Positions 1 to 39,849 of a stretch of DNA of 39,849 nt are shown here, piece after piece (position 1 is the stretch's first letter; the number at the start of each line of letters is the position of its first letter). A program made the translations under genes and the position numbers. The notes under the pieces were generated by a model that saw only the letters and a program-made list of their open reading frames with translations, made no database searches and was not told where the DNA came from. This DNA comes from a virus, in IMG/VR virus record IMGVR_UViG_3300011271_000007, positions 1 through 39,849 of that record; one strand, 5' to 3'.

Positions 1-123
1 CAAGTCGTGTAAAAAAGCTTTGCTGAATTCTATTAGAGAGTATAGTGAAGTAGAAGGGTCTTTGAGTAAAGTGCTCTGTCTTGCCTTCAAGTTCTTTTTC
101 TTTCGTCTTAATCCGCTCATATA
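1..123. repeat. Terminal direct repeat, left copy (circular junction)
   Basis: These 123 bases are identical to 39727-39849, so the window wraps onto itself. This is either an assembly overlap of a circular or circularly permuted genome, or a true short terminal redundancy. The genes lying across it are continuous when the ends are joined, which supports closure. Confidence 0.95.
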
Positions 124-319
124 GCTCCAGGAATTGATTTTTTAGATTTTCGTATTTTTGTTTTCGTATTGAGTTTTCATTAACTTTCTTAGCCAAACGT
201 GTTTCAATATAGTTGTAAACGTATAATAGCGCTTTACTTGTTTGTCGAAATGATGGAGAAGGGCTTGAAAGAAGATTTGAATTGAAAGACTGCTGGATTA
301 ACGGAGGAAGGCTGGACAT
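1..319 (-). CDS. Hypothetical protein, continues across the circle junction (122 aa in all)
   Basis: The frame opens with ATG at 319 and is still open at base 1. Joined to the other end it continues and stops with TGA at 39677-39679, giving 122 residues. The first 35 residues are Ser/Pro/Leu-rich. They are followed by a Lys/Glu-rich stretch likely to form a coiled coil. I see no Shine-Dalgarno sequence before the ATG. From base 120 onward the frame overlaps, out of phase, the 73-residue gene starting at 39846, which does have a good ribosome binding site. Either both are translated or the tail of this frame is chance. No family is recognised. Confidence 0.4.
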   Translation of the reverse strand, partial: MSSLPPLIQQSFNSNLLSSPSPSFRQTSKALLYVYNYIETRLAKKVNENSIRKQKYENLKNQFLELYERIKTKEKELEGKTEHFTQRPFYFTILSNRIQQSFFTRL

Positions 320-369
320 TGTTGTTATTTTAATCATATTAAATTAATTAGTTTGATCTGATAAATATT

Positions 370-516
370 TTACGAATTCTCTCTTAGATATTCGTCAATT
401 TCTTTCATCATGTTGTTTCTTTTTTTTGTCTTCGATATTATGCGAATTTTTTTAATATCCGGCTGTTTACATCTTTTAATAAATTCTTTAATACCTTTTT
501 CAAATACTTTTTGCAT
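370..516 (-). CDS. Small basic hypothetical protein (48 aa)
   Basis: ATG at 516 leads a 48-codon frame ending in TAA at 370-372. The product is strongly basic and helical, with many Lys, Ile and Arg residues, and has no cysteine motif or membrane segment. The upstream sequence is AT-rich without a clear ribosome binding site, so this is a weak call resting on position within the leftward small-gene cassette. Nothing is recognised by family. Confidence 0.3.
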   Translation of the reverse strand: MQKVFEKGIKEFIKRCKQPDIKKIRIISKTKKRNNMMKEIDEYLRENS

Positions 517-618
517 AATTTATTACGTCTGATAGTGTATATTATGTCGGGAAATTTCTTCCTATAATATAATACAAAGGCAAGTGTATAAATAATTTAA
601 TTGAAATAATCGCTGTAA

Positions 619-762
619 TCATTTCTTTAACCTATTCTTTAATGCATTGTTCCTGGCTCTTAATACGATCCCGGCTCCTTTATAGTATACGATCTTCACG
701 CGAAGAATCATCAATCCTATGGCATATCCAAACTTATATATCCAACTCAGAAAACGTTTCAT
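619..762 (-). CDS. Small cationic membrane-associated protein (47 aa)
   Basis: ATG at 762 overlaps the TGA of the phosphoesterase gene in an ATGA junction, so translation is probably coupled. The 47-residue product begins with an aromatic, hydrophobic half (about residues 4-28, rich in Trp, Tyr, Phe and Ile, with interspersed Lys/Arg) and ends with a very basic tail. It could be an amphipathic or single-pass membrane peptide. A role in lysis is conceivable but not shown. The downstream 619-517 region is AT-rich and I see no gene in it. Confidence 0.5.
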   Translation of the reverse strand: MKRFLSWIYKFGYAIGLMILRVKIVYYKGAGIVLRARNNALKNRLKK

Positions 763-1499
763 AAAATCACTCTAATAGGCTTGTTGACAGGTTCATAATG
801 TTCGTTGACATGGCTACAGTTCACAATTATCGGTAAAGAACTTGGAGGATCTTCAGAGGGAACTATTCCTAACATTTTTTTCATTCTCGTACAATTTATC
901 ATTGCATATGCCTCATGAATATGACCAAAGACAAAAAGTTTCAATTGTTTTAACTTTCGTGATTTACGATATAACGAAATACTTCCACAAGTATGACCAT
1001 CTATATTTAAGTCCAAAACGCCATGTGGAGGTCCATGAGAGATCAATATGTCTATGTCTTCAGGGATTAGCGCAAACTTCTCGGCTAATTCATTTTCTGT
1101 GCCACACGTGAAAGCCTTGCAATGGGGATTCATGCCTTCAAATGTCTTCGTCCAAGGAGTGCCCCAGATTTTAAAATCTCTTCTTTCTAATGTTCCTTTA
1201 AAATCTTTTTTTAAAGGGGGATAATATGAAAATGCGGTTCCTGAGTCGCACAGATATATAACACTAACTTTTTCCCAATATTTCCACATTCTGTGTTCAT
1301 CCATGGATTGCAAAAAGTTGTCATGATTACCACCAATGATAATTTTTTCTTTATAAGATTGATCAAGAATCCAGCTTTCAAAATCTATCCAATTTTTCTC
1401 TGTGTCATTTGCAGTCAAATCACCTGCGACAATCAAAAGATCTCCTCCATCTAATTTGGGATAGAATCCATGAAGATCGCCTATACAAGTTATGTCCAT
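759..1499 (-). CDS. Calcineurin-like metallophosphoesterase
   Basis: The 246-residue protein carries the full metallophosphatase motif set in order: GDLHG near the N-terminus, AGDLT, GGNHD, SHGPP and GHIHE. These supply the Asp, His and Asn ligands for two metal ions. The family hydrolyses phosphomonoesters or phosphodiesters, sometimes cyclic nucleotides. Its substrate here is unknown. A start 15 bases further upstream is possible, but ATG at 1499 forms a TAATG junction with the HNH gene and places the first motif close to the N-terminus, as is usual. It is followed by an ATGA-coupled small gene. A cytoplasmic accessory function is likely. Confidence 0.85.
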   Translation of the reverse strand: MDITCIGDLHGFYPKLDGGDLLIVAGDLTANDTEKNWIDFESWILDQSYKEKIIIGGNHDNFLQSMDEHRMWKYWEKVSVIYLCDSGTAFSYYPPLKKDFKGTLERRDFKIWGTPWTKTFEGMNPHCKAFTCGTENELAEKFALIPEDIDILISHGPPHGVLDLNIDGHTCGSISLYRKSRKLKQLKLFVFGHIHEAYAMINCTRMKKMLGIVPSEDPPSSLPIIVNCSHVNEHYEPVNKPIRVIL

Positions 1500-2161
1500 T
1501 AGATATGCGTCCAATTTTTACGTTTTACAATAGCATAAATCATGGAGTGTGCCACTCCGTATTCTTTAGCAAGTTTTGGACCGTTAGTTTCAGGATATTT
1601 TGATCGAATTTCCAAAACTTGTTTTTCAGTAAGTTTTGATCGACCCGTTTTTTCACCTAAAGCTCTATTAAAGAATTTTAATTTCTTTGATCCATCTATA
1701 TGATTCCAACTTTTTCCTATTATTATATTTCTAATGACCGAAGCTGAAGTGTTATAAATTTTTGCCAATTCTACTGTGCTTTGTGTGGGATATGAATTTC
1801 GGATATTTAAAATTTCATTTTCTTTAAAAATAGATTGTTTATTATTTTCTCCGAATTTGAGTCTTTTTCGTTTAGAAGCATCTTGTATATTCTGAGATTG
1901 TGTTCCAATTTCAAGATGATCAATGTTACAGCAAGCACGATTATCACATTTGTGCCTTATTACGAATCCATCACGATAAAACCCATCCTTTAATGTGTTG
2001 TATAAGAGACGTGGAACACTGTAAGTAAAATCACATATGCTATAAACTCCATATCCAGCTCCACTTAATCCTTTCGGCCATATTTTACATCCATTCGCAT
2101 CTAAAGGAATTCCATCAATTAATTCCAGAAATTGAACTATGCAATTTTGTTTTTTAGGCAT
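1499..2161 (-). CDS. HNH homing-type endonuclease with two helix-turn-helix repeats
   Basis: The 220-residue protein has an HNH core of the HNH_3 type around residues 50-90: a conserved His in HKCDNRACCN, then the NIDHLEIGT segment. Two similar C-terminal repeats follow (about 105-155 and 170-220), each with a spaced helix-turn-helix and ending in a KSWNHI or KNWTHI signature, as in DNA-binding modules of phage homing endonucleases. The start ATG at 2161 has a GGGGAG ribosome binding site. It sits exactly at the 5' end of the phosphoesterase gene, its stop overlapping that gene's ATG, which suggests insertion as a mobile gene. A second stand-alone relative lies at 31712-32197. Confidence 0.85.
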   Translation of the reverse strand: MPKKQNCIVQFLELIDGIPLDANGCKIWPKGLSGAGYGVYSICDFTYSVPRLLYNTLKDGFYRDGFVIRHKCDNRACCNIDHLEIGTQSQNIQDASKRKRLKFGENNKQSIFKENEILNIRNSYPTQSTVELAKIYNTSASVIRNIIIGKSWNHIDGSKKLKFFNRALGEKTGRSKLTEKQVLEIRSKYPETNGPKLAKEYGVAHSMIYAIVKRKNWTHI

Positions 2162-2188
2162 TTAAAAACTCCCCGATACAATCAATTA

Positions 2189-2356
2189 TCATTTCGGATT
2201 ATTCCTTTCTTCTTCCACGCTCTTTTGATCAGGAAAATGATCATCGCAATATGCCGGACCACCGAAACGAGGAAACCATTTAGCTTTTTGATTACAAATA
2301 GGACATTTTTTGTCTTCAAGCCACTGAATAAATTGATGCGTTGTTAGAAATTTCAT
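2189..2356 (-). CDS. Small putative zinc-binding protein (55 aa)
   Basis: ATG at 2356 overlaps the stop of the preceding gene in an ATGA junction. The product has CPIC near residue 18 and a later CDDH, a plausible Cys3-His zinc knuckle, then an acidic tail. Its last residues (EERNNPK) are the same as those of the preceding gene, encoded by a repeated DNA segment that also carries a ribosome binding site. No family is recognised beyond a resemblance to small phage zinc-ribbon proteins. Confidence 0.65.
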   Translation of the reverse strand: MKFLTTHQFIQWLEDKKCPICNQKAKWFPRFGGPAYCDDHFPDQKSVEEERNNPK

Positions 2357-2565
2357 TTCGGATTATTCCTCTCTTCGATGACACATAGCCGCGCATGATG
2401 ATCTTTGACACAGTTGTGTAACTCGGAGATTTCTTTTCTTATTTCAAGAACTTCTTTGCGTATTTCTGATATTGCGTTATCAGTTCGATTCATAAAAAAG
2501 ATGCATAGGCCCCAAGTCCCAGTGAAACCTCCACCGAGAATCCAGAGCAATACTTCTAGTTGCAT
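2353..2565 (-). CDS. Small membrane protein with coiled-coil tail (70 aa)
   Basis: ATG at 2565 lies one base after the stop of the upstream gene, behind an AGGAAAG ribosome binding site, so I prefer it to the start at 2610, which would overlap more. The protein has one hydrophobic segment at about residues 3-25 (Leu, Ile, Gly, Trp, Phe) followed by a charged Glu/Arg/Lys coiled coil. It is a paralogue of the 66-residue protein upstream, sharing the ending DHHARLCVIEERN. The topology would suit a small holin-like or membrane-anchoring protein, but no function can be assigned. Confidence 0.65.
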   Translation of the reverse strand: MQLEVLLWILGGGFTGTWGLCIFFMNRTDNAISEIRKEVLEIRKEISELHNCVKDHHARLCVIEERNNPK

Positions 2566-2566
2566 A

Positions 2567-2767
2567 TTACTTTCCTTTATTTCTTTCTTCAATAGCGCAT
2601 AGTCTTCCATGAAAGTCTTTCATTTCTTGATGAATGCCCAATAAAATTGTATTTGTCTCTTTTCTATGTTCATCAAGTTTTTTGTCCATTTGACAGTATA
2701 AAGTAATTATCGTTCCAAGATTTGTTGCTATTACAGCAAAAACAGTTAAAACTTGCGTCCAGTCCAC
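2567..2767 (-). CDS. Small membrane protein, paralogue of the next gene (66 aa)
   Basis: This is the first gene of the leftward cassette. Residues 5-25 form a hydrophobic segment (VLTVFAVIATNLGTIITLY) and the remainder is a charged helix ending in HGRLCAIEERNKGK. The resemblance in layout and C-terminus to the 70-residue protein shows a tandem duplication. The promoter should lie in the 128-base gap up to 2896, which also holds a palindrome. Holin-like function is possible but unproven. Confidence 0.6.
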   Translation of the reverse strand: MDWTQVLTVFAVIATNLGTIITLYCQMDKKLDEHRKETNTILLGIHQEMKDFHGRLCAIEERNKGK

Positions 2768-2814
2768 AAAATCCCTTTCGTTAAATTTGGTTAAAACATA
2801 TTTTGAAACTTCAA

Positions 2815-2834
2815 ATGTAAAGCCCGTTTTACAT
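2815..2834. promoter_or_regulatory. Dispersed palindrome, site 1 (operator candidate)
   Basis: The sequence ATGTAAAGCCCGTTTTACAT has arms ATGTAAA and TTTACAT. It lies in the divergent intergenic space between the leftward gene at 2767 and the rightward gene at 2896. Near-identical palindromes occur at 5750-5768, 19347-19365 and 23378-23396. A second small palindrome, TTTGAAACTTCAAA, adjoins it at 2802-2815. Confidence 0.5.
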
Positions 2835-2895
2835 GTGAAATTCTAACATGTCTGGCCTCAGCATATACTAAAGGCCATATTTAAGGAAGTGATTT

Positions 2896-3054
2896 ATGCC
2901 GCTTGAAAAAGGTACATCAAAGAAAAAAATCTCTGATAATATAAAGACTGAAATGGAACATGGAAAGGGACAAAAACAAGCGGTCGCGATAGCTCTCAAT
3001 ACCGCCAGGAAGTCAGGAGCACATCTTCCAAAACCAAAGAAAAAGGCAAAGTGA
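2896..3054 (+). CDS. Small conserved phage protein, DUF6496-like (52 aa)
   Basis: ATG at 2896 follows an AAGGAAGTGA ribosome binding site. The protein has the layout of a small family common in phages and bacteria: an N-terminal KGTS patch, a run of the type NIKTEMEHGK, then KQAVAIALNTARKSG, and a Lys/Pro tail. Its function is unknown, though the basic character suggests nucleic-acid contact. It opens a rightward four-gene cassette in which every junction overlaps (TGATG, TGATG, ATGA). Confidence 0.75.
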   Translation: MPLEKGTSKKKISDNIKTEMEHGKGQKQAVAIALNTARKSGAHLPKPKKKAK

Positions 3055-3236
3055 TGTTAGATGCGTTGATGGTTCTCTTTAAAAAGGAAACGTCGTTCGA
3101 GGGCATATCCAAAGCCATTAATCTAATCGCTGAACTTGTCTCGTTATTTGAAAGTGATTATTTAAAAGACAAAGACGCCAAAAATGCCGCTATCGATGCC
3201 GTGATTCAATTGCTAGAACAACATAAGGACAAATGA
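3054..3236 (+). CDS. Small helical hypothetical protein (60 aa)
   Basis: ATG at 3054 shares its A with the stop of the previous gene (TGATG), so translation is probably coupled. A GTG one codon earlier is an alternative. The product is a mixed hydrophobic and charged helical protein (Leu, Ile, Ala with Asp and Lys) without cysteines or a clear membrane segment. No family is recognised. Confidence 0.6.
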   Translation: MLDALMVLFKKETSFEGISKAINLIAELVSLFESDYLKDKDAKNAAIDAVIQLLEQHKDK

Positions 3237-3406
3237 TGACCGATATACATATCTTCAAGTCCGAAAACTATCCTGGACCCATGGCAATAGACGTTAAACC
3301 TTCTAAAGAATGTAGAGAATATCATGAAAACTCATGCATTCAAGTTAATATAGATGGAAAGTCTTATGTTAAAAAGATTATTGAACATGAAAAGGATAAG
3401 CCATGA
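3236..3406 (+). CDS. Small hypothetical protein (56 aa)
   Basis: ATG at 3236 overlaps the preceding TGA in a TGATG junction. The 56-residue product contains two cysteines and several His, Lys and Glu residues, with no membrane segment. It looks like a soluble beta-containing small protein. The call rests on the coupled position between two other genes and an ATGA overlap with the lipoprotein gene. Nothing is recognised. Confidence 0.55.
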   Translation: MTDIHIFKSENYPGPMAIDVKPSKECREYHENSCIQVNIDGKSYVKKIIEHEKDKP

Positions 3407-3627
3407 CAATCAAAGCTAGAGTATTCACCAAGTGGATTAGCACAATAAGCCTTATTCTACTTTCAGGGTGCGCTGAAGTCATGCCAGGGCTTTTTAAAGC
3501 TGTTGAGGATATCGAGACGGATGGAGCAATTAATGTCGCTGTCACAAAGGAAGCTCTACAACGCGACACAGATATACATATCATTGTTGATGTTGTGAAC
3601 AAAGATCAGACTGCGGCGAAGCCTTAA
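3403..3627 (+). CDS. Small lipoprotein (74 aa), possible o-spanin-like lysis factor
   Basis: The protein begins with a signal peptide: basic TIKARVFTKW, a hydrophobic ISTISLILL stretch and a lipobox LLSG-C with the acylated Cys at about residue 23. The mature part is about 52 residues. Small phage lipoproteins of Gram-negative hosts often act as outer spanins, but there is no inner-spanin partner beside it, so this is only a possibility. The start overlaps the previous stop by ATGA. Its end overlaps the convergent gene at 3581 by 47 bases. Confidence 0.65.
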   Translation: MTIKARVFTKWISTISLILLSGCAEVMPGLFKAVEDIETDGAINVAVTKEALQRDTDIHIIVDVVNKDQTAAKP

Positions 3628-4123
3628 ACACGGTTAATTGTTCAGCCAGCTTTTTGCATTCATTAATAGCAAAATCTAATGTTTTATATGTTGAATTAAA
3701 TGGCATACATTTCAAATTACCATCAAAGAGTCCAGGAAATTTATCTCTTCGATATTGATCCATTTTTTTTCGTATTTCTATCATGCTGGGAACGACATCC
3801 ATTGAATGCGCACAGTTAAAGCCTATCCACCATGTTTTGTCATCATCATAAAAATGATTATTGAATGTAACACCATAATGCACATCAAAATCTAAATCAT
3901 GTCCTTTTTCGTTTCTATATAATGGGTGATATTCAGGAATCTTAACATAACCGTTTAAAAAACCGCCAAACGAATGACCAGATTCTTCGAAAACTATATG
4001 TCGATATATTAAACATTCCATATCGGAACATTCGAATTTAACTTCATCGGGTTCATCGCACCAAGGTCCTTCGCCAAACCATTGTAGTTTCTGTTCTCGA
4101 GTATATTTATGTAGTGTTTCCAT
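3581..4123 (-). CDS. Conserved phage protein of unknown function (180 aa)
   Basis: ATG at 4123 follows GGAAAGTGAG and lies five bases after the stop of the upstream gene. A longer frame to 4237 exists but would overlap that gene. The product has a pattern I recognise from many phage genomes: FGEGPWCDEPDEV near the start, a Tyr/His-rich middle containing HPLY and VHYGVTF, and WWIGFNCAHSMD in the second half. It lies at the promoter-distal end of the recombination operon. Its function is unknown. Confidence 0.75.
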   Translation of the reverse strand: METLHKYTREQKLQWFGEGPWCDEPDEVKFECSDMECLIYRHIVFEESGHSFGGFLNGYVKIPEYHPLYRNEKGHDLDFDVHYGVTFNNHFYDDDKTWWIGFNCAHSMDVVPSMIEIRKKMDQYRRDKFPGLFDGNLKCMPFNSTYKTLDFAINECKKLAEQLTVFKASPQSDLCSQHQQ

Positions 4124-4127
4124 TAAC

Positions 4128-4361
4128 TCACTTTCCCATATTTTCATCTTTAGGATGACACAATGGACATTTTTCATTCTGAATAGTTTTCGCATATTCA
4201 ATAAAAGAAACATTGCACATAATTGCCAGCGCAACAACCTGATTATTTAATTGAAACATTGCATCACATTTTGTGCATGCAATGATTAGACATAAATCGC
4301 CTTTTGCCCAATCATCTTTTTCAAGCTCTTCAATAAGAAGAGAGGTTTTAAGATCATCCAT
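4128..4361 (-). CDS. Small zinc-ribbon-like protein (77 aa)
   Basis: Two CxxC pairs, CTKC in the middle and CPLC near the C-terminus, suggest one zinc-ribbon fold. ATG at 4361 shares its A with the TGA of the exonuclease gene (TGATG) and has GGAG nine bases upstream, so I prefer it over the start at 4376. The gene is embedded in the early recombination operon. No specific role is known. Confidence 0.6.
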   Translation of the reverse strand: MDDLKTSLLIEELEKDDWAKGDLCLIIACTKCDAMFQLNNQVVALAIMCNVSFIEYAKTIQNEKCPLCHPKDENMGK

Positions 4362-5191
4362 CAACTTATTCTCCAATATTCTGTTGGCGGTTTTCTGTGT
4401 TTCTCAAGGTCCATAGCATTAATCTCCGGTAATGTGGAATATGAAATCACTCCTTTGCGTAGACATTTCGATAATTTCACACCTCCTCCCATCGAATTTG
4501 AGCCTCCAGTTAAAGACACTAGCCTTTTTCGGTAGGTTTCCACTTCTTCTTCGCAACGAGTTAATAATTTCTTTGCTAATAGGAATCTTTCTGCGCATGT
4601 TAACCATTCGTCATCTGTCCTTTGCTGATAATCTTTTAATGTAGCTTCCGGAGGACAAAGATCGATCATGCATTTGTAAAACTCAGATTCCTTTTTCAAA
4701 AGCTCGTCAATATATACTTTATTCGGTTTGACTTCAAGCACAATTCCAGAGGTGCCGTTAAAACAAAAGTAGAAAATCTCTTTGGGCTTTGCAACCTCAT
4801 ACTGATGCATCATTTGGCAAAGGTAGACTTCTGGAATCTCGCCAGCTAATGCCATATTGTAGGTCTTTTCTCCCGGACATTTAATTTCGACCACGCATGA
4901 CCCGCAATCGCTTATTCCGTCCAATGTGGCGAACATATAAGGTATGTTTGGATGTTCGATTCTACGCGGTTTTACATGTATTCCTGTCAATTGTGTGAAC
5001 TGCTCACGGGCTAGATCTTCTAGATCATTGCCCCTTTGCATAGCCGCATTCGTTTCAGGTTGAGGACGCAATCCCAATTTTAGCTCCCATGCCATTAAAG
5101 GAGTCACCCAAGGATTAACACCCATTATAGCGGAACTATCCGATGCCCCAATCTTCGTTTTCCTGTACTCTAAATCTTCTTTAGTTAGCAT
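4361..5191 (-). CDS. YqaJ-type viral recombinase / lambda-exonuclease-like nuclease
   Basis: The 276-residue protein shows the YqaJ signature IGASDSSAIMG near residues 13-23, RGNDLEDLA around 55, the catalytic pair TLDG and VEIKCPG around 95-115 (a PD-(D/E)XK core), and CQMMHQY about 20 residues later. It would resect double-stranded DNA ends 5' to 3'. Its partner is the RecT-like annealing protein encoded upstream in the same operon. Together they form a two-component recombination system used for repair and for circle or concatemer formation. The C-terminal third is helical and charged. Confidence 0.88.
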   Translation of the reverse strand: MLTKEDLEYRKTKIGASDSSAIMGVNPWVTPLMAWELKLGLRPQPETNAAMQRGNDLEDLAREQFTQLTGIHVKPRRIEHPNIPYMFATLDGISDCGSCVVEIKCPGEKTYNMALAGEIPEVYLCQMMHQYEVAKPKEIFYFCFNGTSGIVLEVKPNKVYIDELLKKESEFYKCMIDLCPPEATLKDYQQRTDDEWLTCAERFLLAKKLLTRCEEEVETYRKRLVSLTGGSNSMGGGVKLSKCLRKGVISYSTLPEINAMDLEKHRKPPTEYWRIS

Positions 5192-5417
5192 CTTTATTTT
5201 CCTCTTTTTCGTAAAAGATTAGCGTATCCGCTGAAAGAAAAACATCTCTCATAGATTCTAAATAATCATCTAATCCTTTGTATTCCAAATCGTGAAGATG
5301 ATGTTCTAAATTTTGTATGATTTTAACAGAAATGTCATAACCTATTTTCTTACCCATTTTTACACCTACTTTATGACCAGTCCAATAAGCCTCTAAATAT
5401 TCTTTACTTTCATTCAT
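5181..5417 (-). CDS. Small acidic hypothetical protein (78 aa)
   Basis: ATG at 5417 follows AGAGG at suitable spacing. The product is a helical, charged protein with an N-terminal patch KVGVKMGKKIGYD and an acidic end. It overlaps the exonuclease start by 11 bases and lies between the annealing and exonuclease genes, so it is probably co-expressed with them. No family is recognised. Confidence 0.6.
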   Translation of the reverse strand: MNESKEYLEAYWTGHKVGVKMGKKIGYDISVKIIQNLEHHLHDLEYKGLDDYLESMRDVFLSADTLIFYEKEENKDAN

Positions 5418-5460
5418 TTGTAACCTCTAAAATTCTTCATTTCATTTATAGTTTGTTTAC

Positions 5461-5484
5461 AGTCGGTAACGTTTTGTAACCGAC
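5461..5484 (-). other. Intergenic hairpin after the RecT-like gene
   Basis: Arms AGTCGGT and ACCGACT (7 bp) flank an 11-base loop immediately after the stop of the annealing-protein gene. There is no T-run after it, so it is not a typical terminator. It may be an RNA stability or processing element between two operon genes. Confidence 0.4.
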
Positions 5485-6321
5485 TCATTCATCCACAACC
5501 TCACCTGTTTGTGCATCAACGATCTCAATCGAAATCTCGGGCGTTTTGCTTTGGTTTTTAGCCAATTCTTTTTGATAATGTTCCATTCGCAAGACAAGCA
5601 TCTCCTTCATTTCATCGAATTTTTCAGAGGGCAATTGATCAAAGTCACTGATCTTAAACTTCTTCTTCAAAACAGAAGCCCCGTTTTTATTGACTTCAGG
5701 CGAGCATTTTTCCAAAAGCGCCTTCAACTCATCGATCTGATCCGAAGTAATGTAAAGCTGTTTTACATCCAATTGTTTTACAGCGTTTTCAGCTTCCACA
5801 AATTCGGCATCTGCAAGCGCCATGTCCTCGCATTCCCCTTTTTCATAAATCTTGGTTAGAATGTCTGGAAAAAGAATGCGCTTAAGTCTAGATAACGCCC
5901 GGGCAAAAAACATGTCCTTACGGTTTTTATCATAATTCTTTCCGGCGCTTTTCATATCATCAACGCCGAATGTAATTTCTGCTGTATCTCCAGTATCTTT
6001 TCGTTTACCTCTAACCGTACATCCGTTGTCATCAAGTTTCACTAGACTAACACTATGTCCTGCCATACGGATATATTTGTTCATCGCTTCCGCTGCCATT
6101 CCTACGCGGCCTTGGACGTAGTACATCTCACCATTCAATGCATTACGCTGATCAATGCCGTTCGCTTGGGCTGCCATGCAGATAGCGAAGATTCCATCTT
6201 CTCCGATTTTCTGATAATGCTTAGTTTCCATAAGCTTTTTTGCCATCATTCTAGTGTTTGTCACATCATTCACGATGGATAAACTTGTGTTGATATTCTC
6301 TACCTTAGTTAACGCTGTCAT
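5485..6321 (-). CDS. RecT-like single-strand annealing protein
   Basis: ATG at 6321 has a strong GAGGAGAGAG ribosome binding site. A start at 6363 would add 14 residues without such a site. The 278-residue protein has the conserved RecT-type region in its first half: AMCMAAQ-like helices, an LNGEMYYVQGR motif, GMAAEAMN and later DMFFARALSRLKR, which form the DNA-binding annealing core. The C-terminal third is acidic and variable. It would anneal the single strands made by the YqaJ-type exonuclease encoded downstream. The gene contains one copy of the dispersed palindrome. Confidence 0.85.
   Translation of the reverse strand: MTALTKVENINTSLSIVNDVTNTRMMAKKLMETKHYQKIGEDGIFAICMAAQANGIDQRNALNGEMYYVQGRVGMAAEAMNKYIRMAGHSVSLVKLDDNGCTVRGKRKDTGDTAEITFGVDDMKSAGKNYDKNRKDMFFARALSRLKRILFPDILTKIYEKGECEDMALADAEFVEAENAVKQLDVKQLYITSDQIDELKALLEKCSPEVNKNGASVLKKKFKISDFDQLPSEKFDEMKEMLVLRMEHYQKELAKNQSKTPEISIEIVDAQTGEVVDE
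5750..5768. promoter_or_regulatory. Dispersed palindrome, site 2 (inside the RecT-like gene)
   Basis: ATGTAAAGCTGTTTTACAT is identical over 19 bases to the copy at 23378-23396, with arms ATGTAAA and TTTACAT. It lies within coding sequence, where it encodes an ordinary stretch (VKQLYI), so its match to the other sites is not explained by protein function. Confidence 0.5.
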
Positions 6322-6535
6322 GATCTCTCTCCTCTTTATATTTTTTATATGTTGTAGGTTCACAATAATTTAATTGATCGGGTAGTATCGGTGACCTAGA
6401 TATTTCTACCCAATAATCAATATCACAATCATCCATCTGTCCATCTTTCAGAAACGCACACTCCATATTTATTCTTTCAAGCAAATATTTTTTTTGCTGT
6501 TCATTTAAGGTTAGTTGAGAGTTATTATCATTCAC
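6305..6535 (-). CDS. Small hypothetical protein (76 aa)
   Basis: The frame starts with GTG at 6535 behind GGAGAGAAAGG. The product is polar and acidic, with many Asn, Gln, Asp and Glu and two Cys-containing segments but no CxxC pair. Its end overlaps the RecT-like start by 17 bases, consistent with the leftward operon. No family is recognised. Confidence 0.5.
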   Translation of the reverse strand: MNDNNSQLTLNEQQKKYLLERINMECAFLKDGQMDDCDIDYWVEISRSPILPDQLNYCEPTTYKKYKEERDHDSVN

Positions 6536-6597
6536 TTGCCTTTCTCTCCATTTAAATTTTTATTTAAGTATGTCATAAGCAATGTGACAAATTGTCG

Positions 6598-6843
6598 TCA
6601 TTTACACGACAACATAAATAGCCGATGATCTAGATATGCATCTTCATCATAAAATCCATCGTATTGATTGTTTAAATCTCGGTTAATTTTCTCAAGATCT
6701 GTTTGAATTTCCCGTGTTTTTTGGGAACACCATTCAACACGTTCAAAAATCTCATCAATACTATTAATTTCTCTTTTCGCTACAATGTCGAGGTCGTTTT
6801 CGATATCATTTAGCATTTTTAAGCATTCTTCTATAAGCTTCAT
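6598..6843 (-). CDS. First gene of the leftward early operon, coiled-coil hypothetical protein (81 aa)
   Basis: ATG at 6843 follows AAAGGAAAG. The product is strongly helical with heptad-like Leu, Ile and Val spacing and many Glu, Asp and Lys residues, so a coiled-coil dimer is likely. It is the first gene after the leftward promoter facing the Cro-like gene. A 7-bp hairpin (arms at 6592-6598 and 6606-6612) spans its stop codon. Its function is unknown. Confidence 0.6.
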   Translation of the reverse strand: MKLIEECLKMLNDIENDLDIVAKREINSIDEIFERVEWCSQKTREIQTDLEKINRDLNNQYDGFYDEDAYLDHRLFMLSCK

Positions 6844-6871
6844 AAACTTTCCTTTATTTTGACTTTAACTC

Positions 6872-6893
6872 TCAAGACCTGTTACTGTCTTGA
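6872..6893. promoter_or_regulatory. Inverted-repeat operator candidate
   Basis: Perfect 7-base arms TCAAGAC (6872-6878) and GTCTTGA (6887-6893) are separated by 8 bases, a spacing typical of sites bound by dimeric phage helix-turn-helix repressors. The right arm overlaps the -35 box of the rightward promoter of the Cro-like gene, so binding would block that promoter. Confidence 0.6.
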
Positions 6894-6917
6894 TAAATCT
6901 AGATTAAACGATATGAA
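6890..6917 (+). promoter_or_regulatory. Rightward promoter of the Cro-like gene
   Basis: TTGATA at 6890-6895 and TATGAA at 6912-6917 are separated by 16 bases and lie about 30 bases before the ATG at 6948. The -35 overlaps the operator candidate. Confidence 0.45.
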
Positions 6918-6930
6918 TGTTTTTTGTCAA
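6903..6930 (-). promoter_or_regulatory. Leftward early promoter
   Basis: On the minus strand a consensus TTGACA (6930-6925) is followed after 16 bases by TTTAAT (6908-6903). It faces the leftward operon starting at 6843 and overlaps the rightward promoter, a face-to-face arrangement typical of a phage switch region. Confidence 0.5.
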
Positions 6931-6947
6931 TAGGGAATAAGAAAAAA

Positions 6948-7190
6948 ATGGATCTAAAAGAATATTTACATAGTAATGGAATCAAATCTACCTTTTTTGC
7001 AGAGCAGATAGATGAGTCTTACCCTGTTGTGTGGGCGGTAATGAATGGAAAACGAGATATAAGATTGTCATTAGCCGCTAAAATTGAGATGGCCACAAAA
7101 GGAAAAGTGAAATGTATGGATATACACAAACACAATTTAGCAAAAAAGCATGACGAAGGTAAAAAGAGCGACAAGAAGGACCATGAATAG
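6948..7190 (+). CDS. Cro/C1-type small DNA-binding protein (80 aa)
   Basis: The first 60 residues look like a helix-turn-helix of the Cro/YdaS kind: DLKEYLHSNGIKSTFFAEQI, then SYPVVWAVMNGKRDIRLSLAAKIEMATKG. The remaining C-terminal tail is very rich in Lys, His and Asp. ATG at 6948 is preferred to an upstream TTG at 6924. It is transcribed away from the recombination operon across a shared control region with a 22-base inverted-repeat site, so it most likely regulates the two divergent promoters. Its 3' end overlaps a small convergent gene. Confidence 0.7.
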   Translation: MDLKEYLHSNGIKSTFFAEQIDESYPVVWAVMNGKRDIRLSLAAKIEMATKGKVKCMDIHKHNLAKKHDEGKKSDKKDHE

Positions 7191-7241
7191 AGCTGCAACG
7201 GCTGTCATGTAAAATAAAGATTGATCGGGTTTTTTATCCAT
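7137..7241 (-). CDS. Small single-pass membrane protein (34 aa)
   Basis: ATG at 7241 follows GGTGAG. After a polar start (MDKKPDQSL) the rest is one hydrophobic segment of about 22 residues (Ala, Leu, Val, Phe, Met). It overlaps the 3' end of the Cro-like gene on the other strand by 54 bases. A membrane peptide is plausible, but the small size makes this tentative. Confidence 0.4.
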   Translation of the reverse strand: MDKKPDQSLFYMTAVAALFMVLLVALFTFVMLFC

Positions 7242-7308
7242 GCTCTCACCGTAAACGAAAAATAACTTTTTTAAAAAGCTAAAAGAGTGTAAAAAATGGG
7301 ATTTGTAG

Positions 7309-7335
7309 AAAAAAGAAAAGCGCCCTGCAAGGCGC
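7309..7335 (-). terminator. Rho-independent terminator for leftward transcription
   Basis: A GC stem (GCGCC and GGCGC around CTGCAA, 7320-7335) is followed on the minus strand by a T-rich run (complement of the A-run 7309-7319). On the plus strand no T-run follows, so the termination signal is directional. It would stop leftward transcription before the control region. Confidence 0.55.
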
Positions 7336-7362
7336 CTTCCTAAAGACAATCAAACAATAAGT

Positions 7363-7671
7363 ATGCCAAAAGATATAGAAGAAATAGATTTTTCACAAGA
7401 GAAAACAAAACCCATTCCTATTCCATACCTGAAATTCATCTTCAGAGTATGCCCTAGAGCCGGAGAACTATTCTGTTTCCTTTGGGAAGCTCAAAACGAA
7501 AACGGCCAAATAACCGTCGATAAAAACGATATCCCTTCTACAACACTACTTCACCGACATGCTTTCAACAGCTCACTACGTATGCTAGTACGTGAAGGAT
7601 TAATTTCAGTCGAAGAAGGTCCAACACAAATTACAATCGAGCTTGTAGGATGGAATGATGGCGTTTTCTGA
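7363..7671 (+). CDS. Winged-helix replication-associated protein candidate (102 aa)
   Basis: The protein starts with an acidic tail, then a segment PYLKFIFRVCPRAGELFCFLWEAQNENGQITV followed by helices and LVREGLISVEEG. This pattern of helix, short strand, helix-turn-helix and wing is typical of the N-terminal domains of phage replisome organisers. ATG at 7363 lacks an obvious ribosome binding site. The next gene overlaps its end. A role in replication is inferred from fold pattern and neighbours only. Confidence 0.55.
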   Translation: MPKDIEEIDFSQEKTKPIPIPYLKFIFRVCPRAGELFCFLWEAQNENGQITVDKNDIPSTTLLHRHAFNSSLRMLVREGLISVEEGPTQITIELVGWNDGVF

Positions 7672-7969
7672 CGATGGAATTTGTACATATTGCGCAGAAG
7701 ACTTAAAACATAACGAAACCGAAATCGTCTACACGTTTTACTTAGACATCCTCTGGATATACTTAAAGGGCTATCCAATTTTATGCGACACAATGAGTTA
7801 CAAAAACAACTCACTACTCAAACGCTTAGAACAGCTTGGCTATCTAACTAGCATGGAAGCTAACTTACATTCAGCTCTGATTAGGCCAACAGGTGTACAG
7901 ATAAACAATAACGATGTGACGATATGCGCCAACCGCCAAGAGCATGATGCTTTTAATTATGTTATATGA
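7655..7969 (+). CDS. Hypothetical protein in the replication region (104 aa)
   Basis: ATG at 7655 is preceded by AGGATGGA and overlaps the previous gene by 17 bases. The product has a possible CTYC pair near the N-terminus and then a helical region with SYKNNSLLKRLEQLGYL, again reminiscent of a winged-helix segment. No family is recognised with confidence. Confidence 0.5.
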   Translation: MMAFSDDGICTYCAEDLKHNETEIVYTFYLDILWIYLKGYPILCDTMSYKNNSLLKRLEQLGYLTSMEANLHSALIRPTGVQINNNDVTICANRQEHDAFNYVI

Positions 7970-7974
7970 AGCAT

Positions 7975-8005
7975 AAAAAAAGCCCCGAGAAACGACCCTC
8001 GGGGC
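7975..8005 (-). terminator. Strong rho-independent terminator for leftward transcription
   Basis: An 8-bp perfect GC-rich stem GCCCCGAG/CTCGGGGC with an 8-base loop is followed on the minus strand by seven T residues (A-run 7975-7981 on the plus strand). There is no leftward gene for 2 kb to the right. It would block antisense readthrough from the leftward genes at 9907-11701. Confidence 0.7.
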
Positions 8006-8278
8006 AAAACCAAATAAAAGGAATTCTTTGATGAAACTAGGAATTCAACCGCAAGGTAGCAAATCCACATGAATTATGCAAACAGAAAGATTCAGCTATA
8101 TGATTTTATCATACAATTGAATTTAAACCACTGGAATTCAATTGCCGCCAGGTATATAAATGAAGAAACCCGAGCTTGTGACTCGGGTTCTAGGAAATCG
8201 CTACGTTACTAACGCCATTCTAGCGATTTCCTAATTAATTTCACAACTAAAAGAAATAGTTTACAAAGGAAAATCGTT
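8006..8278. other. Gene-free structured region upstream of replication genes
   Basis: Apart from a possible 13-codon leader, this stretch has no gene but contains three inverted repeats. The first is CAATTGAATT/AATTCAATTG at 8114-8123 and 8135-8144. The second is AACCCGAG/CTCGGGTT at 8167-8174 and 8182-8189. The third is a perfect 13-bp pair, TAGGAAATCGCTA (8191-8203) with TAGCGATTTCCTA (8221-8233), whose loop holds a small CGTT-ACT-AACG hairpin. GGAATTC recurs three times. It precedes the replication proteins and may be a replication origin or a structured leader RNA. Confidence 0.5.
8031..8072 (+). CDS. Possible leader peptide (13 codons)
   Basis: An ATG with a good ribosome binding site (AAAAGGAATTCTTTG before 8031) opens a 13-codon frame MKLGIQPQGSKST ending in TGA at 8070-8072, upstream of a series of inverted repeats. 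It could be a leader peptide or chance. Confidence 0.2.
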   Translation: MKLGIQPQGSKST

Positions 8279-8491
8279 ATGGTCCGTATCAGAACCTACC
8301 GTGAAAACAATCACATATTGATCGATAAAAAAATTTTACAATCGCGCAATCTTTCATTAGAAGCAAAGGGATTATATTGCACCATTCTTGCTTGCCCGGA
8401 CGAACAAAATGAGATTTTAAATAATCCATCAAATCAATTCTTTATCGATGAACTAATTGATGCAAAGATTTTGGAGGTGGTCAATGAATAA
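8279..8491 (+). CDS. Replisome-organiser-like N-terminal winged helix (70 aa)
   Basis: ATG at 8279 follows AAAGGAAAATCG. The segment HILIDKKILQSRNLSLEAKGLYCTILACPDE fits the opening of phage replisome organiser or DnaD-like helix-turn-helix domains, in which LSLKAKGLY with a following PDE/PDD is common. The protein is short for the family and ends soon after this domain. Its stop overlaps the next gene by 8 bases, so the pair may supply one function in two polypeptides. Confidence 0.6.
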   Translation: MVRIRTYRENNHILIDKKILQSRNLSLEAKGLYCTILACPDEQNEILNNPSNQFFIDELIDAKILEVVNE

Positions 8492-9494
8492 TCCGAAAAA
8501 TTTAATCTCAGGATTCATTCATTCTCTAGATCAAGGTCTTGCTTGTTCTTTGGGCGTCAATGCAGCACTTATTTATAATCATATTGTTTATTGGCTTCAT
8601 TTCAATTCTCAGAAAAAGGATTGCGAAAAGATCGAAGGAAGAATCTGGATGTATGAAACTCAAGAAGCAATTGCTGAATCTATGGGATATTTAACGGTTG
8701 ATGAAGTAAAAAAAGCTATGAAACTTCTTTTGGACTCAAGATTAATCATAAAAGGTAATTTTAATAAGAACCCTTTTGACAAGACAAATTGGTATACCGT
8801 TTTTGATCAAGAAATCATCTCAAAAAAACGAAATTCAAAAAAGTCTTACGAAAGTGCTGTGCCGCACGATCGAGAAAGCCCTACGGCACCTTCAGATAGT
8901 GCCGTACCGCACGATCGCACATTATATATACAAACCAAAGATACAGAAGAAAAGCAACAACAGGAGGCTCCGCCGGCTGCTGTTCTTTTTGATAAAATCG
9001 ATAAAAAAACATCAAAACTTGAAAAAGCGAAAAACATCGGTCTTTTAGGCGCTATTAAAGACCAACCTTATTCCTGTATGCTAAATGCAGACATTCCTTT
9101 TCATGAAAAAATCTGGATTACAGAGACTTATGATGAAGAAACGGTTAAACATGCTATAGCCTGGGCAAACCACAAAGAAACCAAAATCAACACGTCTTTA
9201 GCTCAAGCGCTAAAATGGGCATGTAAGACTAAGCCGGGGATACCAAAAGACCCTGAAGATTTAACCGAGGAAAATAGAGAACATGCGCATGACGTTGTTA
9301 AGCATCTAATTCCCAGTACTATATCATATGTTGCCATATCTTATAAAAGCATCGAGATAGGAAACAAACCACCCGACCACACAATTCCTGATATTATCGA
9401 GTTCCAAGACAAGCACTTTAAGCAAAAGCTCCAAAAAGCCTTAATAAAGCGCAAATTTGAGACAACGAGATCTCAACCAACCCCAAGCCACTAA
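8484..9494 (+). CDS. Replication initiation / replisome organiser protein candidate (336 aa)
   Basis: ATG at 8484 has a near-perfect GGAGGTGGTCA ribosome binding site, so I reject the start nine codons earlier. Residues 15-110 form a winged-helix region (CSLGVNAALIYNHIVYWLHF, then RIWMYETQEAIAESMGYLTVDEVKKAMKLLLDSRLI and an aromatic wing). A Ser/Pro/Gln-rich linker contains a duplicated AVPHDR motif, then a helical C-terminal domain follows. The layout suits phage initiators that bind the origin and load a host helicase. The duplicated linker DNA could itself hold binding sites. Confidence 0.6.
   Translation: MNNPKNLISGFIHSLDQGLACSLGVNAALIYNHIVYWLHFNSQKKDCEKIEGRIWMYETQEAIAESMGYLTVDEVKKAMKLLLDSRLIIKGNFNKNPFDKTNWYTVFDQEIISKKRNSKKSYESAVPHDRESPTAPSDSAVPHDRTLYIQTKDTEEKQQQEAPPAAVLFDKIDKKTSKLEKAKNIGLLGAIKDQPYSCMLNADIPFHEKIWITETYDEETVKHAIAWANHKETKINTSLAQALKWACKTKPGIPKDPEDLTEENREHAHDVVKHLIPSTISYVAISYKSIEIGNKPPDHTIPDIIEFQDKHFKQKLQKALIKRKFETTRSQPTPSH
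8853..8917. repeat. Direct repeats inside the replication gene (iteron candidates)
   Basis: Two 20-base copies, AGTGCTGTGCCGCACGATCG (8853-8872) and AGTGCCGTACCGCACGATCG (8898-8917), differ at two positions and lie 45 bases apart, with a related inverted TACGGCAC between them. They encode the repeated AVPHDR linker. By analogy with lambda O, where origin iterons lie inside the initiator gene, they may be initiator sites. Confidence 0.4.
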
Positions 9495-9503
9495 CAAACA
9501 ATT

Positions 9504-9914
9504 ATGATCGATCCTGGCGCAAGTAAAAGCCATCCAGTTCGATTCTACGAATGTGAGCTAGACATCAAAACCGTTAGCGAGGCAAATAAGCACGAACATT
9601 GGACTAAATCTAACCAACGACACGCAAGTCAGAAATTAGCAATTTGGTTAGAGTTTAAGGATAAAGCTGTTGAATTGCCTTGTATGGTTAAATTTAGCAG
9701 AATAAGCCCTCGATTGCTAGATAAGGACGAAAATTTACCTATGGCTTTTAAATGGATAAAAGACCAGATCGCAGAATGTATAATAAGATCTCACGATCCA
9801 CTTGCTCCTAAGAAACCAGCAGGCCGCTACGACGATGACTTTCGCTTAACCTGGCAGTATGCTCAAGAAAAAGGAAAGCCTCAAAGGATTAAAATTGAGA
9901 TATTTTCTAGCTAA
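9504..9914 (+). CDS. rusA-like: RusA-like Holliday junction resolvase candidate (136 aa)
   Basis: The second half follows the RusA pattern: LLDKDENLPMAFKWIKDQIAECI corresponds to the usual DDDNL...KxxxDxLxD segment and GRYDDDFRLTWQYAQEKGKPQRIKIEI to the usual DDxxI...K...xxVEI end. Acidic residues for metal binding are present (D and E near residue 75, D about 87, and the DDD near 110). The gene is the last of the rightward replication block and would resolve branched intermediates of replication or recombination. Spacing of the acidic residues is not fully canonical. Confidence 0.6.
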   Translation: MIDPGASKSHPVRFYECELDIKTVSEANKHEHWTKSNQRHASQKLAIWLEFKDKAVELPCMVKFSRISPRLLDKDENLPMAFKWIKDQIAECIIRSHDPLAPKKPAGRYDDDFRLTWQYAQEKGKPQRIKIEIFSS

Positions 9915-10302
9915 AAATTAAATCTTTGTCAGAGCTTGCGCAATAGTCCATTAGCGCTATTAATTGACCGCCTAAATACTTGTTATCATGATGAAAAAAA
10001 TCTTCCCATTGAAAAATTATAACTTTTAGTTGCGGTAGTATGATTTCACAATTTTTAGCAGACAAACAACCTTCTGAATCCGAATGATTTAGAAAATACT
10101 TCAACGGTGATTTAATATTATTCCATGAAATATTTCCTAACATAATATATTCCTCGTTTATAGGATGTTTTAGGCTATAACCTTCCATCCTTTCTAGCTC
10201 GAATCCGAGTGATTTAGCTATAGATTTTCTAAAATTATAAAAACCTGAATATGAAAAATGGCATTTTATTTCGCAGCCTTCAGCACATAAAGTTAGACCC
10301 AT
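9907..10302 (-). CDS. Conserved phage protein of unknown function (131 aa)
   Basis: ATG at 10302 follows GAGGTTAA. The protein begins MGLTL, has a FSYSGFYNFRKSIAKSLG segment, a central LNHSDSEGCLSAKNC motif and an ending with LIALMDYCASSDKDLIF. I recognise this layout (NHSDxxGxL with C/E after it) from hypothetical proteins in many phages and bacteria. Its function is not known. The gene converges on the resolvase gene with an 8-base overlap. Confidence 0.65.
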   Translation of the reverse strand: MGLTLCAEGCEIKCHFSYSGFYNFRKSIAKSLGFELERMEGYSLKHPINEEYIMLGNISWNNIKSPLKYFLNHSDSEGCLSAKNCEIILPQLKVIIFQWEDFFHHDNKYLGGQLIALMDYCASSDKDLIFS

Positions 10303-10342
10303 TTAACCTCATCTTTGACGTTTCATTGTGTCAGCCCAAAAA

Positions 10343-10360
10343 TGACGCTTTTTCGCGTCA
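10343..10360. promoter_or_regulatory. Inverted repeat in a divergent intergenic region
   Basis: TGACGC and GCGTCA flank TTTTTC between the divergent starts at 10302 and 10387. The 6-6-6 symmetry suits an operator or a small hairpin in the leader of either gene. Confidence 0.35.
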
Positions 10361-10386
10361 ACTATACATAAAATGTCGAAATATGT

Positions 10387-10758
10387 ATGGTAAACATAAC
10401 CAAGCAAATCTATATGGTTATATCGTACGACTGGGATGCTCTTGCCGAACAAACCGCCTCTCGCAATGGCGAAGCTACCCAACATCTCTATAACCATTCA
10501 AAATTCTCACGGATTCGATCTCTCAAAGAAAAAGAGCGCTATCTAAATTCTCATTATCGCATCACATGCCTCATCTCTCTCATCGAAGGCAAGCCAATCC
10601 ATAAGACCCAATTCAAAATATTCGCCATCCCTTGCAAGCTTCAAAAAGCCAACGAATTTCATAACTTAAACTTTCCTCTCACAACTCAAACAATAAAAAA
10701 TACATACCTAGAAAATCACAGAAAGTTATTAAGTCACGCAAACCCTGCGAAGATCTAA
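10387..10758 (+). CDS. Hypothetical protein (123 aa)
   Basis: ATG at 10387 has no clear ribosome binding site. An ATG nine codons later (MVISYDWDALAEQ) is an alternative start. The protein is basic, with a helical middle (SRIRSLKEKERYLNSHYRITCLISLIEGKP) and no recognised motif. Its end meets the convergent gene at 10755. The frame could in part be chance, though its amino-acid composition looks normal. Confidence 0.45.
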   Translation: MVNITKQIYMVISYDWDALAEQTASRNGEATQHLYNHSKFSRIRSLKEKERYLNSHYRITCLISLIEGKPIHKTQFKIFAIPCKLQKANEFHNLNFPLTTQTIKNTYLENHRKLLSHANPAKI

Positions 10759-10961
10759 CCAAATCCTTTACATATGTTCCGTTCAATTATCGCCTGTCTT
10801 TCTTCCAACTCAACAATCCTTTTTCTTAAAGCGTTTATCTCAGCATATGTCCCACGCCTAACTTTATCGCTAGAAACCCGTACCTTTTCTACAGCACGAT
10901 ACAGAGCTTCAATCTCGCACTCTTCTGCGGTTTTGAATAAATCAAGCTGTATCGGGATCAT
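10755..10961 (-). CDS. Small conserved phage protein (68 aa)
   Basis: ATG at 10961 overlaps the TGA of the upstream small membrane gene in an ATGA junction, which decides the start against a TTG at 10979. The sequence pattern IPIQLDLFKTAEECEIEALYRAVEKVR...SSDKVRRG with a C-terminal coiled coil ending in ERNIC is one I recognise from many unrelated phages. Its function is unknown. It is probably a small helical dimer. Confidence 0.75.
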   Translation of the reverse strand: MIPIQLDLFKTAEECEIEALYRAVEKVRVSSDKVRRGTYAEINALRKRIVELEERQAIIERNICKGFG

Positions 10962-11080
10962 GCCGTGATTATGCTCCAAGCTATTGCAAAAAATACAAAA
11001 GATATTGACAAAACCATAATGCTTGACATTGCGATCAAAACCACAAATGCCATCTCTTTTGCTTTTTCAATCTCATACAT
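10958..11080 (-). CDS. Small single-pass membrane protein (40 aa)
   Basis: A 40-codon frame from ATG at 11080 to TGA at 10958-10960 begins with charged MYEIEKAKEM and continues with about 28 hydrophobic residues (Val, Ile, Leu, Phe, Met, Ala), clearly one membrane span. It is coupled by ATGA to the conserved gene at 10961. The ribosome binding site is weak (AGG). Tiny membrane proteins of this sort are common in phages, and a holin-like role is only a guess. Confidence 0.55.
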   Translation of the reverse strand: MYEIEKAKEMAFVVLIAMSSIMVLSISFVFFAIAWSIITA

Positions 11081-11111
11081 GCTATGCCTGTAAACTATTT
11101 ACTTGACAAAA

Positions 11112-11134
11112 TTTAGAGTCATATTGACTCTAAA
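11112..11134. promoter_or_regulatory. Near-perfect palindrome upstream of the Lys-rich gene
   Basis: Ten-base arms TTTAGAGTCA (11112-11121) and TGACTCTAAA (11125-11134) are separated by TAT. A consensus-like TTGACA lies at 11103-11108, so the palindrome sits where RNA polymerase would bind ahead of the gene at 11156. This is a strong candidate for a dimeric repressor or activator site. Confidence 0.5.
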
Positions 11135-11155
11135 ACTATATCAAAAGGTACCATT

Positions 11156-11338
11156 ATGCACAAAGCTATTATGAAAAAAGCTGCGAAAAAACTTTCGGCT
11201 GATGCTTCTCACTACGCCAAAGAGGCTAAATCAACCAAATCTAAAACGAAAGCAAAACATGAAAGAGTCGAAGAAAAAGAAGCAAAGTCTGCCGCCAAGG
11301 ACCTCAAGAAACGCGTCAAATCTGCTCATGAGTATTAA
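11156..11338 (+). CDS. Lysine/alanine-rich basic protein (60 aa)
   Basis: ATG at 11156 follows AAAAGGTACC. Roughly half of the product is Lys, Ala, Ser and Glu, in a continuous helical pattern (KKAAKKLSADASHYAKEAK and KSAAKDLKKRVKSAHEY). Such proteins can bind nucleic acid or act as histone-like or virion-associated peptides, but no family is recognised. Its stop overlaps that of the convergent zinc-binding gene by 3 bases. The gene has its own palindromic control site. Confidence 0.6.
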   Translation: MHKAIMKKAAKKLSADASHYAKEAKSTKSKTKAKHERVEEKEAKSAAKDLKKRVKSAHEY

Positions 11339-11505
11339 TTCATAGGCCTATCCGGCCGATTCGCACAATAAAAACAACTCGAATCAAGACATCTCTTCTC
11401 TAACCATAAATTACATTCCTTACAATAATATGCATCATAACGCTCATTATGCTTAGCCTCTCCCTTACATTTCTCGCAAAAATAGATACATCCTTTTTTT
11501 AACAT
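11335..11505 (-). CDS. Small zinc-binding phage protein (56 aa)
   Basis: A 56-codon frame from ATG at 11505, behind AAGGAATGT, contains three CxxC pairs: CEKC, CKEC and CFYC, separated by RYDAYYCKECNLWLEKRC. I recognise this layout (YFCxxCK...NERYDAYYCxxCNxWLE..C...CxxC) from many phage genomes near terminase genes. It would bind one or two zinc ions. Its function is unknown, perhaps nucleic-acid or protein contact. Confidence 0.75.
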   Translation of the reverse strand: MLKKGCIYFCEKCKGEAKHNERYDAYYCKECNLWLEKRCLDSSCFYCANRPDRPMN

Positions 11506-11527
11506 ACATTCCTTGATATATCTTAAA

Positions 11528-11701
11528 CTATTTGCTTTCCAAATTATCTTCTTTCAATATTTCTACAAGCAACATCAACAAAGCACAAAAATCATAGTGG
11601 TTTATCGCATTAATCATAGCAGTTGCCGGAAGCCTCTCTATATTCTCCATCATCCTCACTAGTTCCTCTATCAACTCTTTTCTTGACGGTTTACTTGTCA
11701 T
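11528..11701 (-). CDS. Small conserved phage protein (57 aa)
   Basis: The 57-residue frame starts with ATG at 11701 behind GAGGATAAC. It is an all-helical protein with KELIEELVRMMENIERLPATAMINAINHYDFCALLMLLVEIL. The pattern of xLxHYDxxxxLxLxxxIL is familiar from phage hypothetical proteins encoded beside terminase. It diverges from the small terminase gene, with the shared promoter region between 11701 and 11748. Confidence 0.65.
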   Translation of the reverse strand: MTSKPSRKELIEELVRMMENIERLPATAMINAINHYDFCALLMLLVEILKEDNLESK

Positions 11702-11747
11702 AAAATGTTATCCTCATTAATGTTATATGTAAAAACATAGGTATATT

Positions 11748-12188
11748 ATGGCACCACCAAAAGGTCACCCAAATTATAACATTAATAATGAGGGCAGACC
11801 TAAAACATACACTAAACCTATTGTTGATCAATATGCATTAGATCTTATCGAATGGTCAAACAAAGATAGTAGTGTTTGGATTAAAGATTTTTGTTTAGAG
11901 CAAGATTTAGATCCAAATATAATGAGTGATTGGTCCAGAGAAAATAATAACTTTGCACTAGCGTACAATATCGCAAAACAAAAACAAGAATCAAGATTGT
12001 TTAAAGGCGCGTTAGATAATAAGTATAATAACAAAATAACTGTACTTTGTTTAACTAATCATCATGGGTGGGCGGATAAGAGCGAGACCCGAGTTAGTGG
12101 TGACTCACAAAACCCACTCACCATAGTTCTAGATAAGGTGGCAGGAAAAACTAAAGACATGATCGATGACGAAAGCGAAACAGAGTGA
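11748..12188 (+). CDS. terS: Terminase small subunit
   Basis: This 146-residue protein starts MAPPKGHPNYNINNEGRPK, a form common in phage DNA-packaging small subunits, then has a helix-turn-helix-like stretch (SSVWIKDFCLEQDLDPNIMSDWSRENNNFALAYNIAK) and LDNKYNNKITVLCLTNHHGWADK, which is the usual segment before the oligomerisation helix. It would recognise phage DNA and hand it to the large subunit. Its end overlaps the terminase large gene by 23 bases. A TTGTCA box with TAATGT 17 bases later (11695-11723) is a weak promoter candidate. Confidence 0.8.
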   Translation: MAPPKGHPNYNINNEGRPKTYTKPIVDQYALDLIEWSNKDSSVWIKDFCLEQDLDPNIMSDWSRENNNFALAYNIAKQKQESRLFKGALDNKYNNKITVLCLTNHHGWADKSETRVSGDSQNPLTIVLDKVAGKTKDMIDDESETE

Positions 12189-14511
12189 CATCGACAAGGC
12201 CGAAAAGCTCTTCGTCAATCCTACCTGGCGGCTGAACAATCTATATTATATTGTCGACAAGCGCGGCCATAAGATAAAATTCACTTTTAACTGGGCGCAA
12301 AAAGAGCTTTACGAAAGCCTTTGGTATTGTAATGTTATCCTTAAGGCGCGTCAGCTAGGTATTTCCACATTTATATGTCTACTGTTTTTAGACAGATGTT
12401 TATTTAATCCAAACATGAGTGCGGGCATTGTAGCACATACGGTTGAGGATGCCCAAGCTCTTTTTAGGCGTGTTAAGATAGCCTATGACTCATTGCCGGA
12501 TGAGATTAAGGCTATTATCACAGCCGAGAATGACACAGCTAATATGCTCAAATTCAGCAATGGTTCAAGCATTCGCATAGGCACGTCCTTGCGTTCTTCT
12601 ACATTCCAATATCTACATGTATCAGAATTCGGCAAGATCTGTGCCAAATACCCTGATAAGGCGCAAGAAATAGTCACAGGCTCTCTAAATACGGTTGCAG
12701 CAGGGCAATACGTATTCATCGAGTCTACAGCTGAGGGACGCTCTGGGCCGTTCTATGAGATATGCCAAGCAGCACAAAAGGCCAAGATGCTCAAGCGTGA
12801 ACTATCTAAGCTCGACTTCAAGTTTCATTTCTTCCCTTGGTGGAAGGAGCCGGAATATAGAATAGGCAATACTTTTCCTATCACGGGTAATATGGAGAAG
12901 TATTTCATGCACTTGGCTAACTTAGGAATTAATATAGATGAAGAGCAAAAAGCTTGGTACATAGCGCGAGAGACAACACAGCAAGATGATATGAGGCGAG
13001 AATATCCTAGCACGCCAGAGGAATCTTGGGAGGTCGCTCACGAAGGATTGTATTATAGTAGACAAATGAGCCAAGCCCGGGCAGAGAAGCGGGTTGGATT
13101 CGTTCCGTATGATGAAGATTATCCTGTTCATACAGCATGGGATCTAGGATTTAATGACAACACATGCATATGGTTTTTTCAGATCATAGGCAAAGAGATA
13201 CGACTTATAGACTATTGCGAGGGCGGAGACAGTCTACAACATTGGATAGGAGAGGTCAAGAAGCGCGAATATACGTATGACAAACATATAGCGCCTCATG
13301 ACATGATACAAACGGAATATGCGGCGGGTATCACCAGACAGCAGAGCGCAAGAAAGATGGGCATGAACTTTCAAATTGCTAAGAGGGCCGATGTTATTGT
13401 AGGAATTGACGCTGTGAGAACCATGCTTGCTAGATGCTGGTTCGATGAGCGCAAATGTGAAAAAGGGATAAAATGCCTCGACAACTACAAGAAAGACTGG
13501 GATGAGAAGAATGGTACATGGCGGAGCGGACCTTTGCACAACTGGGCTTCGCATGGATGTTTTACGGGAGATACATTGTTGTTGACGCGTTTCGGACGTT
13601 TACCCATAATGTTAATTGAGAAAGACATGGAAATATTGACATTAAAAGGTTGGAAGAAATGCAACAAAGCTATGGTGACCAAGAAAAATGCCCAGCTTGT
13701 GGAAGTCACATTCAAAGACGGTATGAAGGTGAAATGTACGCCGGATCATTTATTTTTAACGGAGAAAGGGTGGATATCAGCAGAAAACCTAGAGAGGAAT
13801 ATAGAGATCCGATCGTCCTTGATTCAATCACAACATATTTTAGAGGATCTTTATATAGAATCTGGCCGCAAGAAAGATATTTTAAAAAAGGTGGATCATA
13901 TTTGCATAGAGATGTTTGGAAGGATGCATTTGGTGAAATACCTAACGGATGTCATATTCACCATAAAGATGAAAATATTAAAAATAATTCACTGTCTAAC
14001 CTTGAATGTTTACCACCAGAAATTCATCTTAGATTCAAGCGGCCAAATTCAAAGGGTTTATCTAACAAAGCAAGAGAAAAAGCGAGCGAATGGCATAAAT
14101 CTGAAGAAGGAAGAGAATGGCATAGAAGACAAGCTATTCGATGCAAAAGTTGGACAAAGTGGAAAAGAGAAGAAAAAGGATGTCCTATATGCAACAAATT
14201 ATATCAAGCACTTGTTAGGAAAAACGGACATGCTCAAAAATATTGCTCTCCAAAATGTAAATCACTTGCGCGTTTTAGGCGTGAAAAGATTAAATGAAAC
14301 AGCAGATGTTTATTGTATAAGTGTTCCTGAAGTCTCACATTTTTCGTTAGCTAATGGCGCTGTCGTGCACAATTCTGATGCTATGAGAACTCTTGCAACT
14401 GGATTACATTTTATCGTGCCAACAGAGGGAATGAACCTTAACTCACAAATATTACAGCAAAAACAATATATGCAGTCTCGCTTTGATCCCTGCAAGCGTC
14501 ATGGGTTTTAA
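12166..14511 (+). CDS. terL: Terminase large subunit, ATPase-nuclease, interrupted by an intein
   Basis: The reading frame of 781 codons encodes the packaging motor. The ATPase has a Walker A variant KARQLGIST at about residues 60-68, a Walker B-like LHVSEFG near 150 and a coupling motif FIESTAEG near 185. The nuclease has WDLGFND (Asp about 326), VGIDAVRT (Asp about 415) and SDAMR (Asp 738) as likely metal ligands. Residues 465-736 are an intein, inserted between ASHG and SDAMR immediately before the final nuclease Asp. Excision would restore a 509-residue protein, normal for the family. The start ATG overlaps the small subunit gene. Confidence 0.92.
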   Translation: MTKAKQSDIDKAEKLFVNPTWRLNNLYYIVDKRGHKIKFTFNWAQKELYESLWYCNVILKARQLGISTFICLLFLDRCLFNPNMSAGIVAHTVEDAQALFRRVKIAYDSLPDEIKAIITAENDTANMLKFSNGSSIRIGTSLRSSTFQYLHVSEFGKICAKYPDKAQEIVTGSLNTVAAGQYVFIESTAEGRSGPFYEICQAAQKAKMLKRELSKLDFKFHFFPWWKEPEYRIGNTFPITGNMEKYFMHLANLGINIDEEQKAWYIARETTQQDDMRREYPSTPEESWEVAHEGLYYSRQMSQARAEKRVGFVPYDEDYPVHTAWDLGFNDNTCIWFFQIIGKEIRLIDYCEGGDSLQHWIGEVKKREYTYDKHIAPHDMIQTEYAAGITRQQSARKMGMNFQIAKRADVIVGIDAVRTMLARCWFDERKCEKGIKCLDNYKKDWDEKNGTWRSGPLHNWASHGCFTGDTLLLTRFGRLPIMLIEKDMEILTLKGWKKCNKAMVTKKNAQLVEVTFKDGMKVKCTPDHLFLTEKGWISAENLERNIEIRSSLIQSQHILEDLYIESGRKKDILKKVDHICIEMFGRMHLVKYLTDVIFTIKMKILKIIHCLTLNVYHQKFILDSSGQIQRVYLTKQEKKRANGINLKKEENGIEDKLFDAKVGQSGKEKKKDVLYATNYIKHLLGKTDMLKNIALQNVNHLRVLGVKRLNETADVYCISVPEVSHFSLANGAVVHNSDAMRTLATGLHFIVPTEGMNLNSQILQQKQYMQSRFDPCKRHGF
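13558..14373 (+). mobile_element. Intein in the terminase large subunit (272 aa)
   Basis: The intein begins with Cys465 in block A (CFTGDTLLLTRFGRLPIMLIE). Block B contains the TPDH motif (Thr and His) followed by LFLTEKGWISAENL. It ends with block F (VYCISVPEVSHFSLANG) and block G (VVHN), followed by Ser as the first C-extein residue. All splicing residues (Cys1, the TxxH pair, the penultimate His, Asn, Ser+1) are present. Between blocks B and F, about 150 residues in the intein frame look non-natural and Lys/Ile-rich. That DNA encodes an HNH endonuclease in another frame. Confidence 0.9.
13770..14297 (+). CDS. HNH homing endonuclease nested out of frame inside the intein
   Basis: In the frame two bases behind the intein frame lies a 175-codon gene from GTG at 13770, with GGAG five bases before it. 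The open frame extends to 13650, with ATG at 13734 as another start. It ends with TGA at 14295-14297. It has an HNH core: LHRDVWKDAFGEIPNGCHIHHKDEN, then NNSLSNLECLP. A phage-typical EWHKSEEGREWHRR repeat segment and a C-terminal zinc element CPIC...YCSPKC follow. These features match stand-alone phage HNH homing enzymes. It lies wholly within the intein and would be translated independently from terminase mRNA, presumably cutting intein-free terminase genes. Confidence 0.88.
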   Translation: MDISRKPREEYRDPIVLDSITTYFRGSLYRIWPQERYFKKGGSYLHRDVWKDAFGEIPNGCHIHHKDENIKNNSLSNLECLPPEIHLRFKRPNSKGLSNKAREKASEWHKSEEGREWHRRQAIRCKSWTKWKREEKGCPICNKLYQALVRKNGHAQKYCSPKCKSLARFRREKIK

Positions 14512-14580
14512 CTAACTTGTCATAATTAAAATTTTAATTTACAGTCATACACAAGCAATCTATTTGTTTGTGGAGGCTAT

Positions 14581-16710
14581 ATTTCATTTTACTATCCGCC
14601 GTGGAACAATGCCTTGGAGCCTAATCAGGGCAATGTTAGGCAATGGTTAGATAATCTTTACTCTAAGTTTCAGCCTATTGAGCAAAGTCGCTGGAATCAG
14701 TCGAACATCGATACATTGTTCTATGCCGGCTCGCAAACTTTTGTGAATCGGTATTTCAACTTCTCGCCTACGACTAGTTACCAACAGTATTATTTTAATT
14801 TGGTGCAACAGCCAGTGAACATTATCACGGGTTATGAGCGACAGCACCGAAAGAATTTCAACTATGTGCCATGTGAGGGGTCGGACCCGCAAACGACAGA
14901 TCAATACACAAAGTTGATAACACATGTTGCTAATATGGGTTGCATTCATGAGCAAAAGAGCAAATGCAAAGAACTTTCGGCGATAGCTGGAATGTGTCTT
15001 GCGCAGCCTTATCTAGATTATTCGGATGATGATGCAGCACAAGGGACGCTTAAGGTTAAGATTTGGGAATATAACGCATTCTTGGTAGATCCCTATTTTC
15101 GCTCGCCAGATATGTCGGATGCACAGTTTGTATGGTGCCAGGAGTATATTAGCAAGAAAGAGGCTGAAAATCGTTTTCCCGAAAAAATGGAAGCGATTAT
15201 GCCTATGGCGGGAACTCCACAGAGATATGGGAGCTTCTATTTCCTGCCAGAAAATTACAATATGGCAAGAAATGACCTCATGGTGCTTTCGTATGTCTGG
15301 TATAAATGGAAGCGAAAGAAACAACGTTTATATAGTAGTTCTCGCAATCAGTTTTTCGATTTTGCAGGCGGTGATCAGAATTTGGAGGCAATATTATACA
15401 ATATCCCGGATATGGAGGTCGTAAATGTTGAAGTACCGACATGGAAGTTGGCTGTCGTGCTCAATGATCAGCTTATGTTTCAAGGGGATAATCCGTTGGG
15501 TTTTGATGGTTGTCCTTTTGTGCCTTACTTTTGGAATTACGAGCCTCACATTAACTATTATGACCTGCGTGTTCGTTCTTTGGTTCGCACTATGCGAGAT
15601 CCTCAATTCCTATTTAACTATAAAGTTATAGTCAATAATGACATTGCAGCGGCTACGATTAATGCTGGCTGGAAGCGAAAGGTAGGGGCGGTTGCTAATG
15701 AAGATAATCTTAAGAAGTCGGGTCAAGGATGGGACGTATTAATTAATGATGGTTTTGAGCTTTCGGATTGCGAAAAGATTGTTCCTAGTGCGGTTCCAGA
15801 AAGTGACCTGGCATTAGCGCAGCAAATGGCGGATTTAATTTATAAGACTTCGGGCATAGATCTAGAAAATTGGTCGGGTCAGAATGACAAGCAGATATCT
15901 AGTTTGACGATGATGCTTAAGCAAGCGGCAAATTTAATGGTTTTTCAGAAGTACTTTGATCAATGGGATTTTTCAGATAAGCTTTTGGGTGATAGAGCGC
16001 TGCAAATTGTACTAAATAATTGGAGCGCAGAGAAAGTTAAGTTGATGATAGGAGAAGAGCCATCACCATATTTTTATTCGAAGATCTTTTCAAAATATCA
16101 AGTGTTAGTAGAGGAGTCGGATTTGACACCGACACAACAGAATTTACAGGCTCAGCAAATGATGGATATTAATCAAGCTTTTGGCAGAGAAGTATTTCCT
16201 GCTTCAATGATTGTTCCTAAGCTTAACATTACAGGTAAGGGTGAGATTATACCATTCTTGCAGCAACAGGAGCAACAGCAGCAGGCTATGCAAGCTGAAG
16301 AGATGAATATCAAGCATACTGTTGAAGAGATGAAGCTTAAAGAATTGATAGCTAAAATTCATAACCAGCTATCACAAGCTCGAGAGCGTGATTCTAGATC
16401 TGAAAGCAATGTAGGGTTGTTTGAAGAACGTATGAGCATGATTAGCAGGAACCATAGTCTTGCAACGAAAGAGAAGGTTGCAGCACTGGCACAATTATTA
16501 GAAACTATTCAGAAATTTGGCGAAGTTGAAACATTCCTTAAATCTAATCAACTTGAGTCCATTAAACTTGACGAAGAAGAGAAAGAGAAAGAATCGAGGC
16601 ATGTTGTAGAGCAAAATGAAGTTTCCAAGAGATTTGTTGAGCAATTAATGGCATCACAACCGCAAAATAAACAACAGAATCAGCCGCAAAATCAAATGCA
16701 AATGATGTAA
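14581..16710 (+). CDS. Portal protein, P22-like
   Basis: This large protein follows terminase and has features of P22-type portals: an N-terminal segment with LFYAGSQTFVNRYFNF, the wing region QPVNIITGYERQHRKNF, a stem containing SGIDLENWSGQNDKQISSL, and a long Gln/Glu-rich helical C-terminus (barrel-like, ending in repeated QNQPQN). From ATT at 14581 it has 709 residues, or 698 from TTG at 14614. Upstream there is no in-frame ATG, GTG or TTG. A strong GGAGG lies at 14572-14576, four bases before the in-frame ATT, while the TTG has no ribosome binding site. It forms the dodecameric DNA gate. Confidence 0.85.
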   Translation: MSFYYPPWNNALEPNQGNVRQWLDNLYSKFQPIEQSRWNQSNIDTLFYAGSQTFVNRYFNFSPTTSYQQYYFNLVQQPVNIITGYERQHRKNFNYVPCEGSDPQTTDQYTKLITHVANMGCIHEQKSKCKELSAIAGMCLAQPYLDYSDDDAAQGTLKVKIWEYNAFLVDPYFRSPDMSDAQFVWCQEYISKKEAENRFPEKMEAIMPMAGTPQRYGSFYFLPENYNMARNDLMVLSYVWYKWKRKKQRLYSSSRNQFFDFAGGDQNLEAILYNIPDMEVVNVEVPTWKLAVVLNDQLMFQGDNPLGFDGCPFVPYFWNYEPHINYYDLRVRSLVRTMRDPQFLFNYKVIVNNDIAAATINAGWKRKVGAVANEDNLKKSGQGWDVLINDGFELSDCEKIVPSAVPESDLALAQQMADLIYKTSGIDLENWSGQNDKQISSLTMMLKQAANLMVFQKYFDQWDFSDKLLGDRALQIVLNNWSAEKVKLMIGEEPSPYFYSKIFSKYQVLVEESDLTPTQQNLQAQQMMDINQAFGREVFPASMIVPKLNITGKGEIIPFLQQQEQQQQAMQAEEMNIKHTVEEMKLKELIAKIHNQLSQARERDSRSESNVGLFEERMSMISRNHSLATKEKVAALAQLLETIQKFGEVETFLKSNQLESIKLDEEEKEKESRHVVEQNEVSKRFVEQLMASQPQNKQQNQPQNQMQMM

Positions 16711-16763
16711 GTAATTTCTTGAACAATATGAATGTAAAGTTATACTAGATTTAAAAGATTAAA

Positions 16764-16779
16764 TAAGCCAAATGGCTTA
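16764..16779 (+). other. Small hairpin abutting a ribosome binding site
   Basis: TAAGCC and GGCTTA flank AAAT, and the right arm runs directly into the AAGGAG ribosome binding site of the gene at 16790. It may modulate translation or protect the 5' end. Confidence 0.35.
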
Positions 16780-16789
16780 AGGAGTATGT

Positions 16790-17014
16790 ATGGCAGGCGG
16801 TCAAAGAATTGACGATCATGGTTTTTGGGCGGGTGGGAAGTCGAAAGATTCTGTTTTCCCTGATGGACCACATAAAGCGAAAGATTATAATTCTGATGGA
16901 CATATGGGTACATTGTCAAATTATGAGGATACCAACGAAAAGATTCAAGCTCAGCAAGAGATGAATGTTAAAAAGCAAAAAGGCCATCCTCAGAAGCCTG
17001 GACACAGAAACTAA
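16790..17014 (+). CDS. Small conserved structural-region protein (74 aa)
   Basis: ATG at 16790 has an AAGGAG site. The product is Gly/Lys/His-rich and probably disordered (MAGGQRIDDHGFWAGGKSKD, ending KKQKGHPQKPGHRN). Similar MAGG-starting small proteins lie after the portal gene in related phages, to my recollection. Its role is unknown, possibly a minor virion component. Confidence 0.65.
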   Translation: MAGGQRIDDHGFWAGGKSKDSVFPDGPHKAKDYNSDGHMGTLSNYEDTNEKIQAQQEMNVKKQKGHPQKPGHRN

Positions 17015-17119
17015 TTTTACCCCTTTAAAAAAGGGTGCTGAAGCCGAACAGTAAATGCGGCTAGTTTGTCGGCAACGATATGCAGAATATCTAGAGAGTC
17101 AGTCTCTCAACGAATTCAA

Positions 17120-17168
17120 GGTTTCGCCTAGGTTTAACCCTAGACTAAAATAACCTAGGACGTAATTA
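17120..17168 (+). promoter_or_regulatory. Leader motif upstream of the 88-residue gene (copy 1)
   Basis: In the 164-base gap 17015-17177, GGTTTCGC (17120-17127) is followed 31 bases later by GACGTAATTA (17159-17168) and then AAGGAG. The same two blocks in the same order precede the capsid gene. CCTAGG at 17127-17132 and 17154-17159 can pair around the intervening bases. GAGAG/CTCTC and GATAT/ATATC hairpins lie just upstream. A structured leader RNA or protein-binding site is likely. Confidence 0.4.
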
Positions 17169-17177
17169 AGGAGCGTT

Positions 17178-17444
17178 ATGAAAACAGGTTTTAAAGACCC
17201 TATTGCTGTTAAAGGCGAATCTAAAAAGATGAAATCGCCCTGGAATTTTGATCAACCTCACTATGATGAACGTTCTAGTTGTTATGTAAATGCTGGATCA
17301 CATTATGGTGTTGGCTTTAAACAGCCAGTTGGACATCAAGGCGACCCAAAGTCAAAAGCTGACACATTACCTGAGCATAAGGTAAAGACTATGAAAGATG
17401 ATCAAGTTCCACGTAGAAATCTTCCTATTGATATGGAACTATGA
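17178..17444 (+). CDS. Small conserved virion-region protein (88 aa)
   Basis: ATG at 17178 follows AAGGAGCG. The protein pattern KTGFKDP, KSPWNFDQPHYDERSSCYVNAGSHYGVGFKQPVGHQG is one I associate with small proteins between portal and scaffold genes in podoviruses with P22-like portals. It is basic, probably extended, and may be packaged in the capsid. It overlaps the next gene by ATGA. Confidence 0.7.
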   Translation: MKTGFKDPIAVKGESKKMKSPWNFDQPHYDERSSCYVNAGSHYGVGFKQPVGHQGDPKSKADTLPEHKVKTMKDDQVPRRNLPIDMEL

Positions 17445-17656
17445 CATACGGGATGAAGGGTGGTGATGCCAACAGACAATCACCTAAGAAGCCTGGAAAG
17501 AATCGTTTTGCTCATGTTGCTAACACTAAATACGGCATGGGTGATAATTACGGTACTGGAATCAAGGCAAAGATAGGACGCATGCGTGATGATTCTGTGG
17601 GCATGGTGGTTTTGACTCCTAAGAAATTAAAGACTCCGCCGAAGAGTCTTGCTTAA
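17441..17656 (+). CDS. Small basic glycine-rich protein (71 aa)
   Basis: ATG at 17441 overlaps the preceding stop in an ATGA junction. The sequence is Gly/Lys/Asp-rich with a repeated YGMGDNYGTGIKAKIG style and KTPPKSLA at the end. The phrase KAKIGRM resembles the 33-residue protein at 19246 (KAKIGHI). No function is known. Its 3' end overlaps the convergent leftward gene by 38 bases. Confidence 0.6.
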   Translation: MTYGMKGGDANRQSPKKPGKNRFAHVANTKYGMGDNYGTGIKAKIGRMRDDSVGMVVLTPKKLKTPPKSLA

Positions 17657-17795
17657 ATTTAAGATAAATTTCCCATTCACCTAGTTTCTTTAATTCATTT
17701 TCAAGTTTTTCATAAGTCCAACCAAAAAATTTATGTGCTACCAAGCAGGCGCAAGCTTCGGGTGAAAACTCAGGATCTAATTTAATATGATACAT
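17619..17795 (-). CDS. Small hypothetical protein (58 aa)
   Basis: The preferred start, ATG at 17795, overlaps the end of the upstream leftward gene by 14 bases. A start at 17867 would overlap far more. The product begins MYHIKLDPEFSPEACACLVAH and has a compact helix with FFGWTYEKLENELKKLGEW. No family is recognised. The last residues are encoded inside the opposing gene at 17441-17656. Confidence 0.45.
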   Translation of the reverse strand: MYHIKLDPEFSPEACACLVAHKFFGWTYEKLENELKKLGEWEIYLKFKQDSSAESLIS

Positions 17796-18312
17796 AATTT
17801 GTTGGGGTTTGGATTGAATAAATCTTTTTAATTCTAATTTCTTGTTCCATTTCTTTTGCGATATCAATCATAATGTTCTTAAACATATCCTCTGACACAT
17901 CATCAGGAAAAGGCTTTTCAAGTTCAGCGCGTTTATTAGAAAATTGACTGATACTCCATGAAACTATCGCACTTTCGGTAACATTTCCTTTTCTATATTG
18001 CTTCCACATTTCACGTGGAGGAATTATCCAGCATATTTCTAGTAAATCTAAATGAGATTTAGCGCGAAATAAATATGAATTTGTTTGTGCTGAAGGTTTT
18101 GTGAGCCTTGGTTGCCAGTATAAACGCTTTGTGGTACCATCATCAGCGGTTCTAGGGTGACCGAATATATATATATATGAAGATCTTGATTGTAGTGCTA
18201 ATGAGAGTGGGTTTTTTTGTAAGCAGTCGGATGCGCCTTGACTAACTCTTTCACCTTGATCTTTTATCAAATGCTCATATCTATCATGGGTTTCTAGTCT
18301 ATTCAATTTCAT
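17782..18312 (-). CDS. Conserved phage protein of unknown function (176 aa)
   Basis: ATG at 18312 is preferred over 18408, where the added residues would overlap the scaffold start. The pattern HPRTADDGTTKRLYWQPRLTKPSAQTNSYLFRA followed by ICWIIPPREMWKQYRKGNVTES occurs in hypothetical proteins of many phages. Its role is unknown. It forms, with the smaller gene behind it, a leftward island between rightward virion genes. A short TA repeat (about 18169-18178) lies inside the coding sequence. Confidence 0.7.
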   Translation of the reverse strand: MKLNRLETHDRYEHLIKDQGERVSQGASDCLQKNPLSLALQSRSSYIYIFGHPRTADDGTTKRLYWQPRLTKPSAQTNSYLFRAKSHLDLLEICWIIPPREMWKQYRKGNVTESAIVSWSISQFSNKRAELEKPFPDDVSEDMFKNIMIDIAKEMEQEIRIKKIYSIQTPTNYVSY

Positions 18313-18392
18313 TGTCTTGCCATCAATTAAATAATTTAGTTTACTAAACTTAAATCCAACCGCAGGCCCGCGTAAGAGGCTAAAGGATATAT

Positions 18393-19043
18393 ATGACAGC
18401 ACCAACACAAGAAAATCAAGCAGAACAACAACAAATAAGCAACAAAGAGCTTAATTTCCGCGCTCTCGAAGCGAAATATCAAAAGCAATTAGATCAAGAA
18501 AGGTCAGAAAAAGAAAGATTAAAAACTGAGTTAGAAGAAAGGTCTAAACTCTCTTTAAAAGATGATGATGACGACTCAGAACCCTATGTTGACCACAAAA
18601 AGCTTAATAAAACACTTAGCAAAATGGGTCAAAATACACAAAGCGAGATCCAAAAGGCAATGGAAATAGCTAAACAATCAGCTAAAGAAGAGTTAAAGCA
18701 GGAAATGTGGCTCGAGCAAAACCAAGACTTCTACGATGTGCTAAAACATGCCGAAAAGTTTGCTCAGCGTGCTCCTAAATTAGCCGCAAACATACTTAGA
18801 ATGCCTGAAGGTTTTGAGAGGCAGCAATTAGTCTATCATAATATCAAGGAATTAGGTTTAGACAAACCAGAACCTAAGCAATCAAGTATTCAAGAAAAGA
18901 TTGATGCTAACAAAAAAAGCCCCTATTATCAACCATCCGGCGTCGGAACAGCTCCATATGCAGGTGCAGGTGATTTTAGTCCTTCTGGTCAAAAGGCTGC
19001 ACACGATAAAATGCAAGAATTAAAAGCGAGGTTAAGAATGTGA
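18393..19043 (+). CDS. Scaffold-like protein
   Basis: ATG at 18393 follows AAAGGATAT. The 216-residue product is highly charged and almost entirely helical: a Gln-rich start, a Lys/Glu coiled coil (FRALEAKYQKQLDQERSEKE), an acidic DDDDD patch and later helices, ending with a basic ELKARLRM. This architecture and its position just before the capsid gene fit an internal scaffolding protein that guides procapsid assembly. There is no sequence motif that proves it. Confidence 0.65.
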   Translation: MTAPTQENQAEQQQISNKELNFRALEAKYQKQLDQERSEKERLKTELEERSKLSLKDDDDDSEPYVDHKKLNKTLSKMGQNTQSEIQKAMEIAKQSAKEELKQEMWLEQNQDFYDVLKHAEKFAQRAPKLAANILRMPEGFERQQLVYHNIKELGLDKPEPKQSSIQEKIDANKKSPYYQPSGVGTAPYAGAGDFSPSGQKAAHDKMQELKARLRM

Positions 19044-19231
19044 TGAAAGATAATCTCACACCACTTGAAAGAGGAATATTTGTCAAAATAGATGAGATTC
19101 AATTAGAACTTCTTAAACAAAAGCCAGGATTCATGTCAAAAGAGGCATATCCAGAAAAATATACTGAAATCTGTGTGAAAGATGAAATAGGAAGATTTTT
19201 GTTTTTTAGATTTTTAAAAGAGTGTGATTAA
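19043..19231 (+). CDS. Small hypothetical protein (62 aa)
   Basis: ATG at 19043 shares its A with the scaffold stop (TGATG). A GTG one codon earlier is an alternative. The 62-residue product is a soluble mixed helical protein with LTPLERGIFVKIDEIQLELL and an aromatic end. It is coupled to the scaffold gene and probably made with it. No family is recognised. Confidence 0.55.
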   Translation: MKDNLTPLERGIFVKIDEIQLELLKQKPGFMSKEAYPEKYTEICVKDEIGRFLFFRFLKECD

Positions 19232-19245
19232 AAATAAGGATATTT

Positions 19246-19347
19246 ATGAAGCATAAAGAAGAAAAAATGCACAAAGAGAAAGGAAAGACCGCTCTTAAAG
19301 CTAAAATCGGTCATATTGACAAGAAAGATCACAAGAAACACAAGTGA
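19246..19347 (+). CDS. Tiny Lys/His-rich protein (33 aa)
   Basis: ATG at 19246 has AAGGATATTT before it and the frame ends with TGA at 19345-19347. The 33 residues are nearly half Lys and His (MKHKEEKMHKEKGKTALKAK, then IGHIDKKDHKKHK). It may be a packaged basic peptide. It shares KAKIG with the protein at 17441. The stop codon overlaps the dispersed palindrome. Confidence 0.5.
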   Translation: MKHKEEKMHKEKGKTALKAKIGHIDKKDHKKHK

Positions 19348-19365
19348 TGTAAAGCTGTTTTATAT
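19347..19365. promoter_or_regulatory. Dispersed palindrome, site 3
   Basis: ATGTAAAGCTGTTTTATAT differs from the copies at 5750 and 23378 by one base in the right arm. It lies between the stop of the 33-residue gene and the 3' end of the leftward tRNA. Confidence 0.45.
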
Positions 19366-19372
19366 TTAAAAA

Positions 19373-19444
19373 CTCCGGAGGTAGGTTTCGAACCTACGAC
19401 CTAGCGATTAACAGTCGCTTGCTCTACCTCTGAGCTACTCCGGA
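19373..19444 (-). tRNA. tRNA-Asn (GTT anticodon)
   Basis: The minus strand folds as a 72-base cloverleaf: acceptor TCCGGAG/CTCCGGA (7 bp), D-arm GCTC/GAGC, anticodon stem AGCGA/TCGCT with loop CTGTTAA (anticodon GTT), variable AGGTC, T-arm GTAGG-TTCGAAA-CCTAC, and discriminator G as expected for Asn. CCA is not encoded, and TTTTT follows. The 5' ten bases overlap the 3' end of a leftward nuclease-like gene. Confidence 0.95.
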
Positions 19445-19812
19445 ATAAGTTTAACTTTAAATTCTTGATATTTATTTAATGAAATTTGCCTAGAAGATTC
19501 AATCTTTTCGGAAGGAATTTCATATATTTCTATTTCTGATGTTACAATGAAAACCCAATCACAAGAATTCTGATCAAATTTTTTAATCTGGGAGTTTGGT
19601 TGATTTCCTCCAGAAGTGCGAATCGATGCAGAAAAAATACCATATTTAGTTCTGTAGGAACACGAGATAACCTTAATTTTGTAAAGATCTAACCCATCAT
19701 CAAATATTAAATTGTAATCACAAGGTTCTAAGGGAATACTTACCATACCTCGTAAAGCATAATATGAGATTGCAATTCCTACAGATCCTTTTCCTTTTAT
19801 CATTCCAATCAT
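19435..19812 (-). CDS. Degenerate PD-(D/E)XK nuclease of the group I intron-associated (I-Ssp6803I-like) type
   Basis: The 125-residue protein follows the outline of PDDEXK_5 endonucleases: KGKGSVGIAISYYALRGMVSIPLEP, then DYNLIFDDGLDLYKIKVIS and a KYGIFSASIRTSGGN segment, ending with an FDQNSCDWVFIV pattern. In the family the core usually reads YDL and later QVK. Here these positions read YNL and KVI, so catalysis may be lost. Its stop codon TAG is formed by bases 8-10 of the downstream tRNA-Asn. I infer a homing-nuclease descendant. Family assignment is from pattern memory and is moderate. Confidence 0.6.
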   Translation of the reverse strand: MIGMIKGKGSVGIAISYYALRGMVSIPLEPCDYNLIFDDGLDLYKIKVISCSYRTKYGIFSASIRTSGGNQPNSQIKKFDQNSCDWVFIVTSEIEIYEIPSEKIESSRQISLNKYQEFKVKLIPE

Positions 19813-19932
19813 ATGAAGAGATTAACAGGCCATTGTGATTTTATTCACCTAAATAAAATTTTTGACAAGTATTAAAATAATTTTGATATATTGAAATTTC
19901 GCAATCATGCGTTAAATGATCTCGCGTTATTA

Positions 19933-19977
19933 GGGTTCGCATCCTAGATCAGATATGATCGAGAACTGACGTAATTA
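19933..19977 (+). promoter_or_regulatory. Leader motif upstream of the capsid gene (copy 2)
   Basis: GGGTTCGC (19933-19940) is followed 27 bases later by GACGTAATTA (19968-19977), matching the order seen at 17120-17168. Nearby are hairpins GATCA-GATA-TGATC (19947-19960) and a long-range pair ATGATCG/CGATCAT (19955-19961 with 19989-19995). The 215-base gap 19813-20027 holds no gene. Confidence 0.4.
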
Positions 19978-20006
19978 GGCTCGTCTACCGATCATCATAT
20001 CATATT

Positions 20007-20024
20007 AACCTATAACTATAGGTT
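20007..20024 (+). other. Hairpin at the capsid ribosome binding site
   Basis: AACCTAT and ATAGGTT flank AACT just before the ATG at 20028. The only Shine-Dalgarno-like bases (AGG) lie in the right arm, so folding would hide them. It may set the translation rate of the capsid gene or stabilise its mRNA. Confidence 0.45.
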
Positions 20025-20027
20025 TTT

Positions 20028-21008
20028 ATGTCGATTACGAATACAGGGAATCTAGGACCATTAATCTTGCAAAGCTTAGCGCCTGCAATGCTCTATGTTC
20101 CTGTTCCCACAATGAACTACATCACTATTTGTGATAAGGTTTCTATGCCTGCTAATGGCGGTACTACTTGCAGATTTATGAGGCCTCGTGCCTTAACACC
20201 ACCCACCGTACAGTTGGGTAATTCTGGGATAGACCCTCCGGCCCAAGTGCCTCAAAGGGATATCATAGACGCACAAATGGCGTTTTTTGGTACTGGTTGT
20301 ATAATAAATGAACAAGTGATACTGCAGGACCAAGAAGGTGTACTAGCCTGGGTATCAGAGCGTTTGGCTGTAGCCATGCGTCAAGCAGAGGATTTGATCC
20401 TCCGCGACTACATTGTATCCGCAGCGTCGGAAATCAATGCAGGTGGTGGAGGTAATGGCTTCAACCCTACTAATCTCGGTACATCCGATTTTAGTTTGGT
20501 TGCGACAACACTTGATACGAACAATGCTTATAAGTTCATGTCAGGTATTGAAGGAATGGATCGATTCGGTACAGGTCCGGTACGTTCGGCATATTTTATG
20601 CTGAGTTCGACTGAACTACAGTCCGATTTGGATTCATTAGTTGGGGCAGGATTCCAAAACCAATGGAATTATCCAACGAATGCTTCTGCGCTGCCTTCTG
20701 AATATGGTTCGGTATACAATATTCGTATTCTTACCAGTTCTGAAGCACCAGTCGCAAGAAATGCTGTTCAAAACAATGTAGGAACGTTTAACGACGTTTA
20801 TTACAATACAGTTTTGGGCAAACAAGCACTCACGCATATTAATCAGGATGGATATTCCATGAATCTGATTTATCGTGATCCTTATTATTCTGGGATGTTG
20901 GCTCAAAATGCGACTTTGGCAGTTAAATTTGCCCAAGCGCAGGCAATTACTCAGGATACAGCTATTCGTAACCTCTTAAGCACACGCTTAAGCAACTTGG
21001 GGGTGTAG
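20028..21008 (+). CDS. Major capsid protein, N4-gp56 family
   Basis: The 326-residue protein has the N4-gp56 type sequence pattern: an N-terminal segment with PTMNYITICDKVSMPANGGTTCRFMRPRAL, the region FGTGCIINEQVILQDQEGVLAWVSERLAVAMRQAEDLILRDYI (long spine-like helix), then FMLSSTELQSDLDSL and a C-terminal domain ending with GMLAQNATLAVKFAQAQAITQD. It would assemble the icosahedral shell on the scaffold encoded upstream. Its leader carries a structured motif and a hairpin over the ribosome binding site, so translation may be controlled. Confidence 0.88.
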   Translation: MSITNTGNLGPLILQSLAPAMLYVPVPTMNYITICDKVSMPANGGTTCRFMRPRALTPPTVQLGNSGIDPPAQVPQRDIIDAQMAFFGTGCIINEQVILQDQEGVLAWVSERLAVAMRQAEDLILRDYIVSAASEINAGGGGNGFNPTNLGTSDFSLVATTLDTNNAYKFMSGIEGMDRFGTGPVRSAYFMLSSTELQSDLDSLVGAGFQNQWNYPTNASALPSEYGSVYNIRILTSSEAPVARNAVQNNVGTFNDVYYNTVLGKQALTHINQDGYSMNLIYRDPYYSGMLAQNATLAVKFAQAQAITQDTAIRNLLSTRLSNLGV

Positions 21009-21009
21009 T

Positions 21010-22218
21010 ATGGCTGAATATTCTAGAATGGCTAAAGGTAATTATACAGTTTCGGGTGGAGCAATTGGGGTCTCTGCTCCAAATGTGAAGATTATTAATC
21101 TTCCTTTCAAGCCTGATTTTGTCGAGTTAATCAACTACACAGCAGCTTCTGTTATGACAGATGACGCTGTTCCATTTGCTTACTGGGATGCAAGCGTGCC
21201 ACCGCTTACGATTTCCAGTGTCAATTATGATACAGTGATCCAAAGATCTACTGGCGCAGCTTTAGTAACCGACATGGTTCAAGTTGGTGGAGGTATTAGT
21301 GTATTTACCGCAGGACAGGCGTTGCAGTTTGGGCCTATTTATAAGCACAATTCTGTCGCTACTGCAGATTTCTCTATTGCTGTATCAGGAGCAGGGGGAC
21401 CAACAACTGTCACTACAGTAACAAACCATAATCTTTCGAGTGGAGATGTTATAATTTTTGAAGGGCTTTTCCAGACTGCAACAACTGGTATGCCTCAATT
21501 AAATTATATTTGGTTTACTGTAACTGTATTAACAGCTACAACGTTTACTATTCCTTGGGATACTAGCGGAAGCAATTACACTGCTTTCAATACAGCAACA
21601 AGCACAGGAAATATTGGTTCATGGAAAAAGGTTCTTTATCCATATCTATATTTCCCAGGTGTTGCAACTATTAGCGCAATAACCCTTGGCAATACGACAA
21701 CAATTGATACAACAGATGCTCACAACTTTGTTGTAGGTCAAGAAGTTGCGTTTAGAATTCCAAGTCAATGGGGAACTGTAGAATTAAATTCGTTGCCAAA
21801 TACAACCATTCCTGGGTCACCATTATATGGGTATGTAATTGCGGTAACAGATTACAACACATTTGTTGTAAATATTAATTCTTCAGCATACACCCCATTT
21901 ACTGTTAATCCAACTGTTGCACAAGTTGTTGGATTATCATATCCGGAAGTTTTAGCTGTGGGTGATGTAAATACCGGTGGGATTCAAATATCGAGTGGAT
22001 CTCCATTGTATCCATCTCCTTATTACTCACCAATTGGTACAACAAGAGTAAGTACAATTAATGGTCCAGCAATTGCTGGCAGTTTCGTTAATAATACGAG
22101 CCAAGGTTTCGTAATTGGTAACTTTGGAGCACGTAATGATTCAACTGCATTTGTTGGTGGATCTGATGGCGATATTATGGAATGGAGAGCGTACTTTCAC
22201 GACCTTTCGATCCCATAG
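21010..22218 (+). CDS. Virion protein with two E1_FCCH-like beta domains (402 aa)
   Basis: ATG at 21010 immediately follows the capsid gene. After an N-terminal domain (YSRMAKGNYTVSGGAIGVSAP...) two beta domains of the type called E1_FCCH in databases can be seen: TTVTTVTNHNLSSGDVIIFEG...TATTFTI at about 135-190 and TTIDTTDAHNFVVGQEVAFRIP...YNTFVVN at about 230-295. The C-terminal part resembles the next gene. A capsid decoration or head fibre is likely. A strong terminator follows 43 bases downstream. Confidence 0.65.
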   Translation: MAEYSRMAKGNYTVSGGAIGVSAPNVKIINLPFKPDFVELINYTAASVMTDDAVPFAYWDASVPPLTISSVNYDTVIQRSTGAALVTDMVQVGGGISVFTAGQALQFGPIYKHNSVATADFSIAVSGAGGPTTVTTVTNHNLSSGDVIIFEGLFQTATTGMPQLNYIWFTVTVLTATTFTIPWDTSGSNYTAFNTATSTGNIGSWKKVLYPYLYFPGVATISAITLGNTTTIDTTDAHNFVVGQEVAFRIPSQWGTVELNSLPNTTIPGSPLYGYVIAVTDYNTFVVNINSSAYTPFTVNPTVAQVVGLSYPEVLAVGDVNTGGIQISSGSPLYPSPYYSPIGTTRVSTINGPAIAGSFVNNTSQGFVIGNFGARNDSTAFVGGSDGDIMEWRAYFHDLSIP

Positions 22219-22261
22219 CCTTGATTGATGTTGTATAAATTGTTTTAAAGATGCATTTTGA

Positions 22262-22285
22262 GGGGGGATAAAACCCCCCTTTTTT
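22262..22285 (+). terminator. Strong rho-independent terminator
   Basis: GGGGGG and CCCCCC flank ATAAAA and are followed by TTTTTT, ending exactly at 22285. The next gene's ATG is the adjacent base. Most transcripts from the capsid block should end here. Confidence 0.85.
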
Positions 22286-22714
22286 ATGACATCTGTAGGC
22301 ACAGTAATCTCTTTTCCGATTCCTCCTTATGCAAACGTTCCGATAGATTCGCAGTTCTATTCGCCTAGTGAATTTGTTATTTCAGGAATAAATTTGGGAT
22401 CCACGACAACGATAACAACAACTCTTGACGTAAATTTTTCAGTAGGACAGCTGGTGAGGCTTGTAATTCCGCCTGCATTTGGCTCGTATCAGTTAAATGG
22501 ACGGACAGGCTATGTATTATCAATTCCTGCGACCAATCAAGTTGTATTGAGTTTAGATTCATCTCAAAACGTTGATTCATTTATTTCGGCTACATATAAC
22601 ACTCAACAGCCTCAAATTGTTCCTATTGGTGACATCAATAATGGTCAGACAAATTCGTCAGGCCGATCCAACACAATCACTTTTATTGCTGGTAGCTTCA
22701 CTAATATTTCTTAG
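22286..22714 (+). CDS. Paralogue of the C-terminal part of the preceding virion protein (142 aa)
   Basis: ATG at 22286 touches the T-run of the terminator. The protein INLGSTTTITTTLDVNFSVGQLVRLVIP...GYVLSI...VPIGDINNG...FIAGSFTNIS aligns by eye with residues about 225-370 of the preceding protein (ITLGNTTTIDTTDAHNFVVGQEVAFRIP...GYVIAV...LAVGDVNTG...IAGSFVNNTS). A partial gene duplication explains this. The only Shine-Dalgarno-like bases are the G-run of the terminator stem, 18 bases upstream, so translation of this gene may be low. Confidence 0.65.
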   Translation: MTSVGTVISFPIPPYANVPIDSQFYSPSEFVISGINLGSTTTITTTLDVNFSVGQLVRLVIPPAFGSYQLNGRTGYVLSIPATNQVVLSLDSSQNVDSFISATYNTQQPQIVPIGDINNGQTNSSGRSNTITFIAGSFTNIS

Positions 22715-22784
22715 GTGTAAATTCTCTTCTTGATTGCTCAGCGCCTTTTGTTTAAATTAAAAATTTAAATATATGGAGGCAATT

Positions 22785-23378
22785 ATGTCAGATCTGAAAA
22801 AACCAAAAGCCGCATCATCACTGGCTGAGCAAGAGCTTAATAAAGCAGAAAAGCAATTCGAGGCATTTGATAAGGAAATCAAAGACTTAACACTTGATCG
22901 CATGAATACAGCTTCCAAAGAAGATGTAGAACCTCAAACAAAGATGTCTCAGAAACAAATTGAGAAGTCTAAAGAGATATACCTCAAGCCAAAAAGGTCG
23001 ATTGCATGTAGAGATAAATTCAATGAAGATTATCGGGTTGAATATAACCAAGCTAAAGAATATGTGCATTTTATTGCAGAGAACAAAGAGATCGTAGGCG
23101 AGACAATCGATATCTGGACAAGACCTTTTGCAGGTATGCCAGCAGAAGAATGGGACGTTCCTACAAATACACCTGTTTGGGGACCTAGATATCTTGCAGA
23201 GCAGATAAAACGCAAGTTCTATCATAGATTGGTGATGAAACAAAATACGGTAACAGAACAGGGTAGTTATGGTCATATGTACGGGGCTTTGGCAGTTGAT
23301 ACAACTGTCGCAAGACTAGATGCTCTTCCAGTATCAACAAGAAAATCAATATTTATGGGTCAGGCATCAGGATTCTGA
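22785..23378 (+). CDS. Conserved virion-region protein (197 aa)
   Basis: ATG at 22785 has GGAGG six bases before it. The ATG at 22773 contains that site and is not used. The first 75 residues are Lys/Glu/Gln-rich and helical. The rest contains SIACRDKFNEDYRVEYNQAKEYVHFIAENKEIVGE and RPFAGMPAEEWDVPTNTPVWGPRYLAEQI, the kind of conserved pattern seen in structural proteins of related podoviruses. No enzymatic motif is visible. It probably has a role in the head or head-tail junction. Confidence 0.6.
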   Translation: MSDLKKPKAASSLAEQELNKAEKQFEAFDKEIKDLTLDRMNTASKEDVEPQTKMSQKQIEKSKEIYLKPKRSIACRDKFNEDYRVEYNQAKEYVHFIAENKEIVGETIDIWTRPFAGMPAEEWDVPTNTPVWGPRYLAEQIKRKFYHRLVMKQNTVTEQGSYGHMYGALAVDTTVARLDALPVSTRKSIFMGQASGF

Positions 23379-23396
23379 TGTAAAGCTGTTTTACAT
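23378..23396. promoter_or_regulatory. Dispersed palindrome, site 4
   Basis: ATGTAAAGCTGTTTTACAT is identical to the copy inside the RecT-like gene at 5750. It begins at the last base of a stop codon and lies directly before the GGTGGTGAG ribosome binding site of the next gene. Confidence 0.5.
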
Positions 23397-23407
23397 GGTG
23401 GTGAGAT

Positions 23408-24640
23408 ATTAATCTTTTATCCGATATTATAACTTATATCCGGCGTATCATAAAAAGCCCTTCAAATGCGGTGATAACCGATAATCTATTAATTGATTAT
23501 ATTAATCGCTTTTGGATCATGGATGTTGATGGGCGAGTTCAGTTATTTGATCTAAAGTCTAAGTATCAGTTTCAGACGGTTCCAGGGGTCGATCAGTATA
23601 ACATGCCGCTTTATAACGTGCAGACTGAAACTCCAGGAAATTCAAGTTCTCAAGATATTGCTATATTTCCTGTTTATCAAGGATTTTTATCCCCATCATA
23701 TATCAATGGTATCCAGGTACCATTTCAGACAGATAAAACTACTTTTTTCAATATTTGGCCGAATATCGTTCAACAGATGTTTGTGATTGCAACAGGCGAC
23801 GGAGTAACAACTAACTTTTCATTTACTCTTCCGGTTACTCCAAATAATACAGTTCCTCCAGGAATTCCCTTTCAATACTTCTTGAGGGGACATGTCGATA
23901 TAACAGGAATTATCTCAACAGGAAGCAATATAGATCCTATTTTTGGGACAACTCTTAGCAATACTGCAGGCGTAATGAATGTGCCAAGCACAAGTATATT
24001 TTCTGCTTTTTATGTTATATCAACTGATGCAAACCAAAATAGTCTAGTCGTACAAGATTCAGGGCAATTCTTACAAATAGCTGGACCAGTTAATAAACCA
24101 AATTTTGGACTATTGATGAATCCAGGTCCTGCGCCCTATGGTTATACGGCAGCATCAGGTGGATATAGTACAACTCTTAACACAATAAATTATCTTACAG
24201 GACAAGGGAATGTCACGTTTTCAACACCTCCGGCTTCTGGTGCAGCAATTAGCGCGCAAGCATTCCTATTTCAGTGTGGGTTGCCTCGTGGTGTACTTTT
24301 TTGGAATAATACGATCATTTTACGAAGTCCGCCTGATAGACAATATCTTGTTGAATTGGATGCTTATCTAAGTCCGGCAGCATTCTTCAACACATCTCAA
24401 GCTATTCCTTTTGGTTATATGGCTGAATACATCGCTCGTGGAGCTGCGAGAAAGATTCTCTCAGACACGGGCGATGTAGAACAGTTTCAGTTTTATGAAC
24501 CTTTGTTCAGGGAACAAGAGATGCTTGTTTGGAAAAGATCTCAAAGACAATTTACATCTACCAGGACGTCTACGATATACTCACAAGGAATAAATATGGG
24601 ACAACAAGGTTTTAACTCAATTGGCGGAAGCACTCAATAA
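23408..24640 (+). CDS. Head-tail connector / tail accessory protein with ATT start (410 aa)
   Basis: The frame has no ATG, GTG or TTG before GTG at 23471, yet coding sequence continues upstream (NLLSDIITYIRRIIKSPSNA before ITDNLLIDYINRFWIMDVDGRVQLFDLK). The in-frame ATT at 23408, seven bases after GGTG, therefore looks like the true start, just after an in-frame TGA at 23402. The protein resembles podovirus head-tail accessory proteins by its DYINRFW...LFDLKSKYQF beginning, beta-rich middle and C-terminal AEYIARGAARKILSDTGD helix. It follows the palindrome site closely. Confidence 0.65.
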   Translation: MNLLSDIITYIRRIIKSPSNAVITDNLLIDYINRFWIMDVDGRVQLFDLKSKYQFQTVPGVDQYNMPLYNVQTETPGNSSSQDIAIFPVYQGFLSPSYINGIQVPFQTDKTTFFNIWPNIVQQMFVIATGDGVTTNFSFTLPVTPNNTVPPGIPFQYFLRGHVDITGIISTGSNIDPIFGTTLSNTAGVMNVPSTSIFSAFYVISTDANQNSLVVQDSGQFLQIAGPVNKPNFGLLMNPGPAPYGYTAASGGYSTTLNTINYLTGQGNVTFSTPPASGAAISAQAFLFQCGLPRGVLFWNNTIILRSPPDRQYLVELDAYLSPAAFFNTSQAIPFGYMAEYIARGAARKILSDTGDVEQFQFYEPLFREQEMLVWKRSQRQFTSTRTSTIYSQGINMGQQGFNSIGGSTQ

Positions 24641-24649
24641 AGGATTTTT

Positions 24650-25252
24650 ATGCCATCAATTTCATACAATTTAAATATTCCAAATCCTCCTAATTCTCCC
24701 TCTGCTGACGTATCTCCCATGCAAGCAAATACAAATGCCATTAATACATTTCTAGATGTAGATCATTATACATTTGGCACAACAAATCCGGCCCTTAATA
24801 TTGATGGTCTTCATAAGCAAGTCACACTTGTTAACAAAACAGCTCCAGGATTAAGCACCGGAAATGGTGTTTTATTTGCAAACTTAGCAAACGGGAAATC
24901 TTGGCCGTTTTGGCAAAATGGACCAAATCCTACAGATGTTTATCCTTTATTAGGACAAAATAGTTTAGTTACTAGTGGATATTTGACACTTCCGGCGGGT
25001 TTAATTCTTCAATGGGGTGTTGTTAATACAAACTTTGCTACAAACAATGGAACTGTAACTTTTCCTATTAACTTTCCTACTGATGTGTTTTCTATTCAAA
25101 TAACATTAAAAGGATCTAGTGGTAGTGCAAATACTGTTCAAGTATTTTCATTTCCAGGAGTACCTCCTCCATTTACTTCGTTTAAATGGCTATCTACAAA
25201 TGGTTCACCTACTAGTTATACCGGTTTTTATTGGCTTGCAATAGGTAATTAA
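24650..25252 (+). CDS. Tail spike/fibre protein with gp53-like receptor-binding C-terminus (200 aa)
   Basis: The N-terminal half (NIPNPPNSPSADVSPMQANTNAINTFLDVDHYTFG...HKQVTL) is a conserved virion-attachment pattern. The C-terminal half (LPAGLILQWGVVNT...VTFPINFPTDVFSIQITLKG...SYTGFYWLAIGN) matches the gp53-like C-terminal knob of phage tail fibres. The protein may be a short trimeric fibre or tail needle. Its stop overlaps the next start in a TAATG junction. Confidence 0.68.
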   Translation: MPSISYNLNIPNPPNSPSADVSPMQANTNAINTFLDVDHYTFGTTNPALNIDGLHKQVTLVNKTAPGLSTGNGVLFANLANGKSWPFWQNGPNPTDVYPLLGQNSLVTSGYLTLPAGLILQWGVVNTNFATNNGTVTFPINFPTDVFSIQITLKGSSGSANTVQVFSFPGVPPPFTSFKWLSTNGSPTSYTGFYWLAIGN

Positions 25253-27972
25253 TGGGCGAAAAACTAATCGTTGGTCCTGTTAATCGCGGTATTCGCACAG
25301 ATCGCGAAGCTTTTATCATTGATAATGATTCTTTTCCTCTTTTGATTAATGCATATCAATGGCGTGGTAGGATCAAAAGAAAACGTGGAACAGGTTCATT
25401 TGGTCGCCTTCAACGATTTATAGGAACAACAGATGGATCAGGAAATGCAACTATAACGATCAGTCCTATTCCAATTTCTCCAGGAATAGCATCATTTACA
25501 GTTGGGACTAATTTATTTATGGATCCGGGTGGAGCAAGTCCTATTACTTTGCTTACAAATGGTCCAGGAACAGCCACATTAAATAGATCCACGGGAGTTT
25601 TGACTATAACAGGATCAAATGCCACAACAAATGTCATTTATTTTCCTTCACTTCCAGTAATGGGTCTTGAAGATCTGACAATAGGCATTAATCAATTTCC
25701 TGGAAACATTGGTTTTGATACAATATATGCTTATAATATCTCATCAGACCTTCCTCCTTCAATTTACGATGTAAGTTTTTATAAAAATCCTGCGACCGGA
25801 CCCTACCCAGGATATGTTGCAAAAGGTACATGGACGCCTACTACATGGAATGGAGAAAACTATCAACAATTCTGGTCAGTAAATTATCAGGGTGCACTCT
25901 GGGTTACAAATGGGATTAACATTTCTTTCACTGGTTCTACAATTGGAATGCAATTTGCACCTACGAGCACAATTACATACAATTCTAATACCGCTACAAC
26001 CATCAATCTGACGATTACTACTTGTCCATTAGTTGTAGGCGATTTTGTATTTTTTAATGAATGGACTGGAGTAAATGCTAGCACATTAAATTTTCAAACA
26101 GGATATGTAACTTCTGCGTCGAGTCCAGGAGGTACAAATACTGTTGTTATCACATTACCAAATGCCTCACTCGGAGCAGGTCCATATACTCCTGGAATTG
26201 TTCAATACCTCACAAACCGATCAAACACCGGTGTAGACAGTATTAGATGGTATGATGGAGATCCCACGAATGGCGTTTCGCCTCTTCCAAGCACCACAAA
26301 AGGTTGGGTAAATTTTGCTCCACCTTTATCTAAAGGTATTTTTTCCATTGCAGATAGCATTCAAGCGCAATATTATCTTGTGGGTTGTAGACAGATTGTT
26401 CCTTTTAAAGATCGATTGCTTTTCTGTGGAGCTGTGATTCAGTCTTCAACATCTGCTCCAATTTATTTGCAAGATACGATTGTCTATAGTGAAAATGGAA
26501 CTCCTTATTATACGGCTTCCTTTACCGGAGATCCATCGGCAGCAACTACGATATTCAATCCTATATTGACTCCGAATTTAACTACTACTACCACAACAAG
26601 CGTTTATGGGGCAATTCCAGGCGCTTATTGGTCGGATCAATCTGGTTTTGGGGGATTCATTTCGGCAGGAGTAGATAGACCTATCATCACAGTAGCTTCT
26701 AATGTAGATTCTCTAATTGTTGGATTTGACAATATTCAGACTCAAGTAATCTATTCAGGAAATGATATCACTCCTTTTAACTTTTACCTTATTAATCCCG
26801 AATTGGGATCTTCTAGCACGTTTTCTCAAATTACAATGGATAAAGGTGTAATAAGTTCGGGAAATAGAGGAATTATTATTACTAATCAAAGAGAATGTCA
26901 AAGAATCGATCTTGAAATACCAGATCAAATTTTTGAGTTTAACCTTCAAAATAATGGCACTGAACGAGTCACTGCACAGAGAGATTTCATCAATGAATGG
27001 CTTTATCTAACTTACTGTGCCGATACAGATAAGGCAAGTAACTATATATTCCCAAATCAAACATTACAATATAATTATCGAGATAGTTCTTGGGCTATTT
27101 TTAATGAATCTTATACTACTTATGGTCAGTTTAGACCTCATACTGGTTTGACATGGGCTAAACTTGAATATACTACATGGAATGATTGGACGGATCCTTG
27201 GAATTCAGGTCAGTCAAATTTATTTCAAACACAAGTCATTGCAGGCAATCAACAAGGATTTATTGTTTTAAGAGCTGTTGGAACAAGCGAAACGACTTCT
27301 TTAACTATTCAAAACTTATCTACGGGAACAGTAACAAGTCCAAATCATTCATTAAATGAAGGTGATTATATAACGATTAAAGGAGCTACTGGAACTGTTG
27401 CTTCTTCTGTAAATGGCCTAATTTTCTCTGTTGGTACAGTGATTGATGCAAATTCTTTTACTTTAAATCCACTTGTGACAGGTACTTATACCGGGGGTGG
27501 ATTGATTACAAGAATGTATACACCTTTTATCCAAACGAAACAATTTCCTGTTGCTTGGGAAATGGCAAGAAAAACAAGGTTAGGTGTTCAGCAATATCTT
27601 TTGACAACTACAGCTAATGCACAGATTACTCTAGTGATATTCTTAAGCCAGAATAATGAATTTCCTTATAACGTATCCGACAATAGTGGGCTGATATATA
27701 GCACAGTCCTTTATACATGTCCTGAAAGCACAAATCTGGGGTTAACTGCATTCAATACCAATCTACAAATGCTTGCAGTGACTCAAACAGGCACATCTCA
27801 ACAATCTCAAATTTGGCATCGGATAAATACATCTCTTATTGGAGATACGGTGCAACTAGGTTTTACGATGTCGGATGCACAGATGAGAAGTGCAACATTT
27901 GCAAATCAATTTTCAGAGATAGAACTTCATTCATTTATCATTGATTGCTCACCATCACAGATGCTCTCATGA
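25252..27972 (+). CDS. Large tail protein, P22 gp10-like tail nozzle / DNA-stabilisation candidate (906 aa)
   Basis: The N-terminus GEKLIVGPVNRGIRTDREAFIIDNDSFPLLINAYQWRGRIKRKRG is a conserved beginning of tail nozzle proteins in P22-like podoviruses. The body is beta-rich, with many Thr/Ser/Gly residues, consistent with a beta-propeller. Near residue 690-750 lies an E1_FCCH-like segment (TSLTIQNLSTGTVTSPNHSLNEGDYITIKG...ANSFTL). It would form the nozzle below the portal and adaptor. ATG at 25252 is coupled to the previous gene and its end overlaps the next start by ATGA. Confidence 0.62.
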   Translation: MGEKLIVGPVNRGIRTDREAFIIDNDSFPLLINAYQWRGRIKRKRGTGSFGRLQRFIGTTDGSGNATITISPIPISPGIASFTVGTNLFMDPGGASPITLLTNGPGTATLNRSTGVLTITGSNATTNVIYFPSLPVMGLEDLTIGINQFPGNIGFDTIYAYNISSDLPPSIYDVSFYKNPATGPYPGYVAKGTWTPTTWNGENYQQFWSVNYQGALWVTNGINISFTGSTIGMQFAPTSTITYNSNTATTINLTITTCPLVVGDFVFFNEWTGVNASTLNFQTGYVTSASSPGGTNTVVITLPNASLGAGPYTPGIVQYLTNRSNTGVDSIRWYDGDPTNGVSPLPSTTKGWVNFAPPLSKGIFSIADSIQAQYYLVGCRQIVPFKDRLLFCGAVIQSSTSAPIYLQDTIVYSENGTPYYTASFTGDPSAATTIFNPILTPNLTTTTTTSVYGAIPGAYWSDQSGFGGFISAGVDRPIITVASNVDSLIVGFDNIQTQVIYSGNDITPFNFYLINPELGSSSTFSQITMDKGVISSGNRGIIITNQRECQRIDLEIPDQIFEFNLQNNGTERVTAQRDFINEWLYLTYCADTDKASNYIFPNQTLQYNYRDSSWAIFNESYTTYGQFRPHTGLTWAKLEYTTWNDWTDPWNSGQSNLFQTQVIAGNQQGFIVLRAVGTSETTSLTIQNLSTGTVTSPNHSLNEGDYITIKGATGTVASSVNGLIFSVGTVIDANSFTLNPLVTGTYTGGGLITRMYTPFIQTKQFPVAWEMARKTRLGVQQYLLTTTANAQITLVIFLSQNNEFPYNVSDNSGLIYSTVLYTCPESTNLGLTAFNTNLQMLAVTQTGTSQQSQIWHRINTSLIGDTVQLGFTMSDAQMRSATFANQFSEIELHSFIIDCSPSQMLS

Positions 27973-28472
27973 CAACAAACGCACCTGATAGATCGCCTTA
28001 TCTTAGAACCTCAAGAAATTTTCCAGAAGATGTTCACAATCTTTGTTTAGAGATAAATAAGAGCTATATCGACATTGCAAATGCTGTCAATAGCAGGACA
28101 ATCTCCATTTTTACGGTAAACAAACCGATGGTAAATGGAGAGAGTTGGTTTTTTAATCAAGGCCGTCAACAAGCGTTTAGACAGGTTTATCTTATTCCTG
28201 CATCTATTACAACTGGATTTGCGATAGATATAGGCTTTAAACTTTCATCAATAAATAAGATAAGTCCAAACTCCTATGGATCATTTACTGATGGAACAAA
28301 TTGGTATGGAATAATCTATGCAACAAATGTAGCAATTGCAGGTGCATATACATTTTATATAAAACTGAATGCAAGTTCGACTGTAAGCGACCAAGTCATT
28401 ATTTTAATCGGTGCGGGAGCGCCTACTATTACGTCGGGAATAATTAACTTAGAATGGATATCTGATGTATAG
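27969..28472 (+). CDS. Conserved tail-region protein (167 aa)
   Basis: ATG at 27969 overlaps the previous stop (ATGA). An upstream TTG at 27945 is not needed. The pattern RSPYLRTSRNFPEDVHNLCLEINKSYIDIANAVNSRTISIF...GESWFFNQGRQQAFRQVY...YGSFTDGTNWYGIIY is one I know from podovirus virion operons. It is beta-rich in the second half. It is probably a tail accessory or fibre-attachment protein. Confidence 0.6.
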   Translation: MTTNAPDRSPYLRTSRNFPEDVHNLCLEINKSYIDIANAVNSRTISIFTVNKPMVNGESWFFNQGRQQAFRQVYLIPASITTGFAIDIGFKLSSINKISPNSYGSFTDGTNWYGIIYATNVAIAGAYTFYIKLNASSTVSDQVIILIGAGAPTITSGIINLEWISDV

Positions 28473-28498
28473 TAAGATTAATTTTAAAGAGGTGATTT

Positions 28499-29053
28499 AT
28501 GTCTTTCGGAATGGGTAGTCCAACGGCAGCTACAGGATCTTCTATGCGAGGCAATGCCACTGGCATGAGAGAAAAGATTCCTTCAGGATATAAGAAAGCT
28601 AGCATTCAGCAATTTACTCCTGAACAAATGCAGCTTCTACAGCAGATGATGGGTCATGCAGGACCTGAAAGTTTCTTGTCAAAGCTTGCAGGCGGCGATC
28701 AATCGATGTTTGAGCAAATGGAAGCTCCCGCAATGAGGCAATTTGCAGGATTGCAAGGTAATATTGCATCAAGATTTAGTGGCATGGGAATGGGATCGAG
28801 GAAAAGTAGTGGATTTCAGAATGTTATGGGTCAGGCAGGATCAGACTTTGCTCAAGACCTAGCTTCTAAACGCCAAGGGCTGCAAAGACAAGCGATCATG
28901 GACTTGATGGGAATCAGCGGTGAATTGCTTGGTCAAAGGCCATATGAGCAGTTTTTGACGCAGAAAAAGCCTTCATTCATGCAGCAATGGCTTCAACACG
29001 GAGCAAATACAATGGGAGCTGTCGCTAAAGGTGCATCAGCAGGAGGATTCTAA
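28499..29053 (+). CDS. Ejection (internal virion) protein candidate 1 (184 aa)
   Basis: ATG at 28499 follows AAAGAGGTGATTT. The product is Gly/Met/Gln-rich with many helices (FTPEQMQLLQQMMGHAGPESFLSKL and GQAGSDFAQDLASKRQGLQRQAIMDLMG). Its position, after tail proteins and before two large helical proteins, and its low-complexity composition match the small ejection proteins of podoviruses such as P22 gp7. This is an inference from context. Confidence 0.5.
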   Translation: MSFGMGSPTAATGSSMRGNATGMREKIPSGYKKASIQQFTPEQMQLLQQMMGHAGPESFLSKLAGGDQSMFEQMEAPAMRQFAGLQGNIASRFSGMGMGSRKSSGFQNVMGQAGSDFAQDLASKRQGLQRQAIMDLMGISGELLGQRPYEQFLTQKKPSFMQQWLQHGANTMGAVAKGASAGGF

Positions 29054-30345
29054 TGGTACAGATCATACCTAGACAGGAAACGTTTCTAGAAAGAATATCT
29101 CCTGGTCTTCAAAATATGGCAGAGGCAGGTGGGCAAATTGCAGGCAGACACATGTCTCAACAAAGACAGAAACAAGAACAGCAAATGCAAAGACAAAAAC
29201 AAATGAATGCATTACAGCTTATGGGTCTTGATCCAAGTATTGCCGAACTTCCAGAGCAAGCCCAAAGTGCTTATTTTAAGAGCAAATTCCCAGTCGAAAA
29301 GCCCATGACAAACCTTCAGAAATCTCAGGAAGAGTTAAATAGAGCTAAAATAAGAGAAATAGAATCCGTAGAAAATCTTTTTAGCGGTAAAAAAAATAAG
29401 CCCGAAGGTTTTCATGATCATTTTGAAGATGATGGAAGCGATCCCCTTGAATTTGTTCAAGGGCGCCCTGTTGAAGAACTGCAAACATTAGCAGGACTTC
29501 AAGGACAGCCAGGCGCTAAAGGCATTATGGGAAATATAGCTCAGGCTGAATTAGATAGAAGGATGACCGAAAAGAAAGAAAAAACAAGATCATTTGAAAC
29601 TGAAAGAGCTTTTCAGTCGAGTTATTCGAAAAAAGCAGAGGAAGATGCTAATAAATTAAGAGAATCTCTTCCAAAAAAAGAAATGGCTTTGAATTTTGCT
29701 AGAAATGCGGTTGAAACAGGAGATATCAGTTATTTTTCTCCTGACAAGTTAGCTGATGCAACAGGAATTGATCTTTTTAGAACATCTAAAGGAGCTCAAC
29801 TTGTTACTGCTGGTAAAGAAAATCTTTTGAGCAATATGTCTAGGGTGGGATCTAGAGCTCAAAACATGTGGTTTGAACAAAGATTAAACTCTATGTTCCC
29901 AAAAATAGGTCAAAGCAAAGAAGCAAATTTAACTGTTCAAGAAATGCTTGAAGGAGAAGCTGAGATCGATCGTGCTTATTTAAATGCATTTGATCGATTA
30001 TCAGAGGAAGATGAAAAACAACATGGATTTGTAAAAAAAGATATTACAAAAAGAGCCTATGATTCTATTAAATCTCAAGAAAAAGAAATTCTAAAACGCA
30101 CCACATATCGAATGAAAGAGATTGAAGATCAAGAAAAAGGTCTATCCGGAATGAAATCTCAAGTTGGTAAAAATGTAGCAAAAGGAACTCCACTCACACT
30201 TGCGATGGCTAAACTATACAAATCAAAGTTTGGCGATAATGCTTTGTCTGTGGCTGAAAAGAATGGATATTATATTCCCAGTTTAGAAGAATTTAAAATT
30301 TTTCAGCAAAGACCAGAAGAATTTAGAGAAGAGCTTGGAAAATGA
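29053..30345 (+). CDS. Ejection (internal virion) protein candidate 2 (430 aa)
   Basis: The start overlaps the preceding stop by TAATG. The protein is helical and highly charged, with a Gln/Arg/Met-rich coiled coil near residues 30-50 (QQRQKQEQQMQRQKQMNAL) and long Lys/Glu-rich helices later. There is no recognisable catalytic motif. It lies between other candidate ejection proteins and is coupled to both (stop-start overlaps), so a role inside the capsid and in DNA delivery is the best guess. Confidence 0.5.
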   Translation: MVQIIPRQETFLERISPGLQNMAEAGGQIAGRHMSQQRQKQEQQMQRQKQMNALQLMGLDPSIAELPEQAQSAYFKSKFPVEKPMTNLQKSQEELNRAKIREIESVENLFSGKKNKPEGFHDHFEDDGSDPLEFVQGRPVEELQTLAGLQGQPGAKGIMGNIAQAELDRRMTEKKEKTRSFETERAFQSSYSKKAEEDANKLRESLPKKEMALNFARNAVETGDISYFSPDKLADATGIDLFRTSKGAQLVTAGKENLLSNMSRVGSRAQNMWFEQRLNSMFPKIGQSKEANLTVQEMLEGEAEIDRAYLNAFDRLSEEDEKQHGFVKKDITKRAYDSIKSQEKEILKRTTYRMKEIEDQEKGLSGMKSQVGKNVAKGTPLTLAMAKLYKSKFGDNALSVAEKNGYYIPSLEEFKIFQQRPEEFREELGK

Positions 30346-31670
30346 AAGATACGATCTTTGATTTAATTGAAGATGATATTCCTGAAGGAAAAGAGGGTTA
30401 TTTCAAAATAGCTGAACATGCTCCAGAGCCTAAAGACAACTCATTTTTAAATAGCGTTGCAGACTATGCTAAAACAGCCTTAAAAGGAACAGTTGAAGGA
30501 ATTTCTCGATTAGGATCCATAATGGGTCCTTTGCCTTCTAATAAATCTCAACAAGAACAATTTGAACAACAAACAGAAAATCTAAATAAACTTCTTCCAA
30601 CACAAGATGATTTTGGTCAAAGAGCATTAAGACGGGGATTATCACAAGCTCCAACAGCCTTATCATTCCCAGGATCTACAATTGCCACATTGCCCAGAGC
30701 AATGGCCGCTGGTTTCTTAGGTGAAGGCGCAAAAGATTTAGGAGCGCCTGAATGGGCTCAAACCGCAGCTGAATTAACGGCATACATCGGTCCTGATATA
30801 ACAAAAAAACTTTTAGAAAAGGGATCAAATAAAAAAATTATCGAAAGTGCGCGACGTTTTGGAATGACAGATGAGCAAATCACTCCTTTATTGCAAAGCG
30901 AATTCAAGCAGAAATGGCTTTCAAAAATTTCTTCAAGAAGAGGAAAAACGGAAGAGGTTTTAAAGGAATCGAAAAAAGGTCTTTCTGAAGCTTATGATTA
31001 TGTTCGTCAATCAATGGGAAAATCTAATCCAATATCAGAAAAAGCCAAAACATCACTATTAAAAGAAATGACCTCCGTCGTTGAGGAAATGCCATCAGCG
31101 GTTAGAGAACTTATCAAAAAAGATGCACAAGATTTGGTCAATAAGCCTATTACTGGTGATTCGTTAATGAATTTTTATGCGGATATAAATCATTATTTAT
31201 CGGGTAAGACTAAGCAACTCGCACGATTAAAAGATCCCATCAAAAAAGCAATTTCAAGTATTTCTCCCCAAGCAGGAAAAGATTTTCAGCTTGTTAATGA
31301 CTTATATTCTAAATATCACAAAATTGCGGCAAGGTTGAAACCAAACCTAACAACCGATATTGTGGGAGCTTCCGAAGCTCTTGGAACTCTTTTTGCATTA
31401 ACAACCGGTGAATATCCATTATTGGTAAAATTGGCTACAGAAAAAACAGGAAGAAAAATTGCTCAACAAATGTTGTTAAATCCAAAATTTCAGCAAATAG
31501 GCAATAAAATTGTTGATGCAGTAAACCAAAATAAATTTAATATCGTAAAAAAGTTATCAGAATCTTATGCGTTTCTTTTGAAAGATATCGAACCAAACTT
31601 ATCGGAAAAACTTTCTGAACTGAATGAGCATGAATTAAAAGATTTCTTTAAGCATCGCCAAGAAAAATAA
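30342..31670 (+). CDS. Ejection (internal virion) protein candidate 3 (442 aa)
   Basis: ATG at 30342 overlaps the previous TGA (ATGA). Residues about 105-155 include a hydrophobic, Ala/Gly-rich stretch (PTALSFPGSTIATLPRAMAAGFLGEGAKDLGAPEWAQ) that could insert into membranes. The remainder is Lys/Glu-rich helix. That combination is typical of internal proteins that form a conduit during infection. No enzymatic domain such as a lytic transglycosylase is visible. Confidence 0.5.
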   Translation: MKDTIFDLIEDDIPEGKEGYFKIAEHAPEPKDNSFLNSVADYAKTALKGTVEGISRLGSIMGPLPSNKSQQEQFEQQTENLNKLLPTQDDFGQRALRRGLSQAPTALSFPGSTIATLPRAMAAGFLGEGAKDLGAPEWAQTAAELTAYIGPDITKKLLEKGSNKKIIESARRFGMTDEQITPLLQSEFKQKWLSKISSRRGKTEEVLKESKKGLSEAYDYVRQSMGKSNPISEKAKTSLLKEMTSVVEEMPSAVRELIKKDAQDLVNKPITGDSLMNFYADINHYLSGKTKQLARLKDPIKKAISSISPQAGKDFQLVNDLYSKYHKIAARLKPNLTTDIVGASEALGTLFALTTGEYPLLVKLATEKTGRKIAQQMLLNPKFQQIGNKIVDAVNQNKFNIVKKLSESYAFLLKDIEPNLSEKLSELNEHELKDFFKHRQEK

Positions 31671-31710
31671 GATAAGCATAAAATAATACCAGCATTCCTA
31701 AAAACCCCAT
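31648..31710 (-). CDS. Possible 20-residue membrane peptide
   Basis: ATG at 31710, two bases after the stop of the HNH gene, opens MGFLGMLVLFYAYLIFLGDA and ends in TAA at 31648-31650. It is almost wholly hydrophobic. The ribosome binding site is distant (GGAG about 12 bases away), and chance is possible. Confidence 0.25.
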   Translation of the reverse strand: MGFLGMLVLFYAYLIFLGDA

Positions 31711-31711
31711 T

Positions 31712-32197
31712 TTATATATGTCTCCATGTTTTTCGATTAATGATATAACTGATCGTAGAACTAGCTAGATTAAATATTTTACGCAAACGAGATTGATTCA
31801 AACCTTGAGAATATAATTTTCTTATTTTTAAAATAATTTCATCATTTAATTTTGCATGTCGATTTTTAATTCCTAGTGCTGGTTTTTTTCTGCCTCTTTG
31901 ACGCATTTGATCCATGTTGTCTTGTGGTGTACCAAGATGTAAATGCGCAGGATTGCAACACAAAGGAATGTCACAAGAATGTAAAACAAAAAAATCGCAA
32001 GGAATAACACCCTTCCAAAGAATATATGCTGCCCTATGGGATAAACATTTCTTTTTTGGTCCATTTATGGCAAGTGAAGTCAAGCCATATTGATTTCTTG
32101 GAGCACATTTATATCCTTGCCAAATCCAACATCCATTTTCATTAATTTTGCAGGTTCTGAATATTCTTTCTTTGGTTTTTTCAATGTAAGTTTTCAT
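31712..32197 (-). CDS. HNH endonuclease, homing type (161 aa)
   Basis: The protein has the HNH_3 layout: CWIWQGYKCAPRNQYGLTSL near the start, LSHRAAYILWKGVIPCDFFVLHSCDIPLCCNPAHLHLGTPQDNM as the catalytic core (His of SHR, HSCD and NPAHL), then a basic linker and a C-terminal helix-turn-helix ending in NRKTWRHI. It is related to the larger enzyme at 1499-2161, which has two such DNA-binding modules. It is inserted leftward inside the rightward virion operon and would be a mobile homing gene. Confidence 0.85.
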   Translation of the reverse strand: MKTYIEKTKERIFRTCKINENGCWIWQGYKCAPRNQYGLTSLAINGPKKKCLSHRAAYILWKGVIPCDFFVLHSCDIPLCCNPAHLHLGTPQDNMDQMRQRGRKKPALGIKNRHAKLNDEIILKIRKLYSQGLNQSRLRKIFNLASSTISYIINRKTWRHI

Positions 32198-32237
32198 AAT
32201 CTTAAGGTTAGGAAAAACATAATTATAGAAAGAATCA

Positions 32238-32456
32238 TTATTTCTTAATCTCTTTATTCATTTTTGAATAAACATCTTTTCCAATATCTACATATAAATC
32301 TTTTTCTGCCATCTCCATATTAAGTTTAATTTCTTTCAAAATTCGTTCAATTCCATAGACATGAATATTTAATGATAAGGTGTATTCATATAGATGTTTT
32401 AGTTTTTCAAAATCAGAATGTTCGTTATTTGTCTTAATTGTTATCTCGGTTATCAT
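32238..32456 (-). CDS. Small hypothetical protein (72 aa)
   Basis: ATG at 32456 lies one base after the stop of the upstream small membrane gene, behind AGGATTAAT, and is therefore coupled. The product is a polar helical protein with many Glu, Lys and Ile residues and no recognised motif. It belongs to the leftward island between ejection and fibre genes. Confidence 0.5.
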   Translation of the reverse strand: MITEITIKTNNEHSDFEKLKHLYEYTLSLNIHVYGIERILKEIKLNMEMAEKDLYVDIGKDVYSKMNKEIKK

Positions 32457-32457
32457 A

Positions 32458-32634
32458 TTAATCCTGTGTGTTATGCGCCAATTCAGCTGGCATTATGTTT
32501 TTAATGATCATGACTGCTTTTATTATGGCAATTTCTTTTTCTATTTCATTGAATTTACCATTCATCCAAAGAACTGAGGCTAAGATACCCCCGAGTACAA
32601 TCACTGTATCAACATGTTTCTTTACTAATTCCAT
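32458..32634 (-). CDS. Small membrane protein (58 aa)
   Basis: ATG at 32634 follows AAGGATGAAAT. The 58-residue product begins MELVKKHVDTVIVLGGILASVLWMNGKFNEIEKEI: one membrane segment at about residues 9-25 and then a charged helix ending LAHNTQD. I recall similar HVDTVIVLGGI...WMNGKF proteins in phage genomes. The layout is holin-like, but that is only a guess. It is coupled to the downstream 72-residue gene. Confidence 0.65.
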   Translation of the reverse strand: MELVKKHVDTVIVLGGILASVLWMNGKFNEIEKEIAIIKAVMIIKNIMPAELAHNTQD

Positions 32635-32759
32635 ATTTCATCCTTTTTCCTAAATCATAACACAATGCCTTAATCTACATCAGTCCGAAAGATTTCTTGA
32701 ATTTTAATGCGCATAATTCCTGTAAAGATTAAATTTTAATTTTAACAAGGAGTACGAAG

Positions 32760-35159
32760 ATGGCTAGGCTGGCTTCAGGTTCAATAGGTCAAGTATCAGT
32801 TCAAGATGCACCGGTAACGGGCTTTGGTCCGCCTTCAGCAACTTTTAGAGGGGATTTGGGGCAGCAATATTTTGATACTAGCACAACTCCTCCGACTGAA
32901 TATATCTTTAACGGTTCAACCTGGACGGCTGGTGGATTAGCCCCTGCTTCTACAACTGTTATGGGCGGTGTTACTTTATCTACCTTGGCTCAATTAGAAG
33001 CTGGAACAGCACCGGCAGGAGCTGTGGTTCCTTTAGCTAATGATGTATTTACCTATGTAAATGGCATCGTGCTTGCAGGAGCACCAATTGCTCAGACGGG
33101 TGTTACTGGTATCACAAATTTATCTACAGATGCGCAGGCTGTAGCTGGAACGGCAACTGTGCCAGGTGTAACAGCTTTGGCAGTACAGCCATCTAATCTA
33201 GCGGCAGTTTTTGCAGCGCCCCCTGCAACTGGAGGAACAACACCAGCAGCAGGTGTATTCACCACATTAGGTGCTACAACGGTTACATTTACAGCAGGTG
33301 GCTCTTGGGCATCAGGTGGAACTGCGATATCAATTGGTGCAGATGCCACAACAGATACAATCAACATTGGTACAGGTGCCGCAGCTAGAACAATCCATAT
33401 CGGAGATTCAACACAGGCAAATTTACTTACAATAGGTTCAGCAACCGGAGCGGCAGCTTTAACCTTGAAAGCAGGTACTGGTAATTTTGTTCTTACGACA
33501 GCTGCTACGACTAATATCACTATGGGAGCTGCTCAAACAAGCGGTACGGTGACAATTGGAGGTACTGCAGCAACAGGCACGATGACACTGGGAAGCTCGT
33601 CAGGAACAAATACAATCGTCATAGGAAATGGTTCAGGTGCCACCACAGTAAATATCGCTAATGTAACAACAGCGGGCGCTGTGAATGTTGGAGCTGGTTT
33701 AACTTCCGGAGCTATTACCATCGGAGGTACAGCGCAAACAGGCACAATAACTCTTGGTTCATCTAGTGGAAGTAACTCTCTTGTAATTGCTGGGGGTGCA
33801 GGCGCCACGTCTTTGACCATTGCTAATGTTCAAACTGCAGGTTCTGTAGTTGTTGCCAATGGTATGACTACAGGTACAATAACTATCGGTGGTACTGCTC
33901 AGACAGGAACAATCACACTGGGTAGTTCGAGCGGCACGAATAGTCTATTAATAGCTAATGGTTCCGGTGCTTCTACTGTATCGATTGCTAATGTTCAAGT
34001 TGGCGGGGTTGTGAATATCGGAACTGCCATGACAACTGGTACATTAAATATAGGTTCAACTGCCGCAGGAACTGGAATCATAACGATTGCCGGAGGAACG
34101 GGCGCACAAACAATTAATATTGCAGCATCTGGAACAGGAACAAAGACGATAGCTATTGGTGCTGCAGGATCTGCAGACATTATAACAATGGGAAGTTCTA
34201 CAGGCGCTTCCAGTATAGCATTTCTTGTTGGAACTGGAAACTTCTCGTTGAATGGTGCAGCTTCCTCTACATATGCAATAGGTGCCGCAACTACCACAGG
34301 AACTATCACAATTGGGGGAACGGCACAGACCGGCACCATGACCTTGGGTAGTTCATCTGGTACTAACATAATTGCAATCGGTGCTGGCGCTGGCGCAACA
34401 GATCTACAGTTAGTCAATAGCCAAATAGCGGGTTCTGTTGAAATGGGTACAGCGATGACAACTGGAACCATTACATTAGGTGGTACAGCTCAGACCGGGA
34501 CAATCACGTTAGGATCATCTTCTGGAACAAATAGCGTTTTGATCGCAAACGGTGCAGGAGCGACAACTCTTTCATTAGCTAACGTTCAGCTTGCCGGGGC
34601 CGTTAATATTGCTACAGCAATGACCACAGGTAATATTGCTATTGGTTCAGCTCAGACTAGTGGAACTCTTACAATTGGCTCAACTGCCGCAGGAACTGGT
34701 GCCGTTCGAATTGTTGATGGTTCCGGTGCTCAGACAATTACGATGGCTACGGGCGCAGGAGTAAAAACGCTCACAATAGGTTCTACAAATTCAACAAGCA
34801 CAACAACGATCAGTGGTGGTACTGGAGCTACCCACGGTGTTCAAATCACTGGAGGTCCTCTTGTTATTGCATCATCTGCACAATTCCTTGCTTGGAAAGG
34901 TGGAGCTGCTACCGACTTTAGAGGAACAGGCACATTAAGCTCAGGAACTGTCACAGTCAACAATACTAATATTGCAACAGGCGACATGATCTTCTTGACA
35001 AGGATAGCTGCAAATGGTTCTACAACCTTTGGTGAATTGTCATATACCATAAGTAATGGAGCAAGTTTCACAGTTACAAGTTTAATAGTAGGCACTCCAG
35101 GAAGTACTCAAACCGCTGATACTAGCACTTTTGCATACATCATCATTAGACCAGTCTAA
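32760..35159 (+). CDS. Repetitive beta-rich tail fibre (799 aa)
   Basis: ATG at 32760 has a good AACAAGGAG site. The N-terminal region (residues 1-60, GFGPPSATFRGDLGQQYFDTSTTPP) attaches fibres in related phages. Residues 260-620 contain five near-identical repeats of about 55 residues (TTGTITIGGTAQTGTITLG, SSSGTN, NIANVQTAGSVNI), likely a beta-helix or beta-prism shaft. The C-terminus (FLAWKGGAATDFRGTGTLSSGTV...SYTISNGASFTVTSL...FAYIIIRPV) looks like a receptor-facing domain. The product is Thr/Gly/Ala-rich and almost Lys-free, unlike the rest of the genome. Confidence 0.72.
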   Translation: MARLASGSIGQVSVQDAPVTGFGPPSATFRGDLGQQYFDTSTTPPTEYIFNGSTWTAGGLAPASTTVMGGVTLSTLAQLEAGTAPAGAVVPLANDVFTYVNGIVLAGAPIAQTGVTGITNLSTDAQAVAGTATVPGVTALAVQPSNLAAVFAAPPATGGTTPAAGVFTTLGATTVTFTAGGSWASGGTAISIGADATTDTINIGTGAAARTIHIGDSTQANLLTIGSATGAAALTLKAGTGNFVLTTAATTNITMGAAQTSGTVTIGGTAATGTMTLGSSSGTNTIVIGNGSGATTVNIANVTTAGAVNVGAGLTSGAITIGGTAQTGTITLGSSSGSNSLVIAGGAGATSLTIANVQTAGSVVVANGMTTGTITIGGTAQTGTITLGSSSGTNSLLIANGSGASTVSIANVQVGGVVNIGTAMTTGTLNIGSTAAGTGIITIAGGTGAQTINIAASGTGTKTIAIGAAGSADIITMGSSTGASSIAFLVGTGNFSLNGAASSTYAIGAATTTGTITIGGTAQTGTMTLGSSSGTNIIAIGAGAGATDLQLVNSQIAGSVEMGTAMTTGTITLGGTAQTGTITLGSSSGTNSVLIANGAGATTLSLANVQLAGAVNIATAMTTGNIAIGSAQTSGTLTIGSTAAGTGAVRIVDGSGAQTITMATGAGVKTLTIGSTNSTSTTTISGGTGATHGVQITGGPLVIASSAQFLAWKGGAATDFRGTGTLSSGTVTVNNTNIATGDMIFLTRIAANGSTTFGELSYTISNGASFTVTSLIVGTPGSTQTADTSTFAYIIIRPV
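33537..34622 (+). repeat. 165-bp tandem repeats in the fibre gene
   Basis: Three contiguous 165-bp (55-codon) units start at 33537, 33702 and 33867. A 261-bp divergent block follows, then two further units start at 34293 and 34458. The encoded units share TGTITIGGTAQTGTITLGSS. Such repeats favour length changes by recombination. Confidence 0.7.
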
Positions 35160-35174
35160 ACAAAGGAAACACAA

Positions 35175-35390
35175 ATGATAAAGAACATATCAAAACTAGA
35201 ATTGCAAATCGGTGAAAAAAATTATCAACTGCTTTTGGATAGTGATTCTCCTTTAGGACATGTCAAAGAAGCTTTGTTTCAATTTCAGAAATATGTAGGT
35301 CAGATCGAAGATCAAGTTAAAGCTCAACAAGAGCAGCAAAAACTAGCCCAAGAAAAAATAGCTGAGGTTCCTGATGGCGATCAACAATAG
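35175..35390 (+). CDS. Small conserved fibre-region protein (71 aa)
   Basis: ATG at 35175 follows AAAGGAAAC. The pattern MIKNISKLELQIGEKNYQLLLDSDSPLGHVKEALFQFQKYVGQIEDQ is one I recognise from podovirus virion operons. A C-terminal Gln/Glu-rich helix follows. A chaperone or attachment role for the fibres is possible but not shown. It overlaps the next gene by 17 bases. Confidence 0.6.
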   Translation: MIKNISKLELQIGEKNYQLLLDSDSPLGHVKEALFQFQKYVGQIEDQVKAQQEQQKLAQEKIAEVPDGDQQ

Positions 35391-35697
35391 TCAAAGAGCT
35401 GCATTTGGAGTTGAATTGACAGCCGTAATGACAGGAAGTTTTCTGAAAATAGGAACACTTTTACAAAATCCAGTACAGATTATTTTTGATAATCAAGGAA
35501 CTGTCTCTATTGCAATTTCTATAGATGGCGGAACAACCACATGGCACACATTTCCTGCTGGCGAGGCTATAATTTTGGATATGAGAGCTAATCATGGTGT
35601 GGCTCAAAACTATACTTTTGATGTAGGTACAACCTTTTATGGAAATGGAGCCTCCGGGACATTTTCTATTTCCTATACTTATGCAATTGATGTTTAG
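35374..35697 (+). CDS. Beta-rich conserved virion-region protein (107 aa)
   Basis: The product is a small beta-sheet protein with a regular pattern: VMTGSFLKIGTLLQNPVQIIFDNQGTVSIAISIDGGTTTWHTFPAGEAIILDMRAN, then a Thr/Gly-rich end (FYGNGASGTFSISYTYAIDV). The SxDGGTTTWHTFPAGEA phrase is typical of phage head or tail decoration proteins. ATG at 35374 overlaps the end of the previous gene. Its function is unknown. Confidence 0.55.
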   Translation: MAINNSQRAAFGVELTAVMTGSFLKIGTLLQNPVQIIFDNQGTVSIAISIDGGTTTWHTFPAGEAIILDMRANHGVAQNYTFDVGTTFYGNGASGTFSISYTYAIDV

Positions 35698-35706
35698 GAG
35701 AAAATC

Positions 35707-36210
35707 TTGAGCCAAATTATAAAAACTTCATCCGGTGGGGGCGGTTCAATACCTCCTACTGTGCCTGAGAGTTTCGTCACAGACTCCGGAACAGCTACAC
35801 CTGCCGCTAATGTTTTAAATGTAGTTGGTGGCACGGGCATTATAACATCAGGGTCGGGAAGCACTCTAACGATTACAGTAAAAAATGATGGTTTCACTTG
35901 GTCTGAAAAAAATGGAAACTTCAGTGCTGCTGTTCAAAATGGTTATTTTTGCAATACAGCGCTTACGGCAACACTTCCAGCATCTGGCGGTCTTTTAATA
36001 GGTAATTCAATAATATTTTTCGTGGATACTGCTTCACAAGTTGTTATTCAGGCTGGAGTGGGTGAGATGATCCAAGTCTCTTCTACCATATCAAGTGCGG
36101 GTGGAACGGCATCAAGTAACACTAGAGGCGCTACTTTAGAACTTGTATTTAAGCCAACTGATCTTACCTGGCACACGATCTCATCGCTTGGAAGTTGGTC
36201 AGTTGTTTAA
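35707..36210 (+). CDS. Fibre protein fragment-like (167 aa), TTG start
   Basis: The TTG at 35707 is preceded by AGGAG at proper spacing. The protein has a Gly/Ser linker near the start, then [36 protein letters not shown] and a compact beta-rich end ([25 protein letters not shown]). The [12 protein letters not shown] phrase recurs in the following protein, so these are related fibre segments. It is probably a tail fibre subunit or adaptor. Confidence 0.6.
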
Positions 36211-36234
36211 TAATATTTTTGCAAAAGGCAAAAA

Positions 36235-37554
36235 ATGGCTACTGCTAATGATTTAAACATCTCTCAAAGTGGAATCGTGGTGTTCGATGGAACGGCAACG
36301 TTTACAGGTGTTACATTAACAGCTGGATCAGGAATTTCTATTTCCAATGGCAGTGGTGTATCGGGAAATCCAACAATTTCAGCCTCAGGTCTTTCATCGT
36401 TGACTTTAACAGGCGATAGCGGAGGGGCTCTTTCACCATCAGGAAATAATTTTAACTTATCTGGTAGTGGTTCGATCGCAACTTCAGGCTCTGGGAGTAC
36501 CATCACGACCGCTTTGTCGGGATTGACAAATCATGCAGTCCTCGTCGGTGCTGGAACGGCTACTATTACGAAGGTTGGACCATCAGCTTCAACAGGTCAA
36601 ATTTTACAAAATAATGCAGCTGCTGATCCTTCATATTCCACAGCGACATATCCTAGCACAACAACTATAAATCAAATCCTTTACTCAAATGCCACAAGCA
36701 CTGTTACCGGTCTTGCAACAGCGAATCAAGGTGTACTCACAACAGGCACAACAGGCGTTCCAGTTATTACAGCGATAGCTACTAACGGGCAATTAATCAT
36801 TGGTTCAACAGCTGGCGCTCCTGCAGCTGCAACGCTTACCGCAGGAACAGGCGTATCCATCACCAATGCATCCAATAGCATCACAATTGCCACAGCAAGC
36901 GCCGTCGCTCTATCCTTTCCGACAGGATCAGGAACAGCCACACCTTCCAGCGGAGCGCTCACAATAGCCGGCGGAGCCAACATAAATACAAGCGGTTCTG
37001 GTTCGACCGTTACCATTAACGTAAACACACAAATATTGCAGCCGGTTGGTTCTGCTGCGGCTCCTTCTTATTCTTTTACCGGCAATACAAATTACGGACC
37101 ATATATTACCGGTTCTGAATTGCGAATATCGGCAGCAGGAACAGATGTATTTAGGGCAGATGGAAGTTCTAATACAATCGCAATAGGTCCAAATAATCTG
37201 GTTTTTCAAGCCGGCAGTATCATAATAGCGCAACAAAAATTTCAATTTTCAGACGCTATAGCTCTAAGTTATGTAGCTCCGTCATCATGGCCATATTCTT
37301 TAAATGTAGCTAGTGATTGTTTTGTGTCGGTTGATTCATCAGCCGCCAGAACAGTCAAATTACCTAATACTGCCAATACAACCGGAATTATTTATATTAT
37401 CAAAGATCGTGTCGGAAGTGCAGCCACAAACAACATTTCAGTTACAACCGTCGGGGGAACTGTTACGATCGATGGAGTAACTACATATACAATATCGACA
37501 AATTATGGGTCAGTTTCAGTAATTTGGAACGGCACAACATATGAGATTTTCTAA
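36235..37554 (+). CDS. Tail fibre / adhesin (439 aa)
   Basis: ATG at 36235 follows AAAAGGC. The protein is Thr/Ser/Gly/Ala-rich with recurring SGSGSTITT segments, a central ILYSNATSTVTGLATANQGVLTTGTTGVPVITAIATNGQLIIGSTAG motif, familiar from phage and bacterial fibre proteins, and a C-terminal domain (KLPNTANTTGIIYIIKDRVGSA...SVIWNGTTYEIF) resembling tail-fibre tips. It would be a trimeric fibre contributing to host recognition. Confidence 0.65.
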   Translation: MATANDLNISQSGIVVFDGTATFTGVTLTAGSGISISNGSGVSGNPTISASGLSSLTLTGDSGGALSPSGNNFNLSGSGSIATSGSGSTITTALSGLTNHAVLVGAGTATITKVGPSASTGQILQNNAAADPSYSTATYPSTTTINQILYSNATSTVTGLATANQGVLTTGTTGVPVITAIATNGQLIIGSTAGAPAAATLTAGTGVSITNASNSITIATASAVALSFPTGSGTATPSSGALTIAGGANINTSGSGSTVTINVNTQILQPVGSAAAPSYSFTGNTNYGPYITGSELRISAAGTDVFRADGSSNTIAIGPNNLVFQAGSIIIAQQKFQFSDAIALSYVAPSSWPYSLNVASDCFVSVDSSAARTVKLPNTANTTGIIYIIKDRVGSAATNNISVTTVGGTVTIDGVTTYTISTNYGSVSVIWNGTTYEIF

Positions 37555-37601
37555 ACATTTCATACTAATTAAGAATTAATTTAAGAAAGGTAGTTTGAAA
37601 T

Positions 37602-38255
37602 ATGGCTTATAACCCTCCTAAACTTGTCAGACAAGTTTTTACATCTTCGGGTACCTATACTCCAACTACCAATATGGTTTATTGTGATATTGAGGTTGTC
37701 GGTGGTGGAGGCGGATCTGGTGGTGGAGGAGCCACAGGAGCTACAACCATTGTGGTTACCGGAGGCGGTGGAGCTGGTGGATATGCTAGAAAGCTAGTAA
37801 CAGCTGCAACTATCGGAGCTTCTCAAACCGTGACTATTGGAGCTGCCGGGGCTGCTGGAACGAATGCGCCTGGCAATGGCGGAAATGGAGGAACCACATC
37901 TGTTGGATCTATTGTATCTGCAACAGGTGGAACAGGTTCATTAGCTCAAAATGCTGCAGTGTCTATTTCTGCAAGCGGCGTCACTGGTGTCGCAGGTGGC
38001 GCCGGATCTAGTGGTGATTTTAATACTACTGGAGGCAGTGGACAGGCTCCTTTCGGTTTTTATACAGCCACGACAGGTGGCGTAATTTATAATGGAGCGG
38101 CCGGAAGCGTATTTTATGGTGGTGATGCATATGGCGCTGGCAGTAGTTATGGCGGCGGCGGGATTGGTGTGGCTTCTAGCATAAACGCAGCCGCAGGAGG
38201 AGGAAATGCAGGATTTAAGGGAATTGTTATCATCACTGAATATATTACTGCTTAA
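37602..38255 (+). CDS. Glycine-rich distal adhesin candidate (217 aa)
   Basis: ATG at 37602 follows GAAAGG. The first 40 residues (FTSSGTYTPTTNMVYCDIEVVGGGGGSGGG) are characteristic of glycine-rich tail-tip proteins. The body has long Gly-rich polyglycine loops alternating with short beta strands (GGGGAGGYARKLV, GNGGNGGTTS, YGGGGIGVAS), like the polyglycine sandwich of phage receptor-binding tips. It ends in GIVIITEYITA. It probably binds the host surface. The high Gly/Ala content is unlike the rest of the genome. Confidence 0.65.
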   Translation: MAYNPPKLVRQVFTSSGTYTPTTNMVYCDIEVVGGGGGSGGGGATGATTIVVTGGGGAGGYARKLVTAATIGASQTVTIGAAGAAGTNAPGNGGNGGTTSVGSIVSATGGTGSLAQNAAVSISASGVTGVAGGAGSSGDFNTTGGSGQAPFGFYTATTGGVIYNGAAGSVFYGGDAYGAGSSYGGGGIGVASSINAAAGGGNAGFKGIVIITEYITA

Positions 38256-38278
38256 TTAATCTTAAATATAAATAAATT

Positions 38279-38770
38279 ATGGCTTATGAAGGTGTAACAG
38301 GCGCAGCTTTTTGTTCATTCAATGCTTATCTCAATGCGAATGTTACAAATGCTACAGGAGATGGAACTACAGTCGTTCCTATAGTGTTAAATAGTACCGC
38401 CTTTAACGTAGGAAGTAATTTTTCTACAGGAACAGGAATTTTTACAGCTCCTGTAACAGGTAAGTATCTTTTTTGTGGAACAGTTAGCATAGGAAATATT
38501 GGCGTTCATACCAATGGTAGATTTTTTATTGAAATATTTAACGGCGCTTCAAATGTGCAAGACATAGAATTTGCCAGTTTCTCTCCTGTAAATTCGGCAG
38601 GAACTAATGTTTATACAGCAACAGGATCTTTTGTTTGTCAAATGACAGCAGGTTGGCTAGCTGAACTTACTTGTGTTGTATCTGGAAGCACAAAGACAAT
38701 TACGCTAAACGGATCAAATGCTCTTGCAACAACACCCTATTGTCAATTTTCCGGATATTTACTCGAATAG
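38279..38770 (+). CDS. C1q/TNF-like fibre head protein (163 aa)
   Basis: The sequence follows the C1q-like jelly-roll pattern: AAFCSFNAYLNANVTNATGDGTTVVPIVLNS, FNVGSNFSTGTGIFTAPVTGKYLFCGTVSI, then RFFIEIFNG and an ending ...NALATTPYCQFSGYLLE. Phages use such trimeric heads as receptor-binding modules. ATG at 38279 lacks a ribosome binding site, so translation may be coupled to the preceding gene. It is the last rightward gene, three bases from a convergent gene. Confidence 0.65.
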   Translation: MAYEGVTGAAFCSFNAYLNANVTNATGDGTTVVPIVLNSTAFNVGSNFSTGTGIFTAPVTGKYLFCGTVSIGNIGVHTNGRFFIEIFNGASNVQDIEFASFSPVNSAGTNVYTATGSFVCQMTAGWLAELTCVVSGSTKTITLNGSNALATTPYCQFSGYLLE

Positions 38771-38772
38771 TC

Positions 38773-38994
38773 TTAATCATTATTCGCAAAACGATATAAG
38801 ATATCATAATATGCGTTAATACGTCCTTCTAAAAATATCCATCTATTTTCTGTAATATAATTTTCATCTACAGTCATATAAGACATCTCTTTTGAGATCT
38901 CATCGATTTGTTCTTGCAAATAGTCTTTAAGACATAATTCAGACCCGCATAAGACACCAGGCATTAAACTGGCTATCAATATGATTTTATTCAT
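38773..38994 (-). CDS. Small secreted protein with signal peptide (73 aa)
   Basis: The N-terminus MNKIILIASLMPGVLCGSE is a typical signal peptide: Lys, hydrophobic core, then Gly-Ser-Glu. A cleavage site is likely near residues 16-18. The mature part is helical and acidic, with a Cys. ATG at 38994 overlaps the stop of the upstream gene (ATGA). A periplasmic role in lysis or superinfection exclusion is possible but unsupported. Confidence 0.55.
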   Translation of the reverse strand: MNKIILIASLMPGVLCGSELCLKDYLQEQIDEISKEMSYMTVDENYITENRWIFLEGRINAYYDILYRFANND

Positions 38995-39635
38995 GGATTT
39001 TCCTCTGCTTCCATATTAAAGTACGACCAATCCACGATTTCACTATCAACATAAGTATGCGTAGGCCTTTTTTCGCGTTCGTCGTCTATTCTAAAGCAGT
39101 AGATCATAGTATTGAATATCTTATCAAACAATTCATAATCATCGTCTATATCGACTTTTAAGGCATATACCGAAAGAAAATCATCGGCAAAGATAGCAGC
39201 AATCAATCCATTTACATGACTCTTATAGTCGAATTTAAGATAATGATGCTGAATGCATTTAAAGAGCACTTTCTTGACTTCAAAATTTTTAACCTTTTCG
39301 TTGATTTTGAATTTGAGCAAATCAATGTTTTTCATGCCGGATATGTAATAGATGCGCCTTGAGTCATAGGCTAAATTTATTTGTTCCTCTTTGCCATCGT
39401 AGCGTATGTAAGAATCAGCAGAAAGGGCGTCAAAGAAAAAAAGGAATATGAAGAGAAACAATATGGCTAAAATATGCTTGCAATCTTTGATCTGTCTTTT
39501 TTGCTGCCTCTTTTTTTCATGCCTAAGCTCCCTCATCTCATCTTCAAGCCATTTGTTAGAAGCATTCATAGAACCTCCTGTTTTACAAATACAATCTAGG
39601 GTATGTTCAAAACATACTTGGCATTCACCTGACAT
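38991..39635 (-). CDS. Single-pass membrane protein with possible dual start (214 or 192 aa)
   Basis: Two starts have their own ribosome binding sites: ATG at 39635 (GAGGATAAT), giving a Cys-rich start CQVCFEHTLDCIC, and ATG at 39569 (AGGAGG four bases before it), giving MNASNKWLEDEMRELRHEKK. Both share a basic helix, a membrane span (ILAILFLFIFLFFFDAL at about residues 54-70 of the longer form) and a soluble C-terminal domain rich in Tyr and Asp. N-in topology follows from the basic residues before the span. No family is recognised. Confidence 0.6.
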   Translation of the reverse strand: MSGECQVCFEHTLDCICKTGGSMNASNKWLEDEMRELRHEKKRQQKRQIKDCKHILAILFLFIFLFFFDALSADSYIRYDGKEEQINLAYDSRRIYYISGMKNIDLLKFKINEKVKNFEVKKVLFKCIQHHYLKFDYKSHVNGLIAAIFADDFLSVYALKVDIDDDYELFDKIFNTMIYCFRIDDEREKRPTHTYVDSEIVDWSYFNMEAEENP

Positions 39636-39846
39636 TATTATCCTCTTCTTTATTAAATCTTTTAAACTTACAAGTTTCACCTGTGTCGATCTGGATCTCT
39701 AAATCTGAATTGGAATGCTCTGTATTCAAGTCGTGTAAAAAAGCTTTGCTGAATTCTATTAGAGAGTATAGTGAAGTAGAAGGGTCTTTGAGTAAAGTGC
39801 TCTGTCTTGCCTTCAAGTTCTTTTTCTTTCGTCTTAATCCGCTCAT
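39625..39846 (-). CDS. Small basic/acidic hypothetical protein at the circle junction (73 aa)
   Basis: ATG lies at 39846, inside the terminal repeat (its copy is at base 120). Its GGAG ribosome binding site is visible just upstream at bases 126-129. The product begins MSGLRRKKKNLKARQ and ends in an acidic Asn-rich tail. It overlaps the 122-residue frame upstream in another phase and the next gene's start downstream. No family is recognised. Confidence 0.55.
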   Translation of the reverse strand: MSGLRRKKKNLKARQSTLLKDPSTSLYSLIEFSKAFLHDLNTEHSNSDLEIQIDTGETCKFKRFNKEEDNNVR

Positions 39847-39849
39847 ATA
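39727..39849. repeat. Terminal direct repeat, right copy
   Basis: This is the exact second copy of bases 1-123. It contains the start codon of the 73-residue leftward gene that begins at 39846, which the same bases repeat at position 120. Confidence 0.95.

What the first reader, a model, noticed from the sequence alone, without database searches (positions are those of the whole stretch)
13558..14373. Complete HNH homing endonuclease gene nested out of frame inside a terminase intein
The terminase frame contains an intein with every splicing residue (Cys1, TPDH, His-Asn, Ser+1). Between its blocks B and F there is no in-frame endonuclease. Instead, a second frame holds an intact 175-codon HNH enzyme of the stand-alone phage type (LHRDV...HIHHKDEN...EWHKSEEG...YCSPKC) with its own GTG start, GGAG site and TGA stop. 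The terminase-intein frame must remain open across the same DNA for about 158 codons. At the local AT-richness a stop is expected roughly every 15 codons, so chance openness is on the order of 10^-4 or less by crude estimate. Both frames are therefore under selection. This looks like a free-standing homing gene that invaded a mini-intein and became an overlapping gene, separating endonuclease expression from splicing. Usual inteins carry the endonuclease as an in-frame domain. I do not recall an HNH gene nested this way, but literature must be checked.
Basis: partly seen in the sequence, partly recalled or inferred. Interest (0 to 1): 0.92.

Follow-up and report, generated by a model that had tools for sequence, protein, structure and literature searches.

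The report
Out-of-frame endonuclease gene inside terminase intein
A phage DNA-packaging gene carries a self-splicing protein insert (an intein), and a complete DNA-cutting-enzyme gene is written in a shifted reading frame inside that insert; the layout is real, recurs in well over a hundred related phage sequences, and was noted once in print for Brucella phages but not worked out.

Summary
TerL (12166-14511) contains an intein (13558-14373), and an intact HNH gene lies in the -1 frame inside it. It is no artefact: the first 89 relatives examined (86 IMG/VR loci, 3 isolates) share the layout; an intein-only search gave 79 of 80 nested plus one mini-intein with HNH remnants; a second HNH group gave 62 of 80 nested, 5 in the other frame.

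Two corrections. (1) Selection is not symmetric. Over the HNH core only the HNH amino acids are constrained; the intein frame there is a disordered linker kept free of stops (0 stops in 62 nonredundant loci, 2.8 expected each). True dual coding is limited to about 37 codons (13659-13769). (2) The proposed GTG start is forced by the intein's Gly-Trp; the likely start is ATG 13659.

Intein and HNH travel together across TerLs averaging 34% identity; the 80 closest TerLs are all intein-free; free-standing relatives often sit beside terL. Best reading: a homing element with an independently initiated HNH. Splicing and cleavage are inferred.

Prior art: brucellaphages (2015, one passage) and the ShiLan hidden HNH (2025, non-intein).

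The parts
12166..14511 (+). terL ORF, 781-aa precursor; 509 aa after predicted splicing
   Evidence: (phrog_2 terminase large subunit 2.5e-30)
12166..13557 (+). N-extein of TerL
13558..14373 (+). intein, 272 codons (Cys1 to Asn272)
   Evidence: PF14890, TIGR01445, TIGR01443; HINT fold
13735..13749 (+). intein block B CTPDH; its Thr and Pro wobble bases also fix Ala-Gly of the HNH frame
13825..14169 (+). linker residues 90-204 of the intein: disordered, conserved only in being open
14374..14508 (+). C-extein of TerL, begins with Ser+1
13659..14297 (+). nested HNH endonuclease gene, -1 frame, 212 aa from ATG (TTG 13650 and GTG 13770 are alternative starts), stop TGA 14295-14297
13644..13649 (+). 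AAAAGG, putative ribosome-binding site 9 nt before ATG 13659
   Evidence: sequence; an SD-ATG at this place in most relatives
13659..13769 (+). dual-coding stretch: CPxCG segment of HNH over the intein blocks up to B
13770..14294 (+). HNH core (HIHHKD, EWHxSEEG, C-terminal CxxC pair)

Best explanation
This is a mobile intein in the phage large terminase gene whose homing enzyme is a separate gene. A ribosome reading terL makes a 781-residue precursor; the HINT domain, split by a long disordered linker, splices itself out and leaves a 509-residue TerL. Another ribosome starts inside the same mRNA at an internal ATG (13659) in the -1 frame and makes a 212-residue HNH nuclease. That nuclease cuts intein-free terL alleles at or near the conserved HxWxSHG motif, so that repair copies intein and HNH gene together. 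Selection keeps the HNH sequence over the core, keeps the intein frame merely free of stops there, and constrains both proteins only over about 37 codons up to and around block B. Shown here: architecture, its conservation, the pattern of selection, shared inheritance of intein and HNH, patchy distribution. Inferred: splicing, separate translation, cleavage, homing.
For: Same nested layout in the first 86 IMG/VR loci and 3 isolates, in 79/80 intein-query loci and in 62/80 of a second HNH group. Stop avoidance: 0 stops in 62 loci; 0 of 149 Met followed by I/M/T/N/K against 17 of 41 in free-standing relatives. Codon-position switch between regions. Host 4-fold sites differ at 0.19 in the dual stretch against 0.63 in the N-extein. 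SD-ATG upstream. HNH and splicing domain co-vary (Spearman 0.56), HNH and extein hardly (0.20). The 80 nearest TerLs are empty. L223 is an HNH-deleted mini-intein with remnants of both HNH ends. HINT fold; I-HmuI as best structural match of the HNH (Z 6.3).
Against: No experiment shows splicing, HNH expression or cleavage. The HNH fold match is weak (Foldseek E 0.03). The window's own SD is modest and its start differs from the commonest one. TerL may simply diverge faster than the element, which would also lower the extein correlation.
Confidence: 0.78

Rival explanations
1. The nested HNH is a packaging accessory nuclease that works with TerL (as proposed for terminase-adjacent HNH proteins such as HK97 gp74), and its place in the intein is incidental or couples its dose to TerL.
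For: All host genes sampled are TerL; free-standing relatives lie beside terL; PMC4422536 makes this argument for brucellaphages.
Against: The 80 nearest TerLs lack the element, and no relative of the nested HNH was found within the held flanks of the 12 closest; L223 has lost HNH but keeps the intein; best structural match is the homing enzyme I-HmuI.
Confidence: 0.1
2. HNH starts at GTG 13770 (175 aa), and the upstream CPxCG reading is an unused by-product of intein code.
For: An NTG is kept at this place in most relatives.
Against: The NTG is forced by the intein Gly-Trp; an SD of 5 nt or more precedes it in 3% of loci against 66% for the upstream ATG; ACG in 62/62 and CCG in 58/58 loci; host 4-fold sites are constrained upstream of it; the CxxC is broken in the HNH-less L223.
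Confidence: 0.1
3. HNH is reached by -1 ribosomal frameshifting from the TerL-intein frame, giving a TerL-intein-HNH fusion.
For: The -1 phase is by far the commonest.
Against: An ATG lies upstream in 59/62 loci, mostly with an SD, and -1-frame stops can lie directly before it; six loci are in the other phase; no slippery heptamer was seen by eye in the window.
Confidence: 0.03
4. Two compensating indels (sequencing or assembly error) split a normal in-frame intein-HNH fusion.
For: None found.
Against: The same layout occurs in many separately assembled contigs and in isolate genomes, with no in-frame HNH seen, and codon-level selection matches the two frames as they stand.
Confidence: 0.005

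Closest known systems
[quoted passage not shown]
   Same: Same layout in words: HNH gene out of frame in the middle of terL, ascribed to an intein.
   Different: A remark in a SNP comparison; the passages read contain no test of selection, start site or spread. Sequence homology to the window is untested because the records are not held.
ShiLan domain, hidden HNH in a phage DNA methylase (PMC11855218, 2025)
   Same: Out-of-frame HNH inside an in-frame open insertion of a phage gene; GTG start proposed.
   Different: The host insertion is neither intein nor intron and is thought to stay in the protein; here a recognisable HINT domain surrounds the HNH.
Ordinary phage TerL inteins with an in-frame endonuclease domain (mycobacteriophages, PMC5050341)
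   Same: Intein in TerL; splicing and endonuclease activity shown there for some.
   Different: Those are at other sites, in the ATPase domain, with the endonuclease in the intein's own frame; here HNH is a separate gene and the site lies near the TerL C-terminus.
Free-standing terL-adjacent HNH genes (Pseudomonas PAE1, Lactobacillus CL2, Salmonella PhiSTP1, Acinetobacter BP10)
   Same: Homologous HNH with HIHHKD and WHxSEEGxxWH motifs.
   Different: Not nested; the frame that would correspond to the intein has stops.
I-HmuI, group I intron HNH homing endonuclease (PDB 1U3E)
   Same: Best structural match of the HNH model; enzyme carried by a splicing element.
   Different: Carried by an RNA intron, where no second frame must stay open; Rfam finds no intron here.

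Membership tests
Class 1 intein | Cys1, block B TxxH, C-terminal His-Asn, nucleophile at +1 | tested here: met
   Cys1, TPDH, HN, Ser+1
Class 1 intein | HINT fold | tested here: met
   Model confident at both ends; Foldseek to Ssp DnaB mini-intein 1.1e-7
Class 1 intein | Autocatalytic protein splicing | not testable with these tools
   Needs expression
HNH endonuclease (PF13392 HNH_3) | Profile match above the curated cutoff | tested here: met
   49.8 bits against a cutoff of 24.8
HNH endonuclease (PF13392 HNH_3) | Conserved catalytic His/Asn motif | tested here: met
   HIHHKD and NN..NLEC conserved in the alignment
Intein homing endonuclease | Endonuclease encoded in frame as an intein domain | tested here: not met
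   HNH is in the -1 frame; linker unconserved in the intein frame
Intein homing endonuclease | Cleaves the intein-free allele | not testable with these tools
   Empty sites found; no assay
ShiLan-type hidden HNH insertion | Out-of-frame HNH in an insertion with no splicing domain | tested here: not met
   Out of frame, but inside a full splicing domain
Brucellaphage terL intein with out-of-frame HNH | HNH gene out of frame within a terL intein | tested here: met
   Window has the layout; common descent with the brucellaphage element could not be tested

The most novel reading that the evidence does not exclude
The N-terminal CPxCG segment of the nested HNH was born by overprinting: the enzyme extended upstream into pre-existing splicing-domain code, so that one stretch now specifies both an intein catalytic block and a new part of the enzyme. 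The splicing domain must be the older of the two, and the segment was not seen in the free-standing or other nested HNH relatives examined. More broadly, out-of-frame nesting would be a common state of HNH genes in phage TerL inteins, reached more than once (two phases are seen).
Probability: 0.5. Interest if true: 0.75.

Novelty: new variant of a known kind. Interest (0 to 1): 0.62.

Why it matters
It shows another way to marry a homing nuclease to a splicing element: neither an in-frame intein domain nor an intron ORF, but a separate gene written over the intein linker. That can uncouple nuclease dose from TerL dose and leaves the linker free to drift. It offers a large natural data set (over 500 loci) on how overlapping genes arise and are kept, shows that TerL annotations hide a nuclease gene, and makes the proposed path from free-standing endonuclease to mobile intein directly testable.

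Tried and rejected
Sequencing artefact: rejected by conservation. Group I intron: no Rfam hit. In-frame HNH homologues: none seen in 80 intein-query loci; 16 loci that a motif pattern first scored as lacking HNH were read in the -1 frame, and 15 carry it (L261 is cut by the contig end), the last being L223. GTG 13770 as start: rejected because the intein Gly-Trp forces NTG. Brucellaphage records NC_019446, JN939331 and KC556897 are not held, so homology to the published case is untested. The CPxCG-type HNH was not found in isolate phages. The PDB fold search with the HNH model gave only I-HmuI as a credible match. Literature searches for 'different reading frame' and 'alternative reading frame' with intein returned nothing.

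Full report
OBSERVATION. The terL ORF 12166-14511 encodes 781 residues. It contains an intein by Pfam PF14890, TIGR01445 and TIGR01443, bounded by Cys1 (13558) and His-Asn (ending 14373), with Ser at +1. In the -1 frame an HNH ORF runs to a TGA at 14295-14297; it scores 49.8 bits to PF13392 and 4e-26 to the phage HNH family phrog_15471. Nothing endonuclease-like is in the intein frame.

CHANCE OR ARTEFACT? A search with the 175-aa HNH found 8 loci, all with HNH in the same out-of-frame position inside an open terL-intein frame. A profile search gave 541 relatives, of which 80 were kept; all 86 IMG/VR loci in hand (not deduplicated; 62 of the main family remain at 97% identity) and three isolate phages (Acinetobacter Highwayman, Tetrasphaera TJE1, Rhodobacteraceae LS06) are nested in the same phase. 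Redrawing synonymous codons of the window's HNH core leaves the intein frame open with probability 0.004. In 62 nonredundant loci the intein frame has 0 stops (2.8 expected per locus) and the third frame 927. Nested HNHs never place I, M, T, N or K after Met, a pair that would force a stop in the host frame: 0 of 149 Met, against 17 of 41 in free-standing homologues.

WHICH FRAME IS SELECTED WHERE. Differences by host codon position 1/2/3 are .22/.16/.52 in the N-extein.12/.17/.20 over the HNH N-terminal segment.12/.46/.18 over the HNH core and .17/.13/.51 in the intein C-terminal part. In the core the fast position is the HNH wobble, so only the HNH protein is conserved there; the intein reading is a linker. 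The window against its closest relative L001 shows 23/15/71 differences at HNH positions 1/2/3. Over roughly 13659-13769 both proteins are constrained: host 4-fold sites differ at 0.19, against 0.63 in the N-extein and 0.64 in the intein C-terminus; intein sequence before the HNH start is intermediate at 0.41. The Thr and Pro of CTPDH are ACG in 62/62 and CCG in 58/58 loci, where TerL background usage is 34% and 40%; those wobble bases fix Ala-Gly in the HNH frame. The AlphaFold model agrees: both splicing halves are confident, residues 90-204 are below pLDDT 50, and Foldseek matches mini-inteins at 1e-7.

START SITE. 59 of 62 loci have an ATG 8-15 codons before the CxxC; a match of 5 or more nt to the SD precedes it in 66%, against 3% for the Gly-Trp NTG and 2% for random sites. 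In the window AAAAGG (13644-13649) lies 9 nt before ATG 13659. A caveat: in many relatives the SD overlaps the intein's Gly-Glu-Val codons, so part of the SD enrichment may come from the intein code.

MOBILITY. TerL N-exteins average 34% identity, HNH 58% and the splicing domain 62%; HNH and splicing domain correlate (Spearman 0.56), HNH and extein hardly (0.20); L053/L056 have 45% TerL but 79% HNH identity. The 80 TerLs closest to the window are all empty, the nearest (L118) at 75% identity, whereas the nearest intein-bearing TerL (L001) is at 66%. Insertions fall at a few neighbouring codon positions of the HxWxSHGADAFR motif. In the window the +1 residue is Ser, where six of the seven closest empty relatives have Ala.

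LIFE CYCLE. An intein-only query gave 80 loci: 79 carry the -1 HNH (one cut by its contig end), and L223 is a 127-aa mini-intein that keeps -1-frame remnants of both HNH ends, with the CxxC already broken. A second HNH group without the CPxCG segment is nested in 62 of 80 loci, 57 in the -1 and 5 in the +1 phase; the hosts examined are terminases. Genome contigs add nested cases from several bacterial phyla, among them one in the +1 phase (L105). Free-standing relatives commonly flank terL. The Acinetobacter phages Highwayman (nested) and BP10 (free) are sisters at 93/82 support, and the tree needs four nested/free changes, though one origin is not ruled out. This fits a terL-associated free-standing HNH that entered (or left) an intein.

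PRIOR ART. [quoted passage not shown] PMC11855218 describes an out-of-frame HNH in a non-splicing methylase insertion and discusses its translation. The layout is therefore not new to print. Its breadth, the codon-level demonstration, the start-site assignment, the dual-coding N-terminus and the deletion derivative appear to be, as far as the held open-access library shows; subscription papers could not be searched.

LIMITS. Splicing, separate translation, cleavage and homing are inferred. The loci are related, so combined probabilities are only indicative. Brucellaphage sequences were not held. Two conserved Cys make a zinc site plausible but do not show one.

Noticed in passing
window 1499-2161 (-): A separate HNH_3 endonuclease gene with a C-terminal Mor-like DNA-binding region.
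   Followed up: no
window 31712-32197 (-): A second free-standing HNH_3 gene, on the strand opposite to the structural genes around it.
   Followed up: no
L223:3001-3381: A 127-aa mini-intein of the same family with -1-frame remnants of both ends of a deleted HNH gene.
   Followed up: partly
L105, L323, L326, L330, L336, L345: HNH nested in the other (+1) frame of a TerL intein, suggesting separate nesting events.
   Followed up: partly
L210, L215, L216: The CPxCG of the dual-coding segment is replaced by a differently spaced Cys set (C..CRWC).
   Followed up: no
L338:871-4212: A 1114-aa terL ORF with two intein splicing stretches.
   Followed up: no
L087 and L090: Two Acinetobacter phages with sister HNH genes, one nested in the terL intein and one free-standing before terS: a good natural pair for testing how nesting arises.
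   Followed up: partly
L268:1828-4251 against phrog_30251 and phrog_35162: These PHROG profiles align through the linker reading of a nested HNH gene, so they may have been built from such host-frame translations.
   Followed up: no
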